Position numbers and translations under genes: made by a program. The notes under the pieces are model-generated. The model saw nothing but the letters and a program-made list of their open reading frames with translations. It did not search any database and was not told where the DNA came from. 46,438 bases of DNA from Planctomycetales bacterium (GTDB taxonomy: Bacteria; Planctomycetota; Planctomycetia; Pirellulales; Pirellulaceae): positions 5,497 through 51,934 of the forward strand of contig JAGQPS010000003.1 of assembly GCA_020426595.1 (NCBI GenBank), read 5' to 3'. This document shows, in pieces, positions 1 through 46,438 of the stretch; the stretch's first letter is position 1, and every line of letters starts with the position of its first letter.

Positions 1-153
1 GCAAATCGATTTGGCGTGGCCGATGTGCAGGTACCCGTTGGGCTCGGGCGGAAAGCGCGTGGCCACCCGCTTATCGTTCTTCCCAGCGGCCAAGTCATCG
101 GTGACGAGCTGGCGGACAAAATCCAGGTTGCGTCCTGATTCGCTCACGTTCAT
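1..153 (-). CDS. glnS: Glutaminyl-tRNA synthetase, N-terminal 51 codons (runs off window)
   Basis: Class I aminoacyl-tRNA synthetase that charges tRNA-Gln in the cytoplasm. Only the first 51 codons are present. They read into the family signature [18 protein letters not shown], whose HIGH motif forms the ATP site and whose PPEPNG context separates GlnRS from the GluRS next door. The start at 153 is preferred because a GGAGAG ribosome-binding site lies 10-17 bases upstream; an in-frame ATG at 171 would add six residues and start almost inside a hairpin. It lies downstream of gltX on the same strand, 218 bases away. A dedicated GlnRS suggests that tRNA-Gln need not be charged by amidation. The identification is firm despite the truncation. 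Confidence 0.95.
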
Positions 154-180
154 CGCTGCGACTCTCTCCATCGCGCCGTG

Positions 181-299
181 CCACCGAGTCATCATCCCAG
201 GGAAGGACTCGGTGGTCGGCAGATCTGTTGCTCACTCAACCGACGTCGCGACGACTTGTCGCGACTCACCATCTCGGCACCCCTGTGTGTCGTCGACAC
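181..299 (-). promoter_or_regulatory. Structured leader between gltX and glnS: three stable hairpins
   Basis: Three inverted repeats are visible. 181-190 pairs with 206-215 (CCACCGAGTC/GACTCGGTGG, 10 bp, loop 15). 245-252 pairs with 258-265 (GTCGCGAC twice, 8 bp, loop 5). 287-292 pairs with 294-299 (6 bp around one base). The first ends 28 bases before the chosen glnS start. None is followed by a T-run, so a translational or processing role is likelier than intrinsic termination. The function is inference. Confidence 0.4.
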
Positions 300-371
300 G
301 AGCGAGGCCCGACCTTGTCCGGCGTCCCGAGGGATTTGGCTCCACGACAAGGATTCGGATTTCGCCTCGTG

Positions 372-1958
372 TCACGAGGTCGCCGCCTGTTGGCGCGTCG
401 CCTCGGCAATCGTCTCATCGATCCGCCGAGCCACGACCTCGGGACCTAGGATCGCGAGACTCTCATACATTCCAAATCCGACCGCCGAACCGGTCACCGC
501 GACGCGCAGCGCATGGATGACTTGGCCAATCGACCATCCTTCGCGCTCGAGCAGGGACTGCAGAAAAGCCTCCCAACCAGCGACGGAGGGATCCTCGAGG
601 CTCGGCACCGCGTCTCGGAATATCGCTAGACGTTCGGTGGCTTGAGCGTCGCTCAGCACTCGTTTCTTGAACGCCTTGGGCTCGTACTCGAGCGACCGAT
701 CGAGCAAGAAGAACGGGCTGTATTCCAACACGTCCCCCGCGACGCGAATGCGATCTCCCGCCGCCTCGACGACCGCCCGCGCTCGAGCCTCGATATCGGC
801 CGCGGCGTCATCGCTCATCCAACCCGCGGCGATCAGGAACTTGCGACAGCCCTGGTAGCGAGTCTCGAGATCGAGTCGCATCTCGTAGCGATGTTGGAAC
901 GACATCAGCTTGGCCGGATCAAAGCTGGCGGGCGCCTTGACCACTCGCTCCAACGAAAAGGCCTCGATCATCGCGGCTCGATCAAAGTCCTCGGTGTGAT
1001 CGTCGAGGCTCCAACCCAACAGCAACAAGTAGTTCAAGATCGCTTCGGGCAAGTAGCCGACCTCTCGATAGAAGTCGACGATCACCGGATTGAACGTCGC
1101 ACTCTCCGGCTGTCGTCCCAAGCCTTGCATGACCTTCTCGCCATGCTCGTGCAAACTCTTGAAGTCGGGATGCTTGAGATACTTGTCGAGCTTCCGCTTG
1201 CTGAGCTTGTTCTTGCTGCCGGGCTCCGCCACGAACGGCAAATGCGCGTAGGTCGGCAGCGGATAGCCAAGCGACTGGGCGATGAAAATCTGTCGCGGCG
1301 TGTTGGCGAGATGCTCCACCGCGCGAACCACGTGGGTAATGCCGAACGCCTGATCGTCGACGACGTTGGCCAAGTGATACAGGCAACTACCGTCCGCCCG
1401 TTGGATCACGTGGTCGGCTTCCTTCTCCCACTCGAATTCCATTTGGCCGCGAACGAGATCATCAAAAGCGCAAGTTCCCTCGCGCGGCATCTTGAGACGG
1501 ACCACGGCTTGTCGGCCTTCGCCCTCGAATCGTGCTCGCTCCGCCTCGGTCTCGGCCATCCAGCGACGACTCGGTACGTAGGGCTTCCCCTCCGCCTCGG
1601 CGGCGGCTCGCTCGGCTTGAATCTCGTCCGGCCGCGAGTAATCCCAATAGGCGGCTCCACTCGCCAACAACTCTTCGGCGGCGGAGCGATAGAACTCACC
1701 ACGTTGCGACTGAAAATAGGGACCACACGGACCGCCGACCTCGGGACCTTCGTCCCAGTCGATGCCCAACCAGCGAAAGCCATCCAGAATCGGTTGCAAC
1801 GCCTCGGCCACGTTGCGGTCCGCGTCGGTGTCATCGATTCGCAGAATGAACTGACCGCCCGCCTGCTTGGCCAGCAGCCAGTTGAAGAGAGCCGTACGGA
1901 CGCCACCGATATGGAGGTAGCCAGTAGGACTCGGTGCGAACCGAGTACGAACTGTCAT
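372..1958 (-). CDS. gltX: Glutamyl-tRNA synthetase
   Basis: Charges tRNA-Glu with glutamate, for translation and possibly tetrapyrrole synthesis. The 528-residue product has the Rossmann catalytic domain with the HIGH motif (PTGYLHIGG, residues 11-19), the Glu-binding region (LRIDDTD, 39-45), a KMSKS variant KLSKRK (251-256) and the helical anticodon-binding C-terminal half. Length is normal to slightly long for the family. The frame stays open upstream to 2153, but [13 protein letters not shown] is the natural N-terminus, so 1958 is the start. It is followed on the same strand by the paralogous glnS. The long plus-strand ORF across it is a shadow. Confidence 0.97.
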
Positions 1959-2471
1959 CGTTGCGAATTCCCTTCCGTCGTGCGGACCCAGTGGAGTCGA
2001 CAAGCGGGGCGACCAACGCCAGAGCAGGGCGAAGGAAGCCGTTTGCCGATGCGCGACCCAAGACAGAAATCTAGCAAAATTGCCCAACCTTGATAATCGG
2101 TCGCCCGTCGGCTTGGCTCGATCAAGAGGCCCGGACCGAGCGAGGAATGTCACGCCGTGGCCTCTCCCTCGGGCTAGGCCTTTTCTCTAGCGACCCTCCC
2201 CGAGCACGCTAGGTTCGGATGTAATCCCCGGCGAGGAACCGGCGCGAGCGGCTCAGGCACGAAGACCGCGCGGATCCGGAGGGGCTGACGGAGCGATTTT
2301 CACGGCATGGCTCAAGGGGCCGGGTTGGAACCACGGGCAATCCCAGGGAAACCCGACGCGACGGCAAAGACGCCTCACGGACACGAACGAAACTACCTAC
2401 TCGTTCGGAACGACCGCGAAGGTCGCGGCGGGAAGCATGACGAGACCGCGGTGACTTTGGGCCGCTGTGAC
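1959..2471. other. Gene-free stretch upstream of gltX
   Basis: No convincing gene. It holds the gltX leader and the 3' flank of the membrane-protein gene. A 13-base dyad (TCGTTC-G-GAACGA, 2401-2413) and a small hairpin (CCGCGA/TCGCGG, 2414-2428) lie next to each other; neither has a T-run in either direction. Confidence 0.4.
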
Positions 2472-3722
2472 CTAGGCCGCGCCTCGGCGAGCGGCGCGAC
2501 GTTGGGCTCGGGCCAGCTTCTTGCGTTGAGCCTTGGACATTCCCGCCATCGCGCTGGGGTCGAGCCCCTCGTCCTCGTCATCGTCCTGCTCGTCGGCCGC
2601 CGTTTGGGCGGCGGGAGTCACGTGAACAGGCTCGGGCCTCGATGGTCCCGCGGTGGACTCATCCTCGTCGGCGGAGTCGTCGTGGCGCGAGGATCGTGTC
2701 CGCGAGGCCTTGGCGGAAGTCGCCACGTTTCGGCTTCGGTCATCGAGTTCTTCCGAGTCCTCTTCCTCGACGTCCGCCGGGACCTCGGGTTCCGCACGGC
2801 GGCGGCGTGACTGACGCCGCTGAGTCGGCCCTTGATCGGCCTCTTCGGAATCCTCGCCGTCCTCGTCCGCGCCCTCGGCCTTGGCATGTCGAGAAACTCG
2901 ACGGCCTCCGGTCGCGGCATCGACGATGACGTATCGGGCATGAGCCAGCGAAGCCAAGGTCAGCCCGAAGGCTCCGACCAAATCGGCCATGGCGGCCAAG
3001 CGGAGAGCCAGGACATCGGCCGTGATCATGAGCGGTACGACCGAGGCGGTGACCCATGCGCCAAGCGCCACTAGCAACAATGTCATCGATGGACGATGTT
3101 CGCGCATTTCCCAAGCGAGTCGACCGCCCAAAAGAATCGCGAAGGCAACACGCGGAGCGAGCGACAACCCGCCACTGGCGAGCGAACCGCCGTACTGCTG
3201 TAACAGCAACGAGCTCAAACCTTGGCTCAACGAGGCCGCCGCGTCCGCGGAACCAGCCACCCAGGCCAAGGCGGCCCAAAGCCAAATCGCGTAATGACCT
3301 CGGTAGTCGTCGCGGCGATGTCGACGAACCAAATAAATCTGAAAGCAAACCACCGCGCTCGCCATCATGAGTGCGGCGGATACCCACTGAGTGAATCGAG
3401 CGACTAGGCCAAAGTAGTTTTGTTGGAATGCCGGCAACGAGTCAGTCGTGCCGAGCTCGGCGGTCACCCAAACGGCCGAACCGACCAGAAGTGCCAACGT
3501 GCAGAGGAGCGTTACCGCTCCCCAAAAACGTCGGCCGGTGAGCGGAAGCAGATCGACGATCGTGGGCTGATGTCGACGACGAGCGGCCGAGCCATACCGT
3601 GACTTACGCCGACGAGCTTGCCGACGCCCTTGAGCCTCGCCTTGCTCCTCGTCGGCGGTACGTTCATCGCGCAGCACGCGTCTGCGGCGATCATCCCGTT
3701 TTCGGCTGACTCCAATCGGCAT
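2472..3722 (-). CDS. Six-helix membrane protein with charged disordered tail, function unknown
   Basis: The 416-residue product is not recognised by function. An Arg/Lys-rich N-terminus of about 60 residues is followed by six hydrophobic segments, including FWGAVTLLCTLALLVGSAVW, a region around WVSAALMMASAVVCFQIYLV, one near HYAIWLWAALAWVAG and three more up to LAHARYVIV. After about residue 270 the rest is a low-complexity tail of alternating acidic and basic stretches ending MSKAQRKKLARAQRRAARRG. The tail looks disordered and cytosolic and could bind nucleic acid or a partner. I chose ATG 3722; a GTG five codons upstream (3737) is also possible. It stands alone, 258 bases from the FAH-family gene on the same strand. 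Confidence 0.75.
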   Translation of the reverse strand: MPIGVSRKRDDRRRRVLRDERTADEEQGEAQGRRQARRRKSRYGSAARRRHQPTIVDLLPLTGRRFWGAVTLLCTLALLVGSAVWVTAELGTTDSLPAFQQNYFGLVARFTQWVSAALMMASAVVCFQIYLVRRHRRDDYRGHYAIWLWAALAWVAGSADAAASLSQGLSSLLLQQYGGSLASGGLSLAPRVAFAILLGGRLAWEMREHRPSMTLLLVALGAWVTASVVPLMITADVLALRLAAMADLVGAFGLTLASLAHARYVIVDAATGGRRVSRHAKAEGADEDGEDSEEADQGPTQRRQSRRRRAEPEVPADVEEEDSEELDDRSRNVATSAKASRTRSSRHDDSADEDESTAGPSRPEPVHVTPAAQTAADEQDDDEDEGLDPSAMAGMSKAQRKKLARAQRRAARRGAA

Positions 3723-3980
3723 GGCACTCAATGTCACCCTGGCGGGCGACTCACCTCCCTGTGGTACCTGCTTTCGCGAGTGGCTCCGCCACCTAGGACT
3801 CGTTGGTCCCTGTTGCCGTCACGCGTCCGAAACGTGGGTGATACGGACGGTGATGCGAGTTTCGTCCAGACTTAATGATTCCGGCCACCGAGCCCTCGTG
3901 GTCCCACCGCGAGTGAATCGACGACCTGTCGCCTGGACGAAACACCTGAGGGGTTGTTCGGCCAACCGTCTTGTCGTGGA

Positions 3981-4862
3981 TTAGTTGCTCCCCGCCGAGA
4001 CGACTGGATTCGCGAGAACCCCCAAACCCCCAATCTCGACCTCCACGCGGTCTCCGTGTTTTAGGAAGACCGGCGGCTTGCGAGCCACGCCAACTCCCGG
4101 TGGAGTTCCGGTGAACAACAGATCGCCCGGCTCCAGCGTAAAGACGTGTGACAGATGCGAGATCAGAAAATCGATTTGGAAAATGAACTGTCGAGTGTTG
4201 GAGTCCTGCATGGTTTCGCCATTGAGCCGTAGCTTCACATCGAGCTGATGGGGATCGGCGATTTCATCGCGAGTCACGATCGCTGGGCCCAGTGGAGCGA
4301 ACGTATCGAACGTCTTGCCCAGGAGCCATTGGCCACCTGGTCGCCCCTTTTGCCAATCGCGGGCGGAGATGTCGTTCCCGCAGGTGTAACCGAAGACACA
4401 GTCCATCGCCTCGGTTGGCGCGATTCGTTTCGCTCGCCGTCCGATCACGACCACCAGTTCCGCCTCGTAGTCGACTTGGCTACTAATCGGCGGCAACTCC
4501 ACGGCGTCGTCGGGCCCGATGACGGCCGTGGGGAACTTGTTGAACACCACGGGCTCGGTGGGGACCGCCGCTCCCGTTTCGGCGGCGTGGTCCGCGTAAT
4601 TCAGGCCGATGCAGATTACCTTGCGCGGGTCGGCGAGCGGAGCAAGTATGCGGGCGTCGGCGGTCGGAACCGAGTCGGGACCGCTGGCAACGAACTCAGT
4701 GATGCGGTTCGACCACGCCTCCCAAGCTTCGATCAATTCGCGCATTCCCGTTTCGGGTCCGATCAGAGTCCGCAAACTTATCAGGCGGTCACCCTGTTGG
4801 ACTCCAATTTCAGCGGCATCCGTCGAGCTCGAATTCGGGGTGAGGTATCGCAGAAGTTGCAT
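3981..4862 (-). CDS. Fumarylacetoacetate hydrolase family protein
   Basis: A metal-dependent enzyme of the FAH superfamily, which cleaves or hydrates C-C bonds in beta-diketo or 2-oxo acids (fumarylpyruvate hydrolase, acylpyruvase, 2-hydroxyhepta-dienedioate isomerase types). The 293-residue product has a small N-terminal domain, then the catalytic domain: VICIGLNYADHAAETG (82-97), FNKFPTAVIGPDD, the ligand segment DYEAELVVVIG (131-141, probably Glu133 and Glu135), CGNDISARDWQ (161-171, acidic ligand) and FTGTPPGVG near the end. The start at 4862 (MQLLRYLTP) matches the family N-terminus; the frame is open further upstream but without homologous features. No pathway neighbours are present, so the substrate cannot be told. 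Confidence 0.92.
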   Translation of the reverse strand: MQLLRYLTPNSSSTDAAEIGVQQGDRLISLRTLIGPETGMRELIEAWEAWSNRITEFVASGPDSVPTADARILAPLADPRKVICIGLNYADHAAETGAAVPTEPVVFNKFPTAVIGPDDAVELPPISSQVDYEAELVVVIGRRAKRIAPTEAMDCVFGYTCGNDISARDWQKGRPGGQWLLGKTFDTFAPLGPAIVTRDEIADPHQLDVKLRLNGETMQDSNTRQFIFQIDFLISHLSHVFTLEPGDLLFTGTPPGVGVARKPPVFLKHGDRVEVEIGGLGVLANPVVSAGSN

Positions 4863-5170
4863 GGCTGGACCGTGGCATGAAGGAACATCGAGGCAAAATC
4901 CGATGTGGCCCAAAGCATTGTCTGGGCTGAGCGGCTTTTTGGTTGTCGGCGATTGAAAACACCGGGCCAACGCCACCGCGAATCAGCGCCGCTCCCCGAT
5001 CGCGGGAGGGTCAACGCAAATCGTCCGCCCGACCGGCGAACCATGTCCGATCCCGTCGGTACGGTCGCGAGGTCGGGTGTAACGAAACGCCCAGTCTGGA
5101 GCAAGATGGTTCAAGCGAAATCGGCGGTCGGTAGTCTTCGTTCGCTCTCTTTTGACGTCGCGATTTTCTG

Positions 5171-5236
5171 GCTTCGCCCCAGTCGACCGAGTCATTCACT
5201 TGGAAAACCAAAGGAAACCCGAAGCGTGAGCGGCTG
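5171..5236 (-). repeat. Dispersed intergenic repeat, copy C
   Basis: Read on the minus strand, 5231-5201 is a 31-base exact match to the core of the copy at 24798-24845 (for example GCTTCGGGTTTCCTTTGG), followed by a diverged spacer and the shared word GTCGACTGGGGCG. The left half of the full repeat is missing or diverged here. Confidence 0.8.
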
Positions 5237-5267
5237 TTGATTTGATCAGTCGCGCCGCATCGTGCGG

Positions 5268-5400
5268 CCGTGAGACGCCCATCGAGGTCGTCTCACGGAT
5301 TGGAATTGGGGTTGGGTGCACGTTGACCTAGGGCTGCGTCGCCTCGCGCTTCGCTTGGGCTCCTGACCCTAGGCTGTGGTGCGGCGCCCCCTTTGGGGGC
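5268..5400. repeat. Cluster of inverted repeats
   Basis: Three nested or adjacent dyads lie within 133 bases: CCGTGAGACG (5268-5277) with CGTCTCACGG (5289-5298); CCTAGGG (5327-5333) with CCCTAGG (5367-5373); and GCCCCC-TTT-GGGGGC (5386-5400). No T-run follows any of them. The arrangement resembles a folded mobile-type intergenic unit or a structured RNA more than a simple terminator; that reading is inference. Confidence 0.5.
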
Positions 5401-5780
5401 TTAGTCACCCGTTGGGAACTCTCTCGCACGCAAAACGCCGGTTGCTTGGCCACGAATCACTACGCTTCGGGCTTAAATCGACAGCCCAGTGAGCGAGGGA
5501 CTCTTCGAATTCTCGGCCCAGCCAACAACTCTTTTCGCGGCGAACACCGCGGTCCAGCTCCATCCCTCGCGGCGGAACATCAACTCTCACTCCCGAGAAC
5601 CGCGCGGTGGCGAGCGACTCGCGGCGAGGCGTCCCCTAAACCCTGGGGAAGCGCCTCTTGTAACGACCGTGACATGATCCAACGAGACGCGTCCGCTCGA
5701 TCAGGTTGCCCGACGGGCGCGACGACCTATGGTTCGACAGTTCCTGCCTAAATCACAGTGGATCCATTCCAGGTCGAGCC

Positions 5781-8036
5781 ATGTTGGAATCGTCACACAC
5801 AAACGTTTCTGCCCCCAATTCCAACGGCATGCAGTCCTCACATGCCGCCGAACACGGGCTCCACAGAGTTACGTCCCTGTTGTCCAACGTCGACGAAGCG
5901 CGCTCCTTGGGTGTGATGGCCGACGATGGGGGCATGCGTTTGGCCGAAGACCAATTGGCATTCAATCGGCTGGGAATCGCGGGGGGGCTCTTCGCCAGCC
6001 TGCGCGCGAAACACTCTCCCACCGCGTCGCACTGTCTGCGCGTCGCCCTGGGGCTCTCGAGTTGGGCGCGAGCCATCGGGCTCGAGGACCCTCACTTGCA
6101 AACGCTCGAAACCGCCGCGTTGATGCACGACATCGGCAAGATCGGCGTACCTGATTCGATTCTCACCAAACCGGGCAAACTGGACGCCGACGAGATCAGT
6201 GTGCTGGATCGCTATCGTTTGCACGGACTCGACATTCTCTCGTCCTGCTGCTTGAGCGACGAGATCATCGACATGGTTCGCTTCGCGGGCACCTGGTACG
6301 ACGGCTCTCGGGGCGACAGCGAGCGACAACGCGACCAACTCCCGATCGGCTCGCGCATGCTTTCGATCGTCGATGCCTACGATTCGATGACGACCGATCA
6401 CGTCTACCGACGAGCCATGACGCCCGAGCGAGCGGTCGCCGAGTTGACCTCGTATTCGGGGACTCAATTCGATCCCAAGCTTGTCGAGAACTACCGGCGA
6501 TTGCTGGAAGCCGATCAGATCCGCATGGATGGCTCTCGGTCGGAACGTTGGCTGACCCGTATGGACGCGAGCCAGGCTCGTACGTTCTGGGGTCTTGGTC
6601 GGATGACGAAGACGACCGGCGGCACGGGAGTCGATCAGCTCTTCCAACAAAAGCTCGTCAACTCGATGGTGGATGGCGTCGTGTTTGTCGACAGCCAATG
6701 CAACATCTTGTTGTGGAACCGAGCCTTCGAGCGAATCACGGGCATCGCATCCGGAAGCGTCTTCCAGAAACAGTGGCTCCCCTCGATGCTCGACATGCGT
6801 GAGCCCGACGGCAGCCGCATCACTGATCAAGGCTGTCCGATCGCGGAGACGATTCGATCGCGCTCGCCATTTTCGGGGCGATTCTCGTTCCAAGGCCGCA
6901 GTGGCAATCGAACGCTCGTCGAAGCCCACGTGCACCCGGTCACCAACATCGAAAGCGTGGTGTTTGGAGCGGTGATCATCGCTCGAGACGTTTCGAGCGA
7001 AGCAACGCTGGAAGCCGCGATCGAGAACCTGCACACCAAGGCGACCCAAGACCCGCTCACCAAGGTCTCGAATCGCGCCGAGTTTGATCGTGTGCACGAG
7101 CTCTTCGTCAAGGAACATCTGGCCAAGTCCACGCCGTGCAGTTTGATCATCTGTGACCTCGACTTCTTCAAGCGAGTCAACGATGACTTCGGGCATCAGG
7201 CGGGCGACGACGCGTTGATGATCTTCGCATCGATCCTCAAGCGATTCCGGCGTCAGGGTGACCTGGTGGCTCGCTATGGTGGCGAGGAATTCGTCATCCT
7301 CTGTGCCTCGTGCGATGGCCAAGGAGCGGTCGATATCGCGGAGGAAATCCGCCAGACACTCGAGCGAACTCCCCAGCCGTTGCTGAAGGGGAAGTGCTGC
7401 ACCTCGAGTTTTGGCGTGACCGAAATTCAAGATGGCGACACGGCCGAGACCATGTTGCGGCGAGCGGACCGGGCACTCATGCAAGCCAAGGAAGCGGGGC
7501 GAAACCGAGTGCTGCAACTTGGCAACGGCTTGACTCCGGGCGCCAAGCCAGCCAAGAGCGAGACGAAGAAGGGTCTGCTCAACTGGTTCCGCAGTTCGGA
7601 CCAAACGGAAACCCACGATCGCGAGCTGTTGACCACCGTGCCGCTAGAAATCGCGGTTGAAAAACTGCGTGGGTTCATTTCCGATCAGCACGGCCAAATC
7701 ACCAAGGTCGATGGCGACACCGTGGTCGTGAAGGTCGACGCGAAATCGAGCAACGTTCCCAAACGCGGAGAACGCTCGGTTCCCATGACCGTCGAGATGA
7801 CTCTGACGGAAGTGGACGCCGGTAGCGGATTGCTGCCCGACGGGGTGATCTTCGGAACCTTGATCAAGGCCAGCATCGAACCGATTCGAACACGCGATCG
7901 CCGTCGCACCGATCTCGATCTGTTCATTACTCAGTTGGTCTCGAGCATGAAGAGCTACTTCATGGCCTTCGAGCCGAAGAAGGAGACTTCGCCAGCCTTG
8001 GAACGAGCCGTCACGCGGCCTGGAGAAGGTCGCTGA
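5781..8036 (+). CDS. Cyclic-di-GMP protein: degenerate HD-GYP, PAS and GGDEF domains
   Basis: A cytosolic signalling protein of 751 residues. Domains in order: HD-GYP phosphodiesterase-like domain (about 70-270) with the HD pair intact (116-117, MHDIGKIG) but the later HHExxDGxGYP signature reduced to AGTWYDGSRGDS; a PAS sensor domain (about 290-400, from VNSMVDGVVFVD); a diguanylate cyclase domain (about 420-580) with GGEEF at 500-504 and an inhibitory-site RQGD exactly five residues before it; and a C-terminal domain of about 130 residues that I do not recognise. The GGDEF half looks active and feedback-inhibited. The HD half is probably regulatory or uses another ligand. ATG 5781 is chosen over the open frame from TTG 5706. 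An intrinsic terminator follows. Confidence 0.93.
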   Translation: MLESSHTNVSAPNSNGMQSSHAAEHGLHRVTSLLSNVDEARSLGVMADDGGMRLAEDQLAFNRLGIAGGLFASLRAKHSPTASHCLRVALGLSSWARAIGLEDPHLQTLETAALMHDIGKIGVPDSILTKPGKLDADEISVLDRYRLHGLDILSSCCLSDEIIDMVRFAGTWYDGSRGDSERQRDQLPIGSRMLSIVDAYDSMTTDHVYRRAMTPERAVAELTSYSGTQFDPKLVENYRRLLEADQIRMDGSRSERWLTRMDASQARTFWGLGRMTKTTGGTGVDQLFQQKLVNSMVDGVVFVDSQCNILLWNRAFERITGIASGSVFQKQWLPSMLDMREPDGSRITDQGCPIAETIRSRSPFSGRFSFQGRSGNRTLVEAHVHPVTNIESVVFGAVIIARDVSSEATLEAAIENLHTKATQDPLTKVSNRAEFDRVHELFVKEHLAKSTPCSLIICDLDFFKRVNDDFGHQAGDDALMIFASILKRFRRQGDLVARYGGEEFVILCASCDGQGAVDIAEEIRQTLERTPQPLLKGKCCTSSFGVTEIQDGDTAETMLRRADRALMQAKEAGRNRVLQLGNGLTPGAKPAKSETKKGLLNWFRSSDQTETHDRELLTTVPLEIAVEKLRGFISDQHGQITKVDGDTVVVKVDAKSSNVPKRGERSVPMTVEMTLTEVDAGSGLLPDGVIFGTLIKASIEPIRTRDRRRTDLDLFITQLVSSMKSYFMAFEPKKETSPALERAVTRPGEGR

Positions 8037-8073
8037 GACAGGCTCGCTGGTGATCCCAACTGATTCGATTCCA

Positions 8074-8109
8074 AGCCGCTCGACGAGGTGATTCGCGAGC
8101 GGCTTTTTT
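8074..8109 (+). terminator. Intrinsic terminator of the GGDEF gene
   Basis: AGCCGCTCG (8074-8082) pairs with CGAGCGGCT (8096-8104) and runs into six Ts (8104-8109), 38 bases after the stop codon. Confidence 0.85.
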
Positions 8110-8142
8110 CGTGGAGTGGCGAGTTCTTTTGCGGACGGGCGT

Positions 8143-8172
8143 TTGCGAGCCGTTCGTCGCTCCCCCTATACT
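8143..8172 (+). promoter_or_regulatory. Candidate sigma-70 type promoter for the AIM24 gene
   Basis: TTGCGA (8143-8148) and TATACT (8167-8172) are separated by 18 bases. The site lies just after the GGDEF terminator and about 80 bases before the AIM24 start, which fits a separate transcript. Confidence 0.45.
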
Positions 8173-8250
8173 CGGCTCGTCCTCGATCGGCCCAAGCAAT
8201 GGGCCTCGACATTCACTTGCCCGACTTAAGCGGCACCGGAGACTGCGCTC

Positions 8251-8946
8251 ATGGCTCGCTACGACCTAACGGAATTCTTGCAGAAGACTCAAGAGCAGGA
8301 CCATCAAGAGGGACTGTTTGAACTCGAGAGCGATCGCATGCTCGAGATCAATCTGAATGGGGAAGTTTGGACGAAGACCGGTTCGATGGTCGCTTACGTC
8401 GGCGGCATCAAGTTTGAACGCGAGGGCATTCTCGAGCAGGGCGTGGGCAAGCTACTCAAGAAGGCATTCACCGGCGAAGGGACGAAGCTGACGCGAGCGA
8501 CGGGACAAGGCAAGCTCTACCTGGCCGACAGCGGCAAGTGCATTCAGATACTCAAGCTCAACGGCGAGGCGATCTTCGTCAACGGCAACGACTTGCTCGC
8601 GTTCGAACCCCAGATCTCCTGGGACATCAAGATGATGAAGAAGGTCGGCGCCATGGTCGCGGGCGGACTCTTCAACGTGCGACTCGAGGGACATGGGTAT
8701 GTCGCGATCAGCACTCACTTCGAGCCGCTCACGCTGATCTGTCGAGCGGGCCAACCGGTCCGAACCGATCCGAACGCCACCGTTTGCTGGTCCGGCAACC
8801 TGCAACCGGAATTCAAGATCGAAGCCTCGTTGAAGACGTTCTTTGGCCGGGGAAGCGGTGAGACGTTCCAAATGGAATTCAACGGAGATGGGTTCGTCGT
8901 GATCCAACCGTTTGAAGAAGTCGCCTTCCAACAGGCGGGTGGTTGA
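8251..8946 (+). CDS. AIM24 family protein
   Basis: A 231-residue protein of the AIM24 (old DUF124/TIGR00266) family, a double beta-barrel fold found in bacteria and in mitochondria. The molecular role in bacteria is not settled. Family features seen: FELESDRMLEINLNGEVWTK, TGSMVAYVGGIKFER, a Gly/Lys-rich middle (GVGKLLKKAFTGEGTKL), GKLYLADSGKCIQILKLNG, and the final GDGFVVIQPFEE typical of the C-terminus. There is no signal peptide and no membrane segment. The gene has its own candidate promoter, and its stop lies only 12 bases from the stop of the convergent acyl-CoA ligase gene, so the two transcripts probably overlap at their 3' ends. Confidence 0.9.
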   Translation: MARYDLTEFLQKTQEQDHQEGLFELESDRMLEINLNGEVWTKTGSMVAYVGGIKFEREGILEQGVGKLLKKAFTGEGTKLTRATGQGKLYLADSGKCIQILKLNGEAIFVNGNDLLAFEPQISWDIKMMKKVGAMVAGGLFNVRLEGHGYVAISTHFEPLTLICRAGQPVRTDPNATVCWSGNLQPEFKIEASLKTFFGRGSGETFQMEFNGDGFVVIQPFEEVAFQQAGG

Positions 8947-8957
8947 TCGGGGCTCGG

Positions 8958-10766
8958 CTACTCTTGTGAAACCGAACCGCGCGAGCGGAGAAGCACTGCC
9001 AAGGCGGCGTTTCTCCGCTTCGCTATTTCTTGTCGGCGCAGCGAACCTTTGGCGGTGAGCGTGCCTTCCTCCATCGAGAACGGCTCAAACGTCAGCACGA
9101 CTCGCCACGGCCAGGAGTATTTCGGGAGGTCGTCCGTGGCCGCGAGCAATTGGCTGGCTAATCGCCTCGTCTCCTCGTCGGCGACAGGCCCTGGATCATT
9201 TCCCTCGATGGTATCCCACTGGGATGATTCGGACGAACCGTTCGAGCTCCAAGCATGCACGTCCAAGATGAAGCGATCGACCGAGCGAGGCGATGAGGCC
9301 TCCAGGTCGGCTTGAGCCCGGGAAAGCTGCTCGGCCCACCGAGGCGCAAGGTTCTCGAGCGCGGCTTGCTGGACAACCAACAAACCACAAGGCCGACCGT
9401 CGACGTCACCAGTGAAATACGCTTGTGAAACCCACTCAAGGTCAACCAATCGCCGCTCGATTTCCGAGGGGACGATCTTCAGTCCACCGGGAGTCACGAT
9501 GAGTTCCTTCTTGCGCCCGACGAGCGTTAGGAACCCATCGGAATCGAGGCGTCCCAGGTCGCCGGTCGAGAACCAACCGTCGTCGAGTACTTCGCGGGTC
9601 ATCTCTTCTTGACGGTAGTAACCCAACATGATGCTGGGCCCACGAGCCATGACTTCGCCGTCGTCGGCCAGGCGGACTTCGACGTTCGACAAGGGGCGCC
9701 CCACGGCCCCGCGTTTCATACGGCCGGGCGAACTCGACGTGATCACGGGTGATGTTTCCGTGAGACCATAACCGGTGATCAACGTGACTTGTTGTTCGAC
9801 GAACCAGTCGTACACGGCGTCCGGCAAAGGGGCTCCGCCGCAATTACAGACGCGGATTCGATCTCCCAGGATCGCGCGAAGCGAGCCGGGTTCATGCAGC
9901 GCGTCGCGTGCCGCTGCTTGCCGCCAACACCACTGATAAAAGAGTGGTACCGCATTGATGTAGGTGGGACGCGTTTCCCGAATCTCATCGAACCAATGTT
10001 CCTTACCCGAACCGACGATCAATCGGCAGCCCGCCGCGACCCAGGTCGCGAGATCACAAGTCCGCGCGAAGATGTGGGTCATCGGTAGTAGGGCGTAGCG
10101 AATGTCATGCGGGAAGAGTTCGATCGCCGCGAGCTTGCCCTCGACGTTCGCGACCAAGTTGGTCTGACTGAGCATCACTCCCTTGGGTTCACCCGTGGTC
10201 CCCGAGGTGTAGAGCAGCGTCGTCATTTCGTCGGGCGATGTTTGGCGTTCGCGCCAACCGCGAAAACGCGAGAACAACGCCTCGGTGGTAGCCGGCGCTT
10301 CACGGTCCCTGGCCGGAAGTGAGATATCCCAAGTCCAGCCGCTCGGGAGTAGCTCAAGAACCTGGCCATCCGCGTGCGCCGACCGAGCGCCATCCACGTT
10401 CGGCGATACAAGCAAGCCGCGACACCCCGCATGGTCAAGCAAACGAGCGACTTGCGGCGGTGGCAGGGCGGCGTGCAGCGGCACGTGCACGCCACCCACA
10501 CCTTGCAAGGCCCAATCCCAGACGATCCACTCCCACCGATTCTCGGACCACGTCGCCACCCGGTCTCCAGTTTCGATACCGGCGTCGATCAATCGCTGGC
10601 CCGCGTGATCAACCGCAATCGCTAATTGCCGCCATGTCCAATCGTGCCATGTCCCGTCGACGCTTGCCGTCAGCGCGATCCTCTCCGGCTCCGCTCGCAA
10701 ACGACGTTCCAGGTAGTCCCATAGCCGCGTGGGTGTCTCGGCGGATTGGTTCACATCGTTCGTCAC
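8958..10766 (-). CDS. AMP-dependent acyl-CoA synthetase/ligase, long-chain type
   Basis: Activates a carboxylic acid, probably a long-chain fatty acid, through an acyl-adenylate to the CoA thioester. The 602-residue product carries the adenylate-forming core motifs: YTSGTTGEPKGVM (186-198), TGYGLTETSPV, STGDLGRLDSDGFLTLVGRK, and the C-terminal lysine region LTAKGSLRRQ. An extra acidic stretch of about 80 residues between the main and C-terminal parts (around EQLSRAQADLEASSPRS and SSNGSSESSQWDTIEGN) follows the long-chain FACL layout. The chosen start is GTG 10766, preceded by GAGGA seven bases upstream; the frame is open to 10907. No lipid genes are adjacent, so the substrate is uncertain. 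Confidence 0.92.
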   Translation of the reverse strand: MTNDVNQSAETPTRLWDYLERRLRAEPERIALTASVDGTWHDWTWRQLAIAVDHAGQRLIDAGIETGDRVATWSENRWEWIVWDWALQGVGGVHVPLHAALPPPQVARLLDHAGCRGLLVSPNVDGARSAHADGQVLELLPSGWTWDISLPARDREAPATTEALFSRFRGWRERQTSPDEMTTLLYTSGTTGEPKGVMLSQTNLVANVEGKLAAIELFPHDIRYALLPMTHIFARTCDLATWVAAGCRLIVGSGKEHWFDEIRETRPTYINAVPLFYQWCWRQAAARDALHEPGSLRAILGDRIRVCNCGGAPLPDAVYDWFVEQQVTLITGYGLTETSPVITSSSPGRMKRGAVGRPLSNVEVRLADDGEVMARGPSIMLGYYRQEEMTREVLDDGWFSTGDLGRLDSDGFLTLVGRKKELIVTPGGLKIVPSEIERRLVDLEWVSQAYFTGDVDGRPCGLLVVQQAALENLAPRWAEQLSRAQADLEASSPRSVDRFILDVHAWSSNGSSESSQWDTIEGNDPGPVADEETRRLASQLLAATDDLPKYSWPWRVVLTFEPFSMEEGTLTAKGSLRRQEIAKRRNAALAVLLRSRGSVSQE

Positions 10767-11125
10767 GCACTCATCCTCGAACTCGCTGATGGACCACGGC
10801 CAGACTCTCGACCGTCTCCCGTCTCGATGACTCCCCGCACGGGGGCAAACCGAATCACCGACCGCCGGTGGCTTGGATCGACCGTGATCCGCTTGATCGC
10901 GTTCCATTGTGCCGGGACGATCGGCTAACAGAAGTCCCCTGTCTCATCCCAAGCCCTCGGCTGGAGATCCGCTCGACGCGAGCCCCTGAAACGACGACGG
11001 AGCCTCGATCGAACAGGCGGGCCGCGGCGCGGCGACTCGCCGACCGTTGGCAGCTCGGGGCTCGGGTGATAGAGTGGTCGGGAGTTTGGCGTAGTCGTGT
11101 TGCCGCGAGAACAGGTGATCGATCA
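10767..11125. other. Divergent 359-base intergenic region
   Basis: It separates the acyl-CoA ligase gene (minus) from the DUF4430-like gene (plus). The only signal I can support is the promoter-like pair at 11047-11075. Confidence 0.4.
11047..11075 (+). promoter_or_regulatory. Candidate promoter of the DUF4430-DUF6580 pair
   Basis: TTGGCA (11047-11052), a 17-base spacer and TAGAGT (11070-11075). A transcript would start near 11082, about 44 bases before the first gene. Confidence 0.45.
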
Positions 11126-11608
11126 ATGGGTGACAAGCGGTCGTTTTTCGGCCTCGGTATCGTATTGATGACCATCTTTTGCGGGACATGGGTTTCCCAG
11201 CCGGTGCGAGGTCAAGGGCCCGAGCCACCGTCTTCGGCGGCCGTGGCGCCCGCCGCCGCCGAGGATGCCGTGGAGGTCCCCGCCAACGAAGTGCATGTGG
11301 AAGTCAAGATCGGTGATGAACTGATTCGGTTCGAGCCGTTGATGCTCGCCGAACCTGGGCGAAAGCAATCGGTCGAGCAATGGATGAAGCTGCTGGACGA
11401 GCAGGACGAGTCCTTCCGGTTCGAGGCTAACGGCACCGGAGCGACCTTCTTCGTGATCGAAGTTCAAGGTCAGCGCAATGAAGGACGCGGTGGCAAGAAC
11501 TGGTTTCTGCTGATCGATGGCAAGATGTCGATGCGAGGCGCCGGCTCGACCGAAGTCGGTGGCGGATCGACGATCACCTGGCTCTACCGAGCCGGCGGGC
11601 TGAGATGA
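11126..11608 (+). CDS. Exported DUF4430-like protein
   Basis: A secreted protein of 160 residues. Residues 1-31 form a Sec signal peptide (basic MGDKR, hydrophobic GLGIVLMTIFCG, polar end near VRGQG). A Pro/Ala-rich linker follows, then a small beta domain from about residue 50. The end of that domain, NWFLLIDGKMSMRGAGSTEV followed by GGGSTITW, has the pattern of DUF4430, the fold of the C-terminal domain of transcobalamin and intrinsic factor. Known DUF4430 proteins are cell-surface and often linked to cobalamin, but ligand binding here is inference. AGGTGA lies seven bases before ATG 11126; the frame is open upstream from 10868 but without protein-like content. It is followed after 80 bases by a DUF6580-like membrane protein on the same strand. 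Confidence 0.75.
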   Translation: MGDKRSFFGLGIVLMTIFCGTWVSQPVRGQGPEPPSSAAVAPAAAEDAVEVPANEVHVEVKIGDELIRFEPLMLAEPGRKQSVEQWMKLLDEQDESFRFEANGTGATFFVIEVQGQRNEGRGGKNWFLLIDGKMSMRGAGSTEVGGGSTITWLYRAGGLR

Positions 11609-11688
11609 CTCGCCCGACAAGAAACGGTTCGCTCGAGTGCCAAGCACCGGCCCATTACCATCCCTAGTCGTCTAAACAAGACCAACGA

Positions 11689-12363
11689 ATGACCCGCGAT
11701 AGCTCTCAACACGATCCGTCTCGAATTGTCGATCGCTCGGAAAACGCTTCCCGCGATGGGGCACTCGCCTCCTCGAGCTCGTTGGCATGGAGTCTTCGGG
11801 GACTCGGCTTCGTCGCACTTGTCGGCCTCGGTGTGTTGCTCCGTTGGTCGTGGGCGGACTGGCCCAATTTCTCGCCCGTCGCCGGACTCGCGTTGACCGC
11901 CGGAGTCCTGTTGCGGTCGCGCGTGTTGGCGATCGCGGTACCGCTCATCACGATGCTGCTGAGCGATTTGGTGCTAGGCGGATACGACTTGCCGGTCATG
12001 TTGACCGTCTACGCCTGCCTGATGGTTCCCGGCTTGATGGGCGATCGGTATGCGGCGTGGCAGCTCTCGACGCCGACGCGCCCGGTTTGGCGATCGGCGC
12101 TGTTGGGCGGAGTCGCCGGTGTCGCGTTGGGAGTCGTATCGGCGACGCTCTTCTTCGTCGTCACCAATGCCGCGTACTGGCTTTTCATGACGCGGGGCGC
12201 TGGGTCGTTGTGGGACGCCTACCTCGCCGCGGTGCCTTTCTATCGGGCTTCGCTCACCAGCGACATCCTCGTGGGTGCGAGCGGCGTCATGCTGGCGTCG
12301 GGCCTGCGAGCCGCTTGGCGAACGGCCTCGCGATCGTCCGCGGTGGCGGTCGTGGAGAATTAG
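11689..12363 (+). CDS. DUF6580-like membrane protein, possible ECF-type transporter S component
   Basis: A 224-residue membrane protein. After a polar N-terminus of about 35 residues come five or six hydrophobic segments, with family-like motifs: NFSPVAGLALTAGVLL, ITMLLSDLVLGGYDLPVML, ATLFFVVTNAAYWL and the late AAVPFYRASLTSDILVGASG. This pattern matches the DUF6580 family, whose overall architecture resembles S (substrate-binding) components of energy-coupling-factor transporters. It follows the DUF4430-like exported protein closely, so the two may capture and import the same ligand. No ATPase or T component lies nearby; ECF S components often share a distant energising module. The transport role is inference. 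Confidence 0.7.
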   Translation: MTRDSSQHDPSRIVDRSENASRDGALASSSSLAWSLRGLGFVALVGLGVLLRWSWADWPNFSPVAGLALTAGVLLRSRVLAIAVPLITMLLSDLVLGGYDLPVMLTVYACLMVPGLMGDRYAAWQLSTPTRPVWRSALLGGVAGVALGVVSATLFFVVTNAAYWLFMTRGAGSLWDAYLAAVPFYRASLTSDILVGASGVMLASGLRAAWRTASRSSAVAVVEN

Positions 12364-12403
12364 TCGCTCGGTTCCTCGAGCGATCTCGGCGCGAGCCCCA
12401 GGA

Positions 12404-13813
12404 TCAGTAGGCGTTTTGTCGTTTCATGACGACGAGAACGGTCCGCAGCATGATCTTGATATCGAGCCAGATCGACCATTCACGAATGTAGCGATGGTCG
12501 CATTCGATGCGGCCCTTCATCTTTTCCAATGTTTCGGTTTCGCCGCGCCAACCGTTGACCTGTGCCAAGCCGGTAATGCCGGGCTTCACCTTGTGTCGCA
12601 GCATGTACCCGTTGATCTTCGTGCGGTATTCCTCGTTGTGAGCCGTGGCATGAGGCCGTGGTCCTACGAGCGACATCGTCCCTTGCAACACATTGATCAA
12701 CTGTGGCAGCTCATCGAGGCTCGATTTGCGGAGGAAGCCTCCGATCGGCGTGAGACGGCTGTCGTTCTTCGTGGCTTGCGTGACTTTCGCTCCATTCTCG
12801 CATACGCGCATCGAGCGGAACTTCCACACCAGGATTTCCTTGCCATCGAGCCCGTAACGTTTCTGCTTGAAAATGGCCGGACCACGCGACGTGAGTTTGA
12901 CGGCCAGCGCGATCAGCGCCATCGGCACGCTGAGTAGCACGAGCATCGCACAGGCGGCGGCGACGTCGAACGTACGCTTGAGGATTCCGTCGACTCCATA
13001 AAACGGATTCTCAAAGATGCTGACAGCCGGAATTCCTTGGATGTCGGTCCATCTCGAGTGCAACAACTCGAACACGAAGAAGTCGGGCACGACGTAGACA
13101 CTCGCGGTGGAGTCGCTGAGTTGTTCCAACACGTCGCGAATTCGTTTCTCGGCCCGCATGGGAAGCGTGATGAAAACCTTGGCGACCTTGCCGGATCTCG
13201 CGTGCTCGACGAGCTCCTGGATCTTGCCGAGACGGCGATCCATCTCGTCCGGTAACGACGACGTGCGAGGCGCCGGGCGATCGTCGTAGAACCCCATGAA
13301 CTTGAGGCCCATCTCGGGTGAGTCGTTGATGTTGTGTACGAGTTGGATGCCCAACTCGTTGACTCCCACCACCGCGTAACCGGTTCCGACGAGTCCACGA
13401 TCGATGAGTAGACGATTGATCTGCCGCAACAGATAGCGACCGACGATGGCGATGACGGGGGTGGTGAGGAACCACAAGGACAAGGCGCCGGGGGTGATCT
13501 CGGTCGTGTATTCGCTAACGCGTCCCACGATCGCTAGGACGACCAGCGTGATGAACCAAGTCGCGGAAGCGCAGGTCAATTCGCGCCGCAGCGAAACGGC
13601 TTGCCAATCTCGATACATCGCCGTGAACTCGGCGACGACGCTGAAGACTCCGATGGCCGCCATGCAGGTGATGATGGTCGCCTTGCTATCGAAATCGGGG
13701 ACCAGGTTCACGGCCAGCGCGAGACCGAGCAAGATGGCGGCGGCGTCCAGCAGGCGATAGGTCGCGTTGCGAAGGCTCTGTCGCTGCGTGATGACTCGGT
13801 GACGCACGCTCAT
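12404..13813 (-). CDS. Undecaprenyl-phosphate sugar phosphotransferase (WcaJ type)
   Basis: Starts exopolysaccharide repeat-unit synthesis by moving a hexose-1-phosphate from a nucleotide sugar to undecaprenyl phosphate in the inner membrane. The 469-residue product has four N-terminal hydrophobic segments (to about 125), a nucleotide-fold middle domain ([17 protein letters not shown]), another membrane segment after [16 protein letters not shown], and the bacterial sugar-transferase catalytic domain with [44 protein letters not shown] and [15 protein letters not shown]. Length matches the family. It is a lone gene here without glycosyltransferase or Wzx/Wzy neighbours, so the product polysaccharide cannot be inferred. 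Confidence 0.93.
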
Positions 13814-13950
13814 GGAGCTGCCCTTCCCATGGATCCCAGACGGTTGACTCGGAGTGATTGGTCAACGTTAGGCCATGGAACCGTCGCGGAGGGCGGAGGG
13901 GCGAGGAGTTCGCGCGATCTTCGCCAGGGACTCACCGGCTCAATGGGGTC

Positions 13951-14020
13951 GAACGGAAGTGTTGGTGGCGGAACGAGTGGTTGGGCTGTTCGATAAGGCG
14001 AAGAGTCCCTCGCTGACGCT
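13951..14020 (+). repeat. Dispersed intergenic repeat, left-half copy A1
   Basis: Matches the left half of the full copies: GAAGTGTTGGTGGCGGAACG, then GGCGAAGAGTCCCTCGCTGACGCT with few differences, then sequence diverges. It sits 34 bases before the full copy in the same orientation, so the pair looks like a tandem duplication or a truncated insertion. Confidence 0.65.
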
Positions 14021-14053
14021 CTTGGAAGTTGCGCTTTCAGGGATACCGCTAGT

Positions 14054-14176
14054 CGGAAGGACTGGTGGCGTAACGGGTTGATGGCTTGTTCGAGAAGTCG
14101 AAGAATCCCTCGCTGACGCTTCGGGTTTCCTTTGGTTTTCCACGCTTTTGGGCATGGTTGACTGGGGCGGAGCATG
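14054..14176 (+). repeat. Dispersed intergenic repeat, full copy A2
   Basis: A repeat of about 123 bases whose 48-base core (14099-14146) differs by one base from 24798-24845. The left flank (GGTGGCGTAACGGGTTG) and right flank (GACTGGGGCGGAGCATGAAA) also match the other copy. The core can fold through CCC...GGG arms. It lies downstream of the ketosynthase-like gene. Confidence 0.85.
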
Positions 14177-14317
14177 AAAAGGGCTGCATACAACCGCGGG
14201 CGCGAGGGAAACCTCACTCTCGCGAATCATGGGGCGGTTCGAGCCGCTCATGGTCCCGGCCCGTCGCCATGGAGGACGACCGCGCAGCTTTTGCAGGCGA
14301 GAGATTCGCGGGGGCGT

Positions 14318-15631
14318 CTAGCCGTCGAAGCGGCGCACGAGAACGGCGGCCGCTTGGCCTTGAGGCGTCACATTGACGTTGATGAAGCTGGCTCCTGGAT
14401 CGGCCCCCGAGGCTTGATTCACCGTCACCGGGCACTCGGGATCGGGAGTCCGGTAGCTGGGAATCCCAAACAACTTTCCGTGACGCAGGGCCAAGAGGCT
14501 GCCAATCGCCTCCACCACGCCGCTCCCAGCGCCCAGGTTTCCGTGAAACGCCTTCATCGCCACGACGGGAACTCCCTGAGGCCCAAACACATCGGCGATC
14601 GCTTGAGCCTCTTCTTGGTCGCAGCGCGAAGTGCCAAGACCGTGGGCATTGACGTGCCCCACGTCGCTGGGCTTGAGCCCCGCGCGTTCGATCGTCTTTT
14701 GCAGCACATTGCGAATCGCCGTGCGATAGTCCGCCACTCCTTGGGCATCGACCGCGGCCGATGAAGCGGAGCTGAGTACCTCGCCAAATACTTCCGCTCC
14801 CCGGGCCTGAGCCGACTCCAGCGTCTCGAGGACCAGCGCGCCGGCTCCCTCACCCACGACCATGCCTTGACGGTTGAGATCGAAGGGACGGCAACTCTCA
14901 CCCGGCGGATCCTCGCCCGGCGCGATCTGCTCTTGCAGCAGCACGTGGAGGGTTCGCAATTGATGCAAACGAGTCCCCGTGGCTCCAGCCAGCATGATGT
15001 CGGCACGGCCTCGTTGGAGAGTCGTCACGGCCTCGGCGATCGCGGCGTTGCTCGACGCCTCGCGCAACGTGAGTGAATTGCTCGCGCCGCGCAAGTCATT
15101 GAAGATCGCGATATGACTGGCCGGCATGTTGGGTAGGTACTTGAGCAACCACAACGGCTCGACCTTGGGCATGCCTTGCTCGGCCCACTGCTCAAAGTGA
15201 AACTCGCCGGCCTCGTCGAGGCACTTGAGAATGCCGGCCCGGTACTCGTCGGGATTGGTCAGCAAGTAATCGCAACCGAACACCACGCCGACTCGATCGG
15301 GATTGTGACCGAGTTCGTAAAAACCGGTACCCGAGAGCGCGAGTTGGGCGGCCGCCGTGCCCATGTAGATTTCGCGGCACATCATCCGGAGGCTCTTTTT
15401 GATCTGCCTCGAAAGAGTTTTTTCCAAGGGACCGAAGTCACCGATTTCCCCTTGGAAGTCACGGGCCTCGCCGGCGACTCGAGTCGGAAGATGGTCGACC
15501 GGCAGCATCTCCATGGGCACGATCCCACTGACGCCCTGATCCAGCCGATCCCAGACCTGCTCGATCGCACCGCCAAGAGGGCTCACTACGCCCATGCCGG
15601 TAATCACGATGCGCCGTGGTCCGTTCACCAT
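14318..15631 (-). CDS. Beta-ketoacyl synthase fold protein lacking the catalytic Cys (Glu191)
   Basis: A thiolase-fold ketosynthase homologue of 437 residues, near the usual FabF length. The N-terminal RRIVITGMGVVSPLG, the acceptor-loop region, VGEGAGALVLE (259-269), VNAHGLGT (327-334; His330) and the Lys360 region are recognisable. The nucleophile segment, normally STACATSN, reads LTLREASSN: Cys is replaced by Glu191 (codon GAG at 15059-15061). The second His of the K-x-x-x-GH motif reads GN (Asn365). Loss of both residues argues against condensation. Known Cys-less homologues are chain-length factors or decarboxylases (Gln), so a partner or scaffold role is possible but inferred. ATG 15631 gives a natural N-terminus. 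Neighbours do not belong to a fatty-acid or polyketide cluster. Confidence 0.88.
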   Translation of the reverse strand: MVNGPRRIVITGMGVVSPLGGAIEQVWDRLDQGVSGIVPMEMLPVDHLPTRVAGEARDFQGEIGDFGPLEKTLSRQIKKSLRMMCREIYMGTAAAQLALSGTGFYELGHNPDRVGVVFGCDYLLTNPDEYRAGILKCLDEAGEFHFEQWAEQGMPKVEPLWLLKYLPNMPASHIAIFNDLRGASNSLTLREASSNAAIAEAVTTLQRGRADIMLAGATGTRLHQLRTLHVLLQEQIAPGEDPPGESCRPFDLNRQGMVVGEGAGALVLETLESAQARGAEVFGEVLSSASSAAVDAQGVADYRTAIRNVLQKTIERAGLKPSDVGHVNAHGLGTSRCDQEEAQAIADVFGPQGVPVVAMKAFHGNLGAGSGVVEAIGSLLALRHGKLFGIPSYRTPDPECPVTVNQASGADPGASFINVNVTPQGQAAAVLVRRFDG

Positions 15632-15980
15632 TCTCTCAAGCCTCGTCCAAAGTCCGTCTCAGCCGACCAAGCTGCCAGTCCCCGTCAAGAACGGGACAAG
15701 ATGGCCGAAATTCAAAGGTTCTCATTCTAGTTTTCCGGCTCGCCGCGTCGAGTCACCCAGGCGCGTTGCGGGCAAACGAACCGAGAAACTCGCGAAATGC
15801 TCCCCGACACGCGACACGCGACACGCCATCAGCCTCGGAAGCCCGCTTCCGTGCCTGGGGGGACAGTCGAGACCGCTCACCAGTCACCGGTGGGCCCCTG
15901 CGAAGAATGGGGAGGGCCGCGGGCTCCGTGCCCCGCCTCCACCCAACCTTTCCGGATGTCGGCCTCGTCGGGCCGGCTGC
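15632..15980. other. 349-base gap with a short tandem repeat
   Basis: No gene seen. It holds three perfect 7-base tandem units CGACACG (15805-15825) in otherwise ordinary sequence between two minus-strand genes. Confidence 0.5.
15805..15825. repeat. Tandem repeat, 3 x 7 bases
   Basis: CGACACG occurs three times head to tail at 15805, 15812 and 15819. Confidence 0.8.
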
Positions 15981-17255
15981 CTAGTAGCGGTTGTAGTTGT
16001 TGACGCCAGGCCGAGCGGCGGTGGGGATCTGCCCGGCCGCGGCACCCGGCAAGGCATTGAGCTCGTTAGTGGCTTTGACCTCCAGGAACAGCAAGGCCTC
16101 TCCCCGGTTGTCCTGACCACCTAGACCGGGAAGGAGCCCGGGACCGAGCAGGCCATTGTTTTGCTGCCCACCAGGAGTCGCGACGACTCCACACGAGAGC
16201 ACGAGCACATGGTCCACCGGCCATTTGAATCGCTCGTGAAGACGCCAGGTCACCAACTGGGGCACCTGAATGTCGACCCGTTGCACCGACCCCGTGACGG
16301 TCGGCACGTTCACGTTGACGTCGAGCATTCGCTCGATCTGGTTGATGTTGCACCGCACCACCGCCTCCATGTGGACTCGGTCGCGGTCCTTCAGAGCACT
16401 CATCTCAAGGGAAAACCCTTCGTTGATCTGGCGGTACAGATAGCCGTAGTTGTTATTGGCGTCGTACCCCAAACCGGAGACGTAGTTGCGAGGCTGGGTG
16501 CGAGTGAGCACCTTGGTCTGCCCGCTCTCGAGATACAGATTTTGGCCTTGGAGTAAGCGAAAATCGTTGCGTCGACTGAGGTCGCCGTAGAGCCGCCCGG
16601 CGACTTCCTTGGACATCAACCAACCTTGAACCCCTTCCGAACGCACCTCGACGGGAACGAGCTGGTTCTTCTGAATCGCCTCGGCTCGCCATGACGGATT
16701 GCCGACTTGGACCAGGTAGAAGGTCAGAACGTGGGTTCGCGAGTTGGGATCGACGAACCGGTCCACGATGTTGTGGACCAAGGCTTGGACGCCGGGTTCG
16801 TGATAGACGTGAAGTTTGTCGTAGTCAGCGCTGAGAATGCCGAGCGGTTCTCCGAACCACAAGTCGGTTCCCGTTTCGCGCAAGATCCAATCGATGATCT
16901 CTTGCTGAGGCCGTTCCTCTCGGGCGAACCGATGAGTAAACGGGGAAATGTCGTAGGTTCGCCACTGTTGGTTGGCCGTCCGAGGCAGCACGTCGACGCC
17001 CGGTGTGACCTGAGCGACGTGGGCCAGCGGTTGCTGGGAGGCGGGGGCGGAAATCGGCGAAACCGATCCCGTTGTTGGATTGGGGGCGTAGGCGGTCGAC
17101 TGAGGTGAGTACGTGGTGGTTCCACGAATCGGAGCGGAAACGCCGGAGCCCGGAGTAGCCCCGCTTGGCACCTGCGAACGCCAGCCATCCTGAGCCATCA
17201 AGGTCAAGGGCGCGACCCAAAGGGCGAAGAGCAACGGAAGGATGTAGGCACGCAT
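15981..17255 (-). CDS. Exported protein with secretin-like features, function unknown
   Basis: The 424-residue product starts with a Sec signal peptide (MRAYILPLLFALWVAPLTLM, cleavage near AQDG). Residues 23-95 are a Pro/Ser/Thr-rich linker. A first folded part from about 100 (PQQEIIDWILRETGTDLWFG, then KLHVYHEPGVQALVHNIVDR) resembles the ring-building N-domains of secretins. A later part has amphipathic strands such as VLTFYLVQVGNPSW, VHMEAVVRCNINQIE and VQRVDIQVPQLVTWRL. The tail is Gly/Asn-rich (PGGQQNNGLLGPGLLPGLGG). I do not see a complete secretin pore domain, so I only suggest an outer-envelope role. ATG 17255 is chosen because it creates the signal peptide; the upstream open frame to 17636 is Arg-rich noise. 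No type II or IV secretion genes are nearby. Confidence 0.75.
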   Translation of the reverse strand: MRAYILPLLFALWVAPLTLMAQDGWRSQVPSGATPGSGVSAPIRGTTTYSPQSTAYAPNPTTGSVSPISAPASQQPLAHVAQVTPGVDVLPRTANQQWRTYDISPFTHRFAREERPQQEIIDWILRETGTDLWFGEPLGILSADYDKLHVYHEPGVQALVHNIVDRFVDPNSRTHVLTFYLVQVGNPSWRAEAIQKNQLVPVEVRSEGVQGWLMSKEVAGRLYGDLSRRNDFRLLQGQNLYLESGQTKVLTRTQPRNYVSGLGYDANNNYGYLYRQINEGFSLEMSALKDRDRVHMEAVVRCNINQIERMLDVNVNVPTVTGSVQRVDIQVPQLVTWRLHERFKWPVDHVLVLSCGVVATPGGQQNNGLLGPGLLPGLGGQDNRGEALLFLEVKATNELNALPGAAAGQIPTAARPGVNNYNRY

Positions 17256-18099
17256 GAAAAGGCTCCGCCTCGACAAGATAAAGGCCCCGTCCAGCTCGCT
17301 TCGAAGCCAGCGTCGTCGCAACTGCGCCGCGCGGGAAACAAGGGTCGAGCCAAGGGTGGTAGGTCGTATAGCGGGATCACGGAAACCACACAAGACGAAC
17401 CGCCGAGAGGACCGGAATCGGGCGGAGCCAACGGCGCGAGGTCGGGCAGGGGCCCTCGGGCGAACAGCGCCCTCGGGGGAAAGCGTCGGCCGGGGACCGC
17501 GCTGGAACCTCGGAGTGGTTCTTATCGCTCGCCACCGGGCAGGCCTAATGACTTCCAGGACCGAGTCTTGTGCGGGATCGACGAGAAAAACCAGGCAACT
17601 TAGGTCAACCAACACTCTCGCCAACCTTGCCCGCACAAGCTGAGAAAGTCGAAGGTTTTTGGTCGTTCACCGCATCGACGCGGCAATCCTAACTCTCTTT
17701 CAAAACAAGACTTAGGATCACGGACGGGAATGTCAGGCGGGACTCTCTCGCCAAACCCGTCCCCAAGGAGGACTCGCCCCTAGTTGACGCAACCGGCAAA
17801 GTCGCCGTAACGTCTCGTCTTTCGCGGTGAACCGAGGCCTGCTTAATCGCAGTTGTCGCCTCGGTGGGAAACGAGGTGATTCGCTCAGACTCCATGGACT
17901 CGGAGTAGCGCGAATCCTCAGGATGGTCAGGCGGGGCAGTCTGGCCCAGTTAACCGTAGGGACACGGTCCTCATTTTCCCTCCTGCGGCCTCTCGGCCGC
18001 ACGCTGTTGGACATCCGCACACCATGACCGTCGATCCGTCGCGGATCGCGGAGTGTCGCCAGTGCGGATGATTGAACGTCTCTAAGGGAGTGTCTCTGT
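17256..18099. other. 844-base divergent gap
   Basis: No protein-like ORF. It separates two genes for exported proteins read outward. The only clear structure is the nested inverted repeat at 18012-18070 next to the plus-strand gene. Confidence 0.45.
18012..18070 (+). promoter_or_regulatory. Nested hairpin in the leader of the thioredoxin/CAP-like gene
   Basis: CATCCGCAC (18012-18020) pairs with GTGCGGATG (18062-18070). Inside it CGATCCG (18032-18038) pairs with CGGATCG (18042-18048) around a three-base loop, extendable by CCG/CGG with one bulge. The structure ends 12 bases before the AAGGGAG ribosome-binding site (18083-18089). Confidence 0.4.
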
Positions 18100-19023
18100 A
18101 TGTCGAGGATGCTAGGTGTGCGTACTTGGGGAATGATCTTTCTTTGGTCGGCCCTTGGGCTGGTTTCGAGCTCGCCCAGCTCGGCTCAAGATTCCGCGGG
18201 GGACCAAGAGCTAATTTCGGAGGCTGATCCGTCGCGAAGCGTGATTGAATGGCATACGCGCTATTCGTCCGCCATGGAGCAAGCCAAGGACGAGGGGAAG
18301 ATGCTGTTCGTCTTCTTCCACGAAGCGGGTGAGCCGGATCTTAGTCCGTTCGATCGTTGGCTGAACGATACCCAGGATGGTCCCACGTTGGCCAAGACCA
18401 TGGTGTTCTGCCACGTGCCTCGCGACTTGAAGGTCGTGACGGAAGGCAAGGAGATCGAGTTGATCGACCACCCCGCCTTCCAGCATATGGAAGGGCGACC
18501 GGGAGTCGCGATGATTGACTACGTCGATAGCGAGGATCCGTTCCATGGCCGTGTGGTCAGCGTGTATCCGCTAACCCGGCAGCGACAGCTCCATACCAGC
18601 GCGATCGCGAATCTCTGCCGCATCCCCCGTGGCACGCTGACTCAGCGGTCGTTGGTGCTCGCGGTTTGCCTCCATCGTGATCGACCGCGCAGCGTGACTG
18701 GACGGTGGAATCCGATCCTCGCCGAGGAATCGCAATCTCATTCGCTCCATCAAGCTCGGATCCGAGTCCAAGGTCACCACAACTGGGACAGCCGATTCCA
18801 TCGCATCATCGGCCGACTCGGTGGATCGCTGGGGGCTCAAGAGGTCTGTGCGGAAAGCTGGCCCGGCCAACCCCTGATGGATGCCGCCGAGGAATGCGTC
18901 TCGAGCTGGCGTGGCTCGTCGGGGCACTGGCAAGCGGTTTCCTCGCCGCAGGAGTCCTTTGCTTATGACATGAAGCGAGGTTCCAACGGCGTTTGGTATG
19001 CCACCGGGCTATTCGCTCGGTAG
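18100..19023 (+). CDS. Exported thioredoxin-like protein with C-terminal CAP-like domain
   Basis: A secreted protein of 307 residues. The signal peptide is about residues 1-30 (GMIFLWSALGLVSSSPSSAQ). Residues 45-160 look like a thioredoxin-fold domain (WHTRYSSAMEQAKDEGKMLF, GRPGVAMIDYVD), but the CxxC position reads HEAGEP, so no disulfide chemistry is expected. From about residue 175 the sequence (GTLTQRSLVLAVCLHRDRP, HSLHQARIRVQGHHNW, AQEVCAESWPGQPL, SSWRGSSGHW) resembles CAP/SCP domains, secreted proteins of varied function. AAGGGAG precedes ATG 18100 by ten bases, and an intrinsic terminator follows. It is a single-gene unit. The domain reading is by motif resemblance only. Confidence 0.75.
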   Translation: MSRMLGVRTWGMIFLWSALGLVSSSPSSAQDSAGDQELISEADPSRSVIEWHTRYSSAMEQAKDEGKMLFVFFHEAGEPDLSPFDRWLNDTQDGPTLAKTMVFCHVPRDLKVVTEGKEIELIDHPAFQHMEGRPGVAMIDYVDSEDPFHGRVVSVYPLTRQRQLHTSAIANLCRIPRGTLTQRSLVLAVCLHRDRPRSVTGRWNPILAEESQSHSLHQARIRVQGHHNWDSRFHRIIGRLGGSLGAQEVCAESWPGQPLMDAAEECVSSWRGSSGHWQAVSSPQESFAYDMKRGSNGVWYATGLFAR

Positions 19024-19070
19024 GCCCCCAATCCGCTCCGAAGCGGGCGTTATTTGGGTGACGGTCCATG

Positions 19071-19112
19071 ACGGCTGGAGAGACCTGTGTTCTCTTCAGC
19101 CGTTTGTCTTTG
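19071..19112 (+). terminator. Intrinsic terminator after the thioredoxin/CAP-like gene
   Basis: ACGGCTG plus AGAGA (19071-19083) pairs with TCTCT plus CAGCCGT (19091-19103) with one G/T step, followed by TTTGTCTTT. Confidence 0.8.
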
Positions 19113-19302
19113 GGTAGCCGTCCCATGGCGAGGCGAGCGACTTCCTAGGTCTCTAGGCAACCTGTCGGTCGTCCCGTAGCATGTCCACCGGGCGGATGGG
19201 AGTTTCCAGCCCATTCCCGGCGTTCAATTCGGCCGGATCACCTTTGGATCGCAACCAGCAATAGCCCCGGCTCGGGCATTTTGACGGGAGGAGAGTTCGA
19301 GG

Positions 19303-19872
19303 ATGTCGAACGATGATTTCAGCTCACGTGGCCAGGCCCTGGAAGACGCGTTCTTCTATCAAAAAGATCAGCAGTTGCTCGAACGTCTCAAGGTGGAAAT
19401 TCAAGCGAAGGAAGCGAAGGAGCAGCTCGCCGCCGTTTCTGGGCTCACCGACGAGCATCTCTTGTCGGCTTTGATCGCGGCCGGAATTCGCGCCGAGACT
19501 TTGGCCTGCGTTTCCTTGATCCCTCTGGTCGCGGTCGCTTGGGCGGATGGAAAATTGGAATCCGCCGAGAAGCAAGCGATTGAGCGGGCTCTTCATGAAA
19601 AGGGACTGCCCAACAATCCGGTGGCCGTCGAGCTCGTCGGGGCTTGGCTAGGCCAGCCTCCCGCCGAGGCTTTGATGAACACCTGGGAAGAGTACGTGGG
19701 AGTCCTGAGTTCGACGCTCGAAGCGACTCAATTCTCGCTCTTGCGGGATGACGTGCTTTCCCGAGCCGAAGCGGTCGCCAAGGCGGCGGGCGGTTTTCTC
19801 AACGTCGTCAACACGATTTCCCGCTCGGAGCAGTTGGTCCTCGACCGACTCAAGGCCGCGTTTTCCGCCTAA
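19303..19872 (+). CDS. TerB-like helical protein
   Basis: A 189-residue, mainly helical cytosolic protein. The segment LVAVAWADGKLESAEKQAIE (about 74-93) is the acidic signature of TerB/DUF533-like domains, in which an Asp-Gly-x-(Leu/Ile) turn is followed by a Glu/Lys helix. TerB-type domains are linked to metal or envelope stress in other bacteria, but tellurite resistance should not be assumed. A strong GGGAGGAGAG ribosome-binding site sits just upstream of ATG 19303. The gene lies between two intrinsic terminators, so it is monocistronic. Confidence 0.7.
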   Translation: MSNDDFSSRGQALEDAFFYQKDQQLLERLKVEIQAKEAKEQLAAVSGLTDEHLLSALIAAGIRAETLACVSLIPLVAVAWADGKLESAEKQAIERALHEKGLPNNPVAVELVGAWLGQPPAEALMNTWEEYVGVLSSTLEATQFSLLRDDVLSRAEAVAKAAGGFLNVVNTISRSEQLVLDRLKAAFSA

Positions 19873-19910
19873 CTGGTCATCGCCCTCGGCGTAATCGCGA
19901 ATCTTTCACG

Positions 19911-19957
19911 ACGCTGGATGCTCGACTTAGTGTAGTCGGGTGCCCAGCGTTTTTCTT
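19911..19957 (+). terminator. Intrinsic terminator after the TerB-like gene
   Basis: ACGCTGG (19911-19917) pairs with CCAGCGT (19944-19950). An inner CGACT/AGTCG stem lies in the loop, and TTTTTCTTT follows. Confidence 0.8.
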
Positions 19958-20254
19958 TGCGCGAGCCTACGGTATCCGCGGGCGAGCCGGAGGATTGAAC
20001 GTGGTATCTCGGCTACACTCCCGCGGATTCCGCGGTGCCCGAATGGCCGAATACTCCACATTCTCGGGGCCCGCACTGGGTGGCTCCACGCCAACGATTG
20101 TGGTGGATGGTTTCCCGCCAGAAACGGGAGCGTCGCGCGGGTCAAACGGTTGACAATCGTGGTGGGCGTAACAGAGTTGGACCGAGTCGCGTTGCTTCAA
20201 TCTCTCTGCCTCCCGATCCTGGGAAAAGCAACGTCCACCCCAGAGACCGTCGTC

Positions 20255-20665
20255 ATGTCAACTGCCCAAAAGTCACGACCACGTCGAGGAGCGTCCGCGG
20301 TTGAATTCGCGGTCGTCCTCCCCATTTTCATCACATTCCTATTCGGCATTATCGAATTTGGCCGCGCCATCATGGTGCAGCAGGTCTTGATCAATGCCTC
20401 GCGTGAAGGCAATCGGACCGGGGTCGTCGAGAACCTCTCCCCCGCCGAGATCAACACGGTCGTGCAGAACTACTGCACGGCGGCCGGCCTACCGCCGGTC
20501 AATGTCGCGGTGAGCCCCAACCCGCAGTCGGTTGATTCGGGAACTCCGATCCGCTGCGTCGTCACGATTCCCTACGGTGACGTGAGCTGGGTGGCTCCCC
20601 AGTGGCTGGCCGGAGATTTTCAACTCGTCGGCTCCAGCACCATGCGCAAGGAAGCCATTTTCTAG
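20255..20665 (+). CDS. TadE-like pseudopilin family protein
   Basis: A 136-residue protein. A short basic N-terminus (SRPRRGASAVEFAV, with the conserved Glu at 17) runs into one hydrophobic helix (VVLPIFITFLFGIIEFGRAI, about 20-39). The following part is extracytoplasmic (VLINASREGNRTG, then beta-rich to the end). This is the TadE/TadF-type architecture of Flp pilus minor pseudopilins, in which the Glu and hydrophobic helix allow prepilin processing and assembly. Other Tad genes are not in the window, so it is an orphan copy. ATG 20255 is used; the frame is open upstream to 19940 without homologous content. A consensus TTGACA at 20150-20155 with a weak CAGAGT 16 bases later may be its promoter. 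An intrinsic terminator follows. Confidence 0.85.
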   Translation: MSTAQKSRPRRGASAVEFAVVLPIFITFLFGIIEFGRAIMVQQVLINASREGNRTGVVENLSPAEINTVVQNYCTAAGLPPVNVAVSPNPQSVDSGTPIRCVVTIPYGDVSWVAPQWLAGDFQLVGSSTMRKEAIF

Positions 20666-20683
20666 CAGCAAGCCATGACTATT

Positions 20684-20735
20684 GAGAACGCTCGCGTTTC
20701 GGAGGGCAGGCCGAGACGCGGGCGTTTCTCTTTTC
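20684..20735 (+). terminator. Intrinsic terminator after the TadE-like gene
   Basis: A long imperfect stem: GAGAACGCTCGCGTTTCGG (20684-20702) pairs with the CCGAGACGCG...GTTTCTC arm ending at 20730, with TTTTCTT after it, 18 bases past the stop codon. Confidence 0.8.
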
Positions 20736-20746
20736 TTGCCATCTCT

Positions 20747-20803
20747 CCCCCGCGAATCTCGTCTCTCCGCTCTCGTCTCTACTCACTACTCACTACTCAC
20801 TAC
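20747..20803 (-). repeat. Purine-rich repeat block (minus-strand view) with 7-base tandem units
   Basis: CTACTCA occurs three times plus a partial unit at 20779-20803. Next to it are CTC-rich repeats (20756-20780) and a 14-base word (20747-20760) whose reverse complement GAGATTCGCGGGGG recurs at 14301-14314. The block overlaps the last codons of the haem/propeller gene. Confidence 0.7.
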
Positions 20804-23800
20804 CCTCTACCACCCACCGAGCTCGTCCCAAGAAGGCGAACTCCCAAGACCAATTGTTGGCGTGGCAAAGGATCTCGACTTCCACCTCTTTTCCGGCCAT
20901 CGGAGTCAGATCCACCGTCACCTCGGTCCAACCTTGGGGCGCGACTTCCTGATCGATCGCTCGACGCTCAAGCGTGGCGCCGTCGACCTTGATCTCAAGC
21001 TCCCAATCTCCTCGCATGTCGCGCCCGACAGGTAGCACCCAAGCCACGGAATCTCCCGCGGGAACAAACACGCGTCCGAAGACTCGGCAAGGCTCCTCTT
21101 CGGAAATGGGATGAACGCGGACCGCTCCACGTCGCCCCTGGGACTCGGCCAACAACTCGAGTTCGCCTTCTCCGACCTTGTCGCATTCGAAACCGGGCAA
21201 GACGCACGATAACAAGGCCTTCATTCGCCGAGGATCGTGCGAGCGTCCCGCCATCGACTCTAGCGAACCCGCGATATGCGTGCTGTTGGGATCGTCCGCC
21301 GGACCGTCGAGCACGAGCAACGCGAACAAATCGCGGAGCTCCTGCTCGGTAACGCTGCTTTCCAGATTCTCGGGCATGAGCGACAACGGACTGACTCGCC
21401 GCTCCAAGATCTGGTCGGGCCTCAAGGTGATCACGGCATCGCCCTGGGTTTTGAGGACGAGACGGTTGGGCGAGTCCTCGATCACCAATCCCGTGACGAC
21501 TTGGCCGTCATCGGTTTCCACGAGAGTCGCCTGATACGACGCGCCAATCACGAGACTCGGATCCAGTACGTTGGACAGTAGTTGATCGAAGGCGCCGCGG
21601 CCGTTGCCCGTGAGTTCTGGACCCACTTGGGCACCGGTCCCATGCAGTTGGTGGCATGTGCCACAGACTCGGTCAAACACCAATCGTCCCGCGACTGGGT
21701 CGCCCCATCCCGCTTGGAGCAAGCTTCGGGTTTGGGCGATGACGGCCTCGCGTCGCGGATCGCGTTCATCTCGCAACGTCCCCCAGACCGAAGCGATCCG
21801 TTCGCGCCAAGCATCGTCGCCTGTCGCCATGAGCTTGCGCACCTGATTGACGTTTAGCGCCGAGGGTGGGAGCTGTTCGCTTTCGATCGCGCTAAGCACG
21901 GTCTCGCCCCAGGCCTGACGCCCCGTGAGCACTTCCATGATGGCGGGGCGATCCGCCGCCGCGGCTTCGTGCCAAGCCGTCAATAGGCTCGGTCCCAAAG
22001 CGGGATCGCTCAATGACGAGACCCAAGCCAAGCCCGCTTGCCGCATTTCGGGATTCTCGTCCGATAGGGCATTGGCGATCCAGGCGTGAGCCCAGGTCGC
22101 GGCCCGCGCGGGAGAGCGTTTCGCGACCGATCGAATCGCTCGCATGCGTTCGGGCACCGATCGGTCGCGATCGGTCGCGCGGGCCAAGACGGCGTCCCAG
22201 CTCTCCGTCTCGAGTCCCTCCGCCAATTCCCCGAAGTCCGCCAGCTCACCGCGTTCCGCGGCGGCGGCGCGGCAAAGCTCGACCACCACCGACTGCCACG
22301 CATCGTTGGTACCAGAGTCCGCTGTTAGCCAGCGATCGACCAGATTGGTCAGAGCATCGCGCGCGGTCGCGGCATCCGCGTCACTATCAAGCACCGCCGA
22401 TACGCTTACCGCGGCGTCCGCCGGCGTGGTCGTGGGCAACTGCAAGATCCAGCGGTAGGCTCGCGCCACGACTTCTCGCGCATGCGGCGGTACATCCGTC
22501 GCCTGTATCGCCTCGACATAGGCCGAGCCGTGTTGATCAAGTAACGGACGCAGATGAGCCCAGACGAGGCGGGCCGTCAGGCCATCATCCGGCGCCTGTC
22601 GGAGCAGTTCGACCAGAGCCGGCATACTCGCCTCGGCCGACACATCGCCTCGTTGAGTCCATTTGCTGATCGCGACGACCAGCTGGGCCCGAGCCGCCGC
22701 ATCGGGTTCGGTTCCCGCGAGTCCGATGAGACTCGTCGCGAGTCCTGGTCGCGGATGGTCGCCGAGGTGCCGGTAGACCCACGAGCGAAGCACGGGATCC
22801 GGCAACTGACACCAGCGAGCCGCCACATCAGTGGCGAGGGGGCCGCGTGAAATACGAGTCCACAGCGCCTCGCGGCGCTGAGTCTCATCGGCGGATTCGT
22901 TCTCGACACAAGCCTCGAGCTTCGCGTCGATCGTCGCATCGGCGTCGCCAGCGTCGATCAGCAAACGACGACAGGTGGCTCGCTCGTAAACACTCTCGCT
23001 CGCCAAGCCTTCGATCCATCCTTCGACTCCCCAGCTCCCCAAGTCCACGCGATAGTCCGCCAGCGCCGCGCCGTAGCGCACTCGGTAGAGCCGGCCCTTG
23101 AGCCGATCGATGCCATCGGGATCGCGACGAGCATCCTGGTAGCAGTGGTACCGATCGTACCAGTCCAACAAATACAGCGATCCATCGGGACCGGTTTGCT
23201 GCGCGACCGGCATGAACCACGCATCGTTGGCCTGCACGAAGTCTGGCTCACCCGTACCGCGATAGGTCGCTCCGTGGCGAGTCACGCTGTCGACATTGAT
23301 GCAATTGCCGTGAATGTTCCCCATGTACAACCGTCGTCGGTACGGCTCGGGATAGGCGGGACTATCGAAATAATGAATGCCGCAGTAAGCCGCCTTTTGG
23401 TGGCGATGGTCGACGATCGACTCGATCTTCCAAGTCCCTGCGGGATACGCCCCAGCCTGGCGATGGTAGTAGCCGCCTTCGGTCAGGTGCCACAAGTGAT
23501 CAATCACGCAGGCGCTGAGGAAGGCGTCGCCTTCGGAGTTCCAAGCGATGCCCCACGGATTGCTCGTCCCCTCGGCGAAAAGCTCGAAGCGATGAGTGCG
23601 TGGGTCGATGCGGAACATGGCGCAGGTGAATTCAAAAACGCGCCCGTCCTGTTCGACGCGGCTACGGTTAAACACGCCATTGAGACCATAAAGGAATCCG
23701 TCCGGTCCCCAAGTCAGCGAGTTGGGAAGTTCGTGCGTGTCATCGCGTCCGAATCCGGTCACGACGACTTGCCGCTCATCGGCCACATCATCGCCATCGG

Positions 23801-24266
23801 TATCGCGAAGGAACAAAATGTCCGGCGCGTTGGCCACCCAAACGCCGCCGTAACCCAAAGCGATTCCGCTGGGGATGTTGAGCCCCTCCGCGAAAATCTT
23901 GACCGAGTCGACCGCGCCATCACCGTCGGTGTCCTCCAGGATCTTGATGCGATCCTGTCCCTCACCTGGCTCGGAGCGTGGGTACTCGACGCTTTCACAA
24001 ACCCAGAAACGCCCCCGCTCATCGATGGTCATCGCCACCGGATTGACCAAGTGCGGTTCGCAGGCGACGACGTCGACGACAAACCCGTCCGGCACGGTCA
24101 TCCGCGCGGCGGCTTCGGCCGCGGGGTAGGGGTCGTTCGGCGGCTGACTTTGATTGTGAGGAATCTGGCGCTCTTGGGCTCCGGCGAACGGCAGCCCGGC
24201 CGACAGCACCAGCACCGCGACACAGCAACGGACGAAGGTGTGGCGAAAGCTCGGTCCCCACTTCAT
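20793..24266 (-). CDS. PVC-type secreted dehydrogenase-like propeller/HEAT protein with one haem-c domain
   Basis: A periplasmic protein of 1157 residues. The signal peptide is at 1-31 (FVRCCVAVLVLSAGLPFAGA). The next part is a beta-propeller of the 'membrane-bound dehydrogenase' type (VPDGFVVDVVACEPHLVNPV, TDGDGAVD, GPDGFLYGLNGVFN, MGNIHGNCINVD). A long alpha-helical HEAT-like stretch (about 440-850) follows. A single c-type haem site CGTCH lies at 868-872, inside a domain ending in SPLSLMPENLESSV, whose Met may be the axial ligand. The last 130 residues are a beta-rich domain not usually named. Members are frequent in planctomycetes and verrucomicrobia and are thought to act in electron transfer during carbohydrate breakdown; no substrate is shown. 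ATG 24266 is chosen for the signal peptide. The stop codon lies inside a tandem repeat. Confidence 0.92.
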   Translation of the reverse strand: MKWGPSFRHTFVRCCVAVLVLSAGLPFAGAQERQIPHNQSQPPNDPYPAAEAAARMTVPDGFVVDVVACEPHLVNPVAMTIDERGRFWVCESVEYPRSEPGEGQDRIKILEDTDGDGAVDSVKIFAEGLNIPSGIALGYGGVWVANAPDILFLRDTDGDDVADERQVVVTGFGRDDTHELPNSLTWGPDGFLYGLNGVFNRSRVEQDGRVFEFTCAMFRIDPRTHRFELFAEGTSNPWGIAWNSEGDAFLSACVIDHLWHLTEGGYYHRQAGAYPAGTWKIESIVDHRHQKAAYCGIHYFDSPAYPEPYRRRLYMGNIHGNCINVDSVTRHGATYRGTGEPDFVQANDAWFMPVAQQTGPDGSLYLLDWYDRYHCYQDARRDPDGIDRLKGRLYRVRYGAALADYRVDLGSWGVEGWIEGLASESVYERATCRRLLIDAGDADATIDAKLEACVENESADETQRREALWTRISRGPLATDVAARWCQLPDPVLRSWVYRHLGDHPRPGLATSLIGLAGTEPDAAARAQLVVAISKWTQRGDVSAEASMPALVELLRQAPDDGLTARLVWAHLRPLLDQHGSAYVEAIQATDVPPHAREVVARAYRWILQLPTTTPADAAVSVSAVLDSDADAATARDALTNLVDRWLTADSGTNDAWQSVVVELCRAAAAERGELADFGELAEGLETESWDAVLARATDRDRSVPERMRAIRSVAKRSPARAATWAHAWIANALSDENPEMRQAGLAWVSSLSDPALGPSLLTAWHEAAAADRPAIMEVLTGRQAWGETVLSAIESEQLPPSALNVNQVRKLMATGDDAWRERIASVWGTLRDERDPRREAVIAQTRSLLQAGWGDPVAGRLVFDRVCGTCHQLHGTGAQVGPELTGNGRGAFDQLLSNVLDPSLVIGASYQATLVETDDGQVVTGLVIEDSPNRLVLKTQGDAVITLRPDQILERRVSPLSLMPENLESSVTEQELRDLFALLVLDGPADDPNSTHIAGSLESMAGRSHDPRRMKALLSCVLPGFECDKVGEGELELLAESQGRRGAVRVHPISEEEPCRVFGRVFVPAGDSVAWVLPVGRDMRGDWELEIKVDGATLERRAIDQEVAPQGWTEVTVDLTPMAGKEVEVEILCHANNWSWEFAFLGRARWVVEGSE

Positions 24267-24898
24267 CAAGAAACGGATGGGTCGAAAGTAGGCGTGTTGG
24301 CTCTCAAGTCGCTGGTGAACATGTGGGTGATTCGACGGGGCGACTCGACCTCGCGGCAGGTTCATGCTCGGACCTCGACACGAATGAAGTGGTGGGCAGC
24401 TGGTATCGGATGCGACTCGTGAAGGAAAGCCGAACGAAAGCCAGAACGCTTTCCCATCCAAGCAAGTCGAGCCGCAGAATAACAGATCGCGGTACGAGCC
24501 GCCGCCCGCGGAGCCCAAGACGGGGGTTACACGGTGTGGCTTGGCCTCGCGCGGTAGGGCTTGCGATCCATGACGGCGAGAAAGCCGAGTGCGGCGAACG
24601 TTGCTTGGTTCTCGCGATTTCATGTCGTGGCTTGTTGGATGCCACGAACGAAAGTCGCTAGCGGTGTGACGAGCGGGAGCCGCGTAAGCGAAGTCGAAAA
24701 CGCCCGTCGCTCATACGCTCTTAGATGTTTCGCTTGAAGGGACGGGGCGAAGTGAGAGTGTTGATGGCGCGACGAGTTGTTGGCTGGTTTGAGAATGCGA
24801 AGAATCCCTCGCTCACGCTTCGGGTTTCCTTTGGTTTTCCACGCTACTTAATTGGTCGACTGGGGCGGAGCGTGAAATGTGCGATATCCGGAAACGCG
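24267..24898. other. 632-base gap holding repeat copy B
   Basis: No gene seen. It is the 5' leader of the haem/propeller gene and the 3' flank of the kinase gene, and carries the dispersed repeat at 24748-24878. Confidence 0.5.
24748..24878 (+). repeat. Dispersed intergenic repeat, full copy B
   Basis: The core 24798-24845 matches 14099-14146 with one difference, and 31 bases of it match 5201-5231 on the minus strand. The left flank GAGTGTTGATGGCGCGACG and right flank GACTGGGGCGGAGCGTGAAA also match copy A2. It lies about 20 bases beyond the kinase stop codon, antisense to that gene. Confidence 0.85.
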
Positions 24899-26284
24899 TC
24901 AAACGGAGTTCCGCGACGGACGTCGTTGCCCGGTCAGACGGGACCACCATTGGCGTGTCCACCGAGTCCAGGAACGACGCTGCAATTGGCGGGGAGTCAA
25001 TCGCGATTCCAATTCGTCGACGATGCGCTGCATCGAATCGGGGCGGTCCGTGGGACGAAACGCCAAGCACGCGTGCACGAGTTCGCCGATCGCCGGGTCG
25101 AGGTCGGGGTTCAGATCCGAGATCGGTCGCGCTCCCATCCGCTGTCGCTCGAGCAACGTGCAAGTCGCTTCGGCCCGCGATAGGTCGGTGCGCACCCAGC
25201 CAAACGGAAACCGCCCGGTGATCAACAGATAGGCGGTGGCCCCAAAGGAAAAGACATCCATCCGCGTGTCGACTTGGGCCAAACGCCGAGACTCGGGTTC
25301 GGCGGACAACCGCGCCAGATGCTCCGGCGCGGTGAACTGGGGCGTTCCTCCCCAACGCTGGAATTCGCCCTCGAGGGCGTGAGTCAAATCGAAATCAAAG
25401 ATGCGGATCAAGCCATCATCGCCGATGAGCAAATTAGCGGGCTTCACGTCGCCGTGCATGTATCCGCCGCGATGCAGCACCGAAAGAGCCCGAGCCACTT
25501 GCAGCAACGCGATCAACAGGAATTCCGAAAACGCCAGCGGAGCCCTCTCGAAACCTTCGGCTCGAGCAACCGCATCGGCTTGTTCCTCGAGCCCTTCGAT
25601 CGATTCTGGAAGACGATGCTCTCGCCAGGCTCTTTCGTAGAAATCCTGCAACGTCGCTCGTCCCAGTATGGGCATCGGCAATCCGACCAAGCTCCATCGC
25701 GGATCCCGAAAGGGGCCTTCGATGGGAACGATCCGAGGCGAACGCACCGCCGCTCGTACCGCGATTTCCGGCCCCGCCGCTCGAGTCACCTTGATGATGC
25801 GGGCCTCGCCAGACTTCGCGTGCACCGCCCGAAACACTCGGCTCTCGGGGCCTCCGCCCAGCGGGCTTTCCAATTGAAAAGGGCCAAACCGACACGGGCA
25901 TTCAGGCCAAGAGGCCACGGGTTGTTCGTGGGTCAAGAACAGCGAATCATCGGACTCGCGCAAGACCATCAACAACTCCAAGTCCTCGCGTAGACGCGGG
26001 CCCACTTCAGGAAATCGCTGGACATAGGATTCGATTTCCGGGGACTCTCCCGCTTCAACCGCCTGGGAAAACTCCTCCAAGGCCAACCGCACGACGGCGT
26101 TGTGATTCGAAGCCAACACGGGATGCTGCTCGAGGACCGCCCGAGCATTGGTTCGTTTGCCCGGCTCCAAGGACGACAATACCCAACTGGCGACCCGAGC
26201 CCAGGCTTGGTCGGTCAGAGTCTCGGCATACGGAATGTTCGCGTTGCCGTTGTCGGAAAATTCGGAAGGGAAGGGAGGCTTCAT
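24899..26284 (-). CDS. Serine/threonine protein kinase
   Basis: A 461-residue Hanks-type kinase. An N-terminal helical part of about 125 residues precedes the catalytic domain (about 132-440). Visible sites: Gly-rich loop LGGGPESRVF (142-151), Lys165 in ARIIKVTR, catalytic loop HGDVKPANLL (277-286; HGD replaces HRD), metal loop DFD (297-299; replaces DFG) and TAPEH (318-322). Asp279, Lys281 and Asp297 are present, so activity is plausible in spite of the variants. No transmembrane segment is obvious; the basic, Trp-rich tail might touch a membrane. ATG 26284 overlaps the sigma-factor stop in an ATGA, so the two are translationally coupled. Planctomycete ECF groups linked to kinases are known, and this pair fits them. 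Confidence 0.92.
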   Translation of the reverse strand: MKPPFPSEFSDNGNANIPYAETLTDQAWARVASWVLSSLEPGKRTNARAVLEQHPVLASNHNAVVRLALEEFSQAVEAGESPEIESYVQRFPEVGPRLREDLELLMVLRESDDSLFLTHEQPVASWPECPCRFGPFQLESPLGGGPESRVFRAVHAKSGEARIIKVTRAAGPEIAVRAAVRSPRIVPIEGPFRDPRWSLVGLPMPILGRATLQDFYERAWREHRLPESIEGLEEQADAVARAEGFERAPLAFSEFLLIALLQVARALSVLHRGGYMHGDVKPANLLIGDDGLIRIFDFDLTHALEGEFQRWGGTPQFTAPEHLARLSAEPESRRLAQVDTRMDVFSFGATAYLLITGRFPFGWVRTDLSRAEATCTLLERQRMGARPISDLNPDLDPAIGELVHACLAFRPTDRPDSMQRIVDELESRLTPRQLQRRSWTRWTRQWWSRLTGQRRPSRNSV

Positions 26285-26859
26285 CGACCGAACAGCTTTG
26301 CTTTCAACGACGAGAAGCGGCGACGAATCGTGCGCTCGTTCAATCCAAAGTGACTGGCGATGCGTCGAAAACTCCAACCTCGGTGACGTTTCTCCAACAT
26401 CGCCTCGAGCTTGGAATCGCCCGCGCTGAGTTGCTCGATCATCTCCCAACCCACCACGACTTGGCTGGGCGTCGGATCGGAGCTTTTTGATTCAACCACG
26501 TCGCTATCCGCATCGATCGAAACCATCGGTCGTCGACACTCGCTGGCGACCTGATTCCTTGCGATGGCGAGAAGATAGCGCATGAACCGCCGCGGGTCCT
26601 CGAGCTCGATTTCGTGACGGCGTTCGTACAGCGCGGCCCACACCACCTGCTGGAAATCGGCGGTGTCCCACATACGCCGAGCGACGTGACCGATTTTTTC
26701 GCGGATCACGACTCGCAGCAAGGAATCGTAGCGATCGACGAGCTCCACGAACGCATCCTCGTCGTCCGCCTGGACGCGCTCCCAAACCTGTTGGAACGCG
26801 AACCCTCGCGCCTCGGATTCCAGCGAGTCGTAAGTTGTCGTTTTGCCGGAGGCAATCAT
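26281..26859 (-). CDS. ECF-family RNA polymerase sigma factor
   Basis: A 192-residue sigma factor. Region 2 runs through FVELVDRYDSLLRVVIREKI and DTADFQQVVWAALYERR, the core-binding and -10 recognition part. Region 4 is RGWSFRRIASHFGLNERTIR, a helix-turn-helix for -35 recognition. The linker is Ser/Asp-rich. ATG 26859 is chosen because GGGG lies six bases upstream; an in-frame start at 26949 would add 30 residues without family support. The stop overlaps the start of the kinase gene. There is no anti-sigma gene beside it, so the kinase probably controls it or shares its signal. Confidence 0.9.
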   Translation of the reverse strand: MIASGKTTTYDSLESEARGFAFQQVWERVQADDEDAFVELVDRYDSLLRVVIREKIGHVARRMWDTADFQQVVWAALYERRHEIELEDPRRFMRYLLAIARNQVASECRRPMVSIDADSDVVESKSSDPTPSQVVVGWEMIEQLSAGDSKLEAMLEKRHRGWSFRRIASHFGLNERTIRRRFSSLKAKLFGR

Positions 26860-27493
26860 GCGGATCCCCTTTCCGCGTTCCGTCCTGGAAACGCTCGCGA
26901 GCCAAGACGTTAACCGAGCCTCGATGTCACGCGTGTTCGCGGAATTCAAGGATGCCGAAGGGGGAAGCCGGAGGACTCCCCACGAACCACCTCCCTACGC
27001 GCCCCACCAGCTCCCAGCACCATGACAGGAGGACAAGTCGGCTCGTTGGAGAACAAGCTCTGATTCGGTCATAAGTCTGTTCGCAAGCCCAGTCCCCGCC
27101 AACGGAACTGCTACCTACTTCCCACTCGCCCGCGACCGTCGATCAACCGCGACCACGAAGGTTCGCATTAATCAAGTGAGGCGAATTAGGGTTGGCGGGG
27201 AGTTTAGCCCATCCTGGGGCTCAACTGCAAACTCACTTGCCATTCACCGCCACCCAACCCCTCTCATAGCGGACAACACAAAACAACGGTTCCGTCGCGG
27301 TGAGCCTGATGCCGTGGGGTAGGCAATCGCCCCGGAGCGCGCCACATTGAATCCGGGTGACGAACGTTGATCGGAACGAGTCGAGTGGTTCACCTCGAGA
27401 CTCGTGATTGCCGGTCGGCGAAGTGATTTCGCACCCACCGTATTTCTCCCAGCGGCGGCTCCAAGACCGCCGCCATCGTAAAGGAATCCCGCC
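26860..27493. other. 634-base divergent gap
   Basis: It separates the sigma-kinase unit (minus) from the ferritin-SDR unit (plus). No protein-like ORF is present. A hairpin AGTTTAGCCC/GGGCTCAACT with one mismatch (27201-27226) is the only distinct structure. Confidence 0.45.
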
Positions 27494-27952
27494 ATGGCGA
27501 CCGCGACTCGCGAGGAAGTCATTCAACTGCTTGAACAAGCGTATTGCATGGAGTTGGAAACCGTCACGAACTACATCGCCAACAGTGTCAACCTGGACGG
27601 CGTCCGTGCGGAAGAGATCAAGAAGAGTTTGGCGGCCGACGTCACCGAGGAGTTAACGCACGCTCAGCAGTTGGCTCAGCGCATCAAGCAACTCGGCGGC
27701 CGCGTGCCTGGATCGGCGAGCATCAAACTGGGCACCCAAGTCCAACCATCCGAGGACACGACCGATGTCGTCGCCGTGATCCATGGGGTGATCGAGGCCG
27801 AGCAAGCCGCTTGCACTCACTACATGCGGATCATCCGCGCGTGTGATGGCGAGGACTATGTCACGCAGGATCTCTGCATTCGATTGCTCGCCGCCGAGGA
27901 AGAACACTTGGTGCTGTTCCGAGGATTCCTCAAGGAGTACGCCAAGTCGTGA
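27494..27952 (+). CDS. Ferritin-like (bacterioferritin-type) protein
   Basis: A 152-residue four-helix protein. Helix A carries Glu20 and Glu22 (CMELETVTNYI), helix B ends in ExxH (TEELTHAQQL; Glu53/His56), helix C carries EAEQAACTHY and helix D EEEHLVLF, which together give a dinuclear iron site. It is likely to bind or oxidise iron, though storage-cage formation is not shown by sequence. AAGGAAT lies eight bases before ATG 27494. It overlaps the SDR gene by four bases (GTGA), an arrangement that suggests co-translation. A haem-binding Met is not evident. Confidence 0.9.
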   Translation: MATATREEVIQLLEQAYCMELETVTNYIANSVNLDGVRAEEIKKSLAADVTEELTHAQQLAQRIKQLGGRVPGSASIKLGTQVQPSEDTTDVVAVIHGVIEAEQAACTHYMRIIRACDGEDYVTQDLCIRLLAAEEEHLVLFRGFLKEYAKS

Positions 27953-28755
27953 GCCTCACGGGTGTCGCCATCGTCGTTGGGGGAACCTCGGGCATCGGCG
28001 CGGCCATCGTGGACCGTCTGATTCGCCGAGACCTGTATGTCGTGGCGCTCGGTTTGGAAGCCGCTCCCCAAACGAGCGCCGCGGGCGAGGCGAGCGGCTC
28101 CGTCGCGTCGCGACGACCGCACGAGACGCTCATCGGCGACGCGCGCGACCAAGACCAATTGGAGTCGCTCGCGGGACAAGCCATGGAGGCCGCCGCGCGC
28201 CTTGACGTTCCGTTCGTCGGAGCGGTTCATGTCGCGGGTGGGTCGGGACGTCGGTTTGGCGATGGCCCGCTTGACCAAATCTCGCTCGAGGCGTGGCGCC
28301 AGACGGTCGAGTGGAATCTCGAATCGGTATTCCTGTCGAATCGTGCCGTGCTCAAACGATTGCTGGAGCAAGACCGCGGTGGCTCGATCGTCAACCTTTC
28401 GTCGGTCCTCGCGACTCATCCCGCTCCCGCTCATTTCAACACGCATGCCTATGCCGCGGCCAAAGGGGGCATCACGGCGCTGACGCTGGCGGCCGCCGCG
28501 CACTACGCGCGAAACAACATCCGGCTCAATGTGATCGCTCCCGGCCTCATTGACACACCGATGGCGGCACGAGCGATGAGTGACGCCTCGATTCAAGACT
28601 ACCTGCGGAACAAACAGCCGCTCAATGGAGGCGGAGCAGGGGAGGCGACGGATGTCGCCGCCGCGGCCGCGTGGCTCTTGTCGGACGAAGCCAAGTGGAT
28701 CACCGGTCAATGCTTGGCCGTCGACGGAGGCTGGTCGGTCAGCGAGCCGGGCTGA
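27949..28755 (+). CDS. Short-chain dehydrogenase/reductase
   Basis: A classical NAD(P)-dependent SDR of 268 residues. Cofactor motif GGTSGIG is at 11-17, the catalytic Asn in EWNLES (123), Ser151 or Ser152 in NLSSV, and Tyr168/Lys172 in YAAAKGG. The C-terminal VIAPGLIDTPM and ITGQCLAVDGGW are typical. The start is GTG 27949, overlapping the ferritin-like stop. The substrate is unknown. An acidic-poor insertion (about 40-65) after the second strand is longer than usual. Confidence 0.93.
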   Translation: MSLTGVAIVVGGTSGIGAAIVDRLIRRDLYVVALGLEAAPQTSAAGEASGSVASRRPHETLIGDARDQDQLESLAGQAMEAAARLDVPFVGAVHVAGGSGRRFGDGPLDQISLEAWRQTVEWNLESVFLSNRAVLKRLLEQDRGGSIVNLSSVLATHPAPAHFNTHAYAAAKGGITALTLAAAAHYARNNIRLNVIAPGLIDTPMAARAMSDASIQDYLRNKQPLNGGGAGEATDVAAAAAWLLSDEAKWITGQCLAVDGGWSVSEPG

Positions 28756-28946
28756 GCTCCAGCAAACAACAACACGTCCGCCTGAACCTGGGTGAACGTC
28801 TTCGGGAGGGGCCGCGTCCCTGGGTGCGTGCCAAGGAAAGCCGTGTCCACTCGATGAAGATGCTCCTTGCCTGGCGGTCAACGCCACGCACTTACGAACT
28901 TCCAAGTCAATTCCATCGTCCTCGTTTAGTCGCGAAAGCCACGTTG

Positions 28947-29762
28947 ATGTCCGCCATCCCAGAATCAGACTCGTCGCGTGCTCCGATCGATCAATGGTTC
29001 GATCTGTCTCGAGCCATCCTCGAACGAGTCGCCGAGCAACGGGAAGCGATCGAGACCGCCGCGAAGTGGTTCGCCGATTCGATCCTCGCGGACCGAGTCG
29101 TCCATTTGTTTGGCGCCGGACATAGCCGCATCATGGTCGAGGAAATGTGGCCACGTTACGGATCGTTTCCTGGCTTCAACCCGATCGTGGAACTCTCGAT
29201 GACGTTCCATCACCCTGTCGTTGGCTGCAATGGTCAACGTCAAGCGATGTTCATCGAGCACTGCCCAGGATTGGCCGAGCGAATCCTGCGCAATTTCGTC
29301 ATCACGGACCAAGACTCGGCGTTGCTGGTCTCGTCGAGCGGTGGATCACGAGTCGCGATCGAAATGGCGGAACAGTTTCGCGCTCGAGGCGTGCGCGTCG
29401 TCGCCATGGTTTCGACTCGTCATGCCGCGACGAGTCCCTCGCGCATGCCGGATGGAAAACGGTTGATGGATCACGCCGATCTCGTGCTCGATACCGGTGC
29501 TCCCGAAGGAGACGCGGGTGTCTCGATTGACGGGCTTGAGGCTCCGGTCGCTCCCGGATCAACGATCGGCGGCTGCTTGCTGGTCAATGCGATCAAGGCG
29601 GAAGTCGCGGCTCGGTTGACCGCGGCTGGAAAGCCGCCGTTGGTCCTGGCGGCCAGCAACGTCGTCGGCTCCGAACGCGCCACCGAGATGTTCGAGGCGG
29701 CGTACGACGAGCACGCGCGGCGCGTGGCGCGGCTGTTTGCCCACCCCACACCGCCAAGCTGA
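28947..29762 (+). CDS. SIS domain protein (sugar-phosphate isomerase fold)
   Basis: A 271-residue protein of the SIS family, which binds phosphosugars. The two SIS motifs are clear: VHLFGAGHSRIMVEEMW and ALLVSSSGGSRVAIEMAEQF. The overall layout, with an N-terminal helix and a later GSTIGGCLLVNAI segment, resembles the UPF0309/PRK02947 group, whose substrates are unclear. The real N-terminus (MSAIPESDSS) is at 28947, although the frame is open from 28671. It is 191 bases after the SDR stop and 189 before the core-MetE gene, so it may be its own unit. Confidence 0.88.
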   Translation: MSAIPESDSSRAPIDQWFDLSRAILERVAEQREAIETAAKWFADSILADRVVHLFGAGHSRIMVEEMWPRYGSFPGFNPIVELSMTFHHPVVGCNGQRQAMFIEHCPGLAERILRNFVITDQDSALLVSSSGGSRVAIEMAEQFRARGVRVVAMVSTRHAATSPSRMPDGKRLMDHADLVLDTGAPEGDAGVSIDGLEAPVAPGSTIGGCLLVNAIKAEVAARLTAAGKPPLVLAASNVVGSERATEMFEAAYDEHARRVARLFAHPTPPS

Positions 29763-29951
29763 GCCGGCGCGGTATTCTGATCGTGTGGAGTCGCCGACGA
29801 ATCGTACCGATGCTCGCGCGCGATCCCACGCGAAATGGACCGAATGCCATCAGGTCGCGAGTTGGTTCGGTTCCACTTCATTTCCATTAGCTCTTTTTTC
29901 CCGTGGCTCCCCGCCACGCTTCGCCCGCCCACCGCTGCGAGGAGCAGGAAC

Positions 29952-31022
29952 ATGCAACCGATCCCACTGCGAACCACGGTGATTGGCAGCTATCCGTTTC
30001 CCGGCTGGCTGGAATATGCCTCCCAAAATCTCGAGGTGTTCGGCTCGGACGATCTCGCCGAGATCCAACGCGACGCCGTGATCGCCGCCGTGCACGACCA
30101 GTTGGCCGCGGGACTCGACGTGATCACCGACGGTGAACAAACGCGGCTCGATTTCAATCTCTCGTTCTACGGTTACCTCACCGGACTCGATCTCGAAGCC
30201 AAGTCACCTCGGTGTTTCGGTCCGCCGGCTCACGATCAACGAGGCAAGCACCGAATCATCGGTCCGCTCGGCGCGCCACGAGGGCTCGGAGCGGTCGAGG
30301 AGTTCGAGCGATTGAAATCGGTGGCCCAAGTCTTGGCTCCCGAGGCCGGCACGGAACTGGCAGGTTCGTCACCGGTGCTCAAGGCGAGTGTTCCAGGACC
30401 ATTCACGCTCAGCGGACGCTTGCTTCCCAATGATTCGCTTGAGGATCGCTGGGCCATCGCCGAGGAGCTACGAGGCATCGTGGCGCGGGAATTGGAGCGA
30501 CTGGTCGCGGCGGGTTGCCGAGAATTGACGGTCGACGAACCTTCGATGAGCTGTTACGCGTATCGCCTGGATCCCGACCGCTTGGTCGATCTCTTCAATC
30601 GCACGGTGGAGTCGGTCGCGGGCCGCTGCCGACTGTCGACCCATCTTTGCTTTGGCAACTTCAAGGGACGAGCCGTGGGACCTCGTCGCTACGCTCCGAT
30701 GTTCCCCGCGTTTCTGGAGATGCGAGTCGATGAGATCCACGTCGAGATGGCGAGCCGTCAGTACGCCGAACTGGAACTGATCGCGACGATCGCGGAACGC
30801 AAGGATGTCGCGGTCGGCGTGGTCGACGTCAAGAGCTACCACATCGAGACTCCCGATGAGATCGCCGATGCGGTCCGTCAATGTCTTCGGTTCGCGCCCG
30901 CGGAACGCTTGGCCTTCGCGCCCGATTGTGGATTGAGCCAAACAGCGAGGTGGGCCGCGCGACAAAAGCTGGCCAACATGGTCGCCGGCGTGCGCCAAGT
31001 TCGCGAGGAGATGGGGCAATGA
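29952..31022 (+). CDS. Core-MetE (cobalamin-independent methionine synthase C-terminal domain) protein
   Basis: A single-domain TIM-barrel methyltransferase of 356 residues. It covers only the catalytic C-terminal half of MetE; the tri-glutamate-folate N-terminal half is missing. Motifs: TTVIGSYPFPGWL (8-20), GLDVITDGEQTR (54-65), VDEPSM, and the zinc-type ligands His231 and Cys233 (THLCFGNF), Glu265 (IHVEMAS) and Cys326 (APDCGL). Stand-alone MetE cores in archaea and some bacteria make methionine from methyl-corrinoid or other non-folate donors, so a folate-independent role is likely, or another thiol methyl transfer. ATG 29952 has GGAG 8-11 bases upstream. Its stop overlaps the MBL-fold start (ATGA). 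Confidence 0.9.
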   Translation: MQPIPLRTTVIGSYPFPGWLEYASQNLEVFGSDDLAEIQRDAVIAAVHDQLAAGLDVITDGEQTRLDFNLSFYGYLTGLDLEAKSPRCFGPPAHDQRGKHRIIGPLGAPRGLGAVEEFERLKSVAQVLAPEAGTELAGSSPVLKASVPGPFTLSGRLLPNDSLEDRWAIAEELRGIVARELERLVAAGCRELTVDEPSMSCYAYRLDPDRLVDLFNRTVESVAGRCRLSTHLCFGNFKGRAVGPRRYAPMFPAFLEMRVDEIHVEMASRQYAELELIATIAERKDVAVGVVDVKSYHIETPDEIADAVRQCLRFAPAERLAFAPDCGLSQTARWAARQKLANMVAGVRQVREEMGQ

Positions 31023-31867
31023 TCGAACCGGTCCTGAGTGACGAAGCACTGTTGGCCGACATCGCGGCCGCGAACCGGCTCGATGGCGGTTTTCGACTTT
31101 GGTGGCTGGGGCAGAGCGGTTTCCTGCTGCAGTATCAAGAGTCGCATTGGTTGTTCGATCCCTACCTCAGCGATTCGCTAACCGCCAAGTACGCCGATTC
31201 CGATCGGCCGCATCTGCGGATGACACGCTGTCCAATCGCTCCTGAAAAGCTGAGCATGGTGCGAGTCGTGACGAGTAGTCATCACCATACCGATCACCTC
31301 GATGGCCCCACGCTGCGCGGCATTATCGCGGCCAACGAACAGGTGCGAATCGTCGCGCCTCGGGCCCATCAACATTTGGTCTCGGAACGGACAGGGCGTG
31401 CGGTCGATCAGATCGATTGGATCGACGCTCATCATTCCTTGAACATCGACGACTTTCGTGTCCACGCCATCACGGCGGCGCACGACCTACCGGAAACCGA
31501 CGTCAACGGGCAATGGATCCACTTGGGATACGTGGTGCGATTCGGCCCATGGACGGTTTACCATTCGGGCGATTGCGTGCCTCACGACGGCCTCGCCGAA
31601 CAGCTTGGCGAATACGCGATCGATGTCGCCATCCTGCCGATCAATGGCACCGCTCCGTCGCGACGCGTATCGGGAAACTTCTGGGGTGACGAGGCCGCCG
31701 CGTTGGGCAAGGCGATCGGCGCGCGGTTGGTTATTCCTTGCCATTACCAGATGTTCAGTTTCAACTCGGTGACTCCCGACGCCTTCGTGCGGGCTTGCCA
31801 TGAGATCGGCCAGCCGTATGCCGTATTACGAGCCGGCGAGCGATGGGACAGCGCCAATCTGCGCTAG
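31019..31867 (+). CDS. MBL-fold metallohydrolase, UlaG-like
   Basis: A 282-residue metallo-beta-lactamase-fold hydrolase. The metal motif HxHxDH is at 88-93 (SSHHHTDHLDG), a further ligand at YHSGDC, and a late His in PCHYQMF. It resembles UlaG, the L-ascorbate-6-phosphate lactonase, and other RNA- or lactone-hydrolysing members, so the substrate is unknown. The start ATG overlaps the core-MetE stop by four bases, so the two are probably co-translated; a role in the same pathway is inferred. Confidence 0.88.
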   Translation: MIEPVLSDEALLADIAAANRLDGGFRLWWLGQSGFLLQYQESHWLFDPYLSDSLTAKYADSDRPHLRMTRCPIAPEKLSMVRVVTSSHHHTDHLDGPTLRGIIAANEQVRIVAPRAHQHLVSERTGRAVDQIDWIDAHHSLNIDDFRVHAITAAHDLPETDVNGQWIHLGYVVRFGPWTVYHSGDCVPHDGLAEQLGEYAIDVAILPINGTAPSRRVSGNFWGDEAAALGKAIGARLVIPCHYQMFSFNSVTPDAFVRACHEIGQPYAVLRAGERWDSANLR

Positions 31868-31950
31868 CCGAGCAAGCGAACTCCACGGTTCACGGGACTA
31901 GCCGCCGCGGCGCATGCCCTTTGCCCTCCAGCGAGACGAGACGGACATCG

Positions 31951-32994
31951 ATGGCGATTTGGATTTTCGAGGACACGATCGGCGGCGGCCGTTTCGCGCG
32001 GCCGGGAGCGGAACCGGCCGATGCCTCGCTGCGGCGAGAAGGACGAGCCATGGTGCGAGCCTTGGTCGAGTCGTTTTCACCTCGCTTGAAACGGGAACTC
32101 CGAGTCGCCTGGGACTCCGCCGCTGGAGAAATACCACACGGCGTCGCCGTCGATTGGATCGATCACTCCACGGCGTTGGACCGCTGGTTCCGACAAGCGT
32201 GCGATTCCTCAAGCTCCGCCGGCGAGGGTCCCACGGGTCTGCTAATCATCGCGCCCGAGTCGGACCTTTGCCTGCTTCATTGGGTCGAATTGGCTGAACG
32301 GTTCGGAGCTTCGCTCCTGTCACCCGACTCGAGGTTCATCGCGTTGGCGGGCGATAAGACCGCGACGCGCCAGTGGTTGATCGACCGCGAGGTCCCCGTG
32401 CCTCGACATTCGGCGTCTGGCGCGGACGGCGATGAAGCATGGATCATCAAGCCGCGCGATGGTTGCGGTTCGCAGCAGGTCCTACGACATCGCGGCGCTC
32501 GGGACGAGGAGCCATCCGCGGAGCAGTGGCCGCGTGATCGCTGGCATGTCGAGCCTCTTGTGGCGGGACAGGCGGTGAGCGTTGCTTGCCTCGGCTCACG
32601 GCACGGTTTTCGATTGTTGCCTCCGGTGACGCAATCGATCGATACGCGACAAGGCTTCGCGTACGGAGGCGGTACCTACCCATTGCCGAACGACCTGGCG
32701 GCCCGAGCCACTCATCTGGCTCGCTTGGCCGTCGCGGCTCTTCCAAGTACGCAAGGATATTTCGGGCTCGACTTGATGCTCGGCGCGACCGAGGCTGACG
32801 ATGTCGTCATCGAGGTCAACCCGCGTCTAACGACTTCCTATGTCGCGCTCGCGCGGCGCGTCGGACCTTGGCTTGGCGATTCGATGTGCGGATCGATTGG
32901 CCGGGGCGAGGGTGAAGGGCGAACCTTTGTTCCGGAGCTCACGGTCGATGCGCGCCCGTTGTCATTCGAGCCTACTGGGTTGGTGAAAGAGTGA
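31951..32994 (+). CDS. mfnD: ATP-grasp protein, candidate tyramine-glutamate ligase (MfnD-like)
   Basis: ATP-grasp enzyme of 347 residues. In the methanofuran pathway MfnD joins glutamate to tyramine. Features seen: GDKTATRQW (134-142), IIKPRDGCGSQQV (165-177), HVEPLVAGQAVSV (199-211), GYFGLDLMLG (269-278) and the Mg-binding end VIEVNPRLTTSYVAL (286-300). The NPRLTTSY signature and the neighbours (MfnF- and MfnE-like) make the MfnD assignment likely; an ATP-grasp of another specificity cannot be excluded. ATG 31951 is chosen; the frame is open from 31843. It is 83 bases after the MBL-fold gene and 60 bases before the next. Confidence 0.75.
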   Translation: MAIWIFEDTIGGGRFARPGAEPADASLRREGRAMVRALVESFSPRLKRELRVAWDSAAGEIPHGVAVDWIDHSTALDRWFRQACDSSSSAGEGPTGLLIIAPESDLCLLHWVELAERFGASLLSPDSRFIALAGDKTATRQWLIDREVPVPRHSASGADGDEAWIIKPRDGCGSQQVLRHRGARDEEPSAEQWPRDRWHVEPLVAGQAVSVACLGSRHGFRLLPPVTQSIDTRQGFAYGGGTYPLPNDLAARATHLARLAVAALPSTQGYFGLDLMLGATEADDVVIEVNPRLTTSYVALARRVGPWLGDSMCGSIGRGEGEGRTFVPELTVDARPLSFEPTGLVKE

Positions 32995-33054
32995 CACGTA
33001 TTGGGTTCGATCGTTCCGCGAGTGGCTTGGAATCTGTACGAGGAGCCTGGGTTG

Positions 33055-34254
33055 ATGGCACGGACTGAGTCGAGTTTGGTTCCGCGAGGGGCGACACCGT
33101 ATACGCCGGTGTGGCTCGGGATCGATGTGGGTGGAGCGAACTGCAAGTTTGCTTCGCACACCGGCCGCGTCGCCGCTTGGCCTTTCCCGCTCTGGAAATC
33201 GCCCCAGGAATTGGGCCCGCGACTGCAAGCGGAGCTTGAACGATGGGAGTCGACCCAAGCCGAATCGCTCGTCGGGCTCGCTGTCACGATGACCGGGGAA
33301 CTCGCCGATTGTTTTTGGACTCGGCGCGAAGGTGTGCTGGAAATCGTCCGACAAGTCGAGCGATTATCGGCCTCACTGCCAGTTCACTATTGGGGGACGG
33401 ACGGTCGTTTTCACTCGGGCGCGGAAGCGGCTGAGCATTGGCTCGAGTTCGCCGCATCGAACTGGCACGCATCCAGCACTTGGGTCGCTCAAGGCGAATT
33501 GCCCGACTCGATTCAGTCGGGCTGGGCCTTGATGCTGGACGTGGGCTCCACGACCACGGATATCATTCCGCACGAACCCGGCGGAGTCGTCTCGAATGGA
33601 CGAACGGACTCGGCCCGTTTGAGCAGTGGCGAATTGGTCTACACGGGACTTCAGCGCTCGACGATCGCGTCCATCCTTCGCTCGGTCGTGGTCGATGGGC
33701 GACGCTACCGAGTCGCTTCGGAAACCTTCGCGACCGCGGAGGATGCCCACCTCGTCCTTGGTCATCTCGCTGAAGCTCCCGAGCGAACCGACACCGCCGA
33801 CGGGCGACCGGCGACCGTGGTCCATGCCCATGGTCGCTTGGCCCGCATGATCGGTGAGGATGCCGAGACGTTACGGGGCGAACAAACTCGGCAGATCGCC
33901 GAGCAAGTGCTCGCCCGGCAGATCAACTTGATTCGCCGAGGCATCGATCAAGTTTGTGCGAGTCGCCCGGAAGCACCGACTAAGGTGTTTGTGACGGGGC
34001 ACGGCGGGGTCTTGGCGCGAGAGGCGCTGCGTCGCTCCCGAGCCGCCGCATGTGAGTCCGTGGACCTTGAGGCGAAGCTAGGGCGGAACATCGCTCGTGC
34101 GTTTCCGGCCTTCGCTCTGGCTCGCATGGCCGCGCGGATCTGGGCTCCCTCGCCCGCGAAGGAACTTGAACCGATCCACGAGCTGCTTCTCGAAGACTCA
34201 GCCCATGGCTCGTCCGATTCGATTGCCTTCACCCAACTGCGGGACGCCTCTTGA
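33055..34254 (+). CDS. mfnF: Hydantoinase/oxoprolinase-like protein, candidate MfnF (H4MPT-linked C1 family)
   Basis: An actin-fold protein of 399 residues of the group once called 'probable H4MPT-linked C1 transfer pathway protein' (TIGR03123). In methanogens MfnF couples the furan phosphate to glutamyl-tyramine. Motifs: LGIDVGGANCK (21-31), LTASLPVHYWG-like region before MLDVGSTTTDIIPH, and VFVTGHGG near the end. ATG 33055 has AGGAG about ten bases upstream; a TTG at 33001 is in frame but less likely. Its stop overlaps the next gene start (TTGA). Bacteria with this family usually carry the formaldehyde-oxidising H4MPT pathway; those genes are not in the window. Confidence 0.82.
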   Translation: MARTESSLVPRGATPYTPVWLGIDVGGANCKFASHTGRVAAWPFPLWKSPQELGPRLQAELERWESTQAESLVGLAVTMTGELADCFWTRREGVLEIVRQVERLSASLPVHYWGTDGRFHSGAEAAEHWLEFAASNWHASSTWVAQGELPDSIQSGWALMLDVGSTTTDIIPHEPGGVVSNGRTDSARLSSGELVYTGLQRSTIASILRSVVVDGRRYRVASETFATAEDAHLVLGHLAEAPERTDTADGRPATVVHAHGRLARMIGEDAETLRGEQTRQIAEQVLARQINLIRRGIDQVCASRPEAPTKVFVTGHGGVLAREALRRSRAAACESVDLEAKLGRNIARAFPAFALARMAARIWAPSPAKELEPIHELLLEDSAHGSSDSIAFTQLRDAS

Positions 34255-34859
34255 ATAGCCAGACCGAGCATTGCGTGATCAAGGTGGGAGGTAGCCTCCT
34301 GGACTGGCCGGAGCTCGCGCCGACGCTCGTGTCGTGGCTGGATCGTCGGGTCGTGTCGAGTTGTGACGTGGTCGTCGGAGGCGGCAGGGAGGTCGACCGT
34401 ATTCGCCGCGATCAGCCGCTCCGGGGCTGGTCGGATGAGGAATGTCATTGGCGGGCGATCGAAGTGATGTCGGCGACGAGCCGGCAACTTGCTCAAGAGA
34501 CCGGGCTGCCCACGGTTTGCCTCGACAACGCAAGGTCCGCCTGCGAGAGTCGTCCGAGTCGGTGCATTGTCGATCTGGGCGGTTGGCTGCGGCGCGAGGA
34601 ACGAATCCCACGATGCTGGCAATTCACGAGTGATTCCATCGCGGCGTGGTATGCGAGCGAGATCAAGGCCGCCCGGCTTGTTCTTCTCAAAAGTCGTTCG
34701 CCGCGAACCCACGAGCGGCGAGACGTTTCCTTGCATTCACGCTCGGGCGAAGCCTCGGCTTCCAGCAAGTACGGCGATGCGATCGTCGACCCGCTCTTTT
34801 GGAATTGGGTGGCCGCGGAGACTCGTGTGGAGCTGGTGAACCTGCGGCTCGAGTCCTAA
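34251..34859 (+). CDS. mfnE: Amino-acid-kinase-fold protein, candidate furan-phosphate kinase (MfnE-like)
   Basis: A small 202-residue kinase of the amino acid kinase family. MfnE phosphorylates the (aminomethyl)furan phosphate intermediate, giving the substrate of MfnF. Seen: VIKVGGSLLD (9-18), VVVGGGREVDR (40-50), FTSDSIAAWYASEI and LVLLKS. Start TTG 34251 overlaps the MfnF stop, an unusual start codon justified by coupling and by the immediate VIKVGGS motif; no ATG gives the motif. The order ATP-grasp, MfnF, MfnE is consistent with a methylofuran synthesis operon. Confidence 0.75.
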   Translation: MNSQTEHCVIKVGGSLLDWPELAPTLVSWLDRRVVSSCDVVVGGGREVDRIRRDQPLRGWSDEECHWRAIEVMSATSRQLAQETGLPTVCLDNARSACESRPSRCIVDLGGWLRREERIPRCWQFTSDSIAAWYASEIKAARLVLLKSRSPRTHERRDVSLHSRSGEASASSKYGDAIVDPLFWNWVAAETRVELVNLRLES

Positions 34860-35070
34860 GCCCGAGACAGGTACACCCGCTTGGCTTGGTCTGGGTGACT
34901 GTCCGGGATCTTCGTGGCCGTGCGGGGGAAGTCTCGACCGAGTTTTCGCCTCGGCGGACGGAGCGGCGATCTGGCTCGGTTTGCCAACCTTCGCGCGTTG
35001 GGTGCCCCGGTCTAGAATGCCGGGTTTCCTGCGTCCTCATGGGGAAGGTTCCCGCAGACGTCAGGGCTGG

Positions 35071-35082
35071 AATTTCGTTAAG
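35071..35082 (+). repeat. AATTTCGTTAAG motif before aspS (inverted copy after it)
   Basis: The 12-base word occurs just before the aspS ribosome-binding site. Its exact reverse complement lies at 37006-37017, and TTTCGTTAA recurs at 36922-36930. The role is unknown. Confidence 0.35.
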
Positions 35083-35093
35083 GGGATACGGTC

Positions 35094-36869
35094 GTGCTAC
35101 GGACTCATACCTGTGGCGAATTGCGACAAAGTCATGTCGGCGAAACAGTAACCCTCTGTGGCTGGGTCGATCGGACTCGCGACCACGGCCAGGGAATGTT
35201 TCTCGACGTGCGCGACCGGTACGGGCTCACCCAAGTGGTGGTCTCCCCCGACTCCAGCCCCGCGGACATCGCGTTGTCCAAGCAATTACGGGGCGAGTTC
35301 GTTATCCAGGTGCGGGGAACCGTTCATCAGCGGCCCGACGGGCAACACAACCCGAAGCTCGCGACGGGCGACATCGAGGTCCATGTCACGGAGCTCACGC
35401 TGCTCAACCGTGCCTCGACGCCCCCATTTCTCCCGTCGCAAAAGGAATTGCCGGGCGAGGACCTGCGGCTCAAGTACCGCTACCTCGATCTGCGTCGCCA
35501 GCGCATGCAACAGACGTTGGTTTTGCGCAGTGCGTTGATCAAGGCGATGCGTGACTACTTCGAGACGCATCAGTTCATCGACGTGGAGACCCCGATCCTC
35601 GGTCGCAGTACCCCCGAGGGAGCTCGTGACTACTTGGTGCCTAGTCGTGTGCACCAAGGCACGTTTTACGCGTTGCCCCAAAGCCCCCAGTTGTACAAGC
35701 AGCTGATGATGGTCGCGGGATACGACCGCTATGTGCAAGTCGCGCGTTGTTTCCGCGACGAGGACCTGCGAGCCGATCGGCAGCCGGAATTCACGCAGCT
35801 CGATGTCGAGATGTCGTTCGTCGACACCGAGGACATGCTGACGATGATCGATGGCCTGATGGTCAAATTGATGAAGGAATTCAAGGGAGTCGAGCTCACC
35901 ACGCCGCTGCCGCGCATGACGTATGACGAGGCGATGCGGAGGTTTGGCCACGATGCGCCGGACTTGAGGTACGGCATGGAGTTGGTTGACTTGACCGACC
36001 TGGCGAAGGAAACCGAATTCCGCGTTTTCCGCGGGACCGCGGATAGCGGAGGTTTCGTGCGAGGGTTGTGCGCCGTGGGCGCGGCGGAGCGTTATTCCCG
36101 CAAGGGGATCGACGAGTTGACCGAGTTCGTCAAGAACGATCACGGCACGAAGGGGTTGGCTTGGTTCAAGGTGGACGCCGACGGCTCGCTCAATTCGCCG
36201 ATCGCCAAGAATTTCCAGCCGACCGAGCTTGCGCGAATTACCGAACGATTCGAGGCGAAGCCGGGCGACTTGTTGCTGATCGTGGCGGACGAATGGAACA
36301 CGTCGTGTCGAGCGTTGAATGGCCTGCGCCGGCGGCTCGCCGCGGAACTGAAGCTCTATGATCCCGACCAGATGCATCTCTCGTGGATCGTCGAATTCCC
36401 AATGTTCGATTGGGACGCCGAGGATCAACGATGGGTGGCGATGCACCATCCGTTCACGGCTCCGCGCGACCAAGACCTGGCTCTCTTGGCGGAAAACCCG
36501 AGTGCTTGTCGGGCCAAGGCCTATGACTTGGTGATCAACGGGTGTGAAGCGGGAGGAGGCACGATTCGTATTCACGACAGTGCAACGCAGCAGCAAGTCT
36601 TTGGCTTGCTCGGGCTGGATCAGGAAGAAGCGAATCGTCGGTTTGGATTCTTGCTCGACGCGCTCCGCTTCGGCGCTCCTCCGCATGGCGGCATCGCCCT
36701 GGGCATTGATCGTTTGGTCATGCTGTTTGCTGGGCTGGACAACATCCGGGATTGCATCGCCTTTCCGAAGACACAGCGGGCGATGGACCTCATGACCGAA
36801 GCTCCGAACACGGTCGACGCGCGGCAATTGGCGGACTTGGCGATCGCCACGCTCAAGCCTCGCGGTTAG
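35094..36869 (+). CDS. aspS: Aspartyl-tRNA synthetase
   Basis: Class IIb synthetase of 591 residues, the usual bacterial length. An OB-fold anticodon domain (1-110), motif 2 (FRDEDLRADRQPEFTQLDVE), the bacterial GAD insertion (about 290-420) and motif 3 (GGIALGIDRLVML, near 540) are all present. The start is GTG 35094 with AGGGGA seven bases ahead. It follows the mfnE-like gene by 234 bases and is probably separately expressed. A TAGAAT at 35013-35018 with a weak TTCGCG 17 bases ahead may be its promoter. Confidence 0.98.
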   Translation: MLRTHTCGELRQSHVGETVTLCGWVDRTRDHGQGMFLDVRDRYGLTQVVVSPDSSPADIALSKQLRGEFVIQVRGTVHQRPDGQHNPKLATGDIEVHVTELTLLNRASTPPFLPSQKELPGEDLRLKYRYLDLRRQRMQQTLVLRSALIKAMRDYFETHQFIDVETPILGRSTPEGARDYLVPSRVHQGTFYALPQSPQLYKQLMMVAGYDRYVQVARCFRDEDLRADRQPEFTQLDVEMSFVDTEDMLTMIDGLMVKLMKEFKGVELTTPLPRMTYDEAMRRFGHDAPDLRYGMELVDLTDLAKETEFRVFRGTADSGGFVRGLCAVGAAERYSRKGIDELTEFVKNDHGTKGLAWFKVDADGSLNSPIAKNFQPTELARITERFEAKPGDLLLIVADEWNTSCRALNGLRRRLAAELKLYDPDQMHLSWIVEFPMFDWDAEDQRWVAMHHPFTAPRDQDLALLAENPSACRAKAYDLVINGCEAGGGTIRIHDSATQQQVFGLLGLDQEEANRRFGFLLDALRFGAPPHGGIALGIDRLVMLFAGLDNIRDCIAFPKTQRAMDLMTEAPNTVDARQLADLAIATLKPRG

Positions 36870-37497
36870 GGCGAGTCTAGCGGGCCGGAAAAGTCTCGTT
36901 TGTTCGTTAACGTCTCCCCAGTTTCGTTAAAGGTGTGGGCGTCTTGTCTCGGTTTGTGACAGAGACGGACTGTTCGATCATTCTCACTAAAGAGAACACC
37001 CTTGTCTTAACGAAATTGAGATCCGTAAGGGGTGCCATGCCCCTTCACTGCGCATGATGCACGGTGAGGGAACTCATGGAACTGCTTGCAAGGGGGGATG
37101 AATCTTCGGCATGCTTGCCGAGCTGCGGATCGCACGCTGACCCGGGGTGCGATCCAACGGTGTGTTCGTCTCTTGTATCGACGCCGTCAGTTACGAGTCC
37201 GAGCTTTCGAGCTTCACCTCTTGGATTACCAGCCGCCGGAAATCCAAGTCGCGCGGCTCATTGAGTTTGGACTCACCGATTTCGATCTTTGTGGCGCGGA
37301 TCAGAGGGACCTGAGCCCAACCCACCAGAAGCAAACAAACGCCCCATACCCAGATGCCACGCCTGGCTGCTTGATCATCATGCGGCTGAAGGATCGACCG
37401 GACGCAAACGGCCGACGCGGCAAAGGGGCACGGCCCCTCGAGACTCGAGTTTCGAGGGGTTGAGACGAGTCACGAAGATGTTCATGGAGAGCCTGCG
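36870..37497. other. Long leader of the HTH/receiver gene, 628 bases
   Basis: No gene I can support; ORFs here have no protein-like features. It contains TTTCGTTAA at 36922-36930, the inverted 12-base copy at 37006-37017 and a hairpin AAGGGG-TGCCATG-CCCCTT (37027-37045). The length suggests a regulated promoter or an untranslated leader. Confidence 0.4.
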
Positions 37498-38070
37498 ATG
37501 AAGGTGTTCACGACTGGACAGGTCGCCAAGATCTGTAAAGTGGCCCCGCGCACGGTCAGCAAATGGTTTGATTCGGGTCGCCTGAAGGGTTACCGCATTC
37601 CTGGGTCCCAGGACCGTCGTATCCCTCGCGAGTATCTCATTAAGTTCCTCAAGGAACATGGGATGCCTTTGGGGGACCTCGAAGACGAGGCCATGGCGAA
37701 GGTGCTGATCGTTGCCCAGGACCAAGTCCTCATTGAGAACTTGAAGCGAGAACTTCCGCCTGAGAAGTCGTTCCGAGTGGCTGTTGCCTCGAGCGGTTTC
37801 GAAGCTGGAATTCAGGCCGAGAGTTTCCATCCGGATTCGATCATCTGCGACTTTTCGATCGGCAAGGTCGAAGCGTTGCAGATCTGTCAGAACCTGCGAA
37901 AGAACGCGGATTTCGCCGATACGATTCTCATCGCCCTGTTGCCGGACGACGGCAGCCCGATGAGCTTCGATCGTTCCGCGATCAACGAAACGTTCAAGAA
38001 GCCGTTCGACGCGAGCCTCCTGGCTCAACGTCTGCGGACCTTGATCGGAGCACGCAAGGAACTGGTCTGA
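37498..38070 (+). CDS. MerR/excisionase-type HTH protein with receiver-like domain
   Basis: A 190-residue regulator. Residues 1-60 form an excisionase/MerR-like DNA-binding domain (FTTGQVAKICKVAPRTVSKW, GYRIPGSQDRRIPREYL). From about 68 there is a receiver-like domain: KVLIVAQDQVLIENL, then DSIICDFSIG (Asp in the phospho-acceptor position) and FKKPFDASLL (conserved Lys). The acidic pair is incomplete, so phosphorylation is uncertain. This fusion occurs widely in planctomycetes as far as I recall, with a very conserved N-terminus. GGAGAG lies seven bases before ATG 37498. The gene is single and is followed by an intrinsic terminator. Confidence 0.9.
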   Translation: MKVFTTGQVAKICKVAPRTVSKWFDSGRLKGYRIPGSQDRRIPREYLIKFLKEHGMPLGDLEDEAMAKVLIVAQDQVLIENLKRELPPEKSFRVAVASSGFEAGIQAESFHPDSIICDFSIGKVEALQICQNLRKNADFADTILIALLPDDGSPMSFDRSAINETFKKPFDASLLAQRLRTLIGARKELV

Positions 38071-38098
38071 TCTGATCGGTCATCGTCGAAAATCAAAG

Positions 38099-38130
38099 GC
38101 CGCCACGACGACCCTCGTGGCGGCTTTTTT
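38099..38130 (+). terminator. Intrinsic terminator after the HTH/receiver gene
   Basis: GCCGCCACGA (38099-38108) pairs with TCGTGGCGGC (38115-38124), followed by six Ts, 29 bases after the stop. Confidence 0.9.
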
Positions 38131-38287
38131 CGTGCGCCGACTCGATCGACTCGGCGATCGCTCTCGCTGGGAAACCGGTCGTCGGCGCGCGGCGCAGGAT
38201 TGCAACCTTGGGCTCGACGGCGAATACTCGAGACAGCCAAGTCATTCGGCTCGGCGATCACCTCCGGCTCCTCAGCGGTGACCTTTC

Positions 38288-38839
38288 ATGAGCGAAGCGC
38301 CTCGACGGTCCTCACATTTCAACGAGCAAGGTTCGGCCCACATGGTGGATGTGAGCCAGAAGCCGATCACGGCGCGCTCGGCTCGCGCGGGTGGCTGGGT
38401 CCGCATGGCTCCGGAAACCCTTCAAGTGATCACCTCGGGGAACGCGCGCAAGGGAGACGTCCTGGGAATCGCCCGCATCTCCGGGATCCAAGCGGCCAAG
38501 CGAACCGGTGACTGGATACCGCTCTGCCATCCCTTGCCGCTGGACGGCGTGGAAGTCTCACTCGAACCCGCCGGAGTCGATTTGCTTCGTATCGAGGCAA
38601 CGGTGCGCGTGACCGCCCGCACCGGAGTCGAAATGGAGGCATTGACCGCAGTTTCCGCCGCGGCTCTCACCGTCTACGACATGTGCAAGAGCATGGATCG
38701 CGCGATGACGATTGAAAGAATCGAGTTGCTAGAAAAATCGGGCGGGCGGAGCGGCCATTATCGGGCAAACGATTCCGCCGCGCGGAGTGAGGAGCGAGTA
38801 GAAAGTCGTGAAGAGGGCGGAGAGCGGTCGGCGATGTGA
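38288..38839 (+). CDS. moaC: Cyclic pyranopterin monophosphate synthase MoaC
   Basis: Molybdenum cofactor biosynthesis: converts the MoaA product to cyclic pyranopterin monophosphate. The 183-residue product has SSHFNEQGSAHMVDVSQKP (8-26), IPLCHPL, GVEMEALTAVSAAALTVYDM and the catalytic Lys/Asp segment MCKSMDRAM. The usual length is about 160; the extra ~22 residues at the end (SEERVESREEGGERSAM) are encoded by a purine-rich repeat and have no family counterpart. GGTGA precedes ATG 38288. No other mo- genes are near. It converges with nrdR. Confidence 0.95.
   Translation: MSEAPRRSSHFNEQGSAHMVDVSQKPITARSARAGGWVRMAPETLQVITSGNARKGDVLGIARISGIQAAKRTGDWIPLCHPLPLDGVEVSLEPAGVDLLRIEATVRVTARTGVEMEALTAVSAAALTVYDMCKSMDRAMTIERIELLEKSGGRSGHYRANDSAARSEERVESREEGGERSAM
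38779..38838 (+). repeat. Purine-rich repeat at the moaC 3' end
   Basis: The block GTGAGGAGCGAGTAGAAAG...GGCGGAGAG resembles the minus-strand block at 20747-20803 (GTGAGTAGTGAGTAGAGAC...GCGGAGAG). Here it is translated as the moaC tail. Confidence 0.5.
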
Positions 38840-38915
38840 CGAGCGTCGGCGGGCGATCGGGGCGACGCGGAGGTCACACTGACCAGGACCTTGCCTGGAC
38901 CCGCGCGGTCTTGCC

Positions 38916-39389
38916 TCAAGGCGCCCCATTGGGTTCGGGACGTCGCAGCATCGGACTCAGTTCGTCAACGAAGTCGCGCACATCCTTGAACTCGCGATAG
39001 ACGCTGGCGAATCGCACATAAGCCACTTGATCGACGTCCGAGAGGAACTTCATCACGATCTCACCGAGCTCATCGCTGGGGATCTCGTTGTCGTATCGTG
39101 CCGACACTTCTTGTTGGACCTTGAGCAGGACGTTGGAAAGTTGTTCCTCGCTCACCGCCCGCTTCCAACAAGCCTTCTGCAATCCCGAGCGGATCTTCTC
39201 GGGCTGAAACGGTTCGCGCTCACCGTTCTTCTTGATGACTCGCAAATCGAATTCGGCCAACCGTTCGTACGTCGTGTAGCGTCGGTCACAACCGAGACAC
39301 TGTCGGCGACGACGTATGGTGTTGCCATCCTCGGCCGCACGAGTATCGATCACCTTGTCGTCGTCTTGATTGCAATAAGGACAGCGCAT
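38916..39389 (-). CDS. nrdR: Transcriptional repressor NrdR
   Basis: Represses ribonucleotide reductase genes in response to nucleotides. The 157-residue product has the zinc ribbon (CPYC at 3-6; CLGC at 31-34, followed by DRRYTTYER) and an ATP-cone domain from about 49 (VIKKNGEREPFQPEKIRSGL) to 139. The start MRCPYC at 39389 is the family N-terminus; the frame is open to 39443. It is convergent with moaC and divergent from the PH-domain gene. No nrd genes lie in the window. Confidence 0.97.
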   Translation of the reverse strand: MRCPYCNQDDDKVIDTRAAEDGNTIRRRRQCLGCDRRYTTYERLAEFDLRVIKKNGEREPFQPEKIRSGLQKACWKRAVSEEQLSNVLLKVQQEVSARYDNEIPSDELGEIVMKFLSDVDQVAYVRFASVYREFKDVRDFVDELSPMLRRPEPNGAP

Positions 39390-40024
39390 CGCTTCGCCTT
39401 GTCGGTAACGCCGGCCGGTTTCCTCGTGCTTCCTGTCTTGCACGAGTCCTAGGTTTCCAGATCCAACCGACTCGAGGAAAGCCAGATCCGGCCAACTTGA
39501 GGTAAGACGGTGGTCGACCCTCCCAGCTCTCGACTATTGGCCCAACCGTGGTCCAATCGGGAGCGTCTCGATAACCTTGGCCAGTGCATGTCGCGGAGTC
39601 GCGAGTGGTCGGTTCGCGGTGAAAACCCGGAGCTCGGAAACCAAGAGCACGAGAACCGCCAGCCAACAAATCTTCCGTCCGTGCTAGGGGTCGATTAGTG
39701 TAGCGTGAATTGTTGATGATCGGGATGGTCGACCCAAGCGAATTCAAGAGTGCAGGCGATTCAAGGGCAGGGAGGGCGGAAGAGTACGAGAGGCGTCGCC
39801 CGTTTACACGGATGTCACGACTCGCCCACAATAAGGACGCCACGCACGGACCTCCGATGATCTGGCTTGTACGATATCAACGCGAAGCAACTAAGGTCGC
39901 CGCATCGGCGACGAATGGTTGGAAACACGCTCGACTGCCTTTACTCGAGAACCTGGACCCCGCGCGGCTTGGTTCGTACCGGCAACTTCGAATTCGACTC
40001 TCTTTAGAAGCGAGACCTTCCGAG
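39390..40024. other. 635-base divergent gap
   Basis: Between nrdR (minus) and the PH-domain gene (plus). The open frame upstream of the PH-domain start is not protein-like. I see no defined site. Confidence 0.4.
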
Positions 40025-40546
40025 ATGGATAAGCCTCAAGGCCTAATGCCCAACGGCGCGCCCGATGAACCCGAGCAAACCTTGTGGACCGGGAGTTACT
40101 CCGGAAAGGCCATGGTGGGGCATTGGGCGTTGGTCAGCGTGATCACCCTGGTCCTGATTGTCGTCGCGGTGATGCTCGCCGGCCCCGTGTCGATTTTCGT
40201 CGGGATCCTGATCGGTCTTATCTGGCTTTTCTCCTTGGGCTTGTGGGGAGTCCGGAAACTCGGCTTCAAATACGAACTCACCACCCAGCGGCTCAAGCAT
40301 CGAGCCGGCATCTTGACTCTCACCAATGACCGCATCGAACTGATCGACGTGGATGACGTGCTGTACAAGCAGGGATTGGTTCAAGCGATGCTCGGCGTGG
40401 GAAACATCACGATCAAATCGAGCGATGTTAGTAATCCGGAATTGGTTTTGGTTGGTATCGATCAAGTGCGTCAGGTCGCCGACATGATCGATAACGCGAG
40501 GCGGACCGAGCGGCGCAAGCGCGGACTGTTCGTCGAGACGGTTTGA
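40025..40546 (+). CDS. Membrane protein with bacterial PH domain
   Basis: A 173-residue protein. Two adjacent hydrophobic helices (ALVSVITLVLIVVAVMLAG and VSIFVGILIGLIWLFSLGLW) precede a bacterial pleckstrin-homology-like domain (KYELTTQRLKHRAGILTLTN, then IELIDVDDVLYKQGLVQ and VGNITIKSSDVS, ending near VRQVADMID). This is the YdbS/YdbT-type arrangement; the role is unknown, probably at the membrane. ATG 40025 is preferred over the long open frame from 39710. It precedes the OsmC gene by 70 bases on the same strand. Confidence 0.85.
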   Translation: MDKPQGLMPNGAPDEPEQTLWTGSYSGKAMVGHWALVSVITLVLIVVAVMLAGPVSIFVGILIGLIWLFSLGLWGVRKLGFKYELTTQRLKHRAGILTLTNDRIELIDVDDVLYKQGLVQAMLGVGNITIKSSDVSNPELVLVGIDQVRQVADMIDNARRTERRKRGLFVETV

Positions 40547-40616
40547 CCTCACGCCGGACGCCGTGAGTTGGAGCAAATCCACCGACCTCCTTGACCGCAT
40601 GAAGAGGGAACGAAGC

Positions 40617-41123
40617 ATGGTGACCGCCGAGTCGATTCGCGAAATGCAGGGGCCACTGAAAAAGGAGTTCCGTGAGAATCCAGCGGCCGCCCAACGGACG
40701 TTGGTCGCGGAGGGAGTCCTGGGGGAGAACCGGACGGTCTGCGAAATCGGCTCGCACCACGGCACGATCGCCGCGGGACTCCATCCCTTGACCGGAGGTG
40801 ATGGCACGTTCGCTTGCTCGGCCAACATGCTGCTGGAGGCCTTGGTCGGTTGCGCGGGCGTCACCTTGGGTGTCGTCTCGACCGCCTTGGGTATCGAACT
40901 CGTCGACCCCAGGATTCGGGCGGAGGGAGACCTGGATTTCCGTGGGACGCTCGCGGTCGAGAGGTCGGTACCGGTTGGATTCCAGGCCATTCGCTTGATC
41001 ATTTCCTTTGAAACCACGGCGGACGATGACCAAGTCGCCAAACTGCTCGAGCTAACGGAGCGGTACTGCGTGGTGCACCAAACCCTGGCCAAAGGGGTCG
41101 ATTGTTCGATCCAGCGAGGCTAG
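40617..41123 (+). CDS. OsmC/Ohr family peroxiredoxin-like protein
   Basis: A 168-residue OsmC-fold protein, which reduces organic hydroperoxides through two cysteines. Cys79 is in LVGCAGVTL and Cys151 in RYCVVHQTL, the spacing and context of the OsmC pair. The core strands FACSANMLLEAL precede the first Cys. ATG 40617 is preceded by AGAGGGAA; an upstream GTG at 40563 is possible. It sits downstream of the PH-domain gene, perhaps co-transcribed. The substrate is not known. Confidence 0.9.
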   Translation: MVTAESIREMQGPLKKEFRENPAAAQRTLVAEGVLGENRTVCEIGSHHGTIAAGLHPLTGGDGTFACSANMLLEALVGCAGVTLGVVSTALGIELVDPRIRAEGDLDFRGTLAVERSVPVGFQAIRLIISFETTADDDQVAKLLELTERYCVVHQTLAKGVDCSIQRG

Positions 41124-41492
41124 GAGCACTCGCTCGGATCGGCACTAGCCCTTTCGCGTTGCGGCCTCAAGGGCCAAGACGATCTCCTTGACTCTCCAAG
41201 AGGTGGGGAGGGGTAACCGAGTTGGATCCCGTTGGACGGTCTTGTCTCGGTCGATTTTCACTCTTGCCGGCTGTCGGCCGGGTGGGGCGGTGGACCGCCG
41301 CACGCCCCCTATTCAGTGACCGGTGACCTGTTAACGTGTGGGGTTGCGGAAACTGTAGGGGTACCTAGCATCGGTCCGCGACCGGAGGCGTGTCGCTGGT
41401 CGATCTTTCGTTGATTGCCTTGAGTTTCGCTTCGTGCGATTGGCGTGGCTCTTGTCCCCTTCGTCCCATCCTCAATACATAACTGTACGCTC
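41124..41492. other. 369-base gap before the ROK kinase
   Basis: No gene seen. A 6-bp GCCCTT/AAGGGC inverted repeat lies near 41148-41175, without a T-run. Confidence 0.35.
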
Positions 41493-42524
41493 ATGTCCGT
41501 CGTCACGATCTCCAGCTCCGCCGCGCAGCGCCCCATTTTCGCGGGTGTCGATGTTGGTGGAACCAGCATAAAGATCGGTTTGGTCGACGATCGGGGACGT
41601 ACGATCGGCGCGACCAAGATCGTGACTCGGGCCGACGACGCGGTTTCGGTCGCGATCGCCGAGGTGAATCAGGCCTTGCGATCTCTCTGCGAAGAGCATC
41701 GCGTGAGTTACGATGAGGTCATGGCCGTCGGATTGGGAACTCCTGGCACGATGGATATTCCCGGTGGGATGATCCTCGAGCCACCGAACTTGCCGGGCTG
41801 GCGACACTTCCCGATTCGGGATGCGCTGGCGACCGCCTGTGAACGACCGGTCACGTTCGCCAACGACGCCGGCGCGGCGGCGTACGGCGAGTTTTGGGTG
41901 GGAGCGGGACACGCGTTCGAACTCGTCTGCGTGTTCACGCTAGGTACGGGAGTGGGCGGAGGAGTCATCCTCGGCGATGTTTCGCTCGACGGAGCTCATA
42001 GTCACGGCGCGGAGTTCGGTCATATCGTGATCGATACGACTCCCACGGCTCGCATGTGCTCGTGTGGCAAACCTGGGCACCTCGAGGCGTATGCCAGCGC
42101 CACGGGACTCGTCGGTCAAGCGGTGGAACGGCTGGCCGAGCACCCCACGTCGGCATTGGCCGCTTTCGCCCCCGAGGCGTTGACCGCGTACGAGGTGGCT
42201 CAAGCGGCGGAGCGTGGCGACACGTTGGCCCTCGAACTCGTCGACGAAGTGGCGAGTCGCTTGGCCATGGGTGTCTTGGCGGTGACGCATGTGATCGATC
42301 CGCAGGCGGTGATCCTCGGCGGAGCGATGAACTTCGGCGGTAACGACGCGGAATTGGGACGCCGTTTCATCGAAGGAGTTCGCTCGCGGTTTCGCGAGCT
42401 GACGTTCCCCGTTCAAGCCGAACAAACCGTGATTGAGTTCGCATCGTTGGGTGGGAGCGCCGGGTACATCGGCGCCGCGGGACTGGCCCGTCTGGCGATG
42501 AGCAAACGATCGGAAGGAAACTAA
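41493..42524 (+). CDS. ROK family sugar kinase, probably glucokinase
   Basis: Phosphorylates a hexose, most likely glucose, with ATP. The 343-residue product has the ATP motif GVDVGGTSIK (18-27), catalytic Asp125 in FANDAGAAAYGE, TLGTGVGGGVI (149-159), GAEFGHIVID (172-181; His177) and a zinc motif that reads CSCGKPGHLE (189-198). In most ROK proteins the last position is Cys (CGxxGCLE); here it is His196. Such a Cys/Cys/His set could still bind metal. MSVVTISSS at 41493 is a natural start. It is 177 bases before lepA. Confidence 0.92.
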   Translation: MSVVTISSSAAQRPIFAGVDVGGTSIKIGLVDDRGRTIGATKIVTRADDAVSVAIAEVNQALRSLCEEHRVSYDEVMAVGLGTPGTMDIPGGMILEPPNLPGWRHFPIRDALATACERPVTFANDAGAAAYGEFWVGAGHAFELVCVFTLGTGVGGGVILGDVSLDGAHSHGAEFGHIVIDTTPTARMCSCGKPGHLEAYASATGLVGQAVERLAEHPTSALAAFAPEALTAYEVAQAAERGDTLALELVDEVASRLAMGVLAVTHVIDPQAVILGGAMNFGGNDAELGRRFIEGVRSRFRELTFPVQAEQTVIEFASLGGSAGYIGAAGLARLAMSKRSEGN

Positions 42525-42701
42525 GCCGTGGCAACGGTTGAGTGAACACGATCCGCGCGCGAACACGTGCCTGGTAGGCCGCGATTCGCGCCAGCTTCCC
42601 GCTTCGGGAGCCTGGCCCCACAGTCTCGTTCGAGGGATCAACCGGAACCGAGTTGAACTCTCGCCGCTCCAGCAACAGACCTAAAAGAGGCCGTCACCAA
42701 G

Positions 42702-44513
42702 ATGACGATCCGTAACGAAGACATTCGCAACTTCTGCATCATCGCCCACATCGATCACGGCAAAAGCACGCTCGCGGACCGTTTGCTCGAAAGCACCGGA
42801 ACCGTGAGCTCGCGTGAAATGAAGACGCAGTTGCTCGACGACATGGCGCTCGAACGCGAACGCGGCATCACGATCAAGGCGCGGGCCGTGGCGATGAACT
42901 GCGTGCACGAAGGGCATCGTTATGAACTCAATTTGATCGACACGCCGGGCCACGTCGACTTCGCCTACGAAGTCTCGCGATCGCTCGCCTGCTGCGAGGG
43001 AGCCCTGTTGGTCGTCGATGCGTTTCAAGGGGTCGAGGCCCAAACGCTCGCCAATGTTTACGCGGCGATGGAACACGACCTCGTGATCGTGCCGGTCATC
43101 AACAAGATCGACCTGCAACACCAGCGAGCCGACGAAGTGGCTCATGAGATGGAGCAGTCGCTGGGTATCGATCCCGATACCGTCGTCCGCGTCAGCGCGA
43201 AGAGTGGCATCGGTATTCCCGACCTGATCGACGCGATCATCAAGCGAATCCCGCCTCCAAAGGGAGATCCCGAGGCGACGTTGCAGGCGATGGTGTTCGA
43301 TTCCCACTACGACGACTACCGCGGCGCGATCACCTACGTGCGCGTGATGCAAGGGTCGATCAAGAAGGGACAGCGCATTCGCTTCCTCCAAACCGGCTAC
43401 ACCCACGAAGCGTTGGAAATCGGACAGTTCGCGCCGCGCATGAAGCCTTGTGAGGAATTGCGGGCCGGCGAGGTGGGCTACCTCGTCTGCAACATCAAGA
43501 GCTTGGACAACGTCAAGATCGGTGACACCGTCAGTATCCCGGGTGACAAGGCCGCGCCCCCCTTGGCCGGATACAAGGAACCTCGTCGGATGGTTTACTG
43601 CGGACTCTATCCGTCCGACGGCCAGGACTTCGAGGAGCTGCGCGACGCGTTGACCAAGCTGTCGATCAACGATCCAAGTTTCGAATTCATGCCGGAGTCG
43701 AGCGAGGCGTTGGGCTTTGGTTTTCGTTGCGGCTTCCTCGGCCTGCTGCATATGGAGATCATCCAGCAGCGACTCGAGGGCGAGGCCAATATCGACCTCG
43801 TGCAAACCGCGCCGAACGTGACCTACGAGATCTTGACGCACACCGGGGAGGTACTGGAAATCCACCGCCCCCAGGAAGTGCCCGACTCGGGTCAAATCGC
43901 CGAGTTCCGTCAACCGATCGTGCGAGTCAATGTGATCGTCCCCGAGGAATTCGTGGGGGCCGTCATGAAACTCGCCAACGACCGACGCGGAGTCCAAATC
44001 GGTCAGGAGTATCTTTCGCCAACGCGGGTGATGCTGACCTACGATCTCCCCTTGGCCGATGTCATCTACGACATGCACGACAAGCTCAAGAGCATGACTC
44101 GTGGCTATGGCACGATGGACTACGAGCTGCAGGGGTATCAGACCGCCGACCTGGTGAAGATGGACATCCTGGTCAACGGCAAGCAAGTCGATGCCTTGAG
44201 TGTGGTTTGTCACCGTGGTGACGCCGACCGCCGAGGGCGAGCGGTTTGCAAGAAGTTGAAGGAAGAGATCGATCGGCACATGTTCGAGGTGGCGGTGCAG
44301 GCCGCGATCGGCTCCCGCATCATCGCTCGCGAGACCGTGAAGGCGCTCCGCAAGAACGTGACGGCCAAGTGTTACGGCGGCGATATCTCGCGGAAGAAGA
44401 AGCTGTGGGCCAAGCAGCGTGAAGGCAAGAAGCGGATGAAGAGCGTCGGCAGTGTCGACATCCCGCAAAAGGCCTTCATGGCGGTGCTCCATACGGGTGA
44501 GGAACGCGAGTAG
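42702..44513 (+). CDS. lepA: Elongation factor 4 (LepA)
   Basis: Translational GTPase that back-translocates or remodels ribosomes. The 603-residue product has the G1 motif AHIDHGKST (15-23), the switch segment DTPGHVDF, NKIDLQ, domain II, the EF-G-like domains III and V and the LepA-specific C-terminal domain ending KRMKSVGSVDIPQKAF. Length is exactly that of the family. AAAAGAGG lies 11 bases before ATG 42702. The equally long minus-strand ORF across it is a shadow. Confidence 0.98.
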   Translation: MTIRNEDIRNFCIIAHIDHGKSTLADRLLESTGTVSSREMKTQLLDDMALERERGITIKARAVAMNCVHEGHRYELNLIDTPGHVDFAYEVSRSLACCEGALLVVDAFQGVEAQTLANVYAAMEHDLVIVPVINKIDLQHQRADEVAHEMEQSLGIDPDTVVRVSAKSGIGIPDLIDAIIKRIPPPKGDPEATLQAMVFDSHYDDYRGAITYVRVMQGSIKKGQRIRFLQTGYTHEALEIGQFAPRMKPCEELRAGEVGYLVCNIKSLDNVKIGDTVSIPGDKAAPPLAGYKEPRRMVYCGLYPSDGQDFEELRDALTKLSINDPSFEFMPESSEALGFGFRCGFLGLLHMEIIQQRLEGEANIDLVQTAPNVTYEILTHTGEVLEIHRPQEVPDSGQIAEFRQPIVRVNVIVPEEFVGAVMKLANDRRGVQIGQEYLSPTRVMLTYDLPLADVIYDMHDKLKSMTRGYGTMDYELQGYQTADLVKMDILVNGKQVDALSVVCHRGDADRRGRAVCKKLKEEIDRHMFEVAVQAAIGSRIIARETVKALRKNVTAKCYGGDISRKKKLWAKQREGKKRMKSVGSVDIPQKAFMAVLHTGEERE

Positions 44514-44566
44514 GTTCCGATTCAGGCGCCACGTGTTCGCGCTGGCCGGCCGGTGGGAACTTCTCC

Positions 44567-44572
44567 TATAAT
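44567..44572 (+). promoter_or_regulatory. Candidate -10 box (TATAAT) before the coiled-coil gene
   Basis: A perfect TATAAT lies 110 bases before the next start; the -35 side is GC-rich and poor (TGGCCG at 44543-44548). Confidence 0.35.
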
Positions 44573-44682
44573 CGAAGCGTCCATCCCGAGTGGGCCGCGT
44601 GCGGTCGTTGGCGGTCCCGTCGTTCCCGGCTGGGTCGGCGTAGCGACGTCGCCGGTTTGAACAAGATTCTGTGAGGCATGCG

Positions 44683-46438
44683 ATGTCACCGGTCCAAGCA
44701 CGCGTTCATTCCGCGGCTCAACGGCTCGACGCCCAGCGACGCGTCCAACTTCTCCCTTGGACCTTGGGGCTCGGCGTGTTGCTCGCGACCGCCGCGATCG
44801 TCGTCCCCAAGATCTGGTACTGGGAGCGACCTTCCTCGTTGCTTTCTTGGTGGACTACCGGCTGGTTGCTGTTGGCGGCCGCGATTGGCGTCGTCGCCGC
44901 GGAGGTATTCGTCCGAGTCCGTCGGACCGCCACTCTGCGAGCCGCCATTGAGATCGATCGTCGCCTGGGACTGCGTGAACGAGTCTCGACCGCTTGCAGT
45001 TTGCCACCCAACGTGGCCGAAAGCGAAATCGGACAGTTGATCGAGGCGGACGCCGCTCGGCATTTGGAAGGGATCGATCTGAGACCTTCCTTCCCCGTCA
45101 AGCCACCTCGCTCGTTGGTCATCGTCGTCGTGTTTTTTCTTCTGGCCGCCGGACTGGGATGGCTCCTACCCGACGCCTCGTCGCAGGTAGCCGAAGCCGC
45201 GGAGGTGAACGGTGAAGTCGTCTCACCCGAGACTCGCGAAGCGATCGTGAAGGAACTCGAAGCGACTCTCGAACAGACCCAGGAGCTCGGCGAGCGACTC
45301 GATCTCGAGGAAGCCACGGAACTCAATGACGCGTTCCGCGCGGCGATGGAGGAAATGCGGAACGACGAACAGCTCGAACCGGAAAACGCGCTGGCTCGAT
45401 TGAATGATCTCAAGGAGTTGCTCGAACGCCGAGCTCAGGACCTAGGGGATGCCGATTCGATTCGAGACGCGCTCGAGAAGCTCGGTGAGATCGAATCCGG
45501 CCCCGCGGATGAGTTCATTCGAGCGATGCAGAACGGCGATTTGGAATCGGCGATCGACGCGCTCGATAACTTGGCCGACGCGATGAACGACCTCTCCGAT
45601 CCGGCCGCGAGCAACGAGGCGAAGCAAGCCGCCGCGCGTCAGCTCGCCGAGCTCGGCGAGAAACTCGCCCAACAAGCGGAACAGGCTCGGCAACAACGAG
45701 AAGAGCTAGAGCGTCGGTTGGAACGGGCTCGCGAGGAAGGAGACCTCGAACAAGCGGCTCAACTCGAGCAGCAACTCGAGAACCAAGGAGAGGCGAGCGA
45801 CCTCCAAGAGCTGGCCGAGCAAATTCAACAGGCCGCCCAAGCCGAGCAACAGGCGGCCGCCGCGGAGGCCGCTGCCCAGGCGGCCGAGGCTCAGGCCGCG
45901 CAAGCCGAGGCGGAAGCCCAGGCCGCGGAAGAGTCGCCGCAAGCGCCCGGAGAATCACCGGCCGAACGGCAACAGCGCATCGACGAAGCCAAGCAGCGAG
46001 CCCAAGAGGCTCGTGAACAAGCCGAAGCCGCTCGTCAACAAGCCGATCAAGCCGCGCAAGAGGCCAAGGAGGCGACCGAGCAAATGCAGGAAGGGCTCCA
46101 GGAAGCTCAACAGCAAATGGAGAACCTGCAGGATATCGAAGGCGCGATCGAGCAGATCGAGGGAGCTCGTGCTCGCCTGCGACAAGGCCAACAGCAGGGT
46201 CAGCAACAAGGTCAACCGCAAGGTCGGCAAGCGGGCCAAGGTCAGGGACAAGGCGAGGGGGGCGAGGGCGACCAGCAGGGTCAAGGACAAGGACTCGGCG
46301 ACGGCCAAGGGGATGGCGCCCGTCCCGAGGAAGCGACCGACGTTGGCTTTTTTGAATCCCGCAATCCCACGACGCCCATGCCTGGCGAGGTGGTGATCGG
46401 TGGGCAAGTCGGTGGAGAAAATCGCGCCGGCACGTCAA
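44683..46438 (+). CDS. Membrane-anchored coiled-coil Ala/Gln/Glu-rich protein, 5' part (runs off window)
   Basis: The reading frame from ATG 44683 stays open to the window end, at least 585 codons. Two hydrophobic segments (LLPWTLGLGVLLATAAIVV, about 22-40; WLLLAAAIGVVAAEVFV) and a third (SLVIVVVFFLLAAGLGWLL, about 141-159) anchor it. From about residue 180 it is charged, helical and coiled-coil-like (KELEATLEQTQELGERLDL), then Ala/Gln-rich (QAAEAQAAQAEAEAQAAEE), then from about 500 a Gln/Gly-rich low-complexity stretch. I do not recognise a family with a known role; similar proteins occur beside MoxR/vWA (BatA-type) genes in planctomycetes as far as I recall. The opposite-strand ORFs here are shadows. 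Confidence 0.85.
   Translation, partial: MSPVQARVHSAAQRLDAQRRVQLLPWTLGLGVLLATAAIVVPKIWYWERPSSLLSWWTTGWLLLAAAIGVVAAEVFVRVRRTATLRAAIEIDRRLGLRERVSTACSLPPNVAESEIGQLIEADAARHLEGIDLRPSFPVKPPRSLVIVVVFFLLAAGLGWLLPDASSQVAEAAEVNGEVVSPETREAIVKELEATLEQTQELGERLDLEEATELNDAFRAAMEEMRNDEQLEPENALARLNDLKELLERRAQDLGDADSIRDALEKLGEIESGPADEFIRAMQNGDLESAIDALDNLADAMNDLSDPAASNEAKQAAARQLAELGEKLAQQAEQARQQREELERRLERAREEGDLEQAAQLEQQLENQGEASDLQELAEQIQQAAQAEQQAAAAEAAAQAAEAQAAQAEAEAQAAEESPQAPGESPAERQQRIDEAKQRAQEAREQAEAARQQADQAAQEAKEATEQMQEGLQEAQQQMENLQDIEGAIEQIEGARARLRQGQQQGQQQGQPQGRQAGQGQGQGEGGEGDQQGQGQGLGDGQGDGARPEEATDVGFFESRNPTTPMPGEVVIGGQVGGENRAGTS

Follow-up and report, generated by a model that had tools for sequence, protein, structure and literature searches.

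A class-wide Cys-less ketosynthase-like protein of Planctomycetia with Glu at the catalytic position: a candidate KS-beta subunit

Cys-less ketosynthases in described systems and in the window

Ketosynthase (KS) subunits that lack the catalytic Cys are known chiefly from secondary metabolism. The KS-beta subunits or chain-length factors (CLF) of type II polyketide synthases, such as the actinorhodin CLF (1tqy_B), retain the whole KS fold and the Lys, have lost the Cys and the Phe gate, and are found in tandem with a KS-alpha. In KSQ loading domains the condensation residue is replaced as well. For planctomycetes, Rattray et al. (2009; PMC2649909) described two Cys-less FabF paralogues of Rhodopirellula baltica, RB4527 with Glu and RB3714 with Asp, to which they ascribed a “different enzyme substrate and function”, leaving the role at that. 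Our literature search returned nothing direct on Glu-type chain-length factors or on planctomycete KS partners.

We analyzed a 46,438-nucleotide stretch of a Planctomycetales genome (the window), in which a ketosynthase-fold protein with Glu in place of the catalytic Cys had been noticed in a first-pass annotation. The reading frame lies on the minus strand, where it is open throughout, while the plus strand is broken by stops:

14318-15631, minus strand: Cys-less ketosynthase-like protein of the FabF fold, 437 aa (family 1, putative KS-beta), assigned from Pfam, alignment, structure model and orthologue set

Both halves of the ketosynthase domain were recognized by Pfam (ketoacyl-synt N-terminal half, 119.7 bits; C-terminal half, 69.9 bits), and a structure model built from 21 orthologues (mean pLDDT 77) aligned over the full chain with FabF structures (Z up to 51) and with the actinorhodin CLF (Z 48.7). 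This common fold by itself says nothing on the function of the protein. Because confidence was low over much of residues 123-167, including the tunnel segment described below, the model coordinates were not interpreted. The protein is not a FabF (KAS II) by the usual measures: it scored 230.8 bits against the FabF equivalog TIGR03150, for which the curated cut-off is 493.75, and its catalytic Cys is replaced by Glu191. A search of PHROGs gave no match.

RB4527 is almost certainly the orthologue of the window protein, as judged from the Glu, His, Leu, Lys, Asn and Glu that both share at the residues listed by Rattray et al., and RB3714 corresponds to a second Cys-less family. The Glu replacement is therefore not new (PMC2649909). 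What we add is its class-wide distribution, its single origin, its association with tandem KS pairs, the tunnel motif and a connection to essentiality.

Active-site residues and the tunnel segment

Residues were mapped by aligning the window protein with FabF proteins of known structure, and their conservation was determined in 140 distinct orthologues from the order Pirellulales and its sister families. The alignment confirmed what had been read from the sequence at first pass, namely Glu at the Cys position, Asn in the GH motif (GN) and a retained His and Lys, now placed on the minus strand; the phenylalanine gate is lost as well:

15059-15061, minus strand: Glu191 (codon GAG), at the position of the catalytic Cys in the alignment to FabF
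14642-14644, minus strand: His330, equivalent to FabF His303; present in 118/140 orthologues
14552-14554, minus strand: Lys360, equivalent to FabF Lys335; present in 140/140 orthologues
14537-14539, minus strand: Asn365, at the second catalytic His (FabF His340); Asn in 122/140 and Ser in 18/140 orthologues
14351-14365, minus strand: residues 423-427, PQGQA, aligned to the FGFGG loop (phenylalanine gate) of FabF

Residue 191 is Glu in 120 orthologues, Asp in 19 and Gly in one, and Cys in none. The initial description of Glu as unusual thus holds in comparison with canonical ketosynthases and Gln-type CLFs, but within this clade an acidic residue is the rule, and it has been known in R. baltica since 2009 (PMC2649909). 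Another Cys does not fill the active site either: Cys400 aligns to a Cys in the C-terminal half of B. subtilis FabF, distant in sequence from the catalytic one.

Like the KS-beta subunits, the window protein combines the KS fold with the loss of the catalytic Cys, but it carries Glu where classical CLFs of the aromatic type have Gln. An annotated CLF from a Streptomyces chartreusis plasmid (NZ_CP108842) has this Gln and lacks the His retained in the window protein, so to say that the latter works like a CLF claims more than to say that it is one. Unlike KSQ loading domains, which are defined by Gln at the site together with both catalytic His residues, the window protein is a stand-alone protein with Glu191, His330 and, in place of the second His, Asn365.

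Since an acidic residue occupies the site in 139/140 orthologues, the protein might still condense, with this residue as an unusual nucleophile. However, the protein has also lost the second His and the Phe gate, and within the whole Cys-less clade the site is also occupied by Gly, Ser, Asn or Gln. We know of no precedent for an acidic nucleophile in a ketosynthase fold. Even with the different substrate or function proposed in the 2009 study (PMC2649909) in its favor, we regard such a reaction as very improbable.

The strongest conservation of the protein is found not in the active site but in a segment 21 to 32 residues N-terminal of the former Cys:

15122-15157, minus strand: residues 159-170, PLWLLKYLPNMP, the 12-residue stretch with the highest conservation in the family, aligned to FabF positions 131-142 in the acyl tunnel/dimer region

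Trp161 in this segment is present in all 140 orthologues and in 23/24 and 13/13 members of the other Cys-less groups; FabF and KS-alpha proteins have other residues at this position. Lys164 is not invariant, being basic in 132/140 orthologues and Asn in the second Cys-less copy of this genome. In published work, this region lies at the end of the cavity between KS and CLF, and Met138 of FabB and His138 of ApeO, from the KS/CLF pair ApeO-ApeC, are described as lining the respective cavities (PMC8358021); counted from the Cys, PLWLLKYLPNMP corresponds to the positions of both residues. The proposed KS-alpha carries Glu at Cys-29, -27 and -25, where KS-beta has L, K/R and L, a pattern that suggests a possible charge pairing across the dimer.

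Three genomes (G070, G106 and G154) encode a related KS with a nearly identical tunnel motif in which the Cys is retained:

L107:7393-8820, minus strand: KS with PLWLLKHLPNM and an intact Cys-Lys-His, in tandem with another KS; similar genes at L108 and L145

From their sequences, these proteins may represent an intermediate, as if the pairing surface predated the loss of catalysis.

Origin, gene neighborhood and candidate partners

In a tree of 80 ketosynthases, calculated with the active-site columns removed, a single branch (support 99/97, recovered in 100% of 200 bootstrap trees) separates all 48 Cys-less planctomycete sequences from the others. In several families outside Planctomycetia, and in one genome inside the class (G286), the Cys-less gene stands in tandem with a Cys-containing KS, and such pairs are often adjoined by FabA/FabZ-like dehydratases and a long ACP of about 130 aa. 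In Planctomycetia, the KS-alpha operon still contains FabZ, ACP and KS, but no beta gene:

contig C266: KS-alpha operon of this genome with dehydratases, ACP and KS

Two Cys-less families occur in Planctomycetia that are unlinked to each other, the one of the window and a second one, whose member in this genome (contig C9) has Asp at the Cys site. Both probably descend from an ancestral KS-beta that was duplicated in Planctomycetia.

Among relatives, a gene of the window's family is found downstream of fabF, in the same orientation, in 51 loci, in some cases with the cluster fabD-fabG-acpP-fabF on one side and nusA, infB and rbfA on the other. In this genome, fabF is found on a separate contig (C632), and the window's contig carries no second KS, ACP or FabZ-like gene. 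The early remark that no acyl carrier protein or active ketosynthase lies nearby is therefore correct for this contig but misleading for the family: the gene stands alone here, and in a number of relatives it adjoins fabF or KS-alpha. One upstream neighbor is conserved:

15981-17636, minus strand: protein without a Pfam match whose N-terminus resembles a secretion signal; homologues adjoin family 1 genes in 19 other loci, an association only

Elsewhere in the window, an AMP-binding (acyl-CoA ligase-like) gene at 8958-10907 (minus strand) lies about 3.4 kb from the ketosynthase-like gene, a purely positional observation, and 20793-24623 (minus strand) encodes a 1276-aa protein with a DUF7133 domain, of a kind often found in planctomycetes.

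Similar gene arrangements are found in other systems. The planctomycete ACPs scored 43.6-47.3 bits against PRK06508, which we take to be the AcpXL model, with a cut-off of 83, and membership in an AcpXL-type system was rejected on this basis. With an ACP, FabZ and a tandem pair of KS genes, the layout resembles in its architecture the rhizobial very-long-chain fatty acid cluster acpXL-fabZXL-fabF2XL-fabF1XL, apparently essential in Bradyrhizobium (PMC5613085). The non-canonical FabF pairs of anammox bacteria (kuste3606, kuste2805) also combine a KS with a Cys-less KS-like protein in tandem, but the latter have Val or Phe at the site, and the planctomycete acidic clade branches separately from them (support 98). 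We therefore assign them a separate origin and rejected a kinship with the anammox ladderane KS-like proteins. In an anammox-type genome (G192), two loci (L266, L272) harbor Cys-less KS-like genes with Val or Phe adjoining a Cys-containing KS, and their residues agree with those listed for kuste3606 and kuste2805 by Rattray et al. (2009). Nor are acidic KS-like subunits confined to planctomycetes: a Streptomyces plasmid encodes a KS with Asp at the Cys position (L282:9438-10724, plus strand), clustered with a long ACP and two dehydratases.

Of the three roles first suggested for the window protein, a non-condensing partner subunit is the best supported, by the tandem pairs, the single Cys-less clade and the constraint on the tunnel/dimer segment; no support was found for a sensor. 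We therefore favor, as the probable explanation, a non-condensing, chain-length-factor-like KS-beta subunit that pairs with a dedicated KS and serves an essential acyl synthesis. This reading explains why the gene stems from tandem pairs, why nucleophile and gate were lost and why the tunnel segment is constrained. The partner would be a Cys-containing ketosynthase, most likely the KS-alpha of contig C266 beside FabZ-like dehydratases and the long ACP, or alternatively the canonical FabF. KS-beta would supply the second half of the dimer, and its PLWLLKYLPNM segment, with Trp161, would form the far wall of the acyl tunnel, by which the subunit could influence which chain is produced. Glu191, together with His330 and Lys360, may form a structural network that fills the inactive catalytic site. 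Against this reading stands that the gene in Planctomycetia is unlinked from the proposed KS-alpha and often lies beside fabF instead, a difference from type II polyketide synthase CLFs, as is its likely place in primary, essential metabolism.

A purely structural role also does not account for the state of the pocket, which is better preserved in the window's family (His, Lys and Asn in 118, 140 and 122 of 140) than among relatives with tandem genes. For this reason, the main rival is an activity that was retained or newly acquired, malonyl decarboxylation being one example. His and Asn serve as the decarboxylation pair in FabH-type enzymes; by analogy, His330 and Asn365 could allow a KSQ-like protein to convert malonyl-ACP to acetyl-ACP for initiation, with Glu blocking condensation. 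Strong preservation of His330, Lys360 and Asn365 and the proximity to a fatty-acid operon in many relatives agree with the decarboxylase that had also been envisaged at first pass. However, FabH, whose absence would have favored a primer-making decarboxylase, is encoded here and in almost every relative, so chains can be initiated without the proposed activity. Moreover, residue 191 is Glu, Asp or Gly but never Gln, His330 is missing in 22/140 orthologues, residue 365 is Ser in some, and the highest constraint falls on the tunnel segment instead of the pocket. We consider this decarboxylase reading unlikely.

Somewhat less likely still is a non-catalytic homodimer that binds acyl-ACP and acts as a regulator or scaffold of the fatty-acid synthase. 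The preserved fold and tunnel segment, the lost nucleophile and Phe gate and the position beside fabF in relatives agree with such a role, but the window protein has no regulatory domain, and its nearest relatives in other lineages stand in tandem with an active KS, the usual mark of an obligate pair.

Conservation and probable essentiality of the Cys-less families

Ketosynthase matches were obtained in 60/60 relatives searched, and only one of them, a genome that is 72% complete, lacks a close orthologue (44-70% identity in the others); one of these copies is divided between two contig ends. The orthologue was also found in a wider, class-level set of genomes. Differences to the nearest relative amount to 22%, 18% and 53% at the three codon positions, and their concentration at third positions is the pattern seen under purifying selection. 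The window gene thus encodes a maintained protein and is not a pseudogene unique to this genome, as had been considered at the outset. The loss of the catalytic Cys might suggest a decaying FabF copy, but with class-wide conservation, open frames, purifying selection and likely essentiality, the probability of decay is negligible.

A transposon study of Planctopirus limnophila reported one paralogue group of five such proteins, all of them essential (PMC10632474). The genome that we take to be P. limnophila (G241) contains exactly five stand-alone ketosynthases, two of which, encoded at C1:3333198-3334469 and C1:2198353-2199606, are Cys-less, both with Glu; its remaining KS domains belong to open frames longer than 2,000 aa. 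We infer that these five are the published essential ones and hence include both Cys-less genes, so that the window's family and the second family are both probably essential and, if so, not interchangeable.

The KS-beta interpretation can be extended, tentatively, to a system in which one KS-alpha is shared by two unlinked Cys-less KS-betas, each specifying its own product in an essential acyl synthesis of Planctomycetia, and in which the acidic residue is retained for a second activity, for example malonyl-ACP decarboxylation. This extension is possible but clearly less probable than the pairing itself.

Our work yields testable partners and, in the lineage of G070, G106 and G154, possible intermediates. 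If the KS-beta interpretation is true, it would account for the finding that the five stand-alone ketosynthases of P. limnophila are all essential, and a class-wide, probably essential Cys-less pair would mean that the fatty-acid machinery of planctomycetes differs from the textbook type.
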